Source: Isoetes taiwanensis
Taxonomy: Eukaryota > Streptophyta > Lycopodiopsida > Isoetales > Isoetaceae
Direction of reading: 5' to 3'
NCBI GenBank assembly: GCA_021234155.1
Contig: JAJEKV010000003.1
Location: 20,320,386 to 20,384,385, forward strand
Length of the DNA: 64,000 nt
Position 1 is the first letter of the stretch, and each line of letters starts with the position of its first letter. Positions 1 to 64,000 of the stretch are shown here, piece by piece. The position numbers and the translations under genes were made by a program. Below the pieces are notes generated by a model. That model had not been told where the DNA came from. It made no database searches and saw only the letters and a program-made list of their open reading frames with translations.

Positions 1-141
1 GTGTCTTTCCCTAAGCCCGAAATTACCATTGATTTTCTATTATCATGGCACTCATTATTATTATCATTCTATCAAGTTCGAAGTCTCGGTTATTATCACC
101 AAATTATTATCATCATTTTATCATATCAAAACTTCAATTAT

Positions 142-235
142 TATGGTGTTGGAGTACACCTTAAAGCCTCCAAATATTATTATTATTCTATGGTGTTGGA
201 GTACACCCTAAAACCTCCAAATTATTATTATCATC
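142..235. repeat. 47-bp tandem duplication
   Basis: Two adjacent copies (142-188 and 189-235) begin TATGGTGTTGGAGTACACC and end in a TTA-rich tail. The motif AGTTCGAAGTCTCGG also occurs on both sides (about 75 and 242). The flanking DNA is (TTA/TCA)-rich and shows no coding signal. Confidence 0.7.
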
Positions 236-881
236 ATTTCGAGTTCGAAGTCTCGGATATCAAAACTTCGGTTGTGTTCCCTATTGTACTAAATATATGA
301 AAAACTTTGAAGTAAGAGGGCCGAGGGGACCGGCCCATTTTTTGTTTGGGCGAGATGTTGACCGGGATTTTGGCACCCGGTCAACATAAGAAAAAAGAAA
401 AGAAAAAATCGAAGGGGGGAGGGGTGATGGAGATTAATATTGTGGTTAGAAGACCTTTGAAATACTTTTAAGGGTGGAGATAAGGAGGTTGAAATGGATG
501 GTGGAGATTAAGAGGTGGAAAAGTTTGAAATGGATGGTGAAGATTAAGAGGTTGAGATGGAAGGATAAGATTAAGAGGTACATTGTATAAGAACCTTGAG
601 GAGCACGAGCTCTTCCTCTCTCCCTGCTCCACGATTTTGTGGAGGGTGGCAGCCTCCACATGATCTGGTGTAGAAGCCTCCCATGGTTCAGAGACATGGG
701 AGGATGATTTCCATTGTATTTCCATGCCAGTTCTTGATTATAAAAGAAGATTTTTGGGCCCATATTATTTTCTTATTCTTATTCCAATTCTGGTCAAGTA
801 TTTTGTTTTAATCTAGCAGCACCGGATGATCTTGATTTCTGCCTTTGAGGTCGAATGATGGGGGTGTGGGAAAACCCGCCA
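236..881. other. non-coding purine-rich stretch
   Basis: No supportable gene. Positions 450-590 contain three to four degenerate copies of a roughly 30-base purine-rich motif of the form GGTGGAGATTAAGAGGTTGAAATG. The rest is ordinary AT-rich DNA downstream of the minus-strand gene that ends at 882. Confidence 0.5.
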
Positions 882-1904
882 TCAGTCCACTATAGCTTTC
901 ATTGTTTTGAATTCTTTGGTGGTTTGAACACCAAGACCAGGCAACCATTTGGCTGCATCCCTTAGAATATCTTCCCTATCTTTTTCATTAGCATTCCTAC
1001 AAATATTAGTAACAAGTTTGCCAATATTCTTTGACAATCTTTTCTTTTTCTTTGTGCTGAAATCACCATTCAGTTTGGCTTCTTCATCAACTGCAGCCTT
1101 CCTTTCTCTCTGTCTTTGTCTTTCTTTTCTTTTTTTTTTTGTTCAGCTCTCTTCTACCTAAAAAGAACTAACAAAAGTTAATTCTGTAAAGGATACAGAA
1201 TAAACAATTGGAGATAAAACTTGACTTGCCTTCAATATCCATTGGAGCATGTGTCTCATTTTGAATGTATTCACGATGTGCCTTCTCTGTCATAAAATCA
1301 GTTTGTGTTTCTTCATAACAAAATTCAGCACCAATATCTGAAAAGATAAATAAAAAACTAAGGTTATACATGAAGTCTCTATTTAGACAAGCAAACAACA
1401 ATAAAATAAATCCTTCATGAAATGGCCATTCGAGAATTTAAACACTTAAATCGAACTTGAATTACCTGGATCCTCTTCTTTAGCATTTGTGTCATTCTGC
1501 ACAATTTGAGCATGTGCTTCTTGACAGGAACATCCACCACCTTAAATGAAAGTAGTACATTCAATATCATTACAAAATTCATTGGTTATTACAACACTAA
1601 ACAAGCACTAACGACATACCTTCATATATGTTTTCATGTTGAACATCCTCTGTTCTTGTTTCATCAAGGACAACAGCAGGTTCGTCTTCTCCTATTAAGG
1701 CACAGTAATGAAAAATTAAGTGTCCAGAGCAGTCAAGAACAGGCAATAAGCATCTGACATACCTCTACCAGGAATCATCTTCTCATCAAAATTCTTGCTG
1801 AAACTAAAGCAGCACTCTATAAATCTTTCGGATACAATTGGGCCAGGATCAAATTGCACTCGGTTCTTGGCCAAGGAACATAGGAAGGCAGAATTCCAGT
1901 CCAT
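882..1904 (-). CDS. uncharacterised spliced gene, about 220 aa
   Basis: I do not recognise the family. Five minus-strand exons can be joined: 1904-1763, 1691-1620, 1540-1466, 1337-1230 and 1157-882. The first four junctions are all phase 1 and keep one open frame. Three introns are GT-AG. The fourth (1229-1158) has a GC donor in the context AG|GCAAGT, the usual form of plant GC-AG introns. The product is acidic in the middle (EDEP, EET, KEEDP) and has a very basic C-terminal part, with a run of Lys/Arg/Gln followed by KKKKRLSKN, that could serve as a nuclear localisation signal. The exon sum is one base too long. An 11-T run (11 A on the coding strand) near 1130-1140 is the obvious place for a one-base length error or mutation. 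The ATG at 1904 is the first good one; the open frame extends upstream to 2177. The gene may be host or a captured transposon gene. Confidence 0.45.
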
Positions 1905-2218
1905 AGTGGAGAGATGGATGAATTGCAAGAAATTTCGCAAGAACATGAGACTACACCGCCATTTCCCATTTCGAATTGCAAAATTGCTCCGGTGCCTAAA
2001 CGATCCAAGAAAAGAATCTCCCTCCCTCTCAGGAAATTTGGATGACGGCCGAATGAAGGGCGAAAATTCAGTGACGGTCGAGGAAGGGCGTGACGTTTGC
2101 GTTTGAAGTTCGAAAAGCAGTTTTCCAGCATGGGTGTTGCCCACATGCTTTTTTGCATATGTCAAGAAAAAACACACCCTGCAACGAGCAGAGGAAAATC
2201 ATTCTGCCGCACAACGCA

Positions 2219-2455
2219 GAGGATACTTAACAAAGACACTTAGTAGCGCCGCTGCAGAAATGTCGGAGAGATTTTACATGATATAAAAGTAGCCAAAAAC
2301 CCCAGTATTTCAACCAAACGTGTATTACATCAATCCAGAGGAGACTTAACAAAGACACTTAGTAGCGCCGCTACGAAAATGTCGGAGAGATTTTACACGA
2401 TATAAAAGTAATAAAAAATCCCAGTAATTCAACCAAACATGTATTACACATGTAT
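2219..2455. repeat. 118-bp tandem duplication with TATA-like boxes
   Basis: Two copies (about 2219-2337 and 2338-2455) share CTTAACAAAGACACTTAGTA, then a GCGCCGCT core, ATGTCGGAGAGATTTTACA and TATAAAAGTA. Each copy therefore carries a plus-strand TATAAAAG box (about 2283 and 2401). They lie about 1 kb upstream of the ABCG start. Whether they act as promoters is not shown by the sequence. Confidence 0.7.
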
Positions 2456-3385
2456 TACATAGGGACTGGCAACTGGTGGAGGCATTATTATAGGCCCTCG
2501 TGGTGCCATGAACTGGGCGGCTGGAGGAAATTTTCTATCAATTGTTCTTAGATTTTTCTAATATACAAAAAATTTCCGGTAAACGAGGAAATTTCATTTA
2601 GGGTGTATATGTATGAAATAATCAACATGTCGGGAAGAAGTCTCTTTTGACGTGCTTACAAAGACGACGAGTTACTGGAACTTACTGCAGAGAACAAGTC
2701 AAGGCGCCAAGCCGGACCCAGCTATGGCGATGTGCCCACTCCGTCGCCTTTCCTCACGACACTACGTGCTCGGCTGCCTCTCTTGTCAACCCCGTGGTAG
2801 ATCAGACGCAGCCCAACTCTTTATTACTGCTCCAAACCGGATAAAATTTGTCTCTCTTTCCAGATCTAACCTGTTTTTTTGGCTGCAAAAAAAAAATCCT
2901 TTTGTGAGTCGCTAAAGGAAAAACAAATATCCCCCTGCTCCTTCGCCACATCGTTCAGAACGTGCTGCAGGGTCCCCGAGCCATGATTATCTGGAAGTCT
3001 TACATTTTGATGCTTCATCCTGCCCATCCGTGTTCCGGTTTCCGGTTTCAAACATTAAATTATTGGAGATTGCTATGGCGGTTGAAGTCTTGAGTAGAGG
3101 TTTGTAGATCTAGTATTGACTTCGTAAGCGATTATGGTGGAAGGTTTCCAACACGTCAACCCAACCAAAAACCGAGTAACAACGTAGTTGCTGCTTACAC
3201 TTCCAAGCTAAATTATTGCTGCTGGGAGTGTGAGCAAGTTCATTTCTGGGCAGCTTGTAAATTTCTTCTCGAATACTTGATCATGTTGTTAGTAAGCTGT
3301 GTTTTTTGATTCGAAAGGCTGTTATTCTAGGCCTGTGCGAAGTTTGTTTGCAATTCAATCCCGGAGTTTGAAATCCTATCCACTA
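2456..3385. promoter_or_regulatory. upstream region of the ABCG gene
   Basis: This 930-bp interval holds no supportable coding sequence. It should contain the promoter and 5' leader of the transporter that starts at 3386. I see no decisive TATA box close to the start, so the transcription start cannot be placed. Confidence 0.35.
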
Positions 3386-6300
3386 ATGGCAAAACTTGTG
3401 CCCTATATCTTTCTGGGCATGCTTATGAGCATGCTTACATTCGCCGTGGCTCGGGTGTCAGATCTTAATTACAGCAGCTTAGCACCTCCGGGATATAATT
3501 ATACTTCCAGCTTATCTCCTCCGATTGCATATGACACCACACCTGGTGTACCAGAGTTTGTGATGGCTTCTCTACAGAACAAAACGGACACCATCACAGA
3601 AGAAGTTAGCAAGAAATATAGCTTCTGCATTGTAGATGGGTAAGGCAATTCCCTACTTGTATAGATGTTTTGGTCAGTATACTTGTACTTGCATTTTGGT
3701 CAGAAGATACTCGTAAAGCAGTTATAAGATTGATCTTGTTTCAACATTGAAAAAGCCTGGGGAATGGTGTATCTAGGAATGTTAATTGTTATCAACATAT
3801 TTGGGCTGATTCAAATACGTCATATTAATTAAGGTCCAGACTGTTCTTTCTGGTTTTGCATGTAAGCAGACAATATAAATAGTGACAGTCCTGTAAGTAA
3901 ATCAACTGCTGCTTCTGTTTTGTGTCCAATTTAACCCCATAAGACAATTGATAGCAAAAGGGTGAGTTTTGATATTGTTGACTTTTACATGTTGCAGCAA
4001 AAAGGATCGTCAAGCAGCTTTTGGATACTCAGATAATGCACCATTTTTGAGCGATTGCTATTATAGTGGTATGGCATTTATCATTTGTTATAAAGTGCTA
4101 AAAGCTTGGGGTGTGTCTTGCGTTAAATCCGATTCCAGCTTACCCAAAGGCTAATGTTGCCAATGTTGATCTACATTATCTTACAACGTTTGCTACCCTA
4201 CTAGTTCAGTTTTCATACAGTACTGAGAATTAGATGTCATTTATTACATGTATGGAGGTTGCTCTAATGGATCTGTTGTACCTGGTGGTTTTTGACCTTC
4301 AGTTCCTGACTGTAGATTTTTATCCTTTCAGGAGAAATGACGAATCGATTATGTGGGGAGGCAGAGATTAGGTTCTACTTTGCGTCAATTTTCAGAGCCG
4401 ATGATCTGCCTCCTAATATAAATTGCAACCAAAGTCATTGGTCCCTTGGATGTGAAGCTGGTTATGCAAGTAGTATGACTCAAGAAGATACTTCATCTTC
4501 AAAGCAAATACCTGTGCGAGATTCAAATCCTCAACCTTGTTGTGCAGGCTTCTTCTGTCCCCGTGGGATGACCTGTATGATACGTGAGTACCACGTAGAA
4601 ATATGCTGCTATTGGTTTCCTTGTAATTGAACATAGATTGACATGTTTGTTATTCTTCATTGTCTTGTGCAGCTTGTCCGCTTGGTGCATATTGCCCACT
4701 TGCAACATATAACCCAGCAAGTGGTCTTTGCGATCCGTAAGTCTGGATTTACGAAAAGAACCAGATATAGTTTAACTACATATATAGCATTATCTTAAAA
4801 TCATCAATCAGTTTATCATTAGATGCATTTTGAAGCTTTCCTTTATAGCTGTCTTATCCCACAGATTCAAGCAACCTAGTAAGCTATACAAGTCCAGAAC
4901 TTTACCCTTGATTAGAGAATCTGTCCTGTTGATCTGTTCGTTGGTCTCTATTATCTTAGTCATCTTCAGTGACTAGTCCAATCTTGAGTCTTAATGTTTT
5001 CTATCATAAGTACCACCAAGTGAATTTTTTCTTGCCTTGTTTTAGTGCATTGTCTTCCCTGCCATCACGATGTGTTATAGGCATCATCACTTTTCTTTTT
5101 CGTACTGGCACAGAGATGTGCAGCTGGCCATGTTTTACAGAAATTGTAGTGTGTTTTAAAGATACCCTCTCTTTTGAACAAATTGCTTTTGACAGTTTGT
5201 GGAAATTAAAGTTAACTTAATCTTTTTGTTGGCAGTTATGGTTATAAGCTGACACCAGGGATGGGTAACTTTTCTTGCGGTGGTGCCAACATATGGGCTG
5301 ATGTTAGCACTGCTGAACAGGTTTTCTGTGATGCTGGATCATACTGTCCCCTTCCTACTGATAAAAAAGAATGTGACAGTGGGTATGATCTTTGCATTAG
5401 TTCTGCTGCAATTAGGAATTTTGACCCCCAGTACTGATGTGTGGCATTGTTACAGATACTATTGTCGGGAAGGTTCAACATCACAAAAAAGTGCGAACAA
5501 GTTTTTCCCTTGAGATGATCATAAAGTTTCTATGTTGCAGTACTCACCCCGCTGTCTTTCTCACTTGCAGAATGCTTTCTTTTCACTTCATGCAAAGATG
5601 GAGCACAAAAACAAAACCTTCGTCTTTATGGGATATTGTCAATTGTATAATAACTATTCTTGTTCCTTGGTTCTTATGAAATAAGAGCTTTCTGGGGACA
5701 CTAATTGATTCTCTAACACCCTGTTGTTGTTTCAGGCAATTCTGGCCATGATACTCTTGATAGTATACAGCTGCTCCGATCTAGTAATGTCAGTCCGAGA
5801 TCGACGCAAGTCAAAAGCTAGAGAAAAAGCAGCTAGTTATGCCAAGGAGCATATTCCAGCAATGGAAAAATGGCGGATGGCCAAAGAAAAAGCAGCAAAA
5901 CGTGCTAAAAATTTTTCGGGTCAGCTTACCCGTACATTTTCACGTAAACAAGTTAAGAATATAGAAGAGAGGCCAGTTCTTAAACACAAACATGGTGGGC
6001 CTGCCAATAATAATGATGTCCTTATGTATGATATTCCTTCGAATTCAAAAGGTGATCATAAATCGTCACGATCAGGTAAAGGAGCAATGCCACAGGATCA
6101 CCTTCCACCTCCTCCCATAGCATTTGCTTTTGAACAGTCAGCTCATCCGCAAGATAATGCAGCACGGCTAAGTGAAACTCAAATTTTTAAGTATGCATAT
6201 GGTCAAATAGAGAAGGAGAAGGTTATGACATCATTTGGTATGGTCGCTGAAGGAGTAATGAATGCCAGACAACGACCACCAATTGAGTTGGCATTTCAGA

Positions 6301-9300
6301 ACTTGTCAATGATGCTAAAGAAAACAGGAAAGAAGATTCTGAGCAATGTGACTGGCAAGCTCTCACCTGGACACATAACAGCTATAATGGGACCATCAGG
6401 AGCTGGTAAAACTACATTTCTAAATGCTGTTGCAGGCAAAGCAACACACAGCAAAACTGTTGGGCATATTTATATCAATGGCGTAGCAGGACAAATACAA
6501 TCATATAAGAAGATAATTGGATTTGTACCACAAGATGATATTGTTCATGGCAATTTGACTGTTGAGGAAAATCTGTGGTTCAGTGCAAAGTACAGGTAAT
6601 TTCTTACTAGTTATACATGCTTCTCACTGAAGGAAAATGATCCGTGTGTTGGAATATACTTCAGAAAAAAGAAATCTAATTATATGGAGTAGAGACCAGG
6701 TGTCAGTAAAATTAGTCATTGTGTAAGGAGTTTAAAGGATTTGTTTTACGAAAAGGAGACCCTGTCCCAGCCTTACCTGTCCTCTTTAATAGCCAATATG
6801 CTGGCTATGGCCAAGACAAAGCATATCAATTTCTTTGCAAACTGTTTGCCTTGATTGATCAGTGGAAGAGTTGAATGTAGCAGTTTCCATATTTGTGTGC
6901 CTTTTAATTCTATTTGTTCACTATATGCATGGAACTGTACTGCATGTTGATTACGGAACTGTATATTCAGGCTTCCAACATATCTTCCAAAGCAAGAAAG
7001 AGTTTTGATCCTAGAGCGTATTATTGCTTCACTGGGTCTAGGCGCAATAAGGAATTCACTAGTGGGCACTGTTGAGAAACGTGGAATATCCGGGGGCCAA
7101 AGGAAGCGGGTAAATGTTGGCTTGGAAATGGTTATAGAACCTTCACTTCTTATTCTTGATGAGCCTACATCTGGGCTAGATAGCACATCCTCGCGCTTGG
7201 TCTTGCAAGCTTTAAGACGGGAGGCTCTGGAAGGAGTTAATGTTGTCTTGGTGCTTCACCAACCAAGGTAAGTAAAATGCATTAGACAAATGCCTGTTTC
7301 AGAAATCTCATAAGTTAGAGGAGCCCTAGGAGTTGTTTATGGTCATCGTTTAAGTGGCTAGTAGGAAGCTGATTTTTTTGCAAGCTTGTCAATTGGAGCT
7401 GATTCATGTAGCTTTTTCTCATTAAGTTCACTGAACTCTTTCCTTTGTGGACAGTTATACGTTATTTAAAATGTTTGACACAGTAATGTTTCTGGCAAAG
7501 GGTGGTCGAACTGCATACCTTGGACCAGTTGATGAAGTTGAAGACTACTTTGCAAAGTTGGGCGTTAAAGTTCCTCCTCGTATTAATCCACCTGATCACT
7601 TTATGGATGTATTGGAAGGGATTGTTACTCCTGAAGGTGACAGCAATTTTGATCCTGCCATTCTACCAATACTTTGGATGCAACACGAAGGGCACGAGAT
7701 TCCTGAAGATTTGAGGGCGTTGGCCTCTCAGCTTGCTGCTCGCAAACGTGGAAAACTTACAAGGGATAAATTTGCCCAACGTAAATCGTTTAGGCAGGAA
7801 GCATGGGAGGAACTCAAGGGTCCTCTGATCATATGGTGGGATACTGTAATACAATCTATCTCCACTGTGGAAGATTTTTCAGGACGAGATACTCTAGGAT
7901 TTGTTAGCCAATTTCAACTTGTGCTGCTTAGGTAAACATAAATCCCTTGCTTCTCATGTTATGTGCCTTCCCACTTATCCATTCGTGAGGATGACTTTGA
8001 TCTAATGTATATTACCAGAGTCTTCAAGCAGAGATTCCGAGAAGCCAGGGTTGTAGCACAAGATTATCTTATTCTATTGCTTGCAGGAGTATGTCTGGGA
8101 TTGCTTTCAGATGTTAGGGACAAAGCGTTAGGTTCGAATGGATATTCATATACAATCATTGCAATATGTAAGCATAGGATTATTAGTTGTCCATATTGCG
8201 GTCAATACAATCACTCATATATGGTTTTCTGTGCAGCTCTTTTGTGCATGATATCATCTCTCAGGACCTTCTCTTTGGATAAACTGCAGTTTTGGCGAGA
8301 AAGTGCATCAGGAATCAACAGGATTGCATACTTTTTGGCTAAAGACACAACAGATCACTTCGACACACTTGTCAAACCTTTTGTTTATCTTTCAATGTTC
8401 TATTTTTTCAATGATCCACGGTCGTCTTTTATCTCCAACTATTATGTGACACTGGCCCTGATCTACTGCGTTACGGGCATAGGCTATATCTTTGCCATAC
8501 TTTTACAACCTTCAACAGCACAACTGGTAAACATTTTACTGTCAACTCGCTAAGGGTGTTTTAAGTTATTGTCTGGATCCATTAGAATCTCGTCCTTCAT
8601 GGAAATCACCTGTTTAATGTACAAAATGTGACTTCCTATAAGCTAAAGTAACTCATGGAAGGAGAACTACTCAAGAAACTGAATGAGGCAGTCGCATAAA
8701 GATACATTTTAGCAAATGTTGCTAACATGTGAGACTGATTGCAAATCCGACTTAGAATTGTCCTGTATTGTAGTCATAAGATTGTTATATCTGTCTACTT
8801 TAGTTTTGTTATTGGAATTGTTTTTTCTGAACTTTGTTCTACTCGTGCAGTGTTGTGTATTTATACCAATCGTAACTACACTTTTAGCAACAAAATCAAG
8901 TCCTGTTGGGATTGTAAATATTTTAGCCAATATCAGCTATGCGAAATGGGCACTTGAAGCTTATGTTATTGCGAATGCAAAAAGGTAAACAGTCTATATG
9001 CTGCTTTTTTGTGAAGTTATAATCTAACACTATCAATCCCATTTTTAAATCATTTCCATTGCTATATTTGTCCACTCATGTATTGCAACCTAAAAATTCT
9101 AGGATGCCGTTAGATTCAAATTTAATTGCAATGACAATTCTTTTGCTTCGTACTGAACAAGCATGAATTGTGTGGTCTCTTCTTGAAACTAAAGCCACAA
9201 TTTGTCATTTTGAAACAGGTATGCTGGCGTCTGGTTGATAACCCGATGTGGGGTTCTCCAGAAGCTTGGATATGAGCTGGATCGTTTACCAATTTGTCTT

Positions 9301-9384
9301 GCCATTCTTATTGGCTATGGTTTGGCTTCACGAATGATAGCTCTGCTGCTACTCTTTATCAGCAATAGAAGCAGACAAAAGTGA
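3386..9384 (+). CDS. ABCG half transporter, ABCG24/ABCG28 type (14 exons, 1,089 aa)
   Basis: A plasma- or endomembrane half-size ABC transporter of the plant ABCG (WBC) class with a Cys-rich N-terminal ectodomain. Exons: 3386-3639, 3998-4068, 4332-4583, 4673-4736, 5236-5382, 5456-5490, 5571-5644, 5736-6595, 6971-7267, 7455-7931, 8019-8167, 8237-8526, 8851-8984, 9219-9384. All introns are GT-AG, and the exon sum is 3,270 nt with no internal stop. Residues 1-24 form a signal peptide, which is why I chose this start over the in-frame ATG at 3299. A Cys-rich region (about 80-270, with [14 protein letters not shown] and GSYCP) is followed by a membrane span (about 293-313) and a basic linker. The nucleotide-binding domain has Walker A GPSGAGKT (518-525), Q565, signature ISGGQ (625-629), Walker B ending D649-E650 and H682. 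The C-terminal ABC2 membrane domain runs from about 840 to 1089. Length and order match the family. Relatives include pollen, lipid and cutin exporters; the substrate here is unknown. Confidence 0.95.
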
Positions 9385-9769
9385 ATGAGTGCTTTTGTAA
9401 TAAGAGCATATATAATCGGCAACCTGTTGGCCTGTATATATTATCCCCTAGCCTGCAGCTGCAACAGAATTGGAGGCATACGATGTATTCTTGCTTTTCA
9501 AGATTTAGAATTCTGGAGCGTGCAATGCCATAAGAATGGCCAGTTTTCTTAGTCGAGAAGATCCTATCCTTAGCCATATTTATGCACTGTTGCAGCATTA
9601 TTTTGCATACTCCAACTCAAAAGCTTTAGTCATCCAAATCGAGGATAAAGAGTTGTGTTTATGGTGCCATGGCCAAGAGGCTACGTTTCCGTGGAGTGAT
9701 CTGACTTGGACAAGATAGAGGTAGTAGACTTAGTAGACCGGACTAAGTACTTCGAAATCTCTTCTGGGT

Positions 9770-9775
9770 AATAAA
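9770..9775 (+). terminator. candidate poly(A) signal of the ABCG gene
   Basis: AATAAA lies 386 bases after the stop codon at 9382-9384. It is the best match in the downstream region, but plant signals are loose and no transcript evidence is available. Confidence 0.3.
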
Positions 9776-10099
9776 ACGCTGGAAGTTGCCTCTAAAAGCG
9801 GACCTTGAAGTTACCTTAAAGGCGGACCTGCCCATGTGGCAAAACTGTTTGCACTAAAACACTTTGGTTTCGACTTGAACTTTAAAATTTGAAGTCAAGG
9901 TCAACCTCCATGGAACGTAGTCTAATCGAACCTTTCATGCCTTCGATTGAATCTTGCGTGTGCAATGCATGCTTAAAGAATATGTAAGCCACTAGGGAAC
10001 AAGTTTGACCTATAACCAATCTTTAAATCAAGCAAAAATTTTCTTTCCTTATTGAAAGATATTTTTTATTCGAAACCAGTTTGTGGGTACACCTTACTT
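9776..10099. other. non-coding spacer
   Basis: No gene or RNA seen. A short local repeat of GCGGACCT occurs near 9800-9830. Confidence 0.4.
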
Positions 10100-10870
10100 C
10101 TATGTGATATCAATGCATCCACATATCAATAGCAATTGTGTGGAGTCAATCAGATAGCATAATAACCTTCTACATCCCAAACAGCTAAAGAAATTGTTCC
10201 ACAATTGTTGACCCAACCTTTGATCAGTCATAGAAACTTGCTTACTAAGTTTGGATCTAAGAGAGATTAAGATCCTAGAGGAATATTTGTACTTCTGGGA
10301 GAATACAAGTTCTCTGTGCCTCTTCCAAATAATCCATAGAAGCCATCCCTTACACAAATGTATGGCGATCTTCTTTACTGCAGGGATATATTCCTAGCAC
10401 AATATAAAGGACTAGAGAATAGAATAGAATAGAATAGATTTTTAGCGTCCACGGAGACCAATTGGAGAAGAGATCTCAGATACTTTTTTCCCCGGATCCC
10501 AGGTTGCTTGAGTATCAATGCGTTCAATGAGCGATCGTCTCATCCACTTGATCACACATGGGGCACGCAGGATTGACTTGAACCTTTAGAGAGTAGATCC
10601 CAAATACTTCTTTCACTTGATCCCAGGTTGCTTGAGTATCAACGCATTCCATGAAGCAATGCTCGATCGTCTCATCCGCTTGATCACACATGGGGCAAAC
10701 AGGACTGATCTATACCTCAAATTTAGTGACCAAATAGTTAGTCCTCAGTGCTCTATAAATAATTTGCCAAGCGAGAACCTGTACTTTTGGAAGAAATTGA
10801 TTCTTCCAAACCCGTTTCCACATTCATTTCAGTTCATTCTCACAGAACTACAAGGACAATTTAGGTGATA
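10100..10870 (-). pseudogene. LINE remnant: zf-RVT region and C-terminal tail
   Basis: On the minus strand, 10860-10600 reads as the zinc-binding reverse-transcriptase region of plant LINEs: W-Q-I-I-Y-R-A-L-R-T-N, then CPMCDQADETIEHCFMEC, matching the family's CPxC...E...HxxxxC pattern. Downstream, 10357-10100 contains LLWIIWKRHRELVF, equivalent to the tail motif LWxIWKxRN found after zf-RVT. Stops and frame changes interrupt it. A 124-bp segment is tandemly duplicated inside (about 10465-10587 and 10588-10711). This is a dead fragment, not a gene. Confidence 0.7.
10465..10711. repeat. 124-bp tandem duplication within the LINE remnant
   Basis: GATCCCAGGTTGCTTGAGTA occurs at 10495 and again at 10619, with matching flanks on both sides (AGAGATCTCAGATACTT versus AGTAGATCCCAAATACTT). 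The copies differ by several substitutions and a short deletion. Confidence 0.75.
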
Positions 10871-11369
10871 ATTGGAGCACCTCATTTGAATGAAGGAGTT
10901 TATAACAATTGGAGACAAAGCAATGTTCTACCAAAGCCTCATAAATTATCAAGAGATTACCCACCATAGGTCTTGCATAGTAAGGGATATTTCCCAAGTT
11001 TTTCTATATGACGAAAACTAAATTTCCTTTTAAAGTCCTGCCCCCTATGCCAAATATATTCCCAAAATATGGCGTAACCAAATTAACATGACCTGTAAGA
11101 TTAAACACTGTCATATCAACCATATATGAGGCATTTTCTCACAACTATTATTACGTGGGATCCAAGCCATCGGGTTCTATTCATGAAGCATTATGTGGGA
11201 TCCAAGCCATCGAGTCCTATTCATGAAGCATTAGGACACTTCTATTATTATAAGATCCTATAATCTGATGATAATTTACAGCTCTATAGGAACAATAGGA
11301 CTTAAGCTGTTGCAAAATTAGAAGCATTTGGTTCCATTCAAAACGAACATTCTCCTGGGGAAATAATAG
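10871..11369. other. AT-rich spacer
   Basis: No gene recognised. A 40-base local duplication is visible around 11155-11230 (GTGGGATCCAAGCCATCG twice, each followed by TTCATGAAGCATTA). Confidence 0.4.
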
Positions 11370-11495
11370 TGAAGAAAGTAAATCATTGCAAATCTGGAAG
11401 CATGTTTGGAAGAATTCTCTTCCTCCCAAAGTGAACATTCTTATTTGGTAGATTCTACAAAGAGCACCCAAGATCAATTAGTTGTATTGAAGATT
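11370..11495 (+). pseudogene. LINE zf-RVT fragment
   Basis: The plus strand reads Q-I-W-K-H-V-W-K-N-S-L-P-P-K-V-N-I-L-I-W-stop-I-L-Q-R-A, the characteristic WKxxWKxxLPPKVxxFxWRxxxxxL start of plant zf-RVT domains. A TAG replaces the expected Arg codon after I-W. The Cys/His part is not recoverable. Confidence 0.6.
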
Positions 11496-12241
11496 CTCCA
11501 AAATACTACATGAATTGCACAGATAGTCAACAAGTTTGGGACCTAAAAGTAATAATATTCCAGGGACTATATCCAATTTCTTGGTCTCCTAAAAAAAAGT
11601 GGCTACTCGCCTTTGTAAGACTTATCTATGTGAATTATTTGGAAGTATGTGAATTATTTGGAAGAGGTGACTTTTTGTGCTCCTTCAACGTAAACCAAAG
11701 AAGCATCTACAAAACACTTCTTCATGTGGCTTACAAACTTTTCTTGCCTCACTTACTCGCAATGCTATGTGCATGCTATAACATCACATAGTGCTAGGAT
11801 GAAAGCAAATTATTTCAATTGATAGAATACATTTTCAAAAAAAAAAAAAAGCACTATTGTGGCAATAGAATAATTGAAGAATCTGTCACATAACAAAATC
11901 CTAGTCACTCGACAAGTGACTATTTGACCTTTCTTAATGTTTTCCATAAAGATTATTTAGCCTACAAATTTTTCATCCTTCCTTTTAATGTTTTCTATGG
12001 AGATATATTAGTCTACACATCTTCCATTCTTTCTTTTAATGTTTTCCATAAAGATACATTAGCTGCAATTTGTTGTTTCATCAGTATGATCCCAATTAAG
12101 AGAATCATCCTAGCTAAGAACTAGATTGTCTATTCAAGATGGGAAAAGTACCTGGAAGACCAGTGAAGTAAGAAGCTGAGAAAGGATTAGAAGAATACTG
12201 AGATAGTAGTACGCTTTCTCCAAGCACCAAGCGCCCTTCCA
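11496..12241. repeat. spacer with roughly 52-bp tandem repeat
   Basis: Three degenerate copies of about 52 bp containing TTAATGTTTTCCATAAAGAT lie between 11933 and 12075. The rest shows no gene. Confidence 0.5.
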
Positions 12242-12720
12242 ATGTCGGCTAAATGGCAGGTGCAGATTCCACGTGAGTATTGGTCTCATATGTGGTCTTG
12301 TGTTTGGAATAACCTGCTCCATCCAAATGTATTTACGCTTTGGTTTCAGATCATTCACAGATGTTTCTTGTTAATGTATTCTGTCACCATGCGATCCTCA
12401 ATCTCTGCATTGTGTCCAATCTGCCTTGCGAAGAGTGAATCACTTGAATATTGTTTGTTTGCATGTCCTGAGCTCCAACTAGCCTGGACTTGATTTCAGG
12501 TTTTAATTGGATGGACAACACATTCTTCTAACATCCTGCCCTGATAGGTGGCCCTTAGTTAAAAAGAAGGCATTTCATCTTGGTTCTAGTTGGCCATTTG
12601 GGAACGAGACAGACTTCACATTTTATGAGGCATTTGTTCTCCTCTTTATAATTTTGTGTCTCGTGATCAAACCAAAATAGCGTTGGCCTATAAGTGCTCT
12701 TTTATTGAATTAGTGGTCAG
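12242..12720 (+). pseudogene. LINE zf-RVT fragment with tail
   Basis: The frame from 12242 contains a zf-RVT start (W-S-H-M-W-S-C-V-W-N-N-L-L-H-P-N-V-F-T), then CPICLAKSESLEYCLFACPE, giving the CPxC and E-x-C-L-F-x-C-P motifs of the family. A hydrophobic LFIILCLV segment near 12640 corresponds to the LWxIWK tail, then stops follow. It belongs to a different copy from the minus-strand LINE at 10.1-10.9 kb. Confidence 0.65.
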
Positions 12721-12959
12721 GGATAATATTTAGATCCAGTATCTCCAAACTACTTCATATCCTTGGGCTTCTCTTGTGGGACACGTGCATTGTGCTTAAG
12801 ACTCTAGTTCTGATGGTATATGCATGTGCTACAAGGCTTTTTGCGTACTTTATTTTTCATTAATAAAACTTTCCTTCTTTGAAAAGAAGAATAAGCCTAT
12901 ATTAATACTATCTGAACATGTATTTATTTCTATCCGACAGGACAACCATTCGACAACAG

Positions 12960-13180
12960 TATCAGGGTTCGTCAAGGATGTCCTCTCTCTTCGACACTGT
13001 TTGGACTCTACATTGATCAGTTGGAGAGCTGGCTTGCTGACAATGGAGTTAATGGAGCTCAAATTTTGCACCAAATCACCAGCAGCTAATATATGCTGAT
13101 GATGTGAAGTACTTTCTATCCAAATGCAAGCTTGTGATGATTCTAAAAGGGATGAGCCCACTCAGAATACACAAGGAACA
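12960..13180 (+). pseudogene. LINE reverse-transcriptase fragment (QGCPLS / YADD)
   Basis: 12966-13077 reads R-V-R-Q-G-C-P-L-S-S-T-L-F-G-L-Y-I-D-Q-L-E, the RT block B motif. After a one-base frameshift near 13075 the catalytic block C appears as Q-L-I-YADD-V, followed by GMSPLRIHKEQ. It is a truncated, frameshifted non-LTR retrotransposon RT. It lies after, not before, the zf-RVT fragment, so the pieces at 12.2 and 13.0 kb are separate insertions or rearranged. Confidence 0.7.
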
Positions 13181-14894
13181 ATAAAGAAGAAGAATCTTTG
13201 GCCTTCTACTGCTCTGCATATATTAATTGATGAATTTTGCGGTCTTAAACTGAATAAGGTAAATTTGATTAATTTAAGGGAAAGGATTACGATGGGATAG
13301 AGAAGATAATTAATGAAGAGGTGAGCACTACGTACAAGAGGACAAAAGACAAAAATAAGATAAAGGGTCTAATAAAAAGAATACAAAATTAAGAATGGCC
13401 AAGAATCCAAAACCGTGGCATCTCTTTGCCCAGATTGATGCCATGCTAGGATTCTAGCAAGGTGATGGGTTTGCCTGCTGGCACAAAGGATTCAAGGTTC
13501 AGTAGGTCACTTATGCAGGCCAGATTATATAAGAAAAACACTTCAAACCCTTTATAAAAGGGACTTACTGAGTCTCAAGAATCTGCTTCTAATATCACAG
13601 GAAAATTCTTCTACTTGGACATACTAGGTGGCAACATTGGATGATCTTCTTAAGAATAGTCCATCAATTGTTGTGAAAAATGTGATAAAGCGATCAACTC
13701 TAGCTTGAAGGGGGAATAAGGGAAGATGTGGTGAAGAAAGGGCTAGATCTGTAGCAGCAATTTCGGCACATGCTATGAAGGAGGTCACTAAGATTTACAA
13801 AGATCTGAAGTTGCTAGAGTTGTAGCAAAAGAAGGAAGCAGCGGAACGTTGCACTAATGCCGGGAAAGAAGGGGAGGCACGAAGGAAAGAAGTTGTAAGA
13901 ATGAATCAAAACATTCAAATAGAGTTGGTTGAAATGAAAATGCAAGTGCTGATACAGCTGAATGGTAGAAATACTCGCATTTTTTATCTTCTACAAACAA
14001 ACCCAGTAGATACCACTGATGATCATGCATTCCCAGGTAATTGCAGTAGCAGCATGAGACCTTTTTATGACACTTAGTTTGCTCAGTCGCACGTTTGTAT
14101 GCTAAATAACCATTATGATTAGAAAAAAAGGTTCGAATATTTGATTCCATTTGATTAAGTAGGAGACAAATCATGAAAGTTGGAGGACTACGTATTTGTG
14201 TTATTGGATCCCTCTCTCCATGAGAGTGAGTGTCTTTATGTCTGATTCCCGGATCTTATAGTCAAAGCGCTCAGTCTACTCAAGATTTGTCTTCAAGAAA
14301 CAAGTGCCAGCAAGAATCGCGTCCATTAAATGATACATCTCAGTGTCGGACATGCCCCTTAGAGATCGAAGAATCCTTTGTCGGTTTGTCAGGGACATTA
14401 GCTTGATCATCGTTCAGTTCCTTTTATCCACCTGCGTACCATTGACAAGAGACCTTAGACCTTATAGCATTAGACATAAAGATCCACTGCTTCTCGTCTT
14501 TCAGGTCTTTAACCTTGAGAGTAATGGTGGCGACTTCATAAAATTCATGTTTTATGAAAGAAAAGGTTAGGAAGATCGTCATGGCGATTCGCTTGAGTAA
14601 AGCACACAAAAGAAAAATATATATTATGTCTGGGCTATTATAGAAGGTGACCTTCTGGACCAGAAACTGCACAAAAAGAGGGAGCATTGCTTGATGTTGA
14701 TTTCGGAGTTGCTGTAGCCTCGCAATAAGGGGTTCCCTTTATACCGTATTGGCAATAATTGTGCTCTTTAGAGAGTCATAGGTACTTGGTATTACTCAAG
14801 TTACTGTTCAAAATCCTTGCCCTCCTTCTTGCGTATCTTTTGAGAATTCAGCTTACTGCTGAGTTGATGCGATCATTTTACATAGGATTTAAGC
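13181..14894. other. no recognisable gene
   Basis: AT-rich sequence. 13700-14000 has a decayed, lysine/glutamate-rich reading frame on the plus strand (REARRKEVVRMNQNIQ) with stops, possibly an old coiled-coil coding region. Nothing else can be supported. Confidence 0.35.
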
Positions 14895-15190
14895 TGCTAA
14901 AATAGAATGGTTGCTAGATATAATGTAAGATTTCTTTTTTCTCAGTTGCGCAGGATCGGTGACGATGTCATGTGGAGAGTCTCTGAAAGATCTCAACAGA
15001 TTTTGTGTATGCTCATTGGATCTGGTCCTACACGCATGTAAGATGCTAAAATAGAATGGTTACTAGATATAATGTAAAATTTCTTTTCCTCAGCTGCGCA
15101 GGATCAGGTGACGATGTCATGTGGAGAGTCTCTGAAAGATCTCAACAGAGTTTGTGTATGCTCATTGGATCTGGTCCTACACATCATGTA
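14895..15190 (+). repeat. 149-bp tandem duplication resembling a duplicated exon
   Basis: Units 14895-15043 and 15044-15190 are near-identical. Each has a pyrimidine-rich tract ending CTCAG, a 90-base segment containing GATGTCATGTGGAGAGTCTC, and then ATGTAAG. A plausible acceptor and donor therefore flank the same segment twice. The copies differ by one base in length (GATCGGTGACG versus GATCAGGTGACG), so they read in different frames. Confidence 0.65.
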
Positions 15191-15323
15191 AGAGGAAGTA
15201 GCGATACAATTCTATATGCTGATACTCGTGAACCATGAAACACCCATAGGATAGTACCTTTTATATTGCTCCAGTTTTGAGGCATGATGGAAACGCTCTT
15301 GTATGCAATCTTATTGATTATAG

Positions 15324-15345
15324 GGGTAAACGCACGCTGTGGTGT
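15324..15345 (+). repeat. left terminal inverted repeat of the large transposon
   Basis: Starts GGGTAAAC and contains GCACG and TGTGGTGT. It matches the right end at 33857-33878 in inverted orientation with two mismatches. A further CTTTGTGGTA copy lies about 65 bases inward in each arm. Confidence 0.72.
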
Positions 15346-15567
15346 ATCACAAACGCGCATTTTGAGGCCACATTTTTGCACCTTCTTTGTGGTAGAATCG
15401 GGTGGTGCATACCGAAGCGGAGATTGCGGGAGTGAAAATTAATGAGCGTCGGTTATTTTAAATTTTATGCCACGTCATTGTTCCTCATTTCAAATAAGGA
15501 AATAATCACCTCTTCTTCTGCTTTTTTGCCGCTTCTTGCCGATTGAACCCTAATGGAGTCAGAGTTG

Positions 15568-15572
15568 AATGC
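15568..15572. repeat. left target-site duplication of the Ty3/gypsy element
   Basis: AATGC, repeated at 23735-23739 immediately outside the other LTR. Removing the element and one AATGC restores a continuous reading frame in exon 1 of the surrounding gene. Confidence 0.88.
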
Positions 15573-17176
15573 GGAAATGCTCCTAGAGCATTAAACACTT
15601 GAAATCAAACAAAATTTTGAAGCCTTGAGTAACGTTCATATTAAATAAAGATAATAATAACAAAAATATTACTTAGGAACATTGGGAGTGTCACCACCCT
15701 CATCGTCAGAGGACACTCTAACATGTTCTGAGTCTCTAATGGAATATTCACTAAGGAATTTGGTCAAAATGTCGTGCACATCACATGCACAACCATAAGA
15801 GAAGTTGGAAAGCGACATGTAAATAACTTCAAAGCTCTTCTAGGTCAATCTTAACTACGTCGGTCAATGGCAACCTCGGATTCCGCTTCATCTGGAAGAC
15901 AAAAGGAAGCAAAAGTGGGGTTAGTCCTGGAAAAGGACTAAGTGGGCAACCGCTACCTGGGTCTAGATAATCTGGCAAGAAACACAACATTACAACACAA
16001 CTTCATCAGTTAATAATGTCCAAGGATGATCAATCCCTCGCCCGGGCTCACACGTATATCGTTCGCGACACGAATATACGTTCACATACCAATCACCAGG
16101 TATGCACGTTGCTCAACTGCTCCAGCCCTCCGGCAACGACGAAGGGGCGGGTTCATTCAAACAGTTAAATCATATCTTTTAACCATTCCACTTAACCATA
16201 TCAAAGTAACAGGAACATAATAAAAGGAAATGTTCAACAACCATTTTCTACAAACAAGGAAACCTATAAGGAGTAATGGTTTTAAGCCTTAATCAACTAA
16301 TCTAGTGGATGTTTAATAAATTAAAAACCAAGAATTAAATAAGAACGGTAAAAAAACACAAACAAATATAACAAAAGGCTCTGTTTGCGCGAGGACAAGG
16401 CTGGAATGGCAAAAACAGGGTCAGAACAGGTCGGGATGGCGAGGAATCATGCCGGATTTATGGAATCAGGGTCAGACGGCTGCGGGATACTGGAATCAGA
16501 GTGTGAGAGGCCGTTCTACGGTTTGTTCTATCTTCAAGCTTTTAGGTATGCAACTGTAGAGCTTGAGGAAGCTTTAGATGGAATGATCTGCAACCGAAAT
16601 CCATATATGAAACATTCTGGAAGAAAACAGAGAAGATTAAGAGGCATCTGCTTAGAATACAGCAGAGGCTTGGATTTACGAAAAAAAATCCCTTTCTGGA
16701 GAAGTAAAACAAGAGAAGCTGGAGAATATAAAGTAAAGAAAACACAAGTATTCAAATCATGGTGCAATGAACTTCAAGGTCTGGCTCCGGTTAACCCACC
16801 AGTTCCGATTTTCCTCTTCTATAACAAGTCTTGATGGCGCAGGCAAAAGCTTTTTGAAATTTCGATCCACAAAAGACGTTTTTTCTTTGATAATATTATA
16901 ATCCTAAAGTTAGAGAAATATCCTCCCCTTTTCCATTAATAGGAGAAATCTTCCTATTCTTACAGATTCCTAACTGGTTAATCTCCCCTAATCTTAGCTT
17001 CGCTATTCTAATTCAAATCCCATATTCCATCAAATATCTAGTATACCATAGTATGAATACCATATTTACCTTATTCCCCAACCATTGCTATTCTCTTCCA
17101 TAATTAAATATTCCTACCCTAAGGTTAAGACTTAAAATAAAAACGTCAACTTACCCCTCCCCCTAAGTGCGTAACA
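15573..17176 (-). repeat. 3' LTR of the Ty3/gypsy element (1,604 bp)
   Basis: On the minus strand it begins TGTTACGCAC directly after the polypurine tract. Compared with the 5' LTR it lacks about 108 bp around 16270 and 23 bp near 16718. The larger gap is bounded by GAGTAA in the other copy, which suggests deletion between short direct repeats. Confidence 0.88.
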
Positions 17177-17192
17177 TTTTCTCCCACCCTGA
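17177..17192 (-). other. polypurine tract
   Basis: The minus strand reads CAGGGTGGGAGAAAA immediately before the 3' LTR start TGTTACG. This is the plus-strand priming site of the retrotransposon. Confidence 0.85.
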
Positions 17193-17208
17193 AAATTTAC
17201 CCATGTCC

Positions 17209-20200
17209 TCATGGAGAGAAATCGGGATAACAATGATTGAACTCCTCAACGTCAATCCACGACGCATCCTCAATAGGTATTCTTGCCAATGCATAAGATA
17301 TTTCTTGATTTCTCGATTTCTCAATTTTCGAATGTCGGTATCAAGGATTTGCTGTGGTTTAAGTAGCAATTTCGAGTCTTGAGCTACCAAATCATCCGGT
17401 TGTAGAACATGTCGGTTTTTAGAAAGATAGCGACGAAGAATTCCTACATGAAATACGTTATGCACCCTTAAATGATTTGGCAAGTTCAATCGATAAGCTC
17501 GAGTTCCAACTCGACCAATGATTTCAAATGGTCCAGCAAACCGTGGAGCTAATTTCTTAGCTTTCGGAAACTTCAAAGAACCTTGCTTAGGATTTATCCT
17601 CAAAAACACTTTATCCCCTATAGCAAATTCACAATGATGCCTCTTTTGATTTGCATATTGCTTTTGCCTATTCTGCGCAACCTGTAAATTATGACGCAAA
17701 AGTTTCAGTTGCTCTTCAATCCCTTTGACCCTTTGATTTGAAGCCTCAACTTGACATAGAGGATCTCGCCAATTAACAGGACATCTGCAATCTTCTCCAT
17801 AAAGTGCTTGGAATAGGCTCATCTTGAGAGAATCTTGGTACGTATTATTATAAGCAAACTCCGCAAGGGGTAAGATAGAATCCCAGGTATGAGGGTGATC
17901 CATCACATACATCCTTAACATGTCTTCAAGAACATGATTAACTCGCTCAACCTGTCCATCAGACTGGGGATGATATGCTGTGCTTATCCGAAGTTGAGTA
18001 CGAATGTTCTGAAAGAGTCCTTGCCAAATTGACCTGTAAACTTAGTATCTCTATCTGACACAATTGATATAGGCATACCATAAAGCCGAAAAATCTCCTT
18101 AACAAAGATACGAGCAATATCCATGGCAGTTGTTGTAGACTTAGTAGGTAGGAAGTGAGCTTGTTTAGTCAATCTGTCAACTACCACATAAATTGCATCA
18201 TAACGGATCGCGTTCGAGGAAGGCCAACAATAAAATCCATGCCAATACTTTCCCATTTTCGCGTAGGGACGTCCAAAGGTTGTAGAAGACCCGGTGTTCT
18301 ATAGGTAAGCAAGTAAGAACATAATACTGAATATATCGCTTCATTCCTGGCCAAAAGTAATGCTGACAAACTTTTCGAATAGTTTTCTTAAGTCTAGGAT
18401 GACCTGCAATAGGATTATCATGAGATTCATGCATTATTTCGTGTCTTAATTGCTCATTATCTGGAACACAAATACGGCCTCTGTAAAACAAGATTCCATC
18501 CTTCAGACAGTAATTCTTAACATCTTGTCCTTGTACCCAAACAATCGCATATCTTCTTCAACTGCTGATCCTCCTGTGTTAAAGTTCTAAACTTCTCATT
18601 CCATGGATTCTGAATTTTACTCACCATAGTATATAGAGGCCTACGAGATAAGGCATCAGCTACAACATTGTCCTTACCTGGAGAATAATCTATTTGAATA
18701 TCATACTCTTGTAGTAACTCCATCCAACGACGTTGACGATTATTCAAGTGGGGCTGGGTCAGAAAATCCTTAAGGCTACGGTGATCCGTTTTGAGGACAA
18801 ATGGTTTTTCCAAAAGATAATGTCGCCATACTCTTAAAGCATGCACTATAGCTAGCATCTCTAGATCATGAGCTGGATAATTAGATTCAGCCGGTGTAAG
18901 CTTGTGAGACTCATATGCGCAAAACCGTCCATCCTGCATCAAAACTCCACCAATTCCAAGACCTGATGCATCGGTTACAACTCGAAATGGTTCATTCATG
19001 TCTGGTATCCTCAATATAGGAGCAGAAGTCAACGCTTCCTTGAGAGTTTCAAAACTTGCACCGCACTTTTCACTCCAAAGGAAGTCTTGCCCTTTGCCTA
19101 GCAAAGATGTAAGAGGTGCAGCTTTCTTGGCAAAACCTTTAATAAACTTCCTGTAATATCCTGCAAGACCAAGAAAAGCTCTTACTTCCCGTACATTGCC
19201 AGGTTGTGGCCAAGATTTAACGGCATCCACTTTGCTTGGATCGGGTTCAATTCCCTTTTCTGAGATAACGTGTCCTAGATAAGTCATACGATGTTGGGAA
19301 AAGGAGCACTTGGACATCTTTGCGCTCCTTAAAATAGACAGTACTTTCCTTAAGTATTGCACGTTCCTCCAAAGTCTTTGAATAAATCAAAATATCATCA
19401 AAGAATACTAACACATATTGATCAAGTTGTGACCTGAATGTGTCATTCATAAGTCTCATGAATGTAGCAGGAGCATTAATCAGTCCAAAAGGCATAACCA
19501 CAAATTCATAATGGCCATACCAAGTCCGAAATGCTGTTTTATATATATCAGATTCTTTAATTCGGATTTGGTGGTAACCTGATCTCAAATCAATTTTAGT
19601 AAAATAGCTGGCATGTCCAATCTGATCAAATAACTCATCAATCCTTGGCAAGGCATATCTATTCTTAATGGTAATTCTATTCAACATCATGTAATTAATG
19701 CAAAGCCGTAAAGTTCCATCTTTCTTTTTGACAAACAACACTGATGCCCCAAAGGAAGAGGTGCTAGGCCGAATAAACCCTTGATTCAATAGCTCAGTTA
19801 ACTGCTTCTTAAGCTCAGCCATCTCAAGAGTATGGAATCGATAAGGTGGTCGAGAAGTTGGTGTAGCTCCTGGTTCCAGTTCAATTTCATGATTAGCTGC
19901 CCTAAACGGTGGCAACTCTGTTAACTCTGGCGGAAAGACATCTTGAAATTCGTCTAATACATTCTGCACTTCTTGGGGAATTGTCTCCTCTTTAACTTCG
20001 GTATGACATGCGAGGTACCCCACAAACATTGAGCATTTCTTGTTCATACATCTTCTTGCTGCTTTCAAACTTAAGAGTTCAAGTTTTCTTTCTATTGGAG
20101 CCCCACAGAGTTTAACTTCCACATCCAGATCTGGTCGACACCATACTATCTCCTTCTCACAGTCAATCAGGGCACGATTTTGTTTCAACCAATCCATGCC

Positions 20201-21472
20201 TAAAATAGCTTGATACTGTCCTAGACTTACAATACCTCAAAGTCAACCTTAGATGGAAAATCACAAATCTAGAATGGTAAGGCAGGCACAAGAGCTTGGG
20301 TGAACTTGATCTTTCCATCTGCCATTTCTACACTTCGTACTGCATGACCTTGTTGTTGAACAATCTTCGGCGATATAAAACTATTGGTGCTGCCACAATC
20401 AATCAAAAATTTAATTGGATACTCAAGAATTTTACCTGGCACATGAATTACTCCAGTTTGAGCCGTAGGCTGACTTCCATCGATAGCTGCATACACGCGC
20501 ATGGATTCCTGGGCCACATCTCCAATCGTAATAGCTCGAGCATTACATGGCCTGTTTTCCTCGATTACCCTTTGAAGTATTTTCATTCCGTGGATTGGAT
20601 ATTCCATAAGCGGTTCTGCGTTCCTGTATTTTCTGCGGACAATCTCTTACTTGATGACCCACCTGATGGCAGTGAAAACATTTGTTTTCCCTCAATAACT
20701 TCTCCCTTATCTTATCCGCTTCCGATTGAGTTTGTACTCCATTAGTATTCTTCAGCATCATAATTGCTTCACTTTTCCGACGACAGTTATCGGGGTGATT
20801 CCACCCAAAATCATCACTTGTACGCTTCTTCCATGATGCGTTTAGTACCTCCTCCTTATACTTGGCAGCTCTAATCGCTTCACCCAAGCTAGGATACATT
20901 ACTCCTCCAATTAAAACAGACAACTCTGGCTTCAAACCCTTGATGTACTTGTCTGCTAGCTGTTCTGGTTCAAATGGAGGTCCGTAAGGTTGCAACTGCT
21001 GAAATTTAACTGTATAATCTTCTACCGATTTTGTCTGCGTCAAGTTCAAGAAATCATGCATCTTCGCCAATCTATATCCCACAGGCAAGTAATGTAGCTG
21101 GAAAGCTTTTCGGAACACATCCCAGTCAATATCTCCAAAGGTAAGCTTATGGATCTTCTTATAATCGTTCCACGAAATCTTAGCAAAGCTGGTGAGTAAC
21201 AAATCCGCAATAACAGCTTTCTGCTTCTCAGGCGTCTTCTTTATGCTAAAATAGAATTCTATGCCACGGAGCCATGCATCTGCATCATCGCCCATGACAT
21301 CCTTTCCCGTAAACCTTTCTTGCTTGACATTGCGAAGGATCTTGTTAATCTCGTCCGCTACTGGATCCTTTGCGATAGGCATCTGGTTCTGGAGTAAACC
21401 CAACTGTTGCTGCACTCCTTGCAGTATTTGACCTAGCATTCGTACTGCAGCGTTGTCATCTCCTCCCTCCAT
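17209..21472 (-). pseudogene. Ty3/gypsy gag-pol, frameshifted
   Basis: Gag starts at 21472 (MEGGDDNA) and includes the capsid-type region and a CCHC knuckle CFHCHQVGHQVRDC near 20680. A frame change leads into the protease frame (20607-20269) with the active site I-DCGST-NSFI. After stops near 20270-20200 the RT frame (20197-19247) holds RSGYHQI and the catalytic VFFDDIL. A frameshift near 19360 joins RNase H (TDASGLGIGG, TDHRSLKDFL; to 18517). The integrase zinc finger (HDNP...GHP...C) lies at 18491-18300, the catalytic core ([18 protein letters not shown]) in 18256-17984, and the C-terminal GPF-type domain near 17600-17450. A chromodomain remnant follows (PQQILDTDIRKLRNREI), finished in another frame (DASWIDVEEF) with a stop at 17209-17211. 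Several frameshifts make it non-functional as it stands. Confidence 0.92.
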
Positions 21473-21715
21473 GTTAATCTACAATCCACTTTAACAAGTT
21501 CGTTAGAGTTCTAACAAAGACAATCCAAGTTCCAATCCTTAACATTCGGTTAAATGCTAAGTCAAGAATGGTTAACGCAAGTAAAACATATATTTTTTTA
21601 TTCATTCTCAAGAGAGTACACACGTGATCCATGCACGCAAACTTCTATCCTTTCAGGAGGTTCAAAAGATCTATGGTGCTCAAAGAATGCTATTTGGGCT
21701 TGCTTTCGGGTTTTT

Positions 21716-21928
21716 CTAGTTCCTATTTCGAAGCCTCAGGTAGGCTTTGGCAATTTTCATTGTCCTAGGGATCCAAACTTGGTTGACGTAGCTAGAATAT
21801 GGAGGATTTATTCCTAAGGCTTTCCTCTCTGGCTCGGGGCTGGATACTTCGGGACCCTCTTCCTCATCACTGGATATGTTGATGACCTCCTTTTCCTCGC
21901 TGTCACTTGGAATATTGATGATCTCCAA
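21716..21928 (-). CDS. short acidic leader ORF before gag (70 aa)
   Basis: Lies between the 5' LTR and gag on the element's sense strand. It starts MEIINIPSDSEEKEV and continues INISSDEEEGPE. The two hydrophobic-then-acidic blocks (EIINIPSDSEE, VINISSDEEE) resemble SUMO-interacting motifs. It may be an additional gag leader or a captured fragment; homologues would decide. Confidence 0.35.
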   Translation of the reverse strand: MEIINIPSDSEEKEVINISSDEEEGPEVSSPEPERKALGINPPYSSYVNQVWIPRTMKIAKAYLRLRNRN

Positions 21929-21962
21929 TTGTCTGGCCCAATAACCGGTTAGCGATCAGGAA

Positions 21963-21981
21963 CCTAGGCTCTGATCCCAAA
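21963..21981 (-). other. primer-binding site, tRNA-iMet type
   Basis: Directly after the 5' LTR end (TTTCA at 21982-21986 on the minus strand) the sequence is TTTGGGATCAGAGCCTAGG, a variant of the plant initiator-Met primer site TGGTATCAGAGCC. Confidence 0.8.
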
Positions 21982-22078
21982 TGAAACGCTCCTAGAGTGT
22001 TAAAACACTTGAAATCAAACAAATTTTTGAAGCCTTGAGTAACGTTCATATTAAATAAAGATAATAATAACAAAAATA

Positions 22079-22417
22079 TTACTTAGGAACATTGGGAGTG
22101 TCACCACCCTCATCGTCTGAGGACACTCTGACATGTTCTGAGTCTCTAATGGAATATTCACTAAGGAATTTGGTCAAAATGTCGTGCACATCACATGCAC
22201 AACCATAAGAGAAACGTTGGAAAGCGACATGTAAATAACTCCAAAGCTCTTCTAGGTCAATCTTAACTACGTCGGTCAACAGCAACTCAGTCAACGGCAA
22301 CCTCGGATTCCGCTCCATCTGGAAGATAAAAGGAAGCGAAAGTGGGGTTAGTCCTGGAAAAGGACTAAGTGGGCAACCGTTACCTGGGTCTAGATAATCT
22401 GGAAAGAAACACGACAT
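22079..22417 (-). CDS. ORF within the LTR, 112 aa, unknown
   Basis: Open on the element's sense strand: LTELLLTDVVKIDLEELW in the middle and an acidic end RVSSDDEGGDTPNVPK. The other LTR has the same sequence with a two-base deletion near 15800, so it is broken there. It resembles the C-terminal part of a small host-like protein, but I do not recognise it. Coding status is uncertain. Confidence 0.3.
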   Translation of the reverse strand: MSCFFPDYLDPGNGCPLSPFPGLTPLSLPFIFQMERNPRLPLTELLLTDVVKIDLEELWSYLHVAFQRFSYGCACDVHDILTKFLSEYSIRDSEHVRVSSDDEGGDTPNVPK

Positions 22418-22764
22418 TACAACACAACTTCATCAGTTAATAATGTCCAGGGATGATCAATCCCTCGCCCGGGCTCATACGTATATCATTCGCGACACGA
22501 ATATACGTTCACATACCAATCACCTGGTATGTACGTTGCTCAACCACTCCAACCCTCCAGCAACGACGAAGGGGCGGGTTCATTCAAACAATTAAATCAT
22601 ATCTTTTAACCATTCCACTTAACCATATCAAAGTAACAAGAACATAATAAAAGGAAATGTTCAACAACCAATTTTTACAAACAAGAAACATATAAGGAGT
22701 AACTTGGTACATGCGAGAAGCATTATGACAACATAAGGAAGTAAAAGAAAGGTTAGGCAAAAAT

Positions 22765-22835
22765 CGAGTTCTTAGCTAGAATCGAACTTGGATCTCTTAG
22801 AGTAATGGTTTTAAGCCCTAATCAACTAGACTAGT
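22765..22835 (-). repeat. tRNA-like (SINE-head-like) segment inside the 5' LTR
   Basis: On the minus strand an A-box-like TAGTCTAGTTGATTAGGGC is followed about 35 bases later by a B-box-like AGTTCGATTCTAGC. Spacing and order fit a tRNA-derived internal promoter. The other LTR keeps only the A-box half because of its 108-bp deletion. No clean cloverleaf can be drawn, so it is not a tRNA gene. Confidence 0.4.
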
Positions 22836-23734
22836 GAATGTTTAATGAATTAAAAGCCAAGAATTAAATAGGAAAGGTAAGCAAACACAAATAAAGATAA
22901 CAAAAGGCTCTGTTTACGCGAGGACAAGGCCGGAATGGCAAAAACAGGATCAGAACAGGTCGGGATGGCGAGGAATCATGCCGGATTTATGGAATCAGGG
23001 TCAGACGGCTGCAGGATGCTGGAATCGGAGTGTGAGAGGCCGTTCTATGGTTTGTTCTATCTTCAAGCTTTTAGGTATACAACAGTAGAGCTTGAGGAAG
23101 CTTTAGATGGAATGATCTGCAACCGAAATCCATATCTGAAACATTCTGGAAGAAAATAGAGAAGATTAAGAGGCATCTGCTTAGAATACGGCAGAGGTTT
23201 GGATTTAAGAAAAAAAATCCCTTTCTGTAGAAGTAAAACAAGAGAAGCTTAGTCTGACAAGATTTCCTTCGTAAAGGAGAATATAAAGTAAAGAAAACAC
23301 AAGTATTCAAATCATGGTGCAATGAACTTCAAGGTCTGGCTCCGGTTAACCCACCAGTTCCGATTTTCCTCTTCTATAACAAGTCTTGATGGCACAGGCA
23401 AAAGCTTTTTGAAATTTCGATCCACAAAAAACGTTTTTTCTTTTATAATAATATAATCCTAAAGTTAGAGAAATATCCTCCCCTTTTCCATTAATAGGAG
23501 AAATCTTCCTATTCTTACAGATTCCTAACTGGTTAATCTCACCTAACCTTAGCTTCGCTATTCTAATTCAAATCCTGTATTCCATCAAATATCTAGTATA
23601 CCATAGTATGAATACCATATTTACCTTATTCCCCAACCATTGCTATTCTCTTCCATAATTAAATATTCCTACCCTAAGGTTAAGACTTAAAATAAAAACG
23701 TCAACTTACCCCTCAACCCCTTAGGTGCGTTATA

Positions 23735-23739
23735 AATGC
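23735..23739. repeat. right target-site duplication of the Ty3/gypsy element
   Basis: AATGC, identical to 15568-15572. Confidence 0.88.
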
Positions 23740-24469
23740 CACTGGTTACACGATGAAATCTCTCCTCAAACAAGAGATTGTGCCCCATGAAGATCTAAAG
23801 AAGCTTTGGGGTGACAAAGTTCCAAATAAATCTGGCTACAGGTATTTTCCCCCAAATGTTTGTTCAAACTGAAAAATTAAGGCATATGTTTTCTTGTACA
23901 TGTTGAAGAATCTGAGCAATGGACAATATAAAGAGTTCATGCAAATTTACAAACGAATTACAGGGAAGCCACATACATGGAGTGGAATGGCTCCTGGAAC
24001 CTGGGCAGTGGCTTATTATCTACATATAAAGGGGGAGGCTGTTAATTGGAAGAGCTTCTTGGATTATTATAGAACTCAGGATGAGAAAGCAGAGGACAGT
24101 TCTTCTAGACCCAAGAGAAAGCATAGGCAAATCTAACCTGAGCAGGAAGAAAATAGTATAAGTGATAGGGATGATGAAGATGATAGAGAAAAAACCAAAT
24201 CAGGTTCCTCTAGACCACACATTCAATCTGAACTCACAATCAAAACAGAAAAGCAGAGCAATGTTTCGAGACCAAATATGCCATTGCAGGTATGCTCAAT
24301 TATTAGTTGTATTACAATAGGAAAAAATCTCAAATTTGAATCTCAAATTTGACCTAGATTGTTTGTATCAACACAGAAAAGGTAACCTCAAATCCACTTC
24401 AAGAATCAGGTATGTCTACTACCATTTTGCATCATGTTGGCTGTATTGTCATGTTGTGCCTCTATGATG

Positions 24470-25080
24470 CCATTTGTAATGGCTGCCACAATGATAGATG
24501 AGGTATGTGTGGTCTGGTAAGTGGTGAGTTGTTGGCATGTTGTTTGTGGTGTAGTGATGAGAATAATGCTAGCGTTTGTGGTGTCGTGGTGGAGTGGGGT
24601 GTTATGCTGCCAATGGTGCTAATAGTGTTGCTACATTGTGGCGCATGGCATATGTGAGGTGATAGTAGCAACAAGTGAGGTGTGGTGTACCAGTGTGGTG
24701 TGATGTAGGTTATTGTGCTGCCAATAGTGGTGATAGTGCAGCCTATGTTGTGTGGTGTATGCACCGTGTTGTGTGGTATGTAATGTGTGGTGTGGTGTAG
24801 GTTATTGTGCCGCCAATGGTGGTGTATGTTGTGTAGTGTATGCACCGTGTTGTGTGGTATGTACTGTGTGGTGTGGTGTAGGTTTTGTGCCGCCAATGAT
24901 GGTGAATGTTGTGTGGTGTGTGGTGTGGTGTAGGTTATTGTGCCGCCAATAGTGGTGATAGTGCAACCTATGTTGTGTTGTGTGGTGTGTGCAACGTGTT
25001 AGAGAATACCTTGTGTTGTGTTGTGTGGTGTGTGATTGTGATCTTCCATCAATATGTGGCTTATTATGTTAGGAGGCTGA
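24470..25080 (+). repeat. TGTGGTG-rich minisatellite filling an intron
   Basis: The intron between exons 24382-24409 and 25107-25659 consists mostly of irregular TG/TGG-rich units such as GTGTTGTGTGGTGTATGCAC with interspersed GTGCCGCCAATGGTGGTG. Roughly 80-bp higher-order copies are visible at about 24710-24960. No coding content. Confidence 0.75.
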
Positions 25081-26043
25081 CATATATGGAGTGTTTTGTT
25101 TTGCAGACTATGGCAGACTTGTGAAGAAATGATTAGCTGCAACATCAGCTAGGTTTGATAGATGCAAGCAACAATTGCAAGCAAACGAGAGTAGAAAAAT
25201 TGATATCAATAGAAAGATTGAGTTGATGGAGCATAAAGCATCAAAAATTAGAGCTGATTTGCACAGATGGCAGTCAATCATGACTGCAAATCCAAAAGCA
25301 GCAGAGGGTGTTCGGGTTGTAAGCGAACTAGAGGATGAAGAGCTAAATGGTACAGTGTTGCTTGGGCTGAATCAATTGAATAAGGAACTAGTAGGAACTG
25401 AAATTGAGCTAAAGGCATGTGAAGCCTTACTGCTGGAGCTGCAACCTCGAATGCAAAGATTTGAGATTTTCTCTGAACATAGTAGCCATGACACTCCTTT
25501 AGATCCTGCACTTTTAATGCTTCTTGAGGCAGAAGAAGAGGGTGATGAAGCTTGTCCATATTGTGGACGGTGTCTGAAATGGGAGGGTAAATTGTTGCCA
25601 GTTATGATAGCAGAATGCAATCATCAGTATCACATTCCATGTCTGTCACACCATTTGAGGTAAACATTATCATCTCTAACCTTGTTTGCAGACTCTATTG
25701 ATATTGGATTTGTTTTACAGATACTCTAGAACCTGTTGCAGCCCCAGTTGTGCCCACATTATGTCTGAGACATGGCTTTTGACTTTTGGTGTTCGAGTGG
25801 TACCACAAGAACCAATAAACACAAGTAAGTACCTTAACTAATGTTTACTGATGTTGTCACAGGTCTACTGACTTAGTGTTTGCAGAATTGCAGAAATTTG
25901 AGACCAAGGATATCCAACAGTTATCCACGCCTCAATCAGTTATGAGACTACAAGATACCTCCCGGGTGCACCTAGAATTTACCCCATTGGATACTTCAAA
26001 GTCAATCCCAGCTCCTCAATAAGTACCAATGCCACATACATGA

Positions 26044-26916
26044 TTTATTTTTGGGGAAATTATAAGAATGCCCTTGTATTTTGACGAAATAATTAAAATG
26101 CCCCTATATTTTAGTAAATTATCAAAATGCCCAAAATGCCCCTGTTTTTTGCATGAGACAAAAATCGACCGCAAATTCTACCTTTGTGCATGGAATACTC
26201 TTCTTAATCATGCCACAAATGCTCTTCTTGTGGTATGGCAGATGGCTCTAAAAGCCTTGTGCTCATCCACTGAAGAACTTGAAGCTCCAAAAGTACTGAA
26301 GCTCTAATATTATCTCGCAGGTTGAAATGCAAAGGGACACTGAATAAGTTGAAGCTCCATCACAGGTACATATTCCTGGGGGTTTTCTTTTTGTTCTTTT
26401 TCCTTTGAATCATTTAGTTTCAGTTTCTTGATAGAAATCCTGGATAAACGCAGAGAATGCATGATAAATCCAAGAATTATGGGTGCATGCACAATTTGAG
26501 ACTTCTGTTTTAGACATTTTTTCTGCAATATTGCGATGCTATCAGCGCATCCCTTCTAAGGCTTGAACAGTCCGTCAAGGTAACAGAAGAAATTCTACAG
26601 GGATTCTTATAAGAATCGAAAAAACAAGGCAATTGGTCTCATGGGAGCAATTAAAAACCAAAGGGGGAAGTACAGGGAAGCTTGCTGCAGATAAATTTGG
26701 ATTTGGATCATACCTTTACCTGAACCTGATGATTAAGCTCTTAGAGCTTAAATTCGTAGCATGGGATCAGTTAATTAAGGCACGAAGGTAGAATTAGTGG
26801 TTCATTCTTGTCTCAGACAGAAAACAGGGGCATTTTAATAATTTACTAAAATATAAGGGCATTTTAACAATTTTGCCAAAATACAATGGCATTTTTATAA
26901 ATTTTCCTTTATTTTT
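26044..26916. mobile_element. MULE-like MITE, 855 bp (26053-26907) with 9-bp target duplication
   Basis: Inverted terminal repeats of about 130 bp: 26053-26189 begins GGGGAAATTATAAGAATGCC and 26780-26907 ends in the complement. Both arms contain AAAATGCCCC and TATATTTTAGTAAATTAT. The element is flanked by TTTATTTTT at 26044-26052 and 26908-26916. Long TIRs and a 9-bp target duplication fit a non-autonomous Mutator-like element. The 590-bp interior encodes no transposase. It interrupts the plus-strand gene region just after the stop at 26020. Confidence 0.85.
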
Positions 26917-26939
26917 TTTTGTATTTTTCTTTGGTCTTG

Positions 26940-27826
26940 CTCATTTCAATTATGTTACAGAGATAAATGCTACTGCAAACCATCAAGAAGTGCAGTGCAT
27001 CTGTTTTAGGAGGAAAAATTAATTCCCTTGAGACTCATTCTACATAGGATCCTGCACAGACAAACGTTTTGCTGCTGAACATGAGCCGCAAATGGATGCA
27101 GATGATGAAGTTAACAAATAAACCCCGGATCCTGAACAAGATGCAGCCCGCTCATCAAGTCCAATACAACCTCAACCAAGAAAAACCAAGAGGTTAACTG
27201 AAATTCTCCTTGTTCTGGATTTTAATGGGGTTTTGGGCAAGTTTTATGACTTGAAAGAGAGGATCCCTGCATCGACCGACCAGAAGTGACCCTCCAGGAA
27301 TTGAACCTTCAAAAGGCAGCAGTTTCCAGGCCTGGATTACAGGAGTTCTTAGAGTGGTTTTTTAAAATGTGAGATTGCATTGTGGTACAGCATGGTTAAG
27401 AGTAATGTCGACTTGTTGGTGAGAAAGTTGATGCAGGAATATAAGGGCAGATTTCTTTTTATTTGGAATCAGGATGACTGCACCAACACAAAGTTAAAAG
27501 TAGTTAATAAGCCAATTTTCCTTAAGGATCTATCCAAAGTGTACCAGAAATACTAGAAATACCAAGTGAAAAATATATTGTTGATAGATGACACCAGATA
27601 TAAGGGTTCTGCCAACCAGCTAAACATCATGATATGTCCAAATAGTTTTGCTCCGGACAGATTGGATTCCAATTTCATTTTGGAACAACTCAAACCATAG
27701 CTGGAAGGACTTCTGGCGACAGGAAGTGTGCCTGCTTATGTGAAGGAAAATCAAATGTGGAACATGTGGGATTCTGAAGAGTCGCGCAACTGCATGAAAA
27801 TATTCGACAATTATTTTCATAAATGA
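26940..27826 (+). pseudogene. FCP1/NIF-like HAD domain (decayed), in the plus-strand transposon gene
   Basis: After a possible exon start at about 26962 and a linker (DADDEVNK, PDPEQDAARSSSP), the frame gives T-E-I-L-LVLDFNGVLGKF, the first HAD motif with Asn in place of the second Asp. Then come SRPGLQEFLEWFFK, CEIALWYSMVKSNVDLL, FLFIWNQDDCT, KPIFLKDLSKVYQKY and ILLIDDTRYKGSANQ, in the order of the FCP1/SCP-like phosphatase fold. It ends near VPAYVKEN. In-frame stops are at 27119 (TAA), 27554 (TAG) and 27698 (TAG), with a frameshift near 27280. Active FCP1-type enzymes use DxDx(T/V); the D-x-N here suggests altered or lost phosphatase chemistry. It lies on the same strand between the RING-like exons and the Ulp1 exons, so it may be one gene or two. 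Confidence 0.72.
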
Positions 27827-27909
27827 ATCTTGTAAAACTCTTTGAAAGTCAATATAAGTAAAAAATTTTCTATGATATGTGTTGTACTTTTTCAATTTAA
27901 AATATTTGA

Positions 27910-28807
27910 ATGGACTGTGAGCAAATGTTCTCGTGTGTATTTAGAACTAGAGATGATAGAGCTTCGGCAGTCCCTGTCTATCTAAAGCCACATATATATT
28001 TGGAAGTATTGCTGAGTAAAAGTGAATCTGTCGTGATTAGCTCTACCGACATCAAAATTTTGGAAGCTGATACGCAGTGGTTCAATGATCAATTGATCCT
28101 CCTTTTCTCAAGGTGATACTTTTATCTGATTTGTGATCATCAGGATTGTGCCATCATATGCATATGTTTGCAGATGTATGGAATACTACTTGATGCTCCA
28201 AGGAATGAGCCATCCCATTCATTTCTTTGACCCTTTTTTCACTCGACATTACAAATAGTTACAAAACAATAAGGAAACATGTGAATCTGGATAAGTGTCA
28301 GTACATGTTTATGCCTGCTTGTGATGGACATCACTGGACCTGTTTTTTGATCGTAAGCCGCGCGTGTCTCGTATAGAGATATAAACCAGCAATATATCAC
28401 TTTGATAGTATGGGCTTGCATGGCAGAAGCAGACATATTAAGAGGTTAGTGCTTGCTCATTGCATTTTGCTGTTGTCACATAATGACAACAAACTTTGAA
28501 TGCAGGTTCCTGGAATTGCTTGGACACAATAGTTTCAGCTTTACAACCTCAATGTTGTGAAAATGTCCAGAACGCCTCTTCAAACCGATGACCATTCATG
28601 TGGCCTTGGTGTATGTTCGTTTATGCACAAATTTGTGAGGGGGTACTTGAAAGGAGTGAATATATTGTTGCATAATATAGTAAGTCAACTCAAATGTAGC
28701 AGACAAACCAAACTCTGTTATTGACAAAGTGTGATTAACTGCAGGTTGTGGACATTTCAGACCAGGATCTAGTTGATGTTAGAGTGTTCATGCTTGAGAA
28801 GCAATAA
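27910..28807 (+). pseudogene. Ulp1/SENP-type (C48) cysteine protease domain, decayed
   Basis: The exon ending at 28112 contains SSTDIKILEADTQWFNDQLI, like the start of Ulp1 domains (x-D-x-x-x-L-x-x-x-x-W-L-N-D). The next begins at 28174. The catalytic pattern follows: His in Y-M-F-M-P-A-C-D-G-H-H-W (about 28300), Asp in YHFDSMGLHG (about 28395), Gln and Cys in LQTDDHSCGLGVCSF (about 28580). A last exon, 28745-28807, ends LEKQ and stop TAA. Introns use GT-AG (28113, after 28436, 28681). TAG codons near 28375 and 28527 and a frame change near 28250 break it. Ulp1-like proteases cleave SUMO or related tags in the nucleus; plant transposons often carry such domains. The triad is preserved but the frame is not. 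Confidence 0.78.
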
Positions 28808-29065
28808 AAGCTGGAACTGAGAGGAACATATGTATTAGGAAGTATGTAGGTGCATATGTCACCTCGTACTTTCAAATCACTGTATATCTTTCTTATGTAC
28901 ATAATTGTTACTGCAATCTCGATTCATTTAAATGAAAATTCATATTCAATTATATATTCTCTGTCACAAAATAAGGCATCAAGTATTCAAAAGAAATCAA
29001 GACAAACTCATTTTTACAGCTGAAGCACAAAACTTCAGATGAGTTCTGAAAATTACAGAATGGTT
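28808..29065. other. spacer between convergent gene ends
   Basis: 258 bp between the plus-strand stop (28805-28807) and the minus-strand stop (29066). AT-rich, with AATTATATATTC-like sequence near 28950 that could hold poly(A) signals for both strands. Confidence 0.5.
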
Positions 29066-30889
29066 TTACATTTCATCCTCATCAGAAAGAATTTCGGGTA
29101 ATTTCTGTAAAATTCTCTCCTCATCTAAAGGATCCAGCCTATATACAATTTTGTTTTGACGTTTAGTTGGTGACATGTGAAGTCTGATTGCACAGATCTG
29201 TGTTGTGAATACTATGTCTAAGGTGTCTTTACTGCAAAGATCATAGCTGACGGTTGATCTTTCGCCCTTCTTGTAATACATACCTTCTACGACACTATCA
29301 CCGGTGAGGTACCATGTTCTATTGAGTTGGAAGTCTTTCTCCATTATTTATTTTGGTTTTGTGCATATCAGAATCCAAAATTCAGCACCCTCATCATTCC
29401 CTTTTGGACCAACTCTAAGTGCCTCTGCTAATATCGTGGGATTGGAGGAGAACAAGGACCTGCTGGATTTATGGTTTTCCTCAATGTCAGCATGCACATT
29501 GGAGGATGGTACAATAACTTGAAGTTTCCAATCATCAACATAGTCCTTGTTCGCACAACTGTCCCACATGCCATCCAAGCAATAGCTGCAGAAGCATGAA
29601 AGTTCCCTCGTGTGCAACTGCAATGGAGATTCATGATTGAATGCATGTACACAATGGATCTTCATAGTATCCAAAATCCTTTCTGCACCCCATGCTTTCT
29701 TTCTATCTATATCCTCCACCTTGACTTCCCAAAAGAACCTTTTTATATTTTTTCTCTTGCTGGTTTCAGATGCGTTCATCCGCTCGGATGTTCCACAAGT
29801 AAATATCTCTTCAGCAACTTCTACCACTTCATGAGCATTACCCAATTTTATGTTGCTGTATTTTAATTGCAGTTGTCTTAACCATCTCTTCAACTAAGCA
29901 GCCTTGCCATCATGTTCACCTTTCCCGTTGGTATAACCAAAAAAATTCCACATTATATAGACTTCAGTGTCGTTTATGTACCTAGCCACAAAGTAACATG
30001 GTCTAGAAGCCTTGAATTAAGATGCTTCACCATCTGAAAACACATATAATGTCTCTTTGGCACCCTTTCTTTCTGCTCCAGATATTTGTGGTGCTTTATG
30101 AAGCAGTGTTGCACGAACAAAGTATCGTGTTCCCTATCATCTGATACATAGTAATGTGTTTCCTTGATGATCTCATCTGCCACTGAGTCATACTGATATG
30201 TTATTTGAACCAAAATGGTAATCTGGTTATTGACCCAACGCATCGACTGCACCTCCTCTTGTTCCTTGAATGTATAGTTCTCTGCAAAATCGACTACCAA
30301 AAGACATGCATCTACAAGAGATTCTCCAGAAACTCCTTAAATTGTTTTGCCTGCCACTTTTAGACGCTCTTTCAGTTTATCTAGAAGCTCCTTAGGTTCT
30401 GTCTCATTGTACCGATGAGTCAATCTCCTAACAGAACTCGAGATGTTGTCTTTTTCATATTCAATGTACTCCCATTTCATTTTCCTGTTACTACCACTTT
30501 CTTCCATGGGACAGGTCTGAAACTTCTTGATTCCACACAGCTTACAATCTCCAAGGATGCACGCCTTCTTGTGAAACTCATCTAATTCACTATGTGGATA
30601 CAATATAGATCTCCACAAGCTTTCTATACTTGCAATTTTATGCTGGTGTACCCTGCATTGACCAAGTTCATGTGCAAGTGCGATTCTTCGGATGTTTGGT
30701 TCTCATCCCATTGAGTCCATCCACTAGCATTTGTATCCTCACATGCTGAATGCAACAACAACTATTGAAGTCCTTCAATTTCACAACAAACCAAGGTTTT
30801 AGCTTCTCAAAAGCTCGACGACGAATCTTAATTTGTGGATGTTGATCCTTGAACCTATTGAACAATAGCATCTGCATGAAATGAACACT

Positions 30890-31800
30890 AAACTATTAGG
30901 ATGTGTATACTACACCATACCATGCACCGTATCATGCCCCACACTAATCATATTCACCAGACCGAGCACCTTAGTGCTGTGTATATTACCACACACCACA
31001 CCACACCATGCATCACACACATCATAACCATCAAACAGACGAGACTAAACTCATGCCACACCACACACCACAGAGCACATACCATGCACCACACATTCTA
31101 CATCACACATTCTACACGCTATACACCATCCACCACACATACCATACACCAAATGTATGGTGGTAGCGAGGAGTAGTGGGACATTGTGCAGGGTGATAGA
31201 GTATGGTGGTGGGAGATGGTGGGGTGTGGTGTGGGACATGGTGGAGTGTCGTGGTGAGAGATGGTGGGGCGTAGTGTAGGACATGGTGGACTGTGGTGGA
31301 GTGTAATGGTGGGAGAGTGGTAGGCTTCAAATGTGGTGGTAATGGAGAATGTGGTGCATGTGGTGGTGGGAGATGGTGTGTTTGAAATGTGGAGATAAAT
31401 GTGGAGGTGGCAAAGATGTGGTGGTAGTCTATGGTGGATGAAATGTAGTGGTAGGATAGATGGTGGGGTGTTATGTGGTGTGGTGGTGGTGACAAATGTG
31501 GTGAACTGTGGTGGTGAGCGATTGTCGATTAAATGTAGTGGTGGTGGCGAATGTGATGGAGTGTGGTGGCGGGAGATGGTGTGCTTCTAGTGTGGTGGTA
31601 ATGAAGAATGTGGTCAATGTGGTGGTGGGGGTGGGGGGGGAGGGGGGTGTGTGGGGGAGTGGGGTGGGGTTTGGGGAGAATATATAAAATAATGAATCCA
31701 CATATCATACATTTAACATGCACTTACCCACATGACACCATAAATATCACGCACCCCACCCCCCCACCCCACCCCACCCCACACCACACATCACATCACT
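30890..31800. repeat. CA/TGG minisatellites in the transposase intron
   Basis: 30890-31160 is CA-rich (ACCACACACCACACCATGCATCAC-like units). 31160-31600 is TGG-rich with units such as GGTGGGAGATGGTGGGGTG about 40-50 bp apart. 31608-31680 is almost pure G and T. 31745-31800 is C-rich. On the gene's sense strand the first part reads TGTGGTGTGG, like the intron of the plus-strand gene. Confidence 0.75.
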
Positions 31801-32026
31801 TTGATCCTATTTGGTATGCCATAAAAAATTTGCCTAGCCTCCTCTCATAACATTTCTGAAATTCGTACCCTGATAATAATTACATATCTTTCCTAATATT
31901 AAAGATCTACCCACTAAATCCTGTCCCTGCACTAGATTTTTGGCATTTCGTTCTCAAGCTTCCAAGTTTATTCCGGCAATAGTTAACAGGAGGTTCAGAG
32001 ACAATTAAGGCCAAGCTAGAGTGAGC

Positions 32027-32383
32027 GAGGATGGCCTTTGGTTTGCTTTAGCCAAGGCCCGTGACCAGTTGGATATGCCTAAATCCACCTTCTTTGCTCA
32101 ATTCGAAGCCACCCTAAACGCATTTAACAGACTGGATGCTGGGCCATCAATAGCTATTTTTGGGGTCGAATTGATGGGAAGATAGCTTTCAGACAAGGTC
32201 TCTAACCTTATGTTACATGCAGCTGCAAAGACAGGTATAGCATGGGTTATTCGGCACTTGCTCGCTCTGAATCGGCAACAGGGGAAATTATTGACAGGTA
32301 TGCACTTACCACGAGGGGATGCAGGAAGCACTGGCGAACCTGATGCTATGCAATTCTGGGATGACTGCACAAAGCTTGGATAG
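32027..32383 (+). pseudogene. unknown coding remnant inside the transposase intron, opposite strand
   Basis: A plus-strand frame with clear protein-like composition: E-D-G-L-W-FALAKARDQLDMPKSTFF, then AQFEATLNAFNRLDAGPSIA and, after a single TAG at 32183, SDKVSNLMLHAAAKTGIAW and VIRHLLALNRQQGKLLTGM, ending at TAG 32381. It is about 118 codons. It probably starts further left (RRFRDN near 31995). Mostly helical; I do not recognise the family. It could be a third transposon gene, a captured host fragment, or an older insertion. Confidence 0.45.
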
Positions 32384-32749
32384 TGCAAAAAACAGTCATT
32401 TTGGATGCACCAGCAGTGGATCTAGTAGTATCAGCATTTCCTGCTGCTCAGGAAATGCATGGGTAATAGTTCTCGGGTACAGAGCTTTCAATGAAAAGCC
32501 AAATTTTGTAATATAGTGCTTCTTTTTTTAATATATTATAAACTTTCGAACAGAGATGTACTTTCATCTGACATAAATTTGTCTTTATCAATTCAACTAA
32601 ACTTTTAGGATTAGTTTTCAATTATCTGTCATTCTCAAATATTTTTAGACTGTATACGCAGACCCAGTAAAGGAATATAGTACTTGTAACTCAGTTCTGT
32701 CATGTTCTAATATTCCCAACATTAAATATTATTTAGCTGCATTTCAGAG

Positions 32750-32850
32750 TCAACTACACACAATTCACATGCTGCATACATTACACCACAATCATTGTAC
32801 AACACAATAACCACTACATGCACCACCACACTAAGCACCATAACTAAGAA
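32750..32850. repeat. CA-rich simple repeat
   Basis: Irregular ACACCACAA/CACCACCACAC sequence close to the donor site of transposase exon 1 (32879). Similar to the other intronic repeats of this element. Confidence 0.55.
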
Positions 32851-33856
32851 AATATGAATAACAGAATTTATAAACTAACCCGTGATTCCTCCAGATAGTG
32901 GGCAGCATGTTCTTCTCTTATATTTCTCTCCAATCTTCTAGTTCTAACATCCTTTGTGTTAGGAGACACTCTGGTGTTCTCAATCCAAAATTTTTGAATC
33001 TTTTCTATTTGTTCATCTGAAATTGCATCGAATCTTTTAGCCCTCTTATAAGAAACCCATTTCCCACCACTGTAATCGATCTCTGCCCTATTTTCTTTGC
33101 CTTTTGCAGGTTTCTTGGGTGAACACCTAATACCTTTCCAAGATCTCTCTGGCTGATTTTATCACTTGTTTCAGAATCTGCACGGCTTGGTACAGACATT
33201 GCAAGGCAGCTATTCTTGGCTGCTAGGCAATCATTGCTGGTAGAGAGTTTCACAGTTTGCATAGAGTCCAAGAGGCTCCTAGTGACAATGCTCTTGGCTT
33301 CCAAATTTCTTCAATATTTTATCCCTATAAATTTTTTCAATGTTTTATCCCTCAAAAACCTCAAGTAAAATTTCTTTCTTCATGCTATCCTCAATTCTTT
33401 TGGTCTGTTTGTGGAAAGACGTTAGCAAATTAAGGACAATACGACGTTTACTACTTGCACTTCTTGATGAATCGGATCCTTCTGCCAATTCTGCAAGCTC
33501 CAATCTTTCCTCTATTCTTCTTTTCCACTGGCGTCTTTTCTTCAGCATTTCTTCTTCCTTGGTTCTTCTTCATTTTCTCCTATCTGAAATGCCAGTTTGT
33601 GGACAGATTACCTCGTTGACATCCATATCTACAATGGATTGGAGATTGCAGCAGGGAGCCAAAGAATAGAACATAGGCAAAGAACAGGAAGGGGCCAAAT
33701 AATAGGAATTTGAATTTTAGTTTTGAAATTAGAATTTCCCCCACAAATTGGGACTCCATTCTTAAATAACGGCAGTTGAGCGGTGCCATAATTATAATTT
33801 CATACCACAAAAGTGGCAGATGCACGACCACATTTTGGGGGGACAGCCAAATTGGG

Positions 33857-33878
33857 ACACCACATCGTGCTTTTACCC
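33857..33878 (-). repeat. right terminal inverted repeat of the large transposon
   Basis: Plus-strand end is GTGCTTTTACCC followed by ATAG (33879-33882). It is complementary to 15324-15345 apart from two mismatches. Confidence 0.72.
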
Positions 33879-33882
33879 ATAG

Positions 33883-35614
33883 CGATGTGGAAACAAATGA
33901 AAAATAGTGGAAGCATTGAAGGACGAATTTGTGGCTGCACAGGAGAAACATATACTCATCGGGATCACCTAAAATGAAAATAAAGAGCACATGGATTGTT
34001 TAGAAACACCATGGATGTATGACGACTGTTTTCATTATGAGTATTCTATGAAAATAGGTAATTTACTTGAGAATGATGAAAGCAATATTATTGAAGAAAG
34101 TAATATGCTTGAAGAGGATAAGGGCAAAGCGCTAATGGAATAGAACTTTATGATGGCAATGAAGAAGTAGTTGTTGCCGAATAAGAGCCGAGACATGTCT
34201 TTGATGAAATACTAGATGAGAAAGATCTATCAAATGGAGGCAAGTTTGTCAGGCAAATTAAATGCAAAAGCTTTACTTAGAATTGGTTCAGACTGTGCCG
34301 TCTATTTTGAGGAGAAGATAAAAAATAAACTTTAATCAAAAACCATAATGACCAAAGTTGAATGGAGGAAATTGCGATTTCTTCAAGTGAAATACTGCAA
34401 AAAAATATGGTATCTTGGAAGAGTGTTAAGATGAGCAAGAAGGTGGAAAATTCATGAGAAAATAGAGAACCTGTGGACTTGGCTAATAGGCTATACTTTG
34501 CTATTAAAGTGAACCTTGGATGGTATAATTTACATGGCAACAAATAAATATGATATGACTTGTCAGACAATCAAACCATATCTCTTGATTCTAGAATACC
34601 CCGTGCTTATTTAACATACGAAGCTAGTTCAAATAGGTACCACCGAGATGATAATAATAAACTCTAGCTTAATAAATTTGTGCTTGATGAGTTCATGGAA
34701 TGCGCAGTATTTTCAAATTTGTATTTCCGATCTCTGTCCTAAACTATTTTATTCTTTATTGAAAATCCGACCCTTGCAGAAATACTTGAGAATAATTTTC
34801 CTTTGGCGTTCTGAAAATATGACAGTTGGTTTTTGCACATAGGCACGAAATAGTTGCAGTAAAAATTGCACATAGGTAAGTGTATATAGGTAAGTGTATA
34901 ATGGGTGAAGGATGATTAAGATGCATACACACTCTATTGACAAAAACTTCCGCTTGCATAATTAGGCCAAGAATTTGCATATTTTAGCCTTTGATTGCAT
35001 TCTTTACTTGTTAAGCTGCATTCCCTCACTTGCAAAGCATAGATAGTTTCGAGATCTATTAGAAAAAAAAAAAGAGCCCACAAAAGATCGATTTGCCCAA
35101 GCTCAGCTTGCTGTTCACAGTCTGTGACAGTCTGTCAGACCTAAATCCAAGATTTCAGGATATTTTGCACCTATTTATGCAAAAAGTGTACTTTGCTATT
35201 GTGTGCAGGCATATAGAAAGGAGATCAAAGCATCAAAACACAAAAAAGATCTATCTTTTTCGATTTACAGAAAATCACTCTCTGCCAGGGATATTGACCA
35301 ACTTTTGACCTGGCCAGATGCATATTTGAATGATCTTCACTAATAATAAGACATCTGACTTTTTACCTAGCATTCCTCAAGATCTTAAGCAGCTTTAGCA
35401 TTAGAAATCATGAGCAAATCCTTGTTTGTTTGCATATGGCATCATGTTTTGTAAGGCAGACTTTTTTCTGATTTGGGAAAGTGATTGAAAATTATTGTTT
35501 GAGCTTTTTGCCTTGGAATTTTCTCACATAGAGTGGTTGCCTTAAGCAACCTGGAGGTTCTAAACCATTGAGGTTGAAGGTTTTGCCAGGAACATCTTCA
35601 ACAGTTAGCAGTTA
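33883..35614. other. no recognisable gene
   Basis: AT-rich. A 50-codon acidic frame at 33991-34143 (MDCLETPWMYDDCF start, EEDKGKALME end) and scattered stops after it could be an old retroelement fragment, but no motif is visible. 34860-34905 has a short duplication of AGGTAAGTGTATA. Confidence 0.35.
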
Positions 35615-36415
35615 CATTAGGGCGGATTTGGGGTCTCAAAATGGCCTCCTATCCGCCATTCCACGTCATATTTCCGCTCCTTTTTTCCCATGCCACCTAG
35701 GATACCAAAATCTCATCATTACAGATTTACTTAGAATATTCTCCCGGAATAAGGGGGATTGCGCATTCATGGGGCCATATGTATTTAATTCTGTTGGTTG
35801 TCAGACAGGCTGATGCAACATATGGCGCTTCTAAAAAGCCACTTGCATTATAGCATACCGGCAACTCATGACGGTGTCTCTTGGTTTGTCAGATACCAAG
35901 CGTGCGTGTCACCGATTCTTGCGCTATTTTCATTTAGAGGCCATGGCCATACAAGCTTCCCGCCTTCCACATTTCAAAATTTGAATGTGTAGGTTGAAGC
36001 TTTGTATCGAACTTTTATTTCTTAGGCTGCGCTTTATGGGTGGTTCACATGGAGAAGTTTAGGCCCTTCGTTGAGTTCTGGCGGAGTCAGCACTGATTAA
36101 AAAATTCAGCGCTGCATCAGCTACGCAAGTTGGATCTTGCAAGGGCTGATTTTCCAAAACGGGGCTGAATTTTTTGCCTCACCCAAGTTCAAGGGTTTTA
36201 ACCCCGGCCATTAGATCCGGTCCATGTGAACCCAAAGATTAAGGGATCTTTACTTCATCCCAATACAGGGCTTCCGCCCCTACAATTCGAAATCTGAATT
36301 TGCTTAATGTATAAAAGCATGGATTGTAGGAGAATGGACTTTTCGATTTCCATATGCACGTTGCAAATTTCAAAAACGAGGTTAGTACGGACGTTCGGCT
36401 CACACGAATTTTAAT

Positions 36416-36802
36416 TTGGGGCATACAAATTGTACACCTTCATTCAAGGCGTCGCGCGAGCCACGCAATATGGAAGCTCCAAATGATGTGTGGATAAGGA
36501 TCCAACCGACTCACGAATATGCTCCGGTCTTCAATCGCAAAAAAGGAGGTCTAAAAAATAAGAACTTAGACCTCGACGTGTTGTGTCTTGCAGGCTCAAA
36601 AAGTGTCGACATCTGGGCGGATGGCAGTTTATATCCATTGGATCCGTTGAGTGGCAAGAAACCGTCATTTCAGGACGTTTCAAGTTTAGTCCGATTTTGT
36701 GGTGACGGTAACTCTGGCTTCCTAGGATATTGTGAGAGATTGAGAGAGGATGAAGGCATTCGAATCGAATACTGGTTCCTTGAGATGAGCCGCTTCCGAT
36801 AA
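36416..36802 (+). CDS. hypothetical ORF, 128 aa
   Basis: An uninterrupted frame with balanced composition (PNDVWIRIQPTHEYAPVFN, LDLDVLCLAGSKSVDIWADG, SSLVRFCGDGNSGFLGYCER). I recognise no family, and there is no in-frame upstream exon evidence. It may be a captured host fragment within the possible TIR element. The start codon at 36416 is simply the first ATG; a second lies at 36470. Confidence 0.25.
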   Translation: MGHTNCTPSFKASREPRNMEAPNDVWIRIQPTHEYAPVFNRKKGGLKNKNLDLDVLCLAGSKSVDIWADGSLYPLDPLSGKKPSFQDVSSLVRFCGDGNSGFLGYCERLREDEGIRIEYWFLEMSRFR

Positions 36803-37192
36803 GGAAGGGGAAATGTCCGTGAAGATGCTAATAAATGACATTATACTTTGCAATGTGAAGGGTTTATACATTCTTGAAGTACAAAGGTTGTGGTGTTTGT
36901 GATTAGATACCGCTAATACAAGAAGTCTTTGACTACTTTTAACAATAGAAACCTTTAAAAATCTATTGCTATTTAAATTATAGCAAAAATGAGTCTTGAA
37001 ACTCTTTAAGTAGTAGAAGAACTCTTTGACTAGTTATCCATTTGATGACCATTTTTTAAGAAAATATGATATGTGACATTCTTATATGCAAACATTCATA
37101 AAATTTATGAACATTGAAGGTCAAAGCCATCCTTGTTTAAAGAGGATCATATGATGCGAAATCTTCATGCGCAGAAGTAATTGCATATAAGA

Positions 37193-38613
37193 AATTCGCC
37201 TGGTGTGATCCTTGCGTAAAAAAGTAAATAGAAACACAAATATTGAACTTACAACTTAGCGTAAACAAATAGTATTTTAATAAACCAACACTTTATATAC
37301 TAACACTTTACACTTTAAATAAGATATTTCTTTCTTTCCTTTTACTTGAAAGCTAATTTTTTTTCAAGATAGATCACACCAAGCGAATAATACATATGCA
37401 AAAAAAAAGGGACACACTAAATTCGCATGGTGTGATCCACTTTCTTATTTGTTGTCAAATTAAAATTAAACACAAGTACCCCTTCTCATTTAATGCTTTA
37501 CCACCCCAAGTGCATAAAGTTATTAGTCCTTTTCAAAGAGCATATCTTTTTTTAAGAAGGATCACATCAAGCATCCTATTTGCATCTAAAATACTTTACC
37601 AACTCTAGTAGTACATAAAGTTATTAGCCCTTTTCAAAAAGCAAACACTTTATCAATAAATGAGCACGTCACATATCCACACTTAACTTCAAATAAGACA
37701 CATATATATTTCTTTTATTAAAAGATAATCAAAGTAATTTTTTACTATAGGAAGTCATCTTTTTTTCCAAAAAGATCACACCAAGCGAATTTTGTATAAG
37801 CTAAAAGGTTGGAATATACTAAATTCGCATGGTGTGATCCACTTTCTTGTTTGTTGTCAATAGATAACACCAAGTCCCTCATCAATAGTCTCCCATTTGC
37901 ATATAAAATATGTATCATTCCAAGTTATATTATGTTTTATGAACTAAACTTTTTCAAAGAGGGTCCCAAAGCAAAATACAAACACTTAATCAATAAGCCA
38001 ACACTTTACCAACAACCAAAGCTTTATTAAATAAGATTTTTATGTCATTTTATCAAACCTAACAATGTTTCCATATGTGACACTTTGAGTTAACTGATCC
38101 AAAGGCTCATGAAAGCGACATTTTATACAATATGTCTTTGGAGCTTTTGTGTCGTGGCATTAGTAAACACCTCTAATGGAGCAAATATTTTGTAACTCAT
38201 TTTTTCAACAACCCCGGATGCACGCGTCTTATCAAACATTTCTTCATTGCAAGGACACCATTCTCATAAGGCTTGCACAATTCGGCTTAAAAGAGATCAT
38301 GGGACGACTTTCAAGCCCGGCTCCCACAACTTTACAACGTAAAACTAGATGCCCATTGCCCTCGAATGTATATCTTGGAAAAGCATGTCTCTTATGTCCA
38401 TATGTTAGACAACAACGATGCTAGTAATGCTTTTCCCTAGTCTTAAAATCCCGACATCCGATAAATATAGCCCAAAGAAAAATATTTGATTCAAAGGTGA
38501 GTGAATATAAATCAAGAAGAGGGAAAAAAAGAAGCAAAGGATCACATGACGCCTTGAAATCTCACTACACGATTTACAAAGTGCATATGCATTTTCGCAT
38601 GGTGTGATCCATG
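37193..38613. repeat. cluster of inverted GATCACACCAAGCGAAT motifs
   Basis: Two hairpins: 37372-37437 and 37774-37840. Each has GATCACACCAAGCGAAT on the left and ATTCGCATGGTGTGATC on the right, with one mismatch in the stem and a 30-35 base loop. Single arms occur at 37193-37211, 37558-37575 (degenerate) and 38593-38610. The sequences between are AT-rich and repeat phrases such as AAACACTTTATCAATAAA. Confidence 0.65.
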
Positions 38614-39188
38614 TATTATTGAGGGTGCAAATTTGCAAATATCCTCCTCTTCAAATCCCTTTCCCCCCTCCCTTCCCCTTTTTTTTTTTGCAATATACTA
38701 TCCATAGCATTTATTTTGAACCCTATAGTTCTACCTATTCATTGCGTATGAATGTCGCTCCGGCGATGTAACTCCATAGTCACCCTTCGTTAAGGATAGC
38801 ATTCTCACCCACGAGCCTATGGATAGATATCCTTCCTTGTCCGATCGATCGGATTCGTTGAATTGTAAGAATGAATGGCAGAGAGCAACAACGATGAATG
38901 GGAAGAGTCGAAAAGTAGGAAAACTTCAGAATGAAAATTTGGATAGTAAAAACATGGCATGTAACGTACGTTTGCTTGTCCACACATTGCCTCACCGTTG
39001 TTGCTTAACTCTATGCTCGCCCCGCAAAAACACAGACACTATTGGAGACTTGGATTCCAAATGAAGAGCGAAGGCGGAGAGGATGCACGTAGCGGTGCTA
39101 ATGTGAACAATGGAAATCTTGGTGCCAAAATTTGATAAGGTGGTTGGTGCATGTGGGCATGTGCCTGATGGGGCGGAAAAGTAGCCAT
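38614..39188. other. non-coding spacer
   Basis: No gene seen. Contains a C-rich then T-rich tract at 38660-38690. Confidence 0.4.
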
Positions 39189-39497
39189 TATTTTGGTCCG
39201 CGATACGATTTTCGAAAAATGCGGGCCATTAATGTGGTTGCAATGAATGCACACACATGTCCTATGAAATTTCGCCATGTGGATGCCAAGTAAGCCTGCT
39301 CCTCTTTCTACTTGCCAACTAATACTGACTTTGGAAAAAAATGCGCAAACATCATTGGTCGCGAGAAACATGACGTGGAATTCTGGCATCCAAGATATGG
39401 GCCATTTTGAGACCCCAAATCCGCCCCAATGAGAGATCTTGCGTTCAAGTCTCTGGGGGTCCGTCATATATCCTCCTGCCAATGTGGCATGACATAA

Positions 39498-39653
<156 letters not shown>

Positions 39654-40719
39654 GATGTAGGTCAAACAAAAATGAATAGTTCTTTTTTAAAATTTATTTT
39701 TTATAAATAACAAAGCGACCTAGGGATTCACTCAATGGTATTCTTGGATATGGTATATGTTTTTTTAGAATCGGGTAAAACACCTTATCATACACGTAAA
39801 AATGCCTTACTATACCCGTATACTCTTAAAACACAACTAGACAATCAGATGGTTTCTATGCATAATACAAGTGCATCCCTCTTGCAAAGTGAAATATTCT
39901 GTGTAGCATCTGCTATAATATGGAAGATTTCTGTGCACGAAAAAAGAACATATTTGACCTGATATATGCTCTCTATTTGACCTACTTATTAGTTCCAGAT
40001 TTATGATGCTGATAACAGATTGCATGTGTGTTGTGATATCAAAAAGTCGCAAAAACTCTTAGTTCCTCTTACTAAAAAAATTTAAAGAAGAATGCCAATC
40101 TGGGAACAACCTAGTCATTCAAAACATGTTGCACTTTCGTCTCATATGTAATGTTGTTGATGCTGGTAGGGTCTATCATTAATTCCATTGCACAACTGCC
40201 TTCTGGAAACACAGCTAGCTAGTCCTAGTTTATTATGTATAAATGTTTTGTGCGTTTTATTTGTTACAAAGCTTTGAAGTAAAATGAGACTGTAACGGAG
40301 TCAACAATAGAAACAATCATGTAGTTTCTACACCGAGATATTCTGAGATGCACTGATAATGTCTGAGGTAGATAATGTAGAATTAACAATATATGTAAAA
40401 AACGAATTGATGCTAAAATCAGTTGATTTAGTAGAGGATCGTGCTTCTATTCAGATCGAAAGATGGATTTTCAGTTTTTGCATAAAACACTATTCACCAT
40501 AAATTAGAGCCAAAGTAGGAGTTCATTGACTACTCACACTCACCGGTTTTGGTCCTTTGTTGAAAAACATCGGTTTTGGTAGGTCTACATGTCCGTTTTT
40601 TCAAAGAATCCTACATGTGGATTTGTGAAGGTATGGTTTTGTTCGATAATGGTGTTCTTTTTTCAGTGGACTAAAACATCCACTGTTGTTTTGTAGTTTC
40701 TTCTATTGTGACATGTCAT

Positions 40720-41215
40720 TTTATAATACAATCCACTGTAGAAAAGAGTACTTGAATTTCTACATGTCTAATAATTCTATTGTCACATGTCTTTATAGAT
40801 GTAGAAAAGAATATTTGATTCTCTACATGTCCTATACTTCCATTCACATGTCTTTATAGTAGTAGGACAGAGTACTTTATTTGCTAAGGCATTGTAGGAA
40901 AGAATACATGAATTACGACATGTGTAATACTTCTATTGTCACATGTCTTTATAGAAGTCGGAAAGAATACTTGATTCTCTACATGTCATATGCTTCCATG
41001 TCACATGTCTTTATAGTAGTAGGACAGAGTACTTTATTTGCTAAGGCATTGTAGGAAAGAATACATGAATTACGACATGTGTAATACTTCTATTCTCACA
41101 TGTCTTTATAGAAGTAGGAAAGAGTACTTGATTCTCTACATGTCCTATCCTTCCATATCCGCGGGTCTTTATAGTGGTAGGACCAGTACTTGATTTGCTA
41201 CATGTGATGCACGTG
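40720..41215. repeat. roughly 60-bp tandem repeat, block A
   Basis: About seven degenerate copies built around CACATGTCTTTATAGAAGTA, GGAAAGAGTACTTGATT and CTACATGTC. Some copies pair into a 155-bp higher-order unit. The same array is at 53455-53960. Confidence 0.8.
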
Positions 41216-41309
41216 CACTGCGATCACATGTTCTTATACTAGTATTCCATGTAACACAAGTTACTTCAACTACTTCAATTACTTAACACCTATTTTTTGC
41301 ATAACGTGG

Positions 41310-42905
41310 GCACCAACATGCCAAGGTGGCTCTAACATGCCACCCTCTAGGCTCAAACATGCCAAGGTGGCTCCAACATGCCACCTAGGCTCCAACATGA
41401 CAAAATGGCTCAAACATGCCACCTAGGCTCCAACGTGCTCAAACATGCCACGCAGGCTCCAACATGCCACCTATGCTCCAACTTGCCAAGGTGGCTCAAA
41501 TATGCCACGTGGGCTCCAACATGCCACCTAGGCTCCAACATTCCTAGGTGGCTCAAACATGCCACATAGGCTCAAACATGCCATGAGCTCACTTAGGCTC
41601 CAACATGCCAAGGTGGCTCCAACATGCCACCTAGGCTCAAACATGCCAAGGTGGCTCAAACATGCCACCTAGGCTCCCAACATGCCACCTAGGCTCAAAC
41701 ATGCCGGTGGCTCAAACATGCCAAGGTGGGCTCAAACATGCCACCTAGGCTCCAACATGCCACCTAGGCTCAAACATGCCAAGGTGGCTCAAACATGCCA
41801 CGTGGGCTCCACCATGCCACCTAGCCTCCAACATGCCAAGGTGGCTCACAACATGCCACCTAGGCTTAAATATGCCAAGTTGGCTCAAACATGCCACCTA
41901 GGCTCCAACATGCCACCGTGGCTCAAACATGCCACCTAGGCTCAAACATGCCACGTGGGCTCCAACATGCCACGTGCCAAGGTGGCTCCAACATGCCACC
42001 TAGGCTCCAACATGCTCAAACATGCCACGCGGGGCTCTAACATGCCACCTATGCTCCAACTTGCCAAGGTGGCTCAAATATGCCATGTGGGCTCCAACAT
42101 GCCAAGGTGGCTCAAGCATGCCACCACAGGGCTCCAACATGCCACCTAGGCTCTAACATGGCAAGGTGGCTCAAACATGCCACGTGGTCTCCAACATGCC
42201 ACCTAGGCTCCAACATGCCAAGGTGGCTCCAACATGCCAAGGTGGAACATGCCACCTAGGCTCCAACGTGCTCAAACATGCCAAGGTGGCTCAAACATGC
42301 CACGTGGGCTCCAACATGCCAAGGTGGCTCAAACATGCCACCTAGGCTCAAACATGCCAAGGTGGTTCCCACATGCCAAGGTGGCTCCAACATGCCACCT
42401 AGGCTCAAACATGCCAAGGTGGCTCAAACATGCCACCTAGGCTGCAACATGACAAAATGGCTCAAACATGCCACCTAGGCTCCAACGTGCTCAAACATGC
42501 CACGCTGGGCTCCAACATACCACCTATGCTCCAACTTGCCAAGGTGGCTCAAATATGCCACGGGCTCCCAACATGCCACCTAGGCTCCAACATTCCTAGG
42601 TGGCTCAAACATGCCATCTAGGCTCCAACATGCCACCCAGGCTCAAACATGCCAGGTGGCTCAAACATGCCAAGGTGGGCTCAAACATGCCACCTAGGCT
42701 CCAACATGCCAAGGTGGCTCAAACATGCCACGTGGACTCCATAATGCCACGTGGGCTCCAACATGCCAAGGTGGCTCAAACATGCCACCTAGGCTCAAAC
42801 ATGCCAAGGTGGCTCCAACATGCCATGCAGGCTCCAACATGCCAAGGTGGCTCAGGCATGCCACCTAGTCTCAAGCATGCCACCTAGGCACCCCAAGTGG
42901 TGACA
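41310..42905 (+). repeat. 19-bp minisatellite array, left arm of block A
   Basis: About 80 tandem copies of a 19-bp monomer, GCTCCAACATGCCACCTAG, with interspersed variants carrying AAGGTG or ACGTGG in place of the CACCTAG core. A second-position change gives GCTCAAACATGCC. No spacers, so it is a satellite, not a CRISPR. The many CCACGTGG cores are perfect G-box sequences. Confidence 0.95.
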
Positions 42906-43040
42906 TGGCATGCCAAGTAAGCAAGGTCAAGTTTTGACTAGGCCAAAAAACCAAAGATGTCCATCTTTGGTCTTTTCGATGGGTGATGTTGGCAAATTTT
43001 AGGTGACATGGCTAGATGATGGTGACATGGACCTTGGATG
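42890..43040 (-). repeat. 150-bp inverted-repeat core next to the left minisatellite arm
   Basis: The complement recurs at about 47690-47850 and 49785-49940 (CATCTAGCCATGTCACC, CAACATCACCCAATGAAAAG, TGGACATCTTT...GGCCTAGTCAAAA). Together with the array it forms the inner part of an inverted arm. Confidence 0.85.
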
Positions 43041-43074
43041 TTTCGCAAACAGGGTAGGCACCTCGACCTGGCCC

Positions 43075-46000
43075 CTTTCTTGTGAAGGGGAGTCTCCGAA
43101 AAGGTATATATGCTGGTGCATTTTCTCTTGCGATGCGTCATGCCGCACATCCCGCCAAGATTTCACCTTTTTCGAGACCCGGATTTTTTATCGTGCTTTT
43201 CTTTGTGTTTATGCTCCGGAAATTCATAATTAATGCATGGGGCAGGGAAAAATCCTGGTTTTCAGCCATCTGGCTTGCCAAGTGGCCCGAGTACAGGAAA
43301 ATCCCGGTATTTTTGGGATGAGTTTTAGACCCTCGATTTTTATTGGGATGGCCGCCGTTGGTACGACAAGGTTTAGACCACGTTTTTTCGATTTTTAGGG
43401 CATGGAGGAGGCCCCGGATTGGCGATCCGACCTCGCCGCGTCGTCCGGAACGGCGAAATTACCCTAGGGGACAAGTTCCACGGCGAGTTTTCCCAGGGGA
43501 TCAATCACTTACCCCTCACTAGGAGGTATTCAAAGATCCACCTCCATGCCAATTGACTACAAGTGTGTAGTAAAGCGACCTACTTTGGCGTTTCTTGGAG
43601 AGGGGTGGTCTTCGCCGCCTAAACTTGGTCCCCTAGGTAATGGGGATGTTCCGGGTCCATTGGCGAGCCAGTTCGATTTCGGAGTGGGGGTCCAACCCCG
43701 CCCTCGGCCCCGGCTTGGACTAGCCTGCGAGAACAAGATACTTGGGGTTCACCCTGAGGCCCTGGTAGAAGATTGAAGTGAGAATAGCAGCACTAGGACT
43801 GCTAGGTGGTATACATGTGACCCACGGAGAAGCAAAGCTAGCTCCACTACCTAGTAGGGCGTTCACCGCACGGTGGTCTCCGGGAAGGGGTTGGCTCGAA
43901 GCTTCGTCTCATGCCTCTCGCTTGTGCTTCTATTGCGGTGCATTTTTTCTCTTGCGTGTGCAGCGGCCATGCGCACATCCCGCCAAGATTTCACCTTTTT
44001 CGAGACCCGAATTTTTATCGTGCTTTTCTTTGTGTTTATGCTCCAGAAATTCGTAATTAATGCATGGGGCAGTGAAAATCCTGGTTTTCAGCCAGCTGGC
44101 TTGCCAAGTGGCCCCGAGTATAGGAAAATCCCGGTATTTCGGATGAGTTTTAGACCCTCGATTTTTGATTGGGATGGCCACCGTTGGCCTTGGACAGGTT
44201 TAGACCACGTTTTCAATTTTGGGGCATGGAGGAGGCCCGGATTGGCAATCCGACCACCGGCCTCGTCGTCCGGGAACGGCGAAATTACCCCTAGGGGACA
44301 AGTTCCCGGCGAGTTTTCCTGGGGGATCAATCACTTACTCCTCACTAGGAGGTATTCAAAGATCCACCTCCATGCCAATTGACTACAAGTGTGTAGTAAA
44401 CGACCTACTTTGGCGTTTCTTGGAGAGGGGTGGTCTTCCGCCCACCTAAACTTGGTCCCCTAGGTAATGGGGATGTTAGGGTCCATTGGCGAGCCAGTTC
44501 TGCGATTGGGAGTGGGGGTCCAGCCCGTCCCTCGGCCCCGGCTTGGATTAGCCTGCAAGAATAAGATACTTGGGGTTCACCCCGAGGCCACGGTAGAAGA
44601 TTGAAGTGACAATAGGAGCACTAGGACTGCTAGGTGGTATACATGTGACCACGGAGAAGAAAAGCTAGCTCCACCGCCAAGTGGGGACGCTACCGGCCCG
44701 GTGGCCTCCGAAAGGGGTTGGCTCGGAAGCTTCGTCTCATGCCCTCGCTTGTGCTTCTATTGCGGTGCATTTTTTCTCTTGCGTGTGCGGCGTCATGTTG
44801 CATATCCCGCCAAGATTTCACCTTTTCGAGACCGGATTTTTATCGTGTTTTTTTGTGTTTATGCTCGGAAATTCATAATTAATGCATGGGCGGGAAAAAT
44901 CCTGATTTTCAGCCAGCTGGCTTGCCAAGTGGCTTGGCGTCTGAGGAAAATCCCCGGTATTTTCGGGCGAGCTTTAGACCCTCGATTTTTTATTGGGATG
45001 GCCACCGCTGGCCCGGCGGGGTGGTTTAGACCACGTTTTCGATTTTGGGGCATGGAGGAGGCCCGGATTGGCGATCCGACCTCTCCACATCGTGCGGAAC
45101 GCCAAAATTACCCTAGAGGACAAGTTCCACTACCGGTTTTCTGGGGGATCAATCACTTACCCCCACTAGGAGGTATTCAAAGATCCACCTCCATGCCAAT
45201 TGACTACAAGTGTGTAGTAAAGCGACCTACTTTGGCGTTTCTTGGAGAGGGGGTGGTCTACGCCCCCTAAACTTGGTCCCCTAGGTAATGGGGATGTTCC
45301 GGGTCCATCATGGAGCCGGTTCTTAGTTGGGAGTGGGGGTCCAGCCCTGGCCCTCGGCCCCGGCTTGGACTAGCCTGCGAGAACAAGATACTTGGGGTCA
45401 CCCCGAGGCCCCGGTAGAAGATCGAAGTGAGAATAGCAGCACTAGGACTGCTAGGTGGTATACATGTGACCACCGGAGAAGCAAAGCTAGCTCCACCGCC
45501 GATGGGGCGTTACTGGGCCGGTGGCCTCGGAAGGGGGTTGGCTTTCGAAGCTCGTCTCATGCCTCTGCTTGTGCTTCTATTGCCGGTGCATTTTCTCTTG
45601 CGTGTGCGGCGTCATGTTGCATATCCCGCCAAGATTTCACCTTTTTCGAGACCCGGATTTTTATCGTGTTTTTTTTTGTGTTTATGCTCCGAAATTCATA
45701 ATTAATGCATGGGGCGGGAAAAATCCTGATTTTCAGCCAGCTGGCTTGCCAAGTGGGTCATGGCGTCACAGGAAAATCCCGGTATTTTTTTGGGCGAGCT
45801 TTAGACCCTCGATTTTTTATTGGGATGGCCACCGTTGGCCCTGACAGGGTTTAGACCACGTTTTCGATTTTGGGGCATGGAGGAGGCCCCGGATTGGCGA
45901 TCCGACCTCTCCACATCGTCTGGAACGCCAAAATTACCCTAGAGGACAAGTTCCACTACCAGTTTTCCCAGGGGATCAATCACTTACCCCCCACTAGGAG

Positions 46001-46790
46001 GTATTCAGCATCCACCTCCATGCCAATTGACTACAAGTGTGTAGTAAACGACCTACTTTGGCGTTTCTTGGAGAGGGGGTGGTCTTCTGCCCACGAAACT
46101 TGGTCTCCTAGGTAATGGGGATGTTCCGGGTCCATTGGCAGAGCCAGTTCTTAGTTCCGGAGTGGGGGTCCAGCCCGTCCTCAGCCCCCAGCTTGGACTA
46201 GCCTGCGAGAACAAGATACTTGGGGTCACCCTGAGGCCCTGGTAGAAGATCGAAGTGAGAATAGCAGCACTAGGACTGCTAGGTGGTATACATGTGACCA
46301 CGGAGAAGCAAAGCTAGCTCCACTGCCCAGTAGGACGTTACCGACCCGGTGGCCTCCGGAAGGGGGTTGGCTCGGAAGCTCGTCTCATGCCTCTGCTTGT
46401 GCTTCTATTGCCAGTGCATTTTCTCTTGCGTGTGCAGCGTCATGCTGCACATCCTGCCAAGATTTCACCTTTTTTCGAGACCCGAATTTTTATCTGTGCT
46501 TTTCTTTGTGTTTATGATCCGGAAATTCATGATTAATGCATGGGGCGGGAAAAAATCATGGTTTTCAGCCAGCTGGCTTGCCAAGTGGCCCCTGAGACAG
46601 AAAATCCCGGTATTTCCGGGTGAGCTTTGGACCCTCGATTTTTGATTGGGATGGCCACCGTTGGCCCTGACAGGGTTTAGACCACGTTTTTTATTTTGGG
46701 GCATGGAGGAGGCCCCGGATTGGCGATCCGACCTCTCCATGTCATCTGGAATGCCGAAATTACCCTAGGGGACAAGTTCCACGGCCCTCT
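43075..46790. repeat. about 820-bp tandem repeats, block A
   Basis: Four and a half head-to-tail units; GTGCATTTT(TT)CTCTTGCG recurs near 43118, 43938, 44767, 45590 and 46415. Each unit holds CCGCCAAGATTTCACC, AGCTGGCTTGCCAAGTGG, GGATCAATCACTTACCCC and ACTACAAGTGTGTAGTAAA. Units differ by many one- to six-base indels at C/G-rich spots, so no frame is conserved and I do not consider them coding. Confidence 0.85.
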
Positions 46791-46799
46791 TGATCAGAG

Positions 46800-47640
46800 G
46801 AGCATCCCCAGAATGTAAATCCTACCAAACCCTAGGGTTTGGTAGGGTTTACATCTCGAGCGTCAAGACGGAGACTAACACATCCGAAACTTTGCATGGA
46901 GTTCTCTGTGTATGCTCTGGGGACCATGCCCGGAGATGGGGTCAAATCCCCGCAAGAAAGACATGCTTTCCGCACTCCCCTTCACCGGAAAGGGGCTTGT
47001 GAAGGGAGTCTAAAAAGGTATGTTTGACCGGGAAATTTGGCTCGTCTCCCGGTGCCATGAGGGTAATCCAAAGACGGGTATTCCACGCCGATCACGGGCC
47101 CTTCGGGTCATCTGAGACATCGAGAATGTAAACCCTATCAAACCCTAGGGTTTGCTAGGGTTTACATCTCGAGCGTCAAGACGGAGACTCACACATCCAA
47201 ACTTTGCATGGAGTTCTCTGTGTATGCTCGGGGACCATGCCGGGAGATGGGGTCGAATCCCCCCAAAGATGCTTTTCCGCACTCCCCTTTCTTTGGAAAG
47301 GGGCTTGTGAAGGGGAGTCTCCGAAAGGTATCTTTGCCCGAAATTTGGCTCTGTCTCCCGGTGCCATGAGGGTAATCCAAACGGGTATTCCACGCCGAGG
47401 ATCACGGGCCCTACGGGTCATCTGGACATCCCAGAATGTAAACCCTATCAAACCCTAGGGTTTGCTAGGGTTTACATCTCGCGCCAAGACGGAGACTCAC
47501 ACATCCGAAACTTTGCATGGAGTTCTCGTGGTATGCCGGGGACCATGCCCAGGAGATGGGGTCGAATCCCCAAGCAAAAAGATGCTTTTCCGCACTCCCC
47601 TTCACCGAAAGGGGCTTGTGAGTTCTCCAAGATCCTTCTA
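46800..47640. repeat. 310-bp tandem repeats headed by telomere-like palindromes, block A
   Basis: Three units starting near 46815, 47128 and 47435. Each opens with an inverted repeat centred on AAACCCTAGGGTTT (arms extend to GTAAA...CCTA on both sides), then TCGAGCGTCAAGACGGAGAC. Each also has a second hairpin, ACTCCCCTTCAC with GTGAAGGGGAGT. Confidence 0.85.
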
Positions 47641-47689
47641 TTCTATCCCTTGCCAAACTCCTCTACAAAATTTTCAAAGGTTATCATAT

Positions 47690-48180
47690 TTCTTGCATAA
47701 AGTCCTAGTCACGTCACCACCATCTAGCCATGTCACCCAAAATTTGCCAACATCACCCAATGAAAAGACCAAAGATGGACATCTTTTTCATTTTTGGCCT
47801 AGTCAAAACTTGGCCTTGCTTACTTGACATGCCATGTCACCACTTGGAGTGCCTAGGCTCCAACATGCCACCTAGGCTCTAACATGCCAAGGTGGCTCAA
47901 ACATGCCACGTGGTCTCCAACATGCCACCTAGCTCCAACATGCCAAGGTGGCTCCAACATGCCAAGGTGGCTTAAACATGCCACCTAGGCTCCAACGTGC
48001 TCAAAATGCCAAGGTGGCTCAAACATGCCACGTGGGCTCCAACATGCCACATAGGCTCCAACATGCCATGTGGGCTCCAACATGCCAAGGTGGCTCAAAC
48101 ATGCCACCTAGGCTCAAACATGCCAAGGTGGCTCCCACATGCCAAGTTGGCACCTAGGGCTCGAGCATGCCACCTAGGCA
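47690..48180 (+). repeat. 150-bp core plus short 19-bp minisatellite array, block A
   Basis: The core (about 47690-47850) is followed by about 17 monomers of the 19-bp satellite. Here the array lies in the opposite orientation relative to the core from that at 41.3-43.0 kb. Confidence 0.85.
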
Positions 48181-48352
48181 TGTGTATTTAGTAAAGGTGC
48201 ACCTAGCTATCTCGAGGAAAGCGATCACATTTTGGCCTCCGAAACGTAAACCCTACAATAACCTAGCAACACACAGGGTTTACGTTTCGGAGGCCAAAAC
48301 GTGGTCGTTTTCTTAGATAGCTAGGTGTGCCTTTGCTAAACACACATGCGGA
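48180..48352. repeat. long hairpin, block A
   Basis: Arms of about 75 bp: GCATGTGTATTTAGTAAAGG ... TTTTGGCCTCCGAAACGTAA, and the complement from 48276. The loop is about 20 bases (ACAATAACCTAGCAACACAC). A MITE-like or foldback structure; copies lie at 60658-60830 and 62398-62575. Confidence 0.85.
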
Positions 48353-48945
48353 TCCATGGCAACTGAAATAACAGAGTTTGGATCTATTGGCCATCCCGAA
48401 TGATCCCAAACAATTTTGCTACTGCAAAAGGCGCTCTTGACTTCTAATTGCCACACTGGGAGGAGGATAACTCCAAACCCCATTCCATCAGTTCCTATTG
48501 CTTCATGTTCACAATTGCATCTTCTCAACCATGACCCAAGTGCAACCGACTAAAACTCGACCCCCATAACGTAAACCCTTCAATAACCTAGCAACACACA
48601 GGGTTTATGTTTCGGAGGCCAAAACATGGTCGTTTTCTTGGATAACTAAGTGCATCTTTTCGAAATATGCATGAGGAGCCATGGCAATTGAAATAACAGA
48701 GTTTGGATCTATTGGTCATCCCGAATGGTCCCAAACAATTTTGCTACTACAAAAGGCGCTCTTGACTTCTAATTGCCAAACTCGGAGGAGGATAAATCCA
48801 AACCCCATTCCGTCAGTTCCTATTGCTTCGTGTTTTCAACTGCAGCTTCTTGACCATATCTCAAGTGCAACCGACTAAAACTCGACCTCCATAATGTAAA
48901 CCCTTCAATAATCTTGCAACACACAAGGTTTACGTTTCGGAGGCC
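48353..48945. repeat. about 325-bp tandem repeats with half hairpins, block A
   Basis: Two units each contain GAAATAACAGAGTTTGGATC, CAAACAATTTTGCTACT and CAAGTGCAACCGACTAAAAC. Each ends in one degenerate copy of the hairpin's inner part (AACGTAAACCC...GGGTTTA/CGTTTCGGAGG). Confidence 0.75.
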
Positions 48946-49785
48946 ATATCCTAGTCGAATTCGACCAGGATCTTGCGCAATGTCATCAGGTAGAGGGAAT
49001 GTGTTGATACCCGAAGACGGATCCTTAAAACCTTCCGGAAGCAGTTCGCCCCAAAGGTCCTCTCTCGAAGGCCCCTGGCCATGGACGGGCAACTCTCCCA
49101 CTCCAAAACTGTGAACTGACTCTGCCAATGGACTCAAAACATCGACATTACCCTGGAGACCAAGTTTCATGGGCAGAAGACCATCCTTTCTCCAAGAAGC
49201 ACCAAAGTAGCTCATGTCCAACACGTTCGTAGTTAATTGGCCTAAGAGGTGGCATCAGAATACTGCCATGTAGAGGGTTCGTGTTTCTTTCGTTGCAAAA
49301 CATGATCATAAAACTTGGTCTCTAGGGTATTATCGTCATTCCGGCCGACATGGCGAAGTCGAATCTCTATTCCGGAGCCTCTGTATTGCCCGAACGACAA
49401 AACGATTGGGTTTCTACATAGTGGACCGTGGGACGCTTCATGGGTTTGATAAGTTCTCATGACTGATCTTGGATTTTTGAACCTCCTTGAAGCGGGTTAC
49501 TTGAACGGCTAATTCAACGGTCGGATAGGGGAAATCGAGCTCATGAGGGGGCATTGACATTTGCCCTCCCAGGAGGAGGGCAGGAAAGGGCTGCCTCATC
49601 GACCTTTTCGAGGTCCGTCTCACGGGGTTTGGCCTCTCCCCTCTAGTGAGGAGGAAGCGCAAAGTCCCGGGCTTTGGTTTGATTTGGGGAAGGGTGTCAG
49701 CGCAAGATCCCTCTATTCTATCCCTTGCCAAAATCCTCTACCAAAAATTCCAAAGGTTATCATATTTCTTGCATAAAGTCCTAGT
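48946..49785 (-). other. conserved single-copy part of block A with two overlapping ORFs of unknown nature
   Basis: Minus-strand frames 49224-48820 (MLDMSYFGASWRKDGLLPMK start) and 49731-49438 are the least indel-damaged part of the block. In copies 61060-61930 and 63125-64000 the equivalent frames are 104 and 141 codons long and identical or nearly so. The products (ESVHSFGVGELPVHGQGPSR, DDIAQDPGRI) match nothing I know. Identity among copies reflects recent duplication and does not prove selection. Confidence 0.3.
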
Positions 49786-50268
49786 CATCATGTCCACGTC
49801 ACCACCATCTAGCCATGTCACCCAAAATTTGCCAACATCACCCAATGAAAAGACCAAAGATGGACATCTTTTCATTTTTGGCCTAGTCAAAAGTTGTCCT
49901 TGCTTACTTGGCATGCCATTTCACCATTTGGAGTGCCTAGGTGGCCTAGGTGGCATGTTGGAGCCCACATGGCATGTTTGAGCCCACATGGCATGTTTGA
50001 GCCACTTTAACATGTTTGAGCCTAGGTGGCGTGTTGGAACCTAGGTGGCATGTTTGAGCCACCTTGGCATGTTGGAGTCTGCGTGGCATGTTTGAGCCAC
50101 CTTGGCATGTTTGAGCCTAGGTGGCATGTTAGAGCCCACGTGGCATGTTTGAGCCATCTTAACATGTTTGACATAGGTGGCATGTTTGAGCCACCTTCGC
50201 ATGTTGAAGCCTAGGTTGCATGTTGGATCCCACGTGGCATGTTTGAGACACCTTGGCATGATTATTAT
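49785..50268 (-). repeat. right inverted arm: 150-bp core plus 19-bp minisatellite
   Basis: The core (49785-49940) is followed by about 17 monomers reading GGTGGCATGTTGGAGCC, the complement of the left array. Core and array are in the same mutual order as the left arm at 41310-43040, but inverted. This makes the segment 41310-50268 a foldback with tandem-repeat arms. Confidence 0.85.
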
Positions 50269-51882
50269 GATGGGCACACTTTAGTGCATTTACTGAAACC
50301 ATTGAATAGTTTGGACCCAGTCTATGGCATGTGTATTTTAATAGAAAAACACCCTTGTCTGGAACATCTTGTTATCTGTATACTAGATATTAGGAATAAG
50401 CACACCATGACAGAAGTCCAGCTGCTCATTCTCATTAAAGAAATTGTCCATTTTCATATTCAGTACCATTCTCCCAACGGGCTGCACCACAAGAAGAACA
50501 AACATTAGTTTCTACCCTAATGTGAATTTGACTCGGCTACCACATTTTGCTTGACAGCATGTAATATAATATAGAAACGAGAGCCCAAAGAAAAGGATCA
50601 ATTCGACTCGGCTCATATGATGTATCATGAAAAATGAGAGCCTAAAGAACATGATTATTAAACAGAATATAAAGTTTGTTTAGACCATGCGAAGAGTTTT
50701 GTGTTGGCAAAAAAACTATGCAAGTGGAATAATGACATCTTAGGTTTGCCAAGAATAACCAAACAATATGAAGTTTCATATTCAACAATTCCATAAAAAA
50801 ACGAAAGATTTTCCTGGATGTAGCATCTCATATGACAAATTGTTGTGCATGAATGGAGTAAATACTACTTATAAACAAGCCTGGAACAAAGTGTAAGGAT
50901 ATTTTTAAAACCAAAGTATGGGTAAGGGTATTGGACAAGAGGTAAAGGAGGAGCTAGCTACATAAAGGTAAAGAATAGGTAAATGCACTATCCGCTAGCT
51001 AAAAATAATTGTGAAGAATGCAAACAAGGGTGGAAAAGGACATTTCAAGTGCATCACAAGGATACCTGCAAAGGGAATAGGTCCCCTGGCCCTATCTTAG
51101 TATCATCTAATGGGTCAAAATCAAACTTATCCTCATCCGCCAAAATCCATAGTCCGGATATAAAGCTCCCATTCAAGAATTTATTTTGAATCGATGGAAT
51201 CATATAGGTCCTTTATAGCATGATTTGTGATTTCAACCACCCCAAGAATTGCTTCATTGTCACGGAGAAACTTTAAACACTTCAATTTGCCAATGGGTGC
51301 GAAAGCGAGAACTACAATACATAAAGCTTTACAAAGTCTCAAACCTAAATATTAGACACAAGTAGATATAGTTTGTATATTTGCATGAGAATAGTGCCAC
51401 ATCATCAAGTGCCTACAAATATCCGGATAGATGAACCAACATTTACAAATCTACGGATAGACAAACTAGCAATTCATATCCGGTTACCGGATTTTTTTTC
51501 AAAACCACCGGGTTGAATTCGAATCTCCAATTCGGCTAACAAAATCTTGCATACAAGTGCATTTGAACATCCGGTTTACGGTAAGAAGAAGAGCAGTGGT
51601 GGCCTCGCACAACAAATGGGAGAGGACCGACAATTTAAGGACAATGGCATATTTGGAGCGGTTTTAGAATATTCGGGCATATACTAGCATTTTCTAGAAT
51701 ATGCCAAAACCCACCTAAAGTCCCACCCCAAAAAAAAAAAAAAGTTTGCCCCCCTAGAGGCAAACCCAACATTAGGAACTATATAAATTATGTAAATGTG
51801 AAAACTATTCAACGGCTAAGATACGCCATGATGAACGGCTTAGATTTTGATCCAGCTCCTATCATCTTATTGGTTGAGGCCG
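50269..51882. other. unique spacer between the duplicated blocks
   Basis: AT-rich, with no recognised gene. It is absent as a copy elsewhere in the window. Contains an A-run (51727-51742) and scattered short frames only. Confidence 0.5.
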
Positions 51883-52191
51883 TATTTTGGTCCGCGATAC
51901 GATTTTCGAAAAATGCGGGCCATTAATGTGGTTGCAATGAATGCACACACATGTCCTATGAAATTTCGCCATGTGGATGCCAAGTAAGCCTGCTCCTCTT
52001 TCTACTTGCCAACTAATACTGACTTTGGAAAAAAATGCGCAAAGATCATTGCTCGCGAGAAACATGACGTGGAATTCTGGCATCCAAGATATGGGCCATT
52101 TTGAGACCCCAAATCCGCCCTAATGAGAGATCTTGCGTTCAAGTCTCTGGGGGTCCGTCATATATCCTCCTGCCAATGTGGCATGACATAA

Positions 52192-52373
<182 letters not shown>

Positions 52374-53454
52374 GATGTAGGTCAAACAAAAATGAATAGT
52401 TCTTTTTTAAAATTTAATTTTTTATAAATAACAAAGCGACCTAGGGGATTCACTCAATGGTATTCTTGGATATGGTATATGCGTTTTTAGAATCAGGTAA
52501 AACACCTTATCATACACGTAAAAATGCCTTACTATACCCGTATACTCTTAAAACACAACTAGACAATCAGATGGTTTCTATGCATAATACAAGTGCATCC
52601 CTCTTGCAAAGTGAAATATTCTGTGTAGCATCTGCTGTAATATGGAAGATTTCTGTGCACGAAAAAAGAACATATTTGACCTGATATATGCTCTCTATTT
52701 GACCTACTTATTAGTTCCAGATTTATGATGCTGATAACAGATTGCATGTGTGTTGTGATATCAAAAAGTCGCAAAAACTCTTAGTTCCTCTTACTAAAAA
52801 AATTTAAAGAAGAATGCCAATCTGGGAACAACCTAGTCATTCAAAACATGTTGCACTTTCGTCTCATATAGATAGATAGTATTTTAACGTCACGCCACTA
52901 GTGTTGTTGATGCTGGTAGGGTCTATCATTAATTCCATTGCACAACTGCCTTCTGGAAACACAGCTAGCTAGTCCTAGTTTATTATGTATAAATGTTTTG
53001 TGCGTTTTATTTGTTACAAAGCTTTGAAGTAAAATGAGACTGTAACGGAGTCAACAATAGAAACAATCATGTAGTTTCTACACCGAGATATTCTGAGATG
53101 CACTGATAATGTCTGAGGTAGATAATGTAGAATTAACAATATATGTAAAACGAATACTGATGCTAAAATCAGTTGATTTAGTAGAGGATCGTGCTTCTAT
53201 TCAGATCGAAAGATGGATTTTCAGTTTTTGCATAAAACACTATTCACCATAAATTAGAGCCAAAGTAGGAGTTCATTGACTACTCACACTCACCCCGGTT
53301 TTTGGTCCACTGTTGAAAACATCAGTTTTGGTAGGTCTACATGTCCTGTTTTCAAAGAATCCTACATGTGGATTTGTGAAGGTATGGTTTTGTTCGATAA
53401 TGGTGTTCTTTTTTCAGTGGACTAAAACATCCACTGTTGTTTTGTAGTTTCTTC

Positions 53455-53960
53455 TATTGTGACATGTCATTTTATAATACAATCCACTGTAGGAAAGAGT
53501 ACTTGAATTTCTACATGTCTAATAATTCTATTGTCACATGTCTTTATAGATGTAGAAAAGAATATTTGATTCTCTACATGTCCTATACTTCCATTCACAT
53601 GTCTTTATAGTAGTAGGACAGAGTACTTTATTTGCTAAGGCATTGTAGGAAAGAATACATGAATTACGACATGTGTAATACTTCTATTGTCACATGTCTT
53701 TATAGAAGTCGGAAAGAATACTTGATTCTCTACATGTCATATGCTTCCATGTCACATGTCTTTATAGTAGTAGGACAGAGTACTTTATTTGCTAAGGCAT
53801 TGTAGGAAAGAATACATGAATTACGACATGTGTAATACTTCTATTCTCACATGTCTTTATAGAAGTAGGAAAGAGTACTTGATTCTCTACATGTCCTATC
53901 CTTCCATATCACGGGTCTTTATAGTGGTAGGACAGAGTACTTGATTTGCCACATGTGATG
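53455..53960. repeat. roughly 60-bp tandem repeat, block B
   Basis: Same array as 40720-41215 with few substitutions. Confidence 0.8.
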
Positions 53961-54054
53961 CACGTGCACGATCACATGTTCTTATACTAGTATTCCATGT
54001 AACACAAGTTACTTCAACTACTTCAATTACTTAACACCTATTTTTGCATAACGT

Positions 54055-55560
54055 GGGCACCAACATGCCAAGGTGGCTCTAACATGCCACCTAGGCTCAA
54101 ACATGCCAAGGTGGCTCCAACATGCCACCTAGGCTCCAACATGACAAAATGGCTCAAACATGCCACCTAGGCTCCAACGTGCTCAAACATGCCACGCAGG
54201 CTCCAACATGCCACCTATGCTCCAACTTGCCAAGGTGGCTCAAATATGCCACGTGGGCTCCAACATGCCACCTAGGCTCCAACATTCCTAGGTGGCTCAA
54301 ACATGCCACATAGGCTCAAACATGCCATGCAGGCTCACTTAGGCTCCAACATGCCAAGGTGGCTCCAACATGCCACCTAGGCTCCCAACATGCCACCTAG
54401 GCTCAAACATGCCAGGTGGCTCAAACATGCCAAGGTGGGCTCAAACATGCCACCTAGGGCTCCAACATGCCACCTAGGCTCAAACATGCCAAGGTGGCTC
54501 AAACATGCCACGTGGGCTCCACCATGCCACCTAGGCTCCAACATGCCAAGGTGGCTCACAACATGCCACCTAGGCTTAAATATGCCAAGTTGGCTCAAAC
54601 ATGCCACCTAGGCTCCAACATGCCACCGTGGCTCTAACCTGCCACCTAGGCTCAAACATGCCACGTGGGCTCCAACATGCCACGTGCCAAGGTGGCTCCA
54701 ACATGCCACCTAGGCTCCAACATGCTCAAACATGCCACGCTGGGGCTCTAACATGCCACCTATGCTCCAACTTGCCAAGGTGGCTCAAATATGCCACGTG
54801 GGCTCCAACATGCCAAGGTGGCTCAAGCATGCCACACTGGGCTCCAACATGCCACCTAGGCTCTAACATGGCAAGGTGGCTCAAACATGCCACGTGGTCT
54901 CCAACATGCCACCTAGGCTCCAACATGCCAAGGTGGCTCCAACATGCCAAGGTGGCTCAAACATGCCACCTAGGCTCCAACGTGCTCAAACATGCCAAGG
55001 TGGCTCAAACATGCCACGTGGGCTCCAACATGCCAAGGTGGCCCAAACATGCCACCTAGGCTCAAACATGCCAAGGTGGTTCCCACATGCCAAGGTGGCT
55101 CCAACATGCCACCTAGGCTCAAACATGCCAAGGTGGCTCAAACATGCCACCTAGAACATTGAACATGACAAAATGGCTCAAACATGCCACCTAGGCTCCA
55201 ACGTGCTCAAACATGCCACGCGGGCTCCAACATACCACCTATGCTCCAACTTGCCAAGGTGGCTCAAATATGCCACGTGGGCTCCAACATGCCACCTAGG
55301 CTCCAACATTCCTAGGTGGCTCAAACATGCCATCTAGGCTCCAACATGCCACCCAGGCTCAAACATGCCAGGTGGCTCAAACATGCCAAGGTGGGCTCAA
55401 ACATGCCACCTAGGCTCCAACATGCCAAGGTGGCTCAAACATGCCACCTAGGCTCAAACATGCCAAGGTGGCTCCAACATGCCATGCAGGCTCCAACATG
55501 CCAAGGTGGCTCAGGCATGCCACCTAGTCTCAAGCATGCCACCTAGGCACCCCAAGTGGT
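54055..55560 (+). repeat. 19-bp minisatellite array, block B
   Basis: Same monomer and variant order as 41310-42905 over most of its length, with a few monomer gains and losses. It is followed by the 150-bp core (55545-55695). Confidence 0.95.
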
Positions 55561-55734
55561 GACATGGCATGCCAAGTAAGCAAGGTCAAGTTTTGACTAG
55601 GCCAAAAAACCAAAGATGTCCATCTTTGGTCTTTTCATTGGGTGATGTTGGCAAATTTTAGGTGACATGGCTAGATGATGGTGACATGGACCTTGGATGT
55701 GCTGCAAACACCGGGCAGGCACCTCGACGGCGGC

Positions 55735-58700
55735 CCCTTTCTTGTGAAGGGGAGTCTCCGAAAGGTATATATGCTGGTGCATTTTCTCTTGCGTATGCAG
55801 CGTCATGCTGCACATCCTGCCAAGATTTCACCTTTTTTCGAGACCCGGATTTTATATTGTGCTTTTCTTTGTGTTTATACTCCGGAAATTCATAATTAAT
55901 GCATGGGGCAGGGAAAAATCCTGGTTTTCAGCCAGCTGGCTTGCCAAGTGGCCCCGAGAGTACAGGAAAATCCCCGGTATTTTCGGATGAGTTTTAGACC
56001 CTCGATTTTTTATTGGGATGGCCGCCGTTGGCCCTGACAAGGTTTAGACCACGTTTTCGATTTTGGGGCATGGAGGAGGCCCCGGATTGGCGATCCGACC
56101 TCGCCGCGTCGTCCGGAACGGCGAAATTACCCTAGGGGACAAGTTCCACGGCGAGTTTTCCCAGGGGATCAATCACTTACCCCTCACTAGGAGGTATTCA
56201 AAGATCCACCTCCATGCCAATTGACTACAAGTGTGTGTAGTTCGACCTACTTTGGCGTTTGGAGAGGGTGTGGTCTCTCTCAAGACATCTAAACTTGGTC
56301 CCCTAGGTAATGGGGATGTTCCGGGTCCATTATGAGCCAGTTCTCGGGGGAGTGGGGGTCCAACCCGCCCTCCCCCCACTGAGAAGAAAAAGCTAGCTCC
56401 CAGGAGGTATTGAAGATGGCCTCCCGAAGGGGTTGGCTCGGAAGCCTCCATGCCAATTGTGCTTCTATTGTCGGTGCATTTTCTCTTGCGTAGCCATGTT
56501 GCATATCCCGCCAAGATTTCACCTTTTTCGAGACCCGATTTTTTCTGTTTTTTTTTTTTGTGTTTATTCCGGAAATTCATAATTAATGGGTGTGGTCCTG
56601 ATTTTCAGCCAGCTGGCTTGCCAAACTTGAAAATCCCCAGTATTTTCGGGCGAGCTTTAGACCCTCGATTTTTTATTGGGATGGCCACCGCTGGCCCAGG
56701 ATGGGGTTTAGACCGTTTTGATTTTGGGGCATGGAGGGAGCCCCGGATTGGCGGATCCGACCTCTCCACATCGCCTGAACGCCAAAATTACCCTAGAGGA
56801 CAAGTTCCACTACCAGTTTTCCCGGGGATCAATCACTTACCCCCACTAGGGGTATTCAAAATCCATCCACCTCCATGCAAGTGTGTAGACTACAAGTGAG
56901 GGAATAGCGACCACTAAACTTGGTCCCCTAGGTAATGGGGATGTTCCGGGTCCATTGGCGGAGCCACTTGGTCTTAGTTCCCGAGTGGGGGTCCAGTTCC
57001 CGCCCCTCACCCCGCCTTGGACTAGCGCGAGAACAAGATACTTGGGGTTCACCCGAGGGGCCCGGTAGAAGATTGAAGTGAGAATAGCAGCACTAGGGGC
57101 TAGGTGGTATACATGTGACCACCGGAGAAGCAAAGCTAGCTCCACTACCTAGTAGGGACGCACCCACCGGGTGGTCTCAGGAAGGGGTTGGCTCCCAAGC
57201 TCGTCTCATGCCTCTGCTTGTGCTTCTATTGCCGGTGCATTTTCTCTTGCGTGTGCAGCGTCATGCTGCACATCCTGCCAAGATTTCACCTTTTTTCGAG
57301 ACCCGAATTTTTATCTGTGCTTTTCTTTGTGTTTATGCTCCGGAAATTCATAATTAATGCATGGGGCAGGGAAAAATCCTGGTTTTCAGCCAGCTGGCTT
57401 GCCAAGTGGCCCCGAGAGTATAGGAAAATCCCCGGTATTTCCGGATGAGTTTTAGACCCTCGATTTTTTATTGGGATGGCCACCGTTGGCCTTGACAGGG
57501 TTTAGACCACGTTTTCAATTTTGGGGCATGGAGGAGGCCCCGGATTGGCAATCCGACCTCGCCTCGTCGTCCGGAACGGCGAAATTACCCTAGGGGACAA
57601 GTTCCACTACGAAGTTTTCCCTGGGGGATCAATCACTTACCCCTCACTAGGAGGTATTCAGCATCCACCTCCATGCCAATTGACTACAAGTGTGTAGTAA
57701 ACGACCTACTTTGGCGTTTCTTGGAGAGGGGGTGGTCTTCTGCCCACGAAACTTGGTCCCCTAGGTAATGGGGATGTTCCGGGTCCATTGGCGGAGCCAG
57801 TTCTCGGTTCCGGAGTGGGGGTCCAGCCCGTCCTCAGCCCCCAGCTTGGATTAGCCTGCAAGAATAAGATACTTGGGGTTCACCCTGAGGCCCTGGTAGA
57901 AGATTGAAGTGACAATAGGAGCACTAGGACTGCTAGGTGGTATACATGTGACCACGGAGAAGAAAAGCTAGCTCCACAAGCCAAGTAGGGACGTTACCGA
58001 CCGGTGGCCTCCGAAGGGGGTTGGCTCTAAGCTCGTCTCATGCCTCTGCTTGTGCTTCTATTGTTGTTGTGCATTTTCTCTTGCGTGTGCGGCGTCATGT
58101 TGCATATCCCGCCAAGATTTCACCTTTTTCGAGACCCGGATTTTTATCGTGTTTTTTTTTTTGTGTTTATGCTCAGGAAATTCATAATTAATGCATGGGC
58201 GGGGAAAAATCCTGATTTTCAGCCAGCTGGCTTGCCAAGTGGTCAGCTGAGTCTGAGGAAAATCCCCAGTATTTTTGGATGAGCTTTAGACCCTCGATTT
58301 TTTATTGGGATGGCCATTGGGTATTACGACAGGTTTAGACCATGTTTTCGATTTTGGGGCATGGAGGGAGGCCCCGGATTGGCGATCCGACCTCTCCACA
58401 TCGTCCGGGCGCCGAAATTACCCTAGAGGACAAGTTCCACTACCGGTTTTCCTGAGGGGATCAATCACTTACCCCCCACTAGGAGGTATTCAGCATCCAC
58501 CTCCATGCCAATTGACTACAAGTGTGTAGTAAACGACCTACTTTGGCGTTTCTTGGAGAGGGGGTGGTCTTCTGCCCACGAAACTTGGTCTCCTAGGTAA
58601 TGGGGATGTTAGGGTCCATTGGCGAGCCAGTTCTTAGTTTAGGAGTGGGGGTCCAGCCGGGTCCCTCGGCCTTGACTTGGACTAGCTGCGAGAACAAGAT

Positions 58701-59270
58701 ACTTGGGGTCACCCTGAGGCCCTGGTAGAAGATCGAAGTGAGAATAGCAGCACTAGGACTGCTAGGTGGTATACATGTGACCACGGAGAAGCAAAGCTAG
58801 CTCCACTGCCCAGTAGGACGTTACCGACCCGGTGGCCTCCGGAAGGGGGTTGGCTCGGAAGCTCGTCTCATGCCTCTCGCTTGTGCTTCTATTGCGGTGC
58901 ATTTTCTCTTGCGTGTGCAGCGTCATCTTTGCACATCCCGCCAAGATTTCACCTTTTGAGAGACCAATTTTTATCTGGTGCTTTTTTTTTGTGTTTATGA
59001 TCCGGAAATTCATGATTAATGCATGGGGCGGGAAAAAATCATGGTTTTCAGCCAGCTGGCTTGCCAAGTGGCCCCGAGTGTACAGGAAAATCCCCGGTAT
59101 TTCCGGGCGAGCTTTAGACCCTCGATTTTTGATTGGGATGGCCGTTGGCCCGGCGAGGTTTAGACCACGTTTTTGATTTTGGGGCATGGAGGAGGCCCCG
59201 GATTGGCGATCCGACCTCTCCATGTCATCGGAATGCCGAAATTACCCCTAGGGGACAAGTTCCACGGCCC
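55735..59270. repeat. about 820-bp tandem repeats, block B
   Basis: Anchors (GTGCATTTTCTCTTGCG) near 55777, 56475, 57236, 58070 and 58898. The second unit is heavily rearranged and about 120 bp shorter. Confidence 0.85.
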
Positions 59271-59279
59271 TCTTGATCG

Positions 59280-60130
59280 AGGAGCATCCCCCCCGGATGT
59301 AAATCCTACCAAACCCTAGGGTTTGGTAGGGTTTACATCTCGAAGCGTCAAAGACGGAGACTAACACATCCAAACTTTGCATGGAGTTCTCTCGGTATGC
59401 TCACCGGGGACCATGCGGGAGATGGGGTCAAATCCCCTAGCTTGTGACATGCTTTTTCGCAGACCCTTCACCGGAAAGGGGCTTGTGAAGGGAGTCTCTC
59501 AAAGGTATCTTTGGACCGGGAAATTTGGCTCTGTCTCCCGGTGCCATGAGGGTAATCCAAAGACGGGTATTCCACGCCGATCCACGGGCCCTCTCGGGTC
59601 ATCTGAGACATCCCGAATGTAAACCCTATCAAACCCTAGGGTTTGCTAGGGTTTACATCTCGGCCAAGACGGAGACTCACACACCAAACTTTGCATGGAG
59701 TTCTCTGTGTATGCTGCTCGGGGACCATGCCGGAGATGGGGTCGAATCCCCAGGGGCAAGCAAAGATGCTTTTCCGCACTCCCCTTCTTTGAAAGGGGCT
59801 TGTGAAGGGGAGTCTCGAAAAGGTATCTTTGACGGGAAATTTGGCTCTGTCTCCCGGTGCCATGAGGGTAATCCAAAGACGGGTATTCCACGTCGAGATC
59901 CGGGCCCCTCGGGTCATCGAGACATCATCCGAATGTAAACCCTATCAAACCCTAGGGTTTGCTAGGGTTTACATCTCGAAAGGCCAAGGCGGAGACTCAC
60001 ACATCCGAAACTTTGCATGGAGTTCTCTGTGTATGCTCTGGGGACCATGCCCGGAGATGGGGTCGAATCCCCCAAGCAAAGATGCTTTTCCGCACTCCCC
60101 CTTCACCGAAAGGGGCTTGTGAGTTCTCCA
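59280..60130. repeat. 310-bp repeats with AAACCCTAGGGTTT palindromes, block B
   Basis: Three units, palindromes near 59305, 59625 and 59935, as in 46800-47640. Confidence 0.85.
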
Positions 60131-60179
60131 AGATCCTTCTATTCTATCCCTTGCCAAACTCCTCTACAAAAATTTCAAA

Positions 60180-60657
60180 GGTTATCATATTTCTTGCATA
60201 AAGTCCTAGTCACGTCACCACCATCTAGCCATGTCACCCAAAATTTGCCAACATCACCCAATGAAAAGACCAAAGATGGACATCTTTTCATTTTTGGCCT
60301 AGTCAAAACTTGGCCTTGCTTACTTGACATGCCATGTCACCACTTGGAGTGCCTAGGCTCCAACATGCCACCTAGGCTCTAACATGCCAAGGTGGCTCAA
60401 ACATGCCACGTGGTCTCCAACATGCCACCTAGCTCCAACATGCCAAGGTGGCTTAAACATGCCACCTAGGCTCCAACGTGCTCAAAAATGCCAAGGTGGC
60501 TCAAACATGCCACGTGGGCTCCAACATGCCACATAGGCTCCAACATGCCATGTGGGCTCCAACATGCCAAGGTGGCTCAAACATGCCACCTAGGCTCAAA
60601 CATGCCAAGGTGGCTCCCACATGCCAAGTTGGCACCTAGGCTCAGGCATGCCACCTA
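60180..60657 (+). repeat. 150-bp core plus 19-bp minisatellite, block B
   Basis: Equivalent of 47690-48180, one monomer shorter. Confidence 0.85.
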
Positions 60658-60830
60658 GGCATGTGTGTTTAGCAAAGGTGCACCTAGCTATCTCAGAAAA
60701 CGATCACATTTTGGCCTCCGAAACGTAAACCCTACAATAACCTAGCAACACACAGGGTTTACGTTTCGGAGGCCAAAACGTGGTCGTTTTCTTAGATAGC
60801 TAGGTGTGCCTTTGCTAAACACACATGCGG
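60658..60830. repeat. long hairpin, block B
   Basis: Same stem and loop as 48180-48352; the left arm ends CTCAGAAAACGATC instead of CTCGAGGAAAGCGATC. Confidence 0.85.
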
Positions 60831-61930
60831 ATCCATGGCAACTGAAATAACAGAGTTTGGATCTATTGGCCATCCCGAATGATCCCAAACAATTTTGCTA
60901 CTACAAAAGGCGCTCTTGACTTCTAATTGCCACACTCGGAGGAGGATAAATCCAAACCCCATTCCGTCAGTTCCTATTGCTTCGTGTTTTCAACTGCAGC
61001 TTCTTGACCATATCTCAAGTGCAACCGACTAAAACTCGACCTCCATAATGTAAACCCTTCAATAATCTTGCAACACACAAGGTTTACGTTTCGGAGGCCA
61101 TATCCTAGTCAGATTCGACCAGGATCTTGCGCAATGTCATCAGGTAGAGGGAGTGTGTTGATACCCGAAGACGGATCCTTAAAACCTTCCGGAAGCAGTT
61201 CGCCCCAAAGGTCCTCTCTCGAAGGCCCCTGGCCATGGACGGGCAACTCTCCCACTCCAAAACTGTGAACTGACTCTGCCAATGGACTCAAAACGTCGAC
61301 ATTACCCTGGAGACCAAGTTTCATGGGCAGAAGACCATCCTTTCTCCAAGAAGCACCAAAGTAGCTCATGTCCAACACGTTCGTAGTTAATTGGCCTAAG
61401 AGGTGGCAGCAGAATACTGCCATGTAGAGGGTTCGTGTTTCTTTCGTTGCAAAACATGATCATAAAACTTGGTCTCTAGGGTATTATCGTCATTCCGGCC
61501 GACATGGCGAAGTCGAATCTCTATTCCGGAGCCTCTGTATTGCCCGAACGACAAAACGATTGGGTTTCTACATAGTGGACCGTAGGACGCTTCGCGGTTT
61601 GATAAGTTCTCGCGGACTGATCTTGGATTTTTTTGAACCTCCTTGAAGCAGGTTACTTGAACGGCGAATTCAACGGTCGGATAGGGAAATCGAGCTCTGC
61701 GAGGGGGGCATTGACATTTGCCCTCCCAGAGGAGCGCTGGCAGGAAAGGCTGCCTCATCGACCTTTCTGAGGTCCGTCTCCTGGGGTTTGGCCTCTCCCC
61801 TCTAGTGAGGAAGCCGCGCAAAGTCCTGGCCTGGTTTGATTTGGGGAAGGGTGTCAGCGCAAGATCCCTCTATTCTATCCCTTGCCAAAATCCTCTACCA
61901 AAAATTCCAAAGGTTATCATATTTCTTGCA
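60831..61930 (-). other. 325-bp unit and conserved ORF segment, block B
   Basis: One 325-bp unit (to about 61090), then the segment equivalent to 48946-49785. The minus-strand frames here are 61423-61109 (104 codons) and 61821-61396 (141 codons), both uninterrupted. Function unknown. Confidence 0.3.
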
Positions 61931-62397
61931 TAAAGTCCTAGTCATCATGTCCACGTCACCACCATCTAGCCATGTCACCCAAAATTTGCCAACATCACCC
62001 AATGAAAAGACCAAAGATGGACATCTTTTCATTTTTGGCCTAGTCAAAACTTGGCCTTGCTTACTTGACATGCCATGTCACCACTTGGAGTGCCTAGGCT
62101 CCAACATGCCACCTAGGCTCTAACATGCCAAGGTGGCTCAAACATGCCACGTGGTCTCCAACATGCCACCTAGCTCCAACATGCCAAGGTGGCTTAAACA
62201 TGCCACCTAGGCTCCAACGTGCTCAAAAATGCCAAGGTGGCTCAAACATGCCACGTGGGCTCCAACATGCCACATAGGCTCCAACATGCCATGTGGGCTC
62301 CAACATGCCAAGGTGGCTCAAACATGCCACCTAGGCTCAAACATGCCAAGGTGGCTCCCACATGCCAAGTTGGCACCTAGGCTCAGGCATGCCACCT

Positions 62398-62575
62398 AGG
62401 CATGTGTGTTTAGCAAAGGTGCACCTAGCTATCTCAGAAAACGATCACATTTTGGCCTCCGAAACGTAAACCCTACAATAACCTAGCAACACACAGGGTT
62501 TACGTTTGAGGCCAAAACGCGGTAATTTTTCTTAGATAGCTAGGTGTGCCTTTGCTAAAACACACTTGCGGATCC
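62398..62575. repeat. long hairpin, third copy
   Basis: As 48180-48352, with a slightly decayed right arm (GTTTGAGGCC instead of GTTTCGGAGGCC). Confidence 0.8.
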
Positions 62576-63173
62576 ATGGCTGGCGAAATAACAGAGTTTG
62601 GATCTATTGGCCATCCCGAATGATCCCAAACAATTTTGCTCTTTGCAAAAGGCTCTTGACTTCTAATTGCCACACTGGGAGGAGGATAACTCCAAACCCC
62701 ATTCCATCAGTTCCTATTGCTTCATGTTCACAATTGCATCTTCTCAACCATGACCCAAGTGCAACCGACTAAAACTCGACCACCATAAAGTAAACCCTTC
62801 AATAAACTTGCAACACACAAGGTTTATGTTTGGAGGCAAAAAACATGGTCGTTTTCTTGGATAACTAAGTGCATCTTTTCGAAACATGCATGAGGAGCCA
62901 TGGCAACTGAAATAACAGAGTTTGGATCTATTGGTCATCCCGAATGGTCCCAAACAATTTTGCTACTACAAAAGGCGCTCTTGACTTCTAATTGCCACAC
63001 TCGGAGGAGGATAAATCCAAACCCCATTCCGTCAGTTCCTATTGCTTCGTGTTTTCAACTGCAGCTTCTTGACCATATCTCAAGTGCAACCGACTAAAAC
63101 TCGACCTCCATAATGTAAACCCTTCAATAATCTTGCAACACACAAGGTTTACGTTTCGGAGGCCATATCCTAG

Positions 63174-63886
63174 TCAGATTCGACCAGGATCTTGCGCAAT
63201 GTCATCAGGTAGAGGGAGTGTGTTGATACCCGAAGACGGATCCTTAAAACCTTCCGGAAGCAGTTCGCCCCAAAGGTCCTCTCTCGAAGGCCCCTGGCCA
63301 TGGACGGGCAACTCTCCCACTCCAAAACTGTGAACTGACTCTGCCAATGGACTCAAAACGTCGACATTACCCTGGAGACCAAGTTTCATGGGCAGAAGAC
63401 CATCCTTTCTCCAAGAAGCACCAAAGTAGCTCATGTCCAACACGTTCGTAGTTAATTGGCCTAAGAGGTGGCAGCAGAATACTGCCATGTAGAGGGTTCG
63501 TGTTTCTTTCGTTGCAAAACATGATCATAAAACTTGGTCTCTAGGGTATTATCGTCATTCCGGCCGACATGGCGAAGTCGAATCTCTATTCCGGAGCCTC
63601 TGTATTGCCCGAACGACAAAACGATTGGGTTTCTACATAGTGGACCGTAGGACGCTTCGCGGTTTGATAAGTTCTCGCGGACTGATCTTGGATTTTTTTG
63701 AACCTCCTTGAAGCAGGTTACTTGAACGGCGAATTCAACGGCCGGATAGGGAAATCGAGCTCTGCGAGGGGGGCATTGACATTTGCCCTCCCAGAGGAGC
63801 GCTGGCAGGAAAGGCTGTCTCATCGACCTTTCTGAGGTCCGTCTCCTGGGGTTTGGCCTCTCCCCTCTAGTGAGGAAGCCGCGCAA
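63174..63886 (-). other. conserved ORF pair, third copy
   Basis: Minus-strand frames 63488-63174 and 63886-63461 repeat those at 61423-61109 and 61821-61396 with almost no change. Unknown products; see the first copy. Confidence 0.3.
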
Positions 63887-64000
63887 AGTCCTGGCCTGGT
63901 TTGATTTGGGGAAGGGTGTCAGCGCAAGATCCCTCTATTCTATCCCTTGCCAAAATCCTCTACCAAAAATTCCAAAGGTTATCATATTTCTTGCATAAAG

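Follow-up and report, generated by a model that had tools for sequence, protein, structure and literature searches.

A terminal-inverted-repeat DNA transposon family of Isoetes taiwanensis with a predicted DDD transposase and a convergent RING-like/HAD/Ulp1 partner gene

Within a 64,000-nucleotide stretch of the Isoetes taiwanensis genome (the window), short inverted repeats face each other across 18.6 kb of DNA that holds two convergent genes. A preliminary description, made from this stretch by itself, proposed a large, apparently undescribed terminal-inverted-repeat transposon with a mix of features familiar from no named superfamily. The locus raises the question of whether the repeats delimit a mobile element, and, if so, to what kind of transposon it belongs and what its second gene might do.

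Termini, target sites and copies of the element

The left terminal inverted repeat (TIR), GGGTAAACGCACGCTGTGGTGT (15324-15345, plus strand), and the right TIR, GGGTAAAAGCACGATGTGGTGT (33857-33878, minus strand), are identical at 20 of 22 bases, and the tetranucleotide ATAG lies directly outside each of them (15320-15323 and 33879-33882, unstranded), just as the preliminary description had it. The 22-bp terminus has two matches in the window, compared with none in 100 shuffles. Searching the 1.658 Gb genome with this 22-bp query, allowing up to 2 mismatches, returned 440 forward and 442 reverse matches; the reversed terminus, used as a control in the same genome, returned 3 and 0. Among the 100 matches listed, 24 neighbouring pairs less than 30 kb apart point inwards, 18 of them with a spacing of 9.5-12.0 kb, and 4 further neighbouring pairs within the same limit are ordered differently.

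Copies of the window's own family with both ends carry exact 4-bp target-site duplications in 15 cases out of 15, these being the window copy and all 14 others (nine whole copies and five end pairs, all picked for matching both termini). Loci L001-L008 and L028 provide one end each, L008 being an end of L009, and were left out of this count. The duplication length first proposed from the window copy thus holds throughout the sample. The 15 duplicated tetranucleotides are all different, and 15 of their 60 letters are G or C.

The nine whole copies are 9.48-9.94 kb long, and their similarity to the window stops close to the proposed ends. In eight of the nine the left limit lies no more than 18 bp from 15324 (15306-15324), and the exception, L010, has it at 15384; the right limit falls at 33878-33882 in all nine, within 4 bp of 33878. 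For the copy L020/L021, the joined flanks matched 40 scored places, all 40 of which span the junction. The empty sites aligned carry a single TTCA in 6/6 cases, so that the predicted single duplication unit was found, for TTCA at this copy rather than for the ATAG of the window.

Taken by itself, the diverged and broken window copy might pass for inverted repeats that arose by chance around genes and repeats with no connection to one another. This reading, and with it a composite of unrelated repeats, is refuted by the hundreds of genomic TIR matches, the 15/15 exact duplications and the empty sites, which leave it a vanishingly small probability. The genomic termini, the duplications and the similarity limits of the nine copies bear out a TIR transposon bounded by 15324 and 33878, and we conclude that this interval is very probably a dead copy of a high-copy, ~10-kb TIR DNA transposon family of the lycophyte genome.

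Two minor observations concern insertion sites. Relative to the aligned empty sites, the left flank of copy L020/L021 lacks 4 bp lying 5 bp to the left of TTCA, and a further 21 bp farther out. Copy L018/L019 is inserted in a copia-like reverse-transcriptase frame.

The transposase and its superfamily

The two genes run towards each other from ATG codons at 15553 (plus strand) and 33626 (minus strand), as originally described. The first exon of the minus-strand gene extends from ATG 33626 to an approximate 3' limit at 32870 (32870-33626), and part of it resembles the N-terminal half of protein P0004. The second exon (29066-30883, 5' limit approximate) ends in a stop codon at 29066 and carries all three aspartate motifs: D1 in VVDFAENYTF (30268-30297), D2 in FSDGEAS (within 30011-30040) and D3 in GKGEHDG (within 29885-29926). 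In an alignment of 45 transposase sequences D240 and D364 are invariant and D323 is conserved in at least 90%. The predicted structure is RNase H-like and matches integrases and transposases. On this model the gene encodes a DDD transposase whose fold is of the RNase H/integrase type, in keeping with the DDE-like (DDE/D-type) enzyme initially proposed, and its aspartates would pair residue by residue with those of solved active sites. Stops interrupt the catalytic core in the window copy. Near-identical relatives exist, such as the copies at L032 and L035 (98% identity). Relatives among the 120 matches listed include sequences from the moss Ceratodon, the liverwort Calypogeia, the charophyte Klebsormidium and conifers; prokaryotic or viral relatives were not confirmed among 51 genome-contig and 20 viral-contig pattern matches.

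Several familiar kinds of transposon can be set against these features. MULEs (Mutator) make ~9-bp duplications and have a MURA-type transposase, and CACTA/EnSpm elements have CACTA-type ends and a 3-bp duplication; both identities are rejected because of duplication length and ends, the duplication here being 4 bp in 15/15 copies and the ends GGGTAAA. Chapaev elements combine a 4-bp duplication with a Chapaev-type transposase. Ginger elements, which have a gypsy-type integrase core, share with ours the 4-bp duplication and an integrase-like fold. The fold here resembles that of integrases in general; at E <= 1, Pfam recognizes no integrase core in P0001, P0003 or P0004. Kaonashi-type MULEs also bear an Ulp1 protease, but the element described here differs from them in its 4-bp duplication, in its transposase, and in having the Ulp1 domain placed after a RING and a HAD domain on the same strand.

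We consider it probable that the transposon belongs to the Sola superfamily, a placement that rests on shared traits rather than on sequence. As summarized in an excerpt of PMC10741241, Sola elements have a DDD transposase, a 4-bp duplication and TIRs of 11-1124 bp, occur in mosses, and are mostly 2-9 kb long, with some exceeding 15 kb. Our element resembles Sola (Sola1/Sola2) in each of these respects: its transposase is a DDD enzyme of RNase H type according to the 45-sequence alignment and the predicted structure, the 4-bp duplication is seen in 15/15 copies and 6/6 empty sites, the TIR is 22 bp, and the length of 9.48-9.94 kb is comparable, slightly above the usual range. The relatives in Ceratodon, Calypogeia and Klebsormidium agree with an occurrence in seed-free plants, a trait that is compatible with Sola without being specific to it. 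Two features set the element apart. Unlike Sola as characterized in excerpts of PMC10741241, PMC9033089 and PMC3627910, which mention neither, it has a convergent coiled-coil/RING/HAD partner and an Ulp1 domain; and unlike the AT-rich duplications given for Sola2 elements in a passage of PMC3627910, its duplications are not confined to A and T, with G or C at 15/60 letters.

P0001, P0003 and P0004 match no Pfam family above its own cut-off, a PDB sequence search with P0003 gave no significant relative (best E 1.9), and no homolog among the 120 matches listed carries a transposon-family label. These results favour a transposase lineage that lies outside every described superfamily and shares the mechanism (DDD, TIR, 4-bp duplication) without being Sola. 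Such a lineage nevertheless appears unlikely, given the agreement of the trait set with the excerpted Sola summary (PMC10741241) and a table entry of PMC9033089 that gives Sola1 for Physcomitrella, the relatives found here including a moss. The Sola placement is thus preferred, and the earlier statement that no named superfamily has this mix of features becomes doubtful for an element whose traits fit Sola. For the partner gene, no description was found among the papers that our literature search listed.

The partner gene and its possible role

The partner gene is the less ordinary part of the element. Its first exon starts at ATG 15553 (MESEL...; 15553-15572, plus strand), is cut by a nested Ty3/gypsy element, and resumes at 23735-24450 (plus, 3' limit approximate); this remainder encodes a charged tract as well as an N-terminal domain of unknown fold. 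A RING-H2-like finger is probably split between exons: its first half (CPYC at 25553, CNHQYHIPC at 25616) lies with a coiled-coil-like stretch in a further plus-strand exon (25133-25663), and its second half is probably contributed by the next exon, through the C-x2-C in SPSCAHIMSETW (25740-25775, plus). The finger scores below Pfam's cut-off against zf-rbx1 (E 0.0029). A NIF/FCP1-type HAD domain follows (27206-27800, plus, 3' limit approximate; LLVLDFNGVLG at 27206), disrupted in the window by stops and a frameshift, and then an Ulp1 (C48) peptidase domain (28066-28643, plus). The RING-like/HAD/Ulp1 composition announced earlier is therefore upheld, for HAD and Ulp1 by Pfam and for the RING finger below the Pfam cut-off.

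The composite of copies matches the HAD profile PF03031 with E 5e-15. NIF/FCP1-type HAD phosphatases have a DxD motif. The domain here resembles those of plant NIF/FCP1-like phosphatases in being a PF03031 domain, but differs from them in having DxN or ExD/E for DxD and in being set with a RING (and Ulp1) inside a transposon. The position reads D-x-N in the window (D-F-N) and in L049, L051 and L060 (D-V-N or D-F-N at relatives), E-L-D in L052 and L059, and E-P-E in L062, a tally without L061, where that part was not seen. Because the motif is altered wherever it was seen, the HAD domain of several loci probably serves for binding instead of acting as a phosphatase.

The Ulp1 domain of the composite matches PF02902 above its own cut-off (E 2e-6), and its H (HHWTC, 28329), D (YHFDS, 28395) and C (DHSCG, 28590) are all retained in the window. 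It is present in 9/9 window-family copies and was not found at eight other loci by tblastn with the window-family Ulp1 and a motif scan rather than a profile, a comparison that effectively covers about five loci, as L052 and L060 hold other sequence there and L050 has no partner. On this distribution Ulp1 is probably a later gain in the window family, and the system as a whole cannot depend on it. At L051 there is one H-W...D-S match without the Cys motif, which we take as chance.

At 7 of the 8 other loci, coiled-coil, RING and NIF-type HAD pieces run towards the transposase gene in the same convergent layout, L050 being the one without a partner, and the N-domain, RING and/or HAD recur in five of six transposase lineages at ~35-50% identity to the window's. 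The terminal heptamer of the window family was not seen at an end among the related loci examined. The cysteines and histidines of the RING persist even where the rest of the locus is strongly divergent. In the one pair measured, the partner gene is under purifying selection (dN/dS 0.23-0.35), with 0.68 for the exon between RING and HAD. None of 7175 candidates proved to be a relative in a search with the partner composite, a result that says little because the query was stitched and the sources of the collection are, by our impression, mostly non-plant.

We envisage that the transposase would bind each TIR together with the sequence next to it, excise the element and join it to a target cut with a 4-bp stagger, the target being chosen without a fixed sequence. 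The partner protein would be built, in order, from the N-domain, coiled coil, RING and NIF-type HAD, with Ulp1 added in the window family. Its domains suggest that it could act on host ubiquitin/SUMO tagging, either countering silencing or aiding the transposase in chromatin, a proposal that we regard as evenly balanced. We rate it above a purely structural role as a DNA- or transposase-binding cofactor, of which TnpA of Spm is an example, with RING and HAD serving as scaffolds that leave ubiquitin and SUMO unaffected. This somewhat less probable role is suggested by the altered HAD motif, the coiled coil and the charged tract; the retention of RING cysteines and histidines across strongly divergent loci, and of H, D and C in the Ulp1 of the window, argues against it.

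Gene capture by plant transposons is a known phenomenon, Ulp1 and NIF/HAD are host-type domains, and Ulp1 is confined to the window family among the loci examined, all of which would suit a partner made of captured host DNA with no part in transposition. For the gene as a whole this is improbable in view of its convergent position at 7/8 loci, its presence in five of six lineages and the purifying selection in the pair measured; for Ulp1 alone host capture is plausible.

To our knowledge few autonomous plant transposons carry a selected second gene (MuDR, Spm and VANDAL types), and some of these genes explained an escape from silencing. Returning to the tagging proposal, a RING/HAD partner kept across diverged lineages, together with the gain of Ulp1, would make interference of a DNA transposon with ubiquitin and SUMO testable in a lycophyte. 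More speculatively, the elements might form a seed-free-plant DDD clade with a standard tag-editing partner (RING plus a phospho-reading altered HAD), in which one highly successful family gained a SUMO protease and lost a small third gene; it would be an anti-silencing machine, its transposase lineage perhaps outside the named superfamilies. The terminus, the duplication and the genes are, moreover, now documented for a transposase family of which the three proteins tested lack a Pfam model above cut-off.

Nested inserts in the window copy

The window copy is old and broken. Its size of 18.6 kb is inflated by two nested sequences, one a Ty3/gypsy element and the other an insert of 0.9 kb; with these set aside the core is ~9.5 kb, so that the large size first attributed to the transposon belongs to its inserts, the core measuring ~9.5-10 kb. 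The Ty3/gypsy LTR retrotransposon (15573-23734, minus strand), which is not part of the transposon, has LTR stretches (15574-17172 and 21983-23730) that are ~93% identical and is flanked by the 5-bp duplication AATGC (15568-15572 and 23735-23739). The ~0.9-kb insert (26017-26913, unstranded) is MITE-like, has an inverted repeat (26057-26189 / 26780-26904) and is absent from copy L017. Rfam gave nothing at its gathering threshold on the window. Two simple-repeat arrays, both CAC-rich on the minus strand, occupy probable introns, one between transposase exons (31051-31630) and one between partner exons (24460-25070). The latter also occurs in other copies, and in L017 it has the opposite orientation.

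Termini, target sites and copy number

The two 22-bp termini of the window element (15324-33878) agree at 20 of 22 positions and have no further matches anywhere in the window. Across the genome assembly (G000; 1,658,258,908 bases in 1110 contigs), sequences within two mismatches of the terminus occur 440 times in forward and 442 times in reverse orientation, whereas reversing the terminus as a control gave 3 and 0 in the same search. Among the 100 terminus matches listed, 24 neighbour pairs closer than 30 kb face inwards, 18 of them spaced 9.5-12.0 kb, and a further 4 pairs below that distance are in another order. Three inward pairs are spaced 22.3-22.8 kb (G000:C778:285765, C908:1706115 and C908:6825086) and are perhaps copies with one common nested element, or a longer subfamily.

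Identical 4-bp flanks were found at all 15 copies considered, namely the window element (ATAG) and 14 others (nine whole copies and five end pairs) picked because both of their termini fitted the pattern. The 15 duplicated tetranucleotides all differ from one another, and G or C makes up 15 of their 60 letters. As anticipated in the preliminary description, similarity among copies ends at the termini: that between the window and the whole copies stops within 4 bp of the right terminus in 9/9 cases and within 18 bp of the left terminus in 8/9, and in the ninth copy (L010) begins at 15384. Its expectation of empty sites with a single duplication was likewise borne out, using not the window's ATAG but a copy with a TTCA duplication (L020/L021). 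When the flanks of this copy are joined with one TTCA, 40 scored places in the genome match across the junction, and the six that were aligned all carry a single TTCA. In its left flank this copy is also missing 4 bp located 5 bp from TTCA and, farther from the junction, 21 bp, which we take as unrelated changes. This copy sits inside another repeated gene family (LLQLDN..GQNKNR..., H-T-H-E-D; noted also at L050 3636-4879) that has 40 scored matches in G000 and looks like the gene of a different transposable element. Just beyond the left end of the window element lies a direct repeat of ~158 bp (14887-15043 and 15036-15193; 93% identical).

The convergent partner gene

The decoded pieces of the plus-strand partner gene comprise an N-terminal domain, a coiled-coil-like stretch together with a RING-H2-like finger that Pfam supports weakly (E 0.003), a NIF-type HAD domain (5e-15) and Ulp1 (2e-6). 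Because the pieces lie in order on the same strand, we infer that the RING, HAD and Ulp1 parts form one protein. The region past the transposase was also fetched at eight related loci from six lineages of the transposase tree, and partner pieces convergent with the transposase are present at seven, covering five lineages: RING and HAD at L049, L051 and L059; the N-terminal domain and RING at L052, plus a HAD start read by eye; HAD at L060; and all three at L061 and L062. Past the L050 transposase no partner pieces were found, and a different transposon-like gene is present instead. The HAD motif is changed wherever it was read (window, L049, L051, L052, L059, L060 and L062), which argues for a predicted binding role.

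All nine window-family copies contain Ulp1. The eight other loci yielded no Ulp1, a fair test at about five of them. Several related loci carry, between the two convergent genes, a small ORF of ~88 aa that starts MAR/MAK, contains ERLLE-M/L and is 50-72% identical between lineages. It lies on the transposase strand in L052 (1862-2119, +), L059 (2052-2306, +) and L060 (3873-4136, +), and on the opposite strand in L032 (4456-4704, -) and in L035 (33-281, +) and L061 (4464-4724, +), which are one copy; neither the window element nor the nine whole copies gave a match. The nearest relatives of the window family (L052, L059 and L060) have the small ORF in place of Ulp1. Given this distribution on the transposase tree, the simplest reading is that the window family gained Ulp1 and lost the small ORF.

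For the single pair L049 and L051, dN/dS in the partner is 0.23 for HAD, 0.35 for RING, 0.25 for the coiled coil and 0.68 for a middle exon, with the transposases of these two loci at 0.11 for comparison; the partner core therefore appears to be selected for.

Proposed mechanism and probable relation to Sola

Direct support extends to the TIRs, the 4-bp duplication, the empty sites, the model fold and, from one pair, selection on the partner. The DDD transposase would move the element by cut-and-paste. Besides the 22-bp TIR, the two ends have in common a CCACATTTTGG-like subterminal motif, and both sequences are plausible candidate binding sites. The partner is predicted to disturb the ubiquitin/SUMO tagging of the host, in all likelihood to counter silencing, a role to which we give roughly an even chance; the main rival is that it serves as a structural cofactor with no such interference.

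By comparison with published descriptions, the traits of the window family agree with those given for Sola in PMC10741241, PMC9033089 and PMC3627910, apart from the duplications, which are AT-rich in the Sola2 elements of PMC3627910 but include 15 G or C letters out of 60 here. Literature covering few subscription papers and no Repbase contained no account of a RING/HAD or Ulp1 partner in a Sola element.

Copy age and nested repeats

The nine whole copies range in length from 9478 to 9941 bp. Their mutual identity of 91-94% and 3-5% divergence from their majority sequence mark the family, on sequence grounds, as an old burst. Long uninterrupted frames for both genes were not found in any of them. 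In the window, a Ty3/gypsy element, recognized by its ORFs, LTRs and 5-bp duplication (AATGC), interrupts exon 1 of the plus-strand gene, and repeat search and comparison with the copies delimit a 0.9-kb insert with inverted ends (26017-26913); without these two the window copy is ~9.5 kb, as are the others. Two arrays (24460-25070 and 31051-31630) are both CAC-rich on the minus strand, while those of the whole copy L017 (1068-1581 and 7188-7870) are inverted relative to each other, the left array of the window having the opposite orientation to its L017 equivalent. Long overlapping frames mark both array positions in the nine copies, and each convergent gene has one array, in a probable intron.

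Elsewhere in the window, 39450-64000 holds large tandem arrays with units of 8 bp, 19 bp, 325 bp and ~826 bp, much of which recurs ~12.5-12.8 kb further on, and G+C is ~0.5 across most of 41000-64000.
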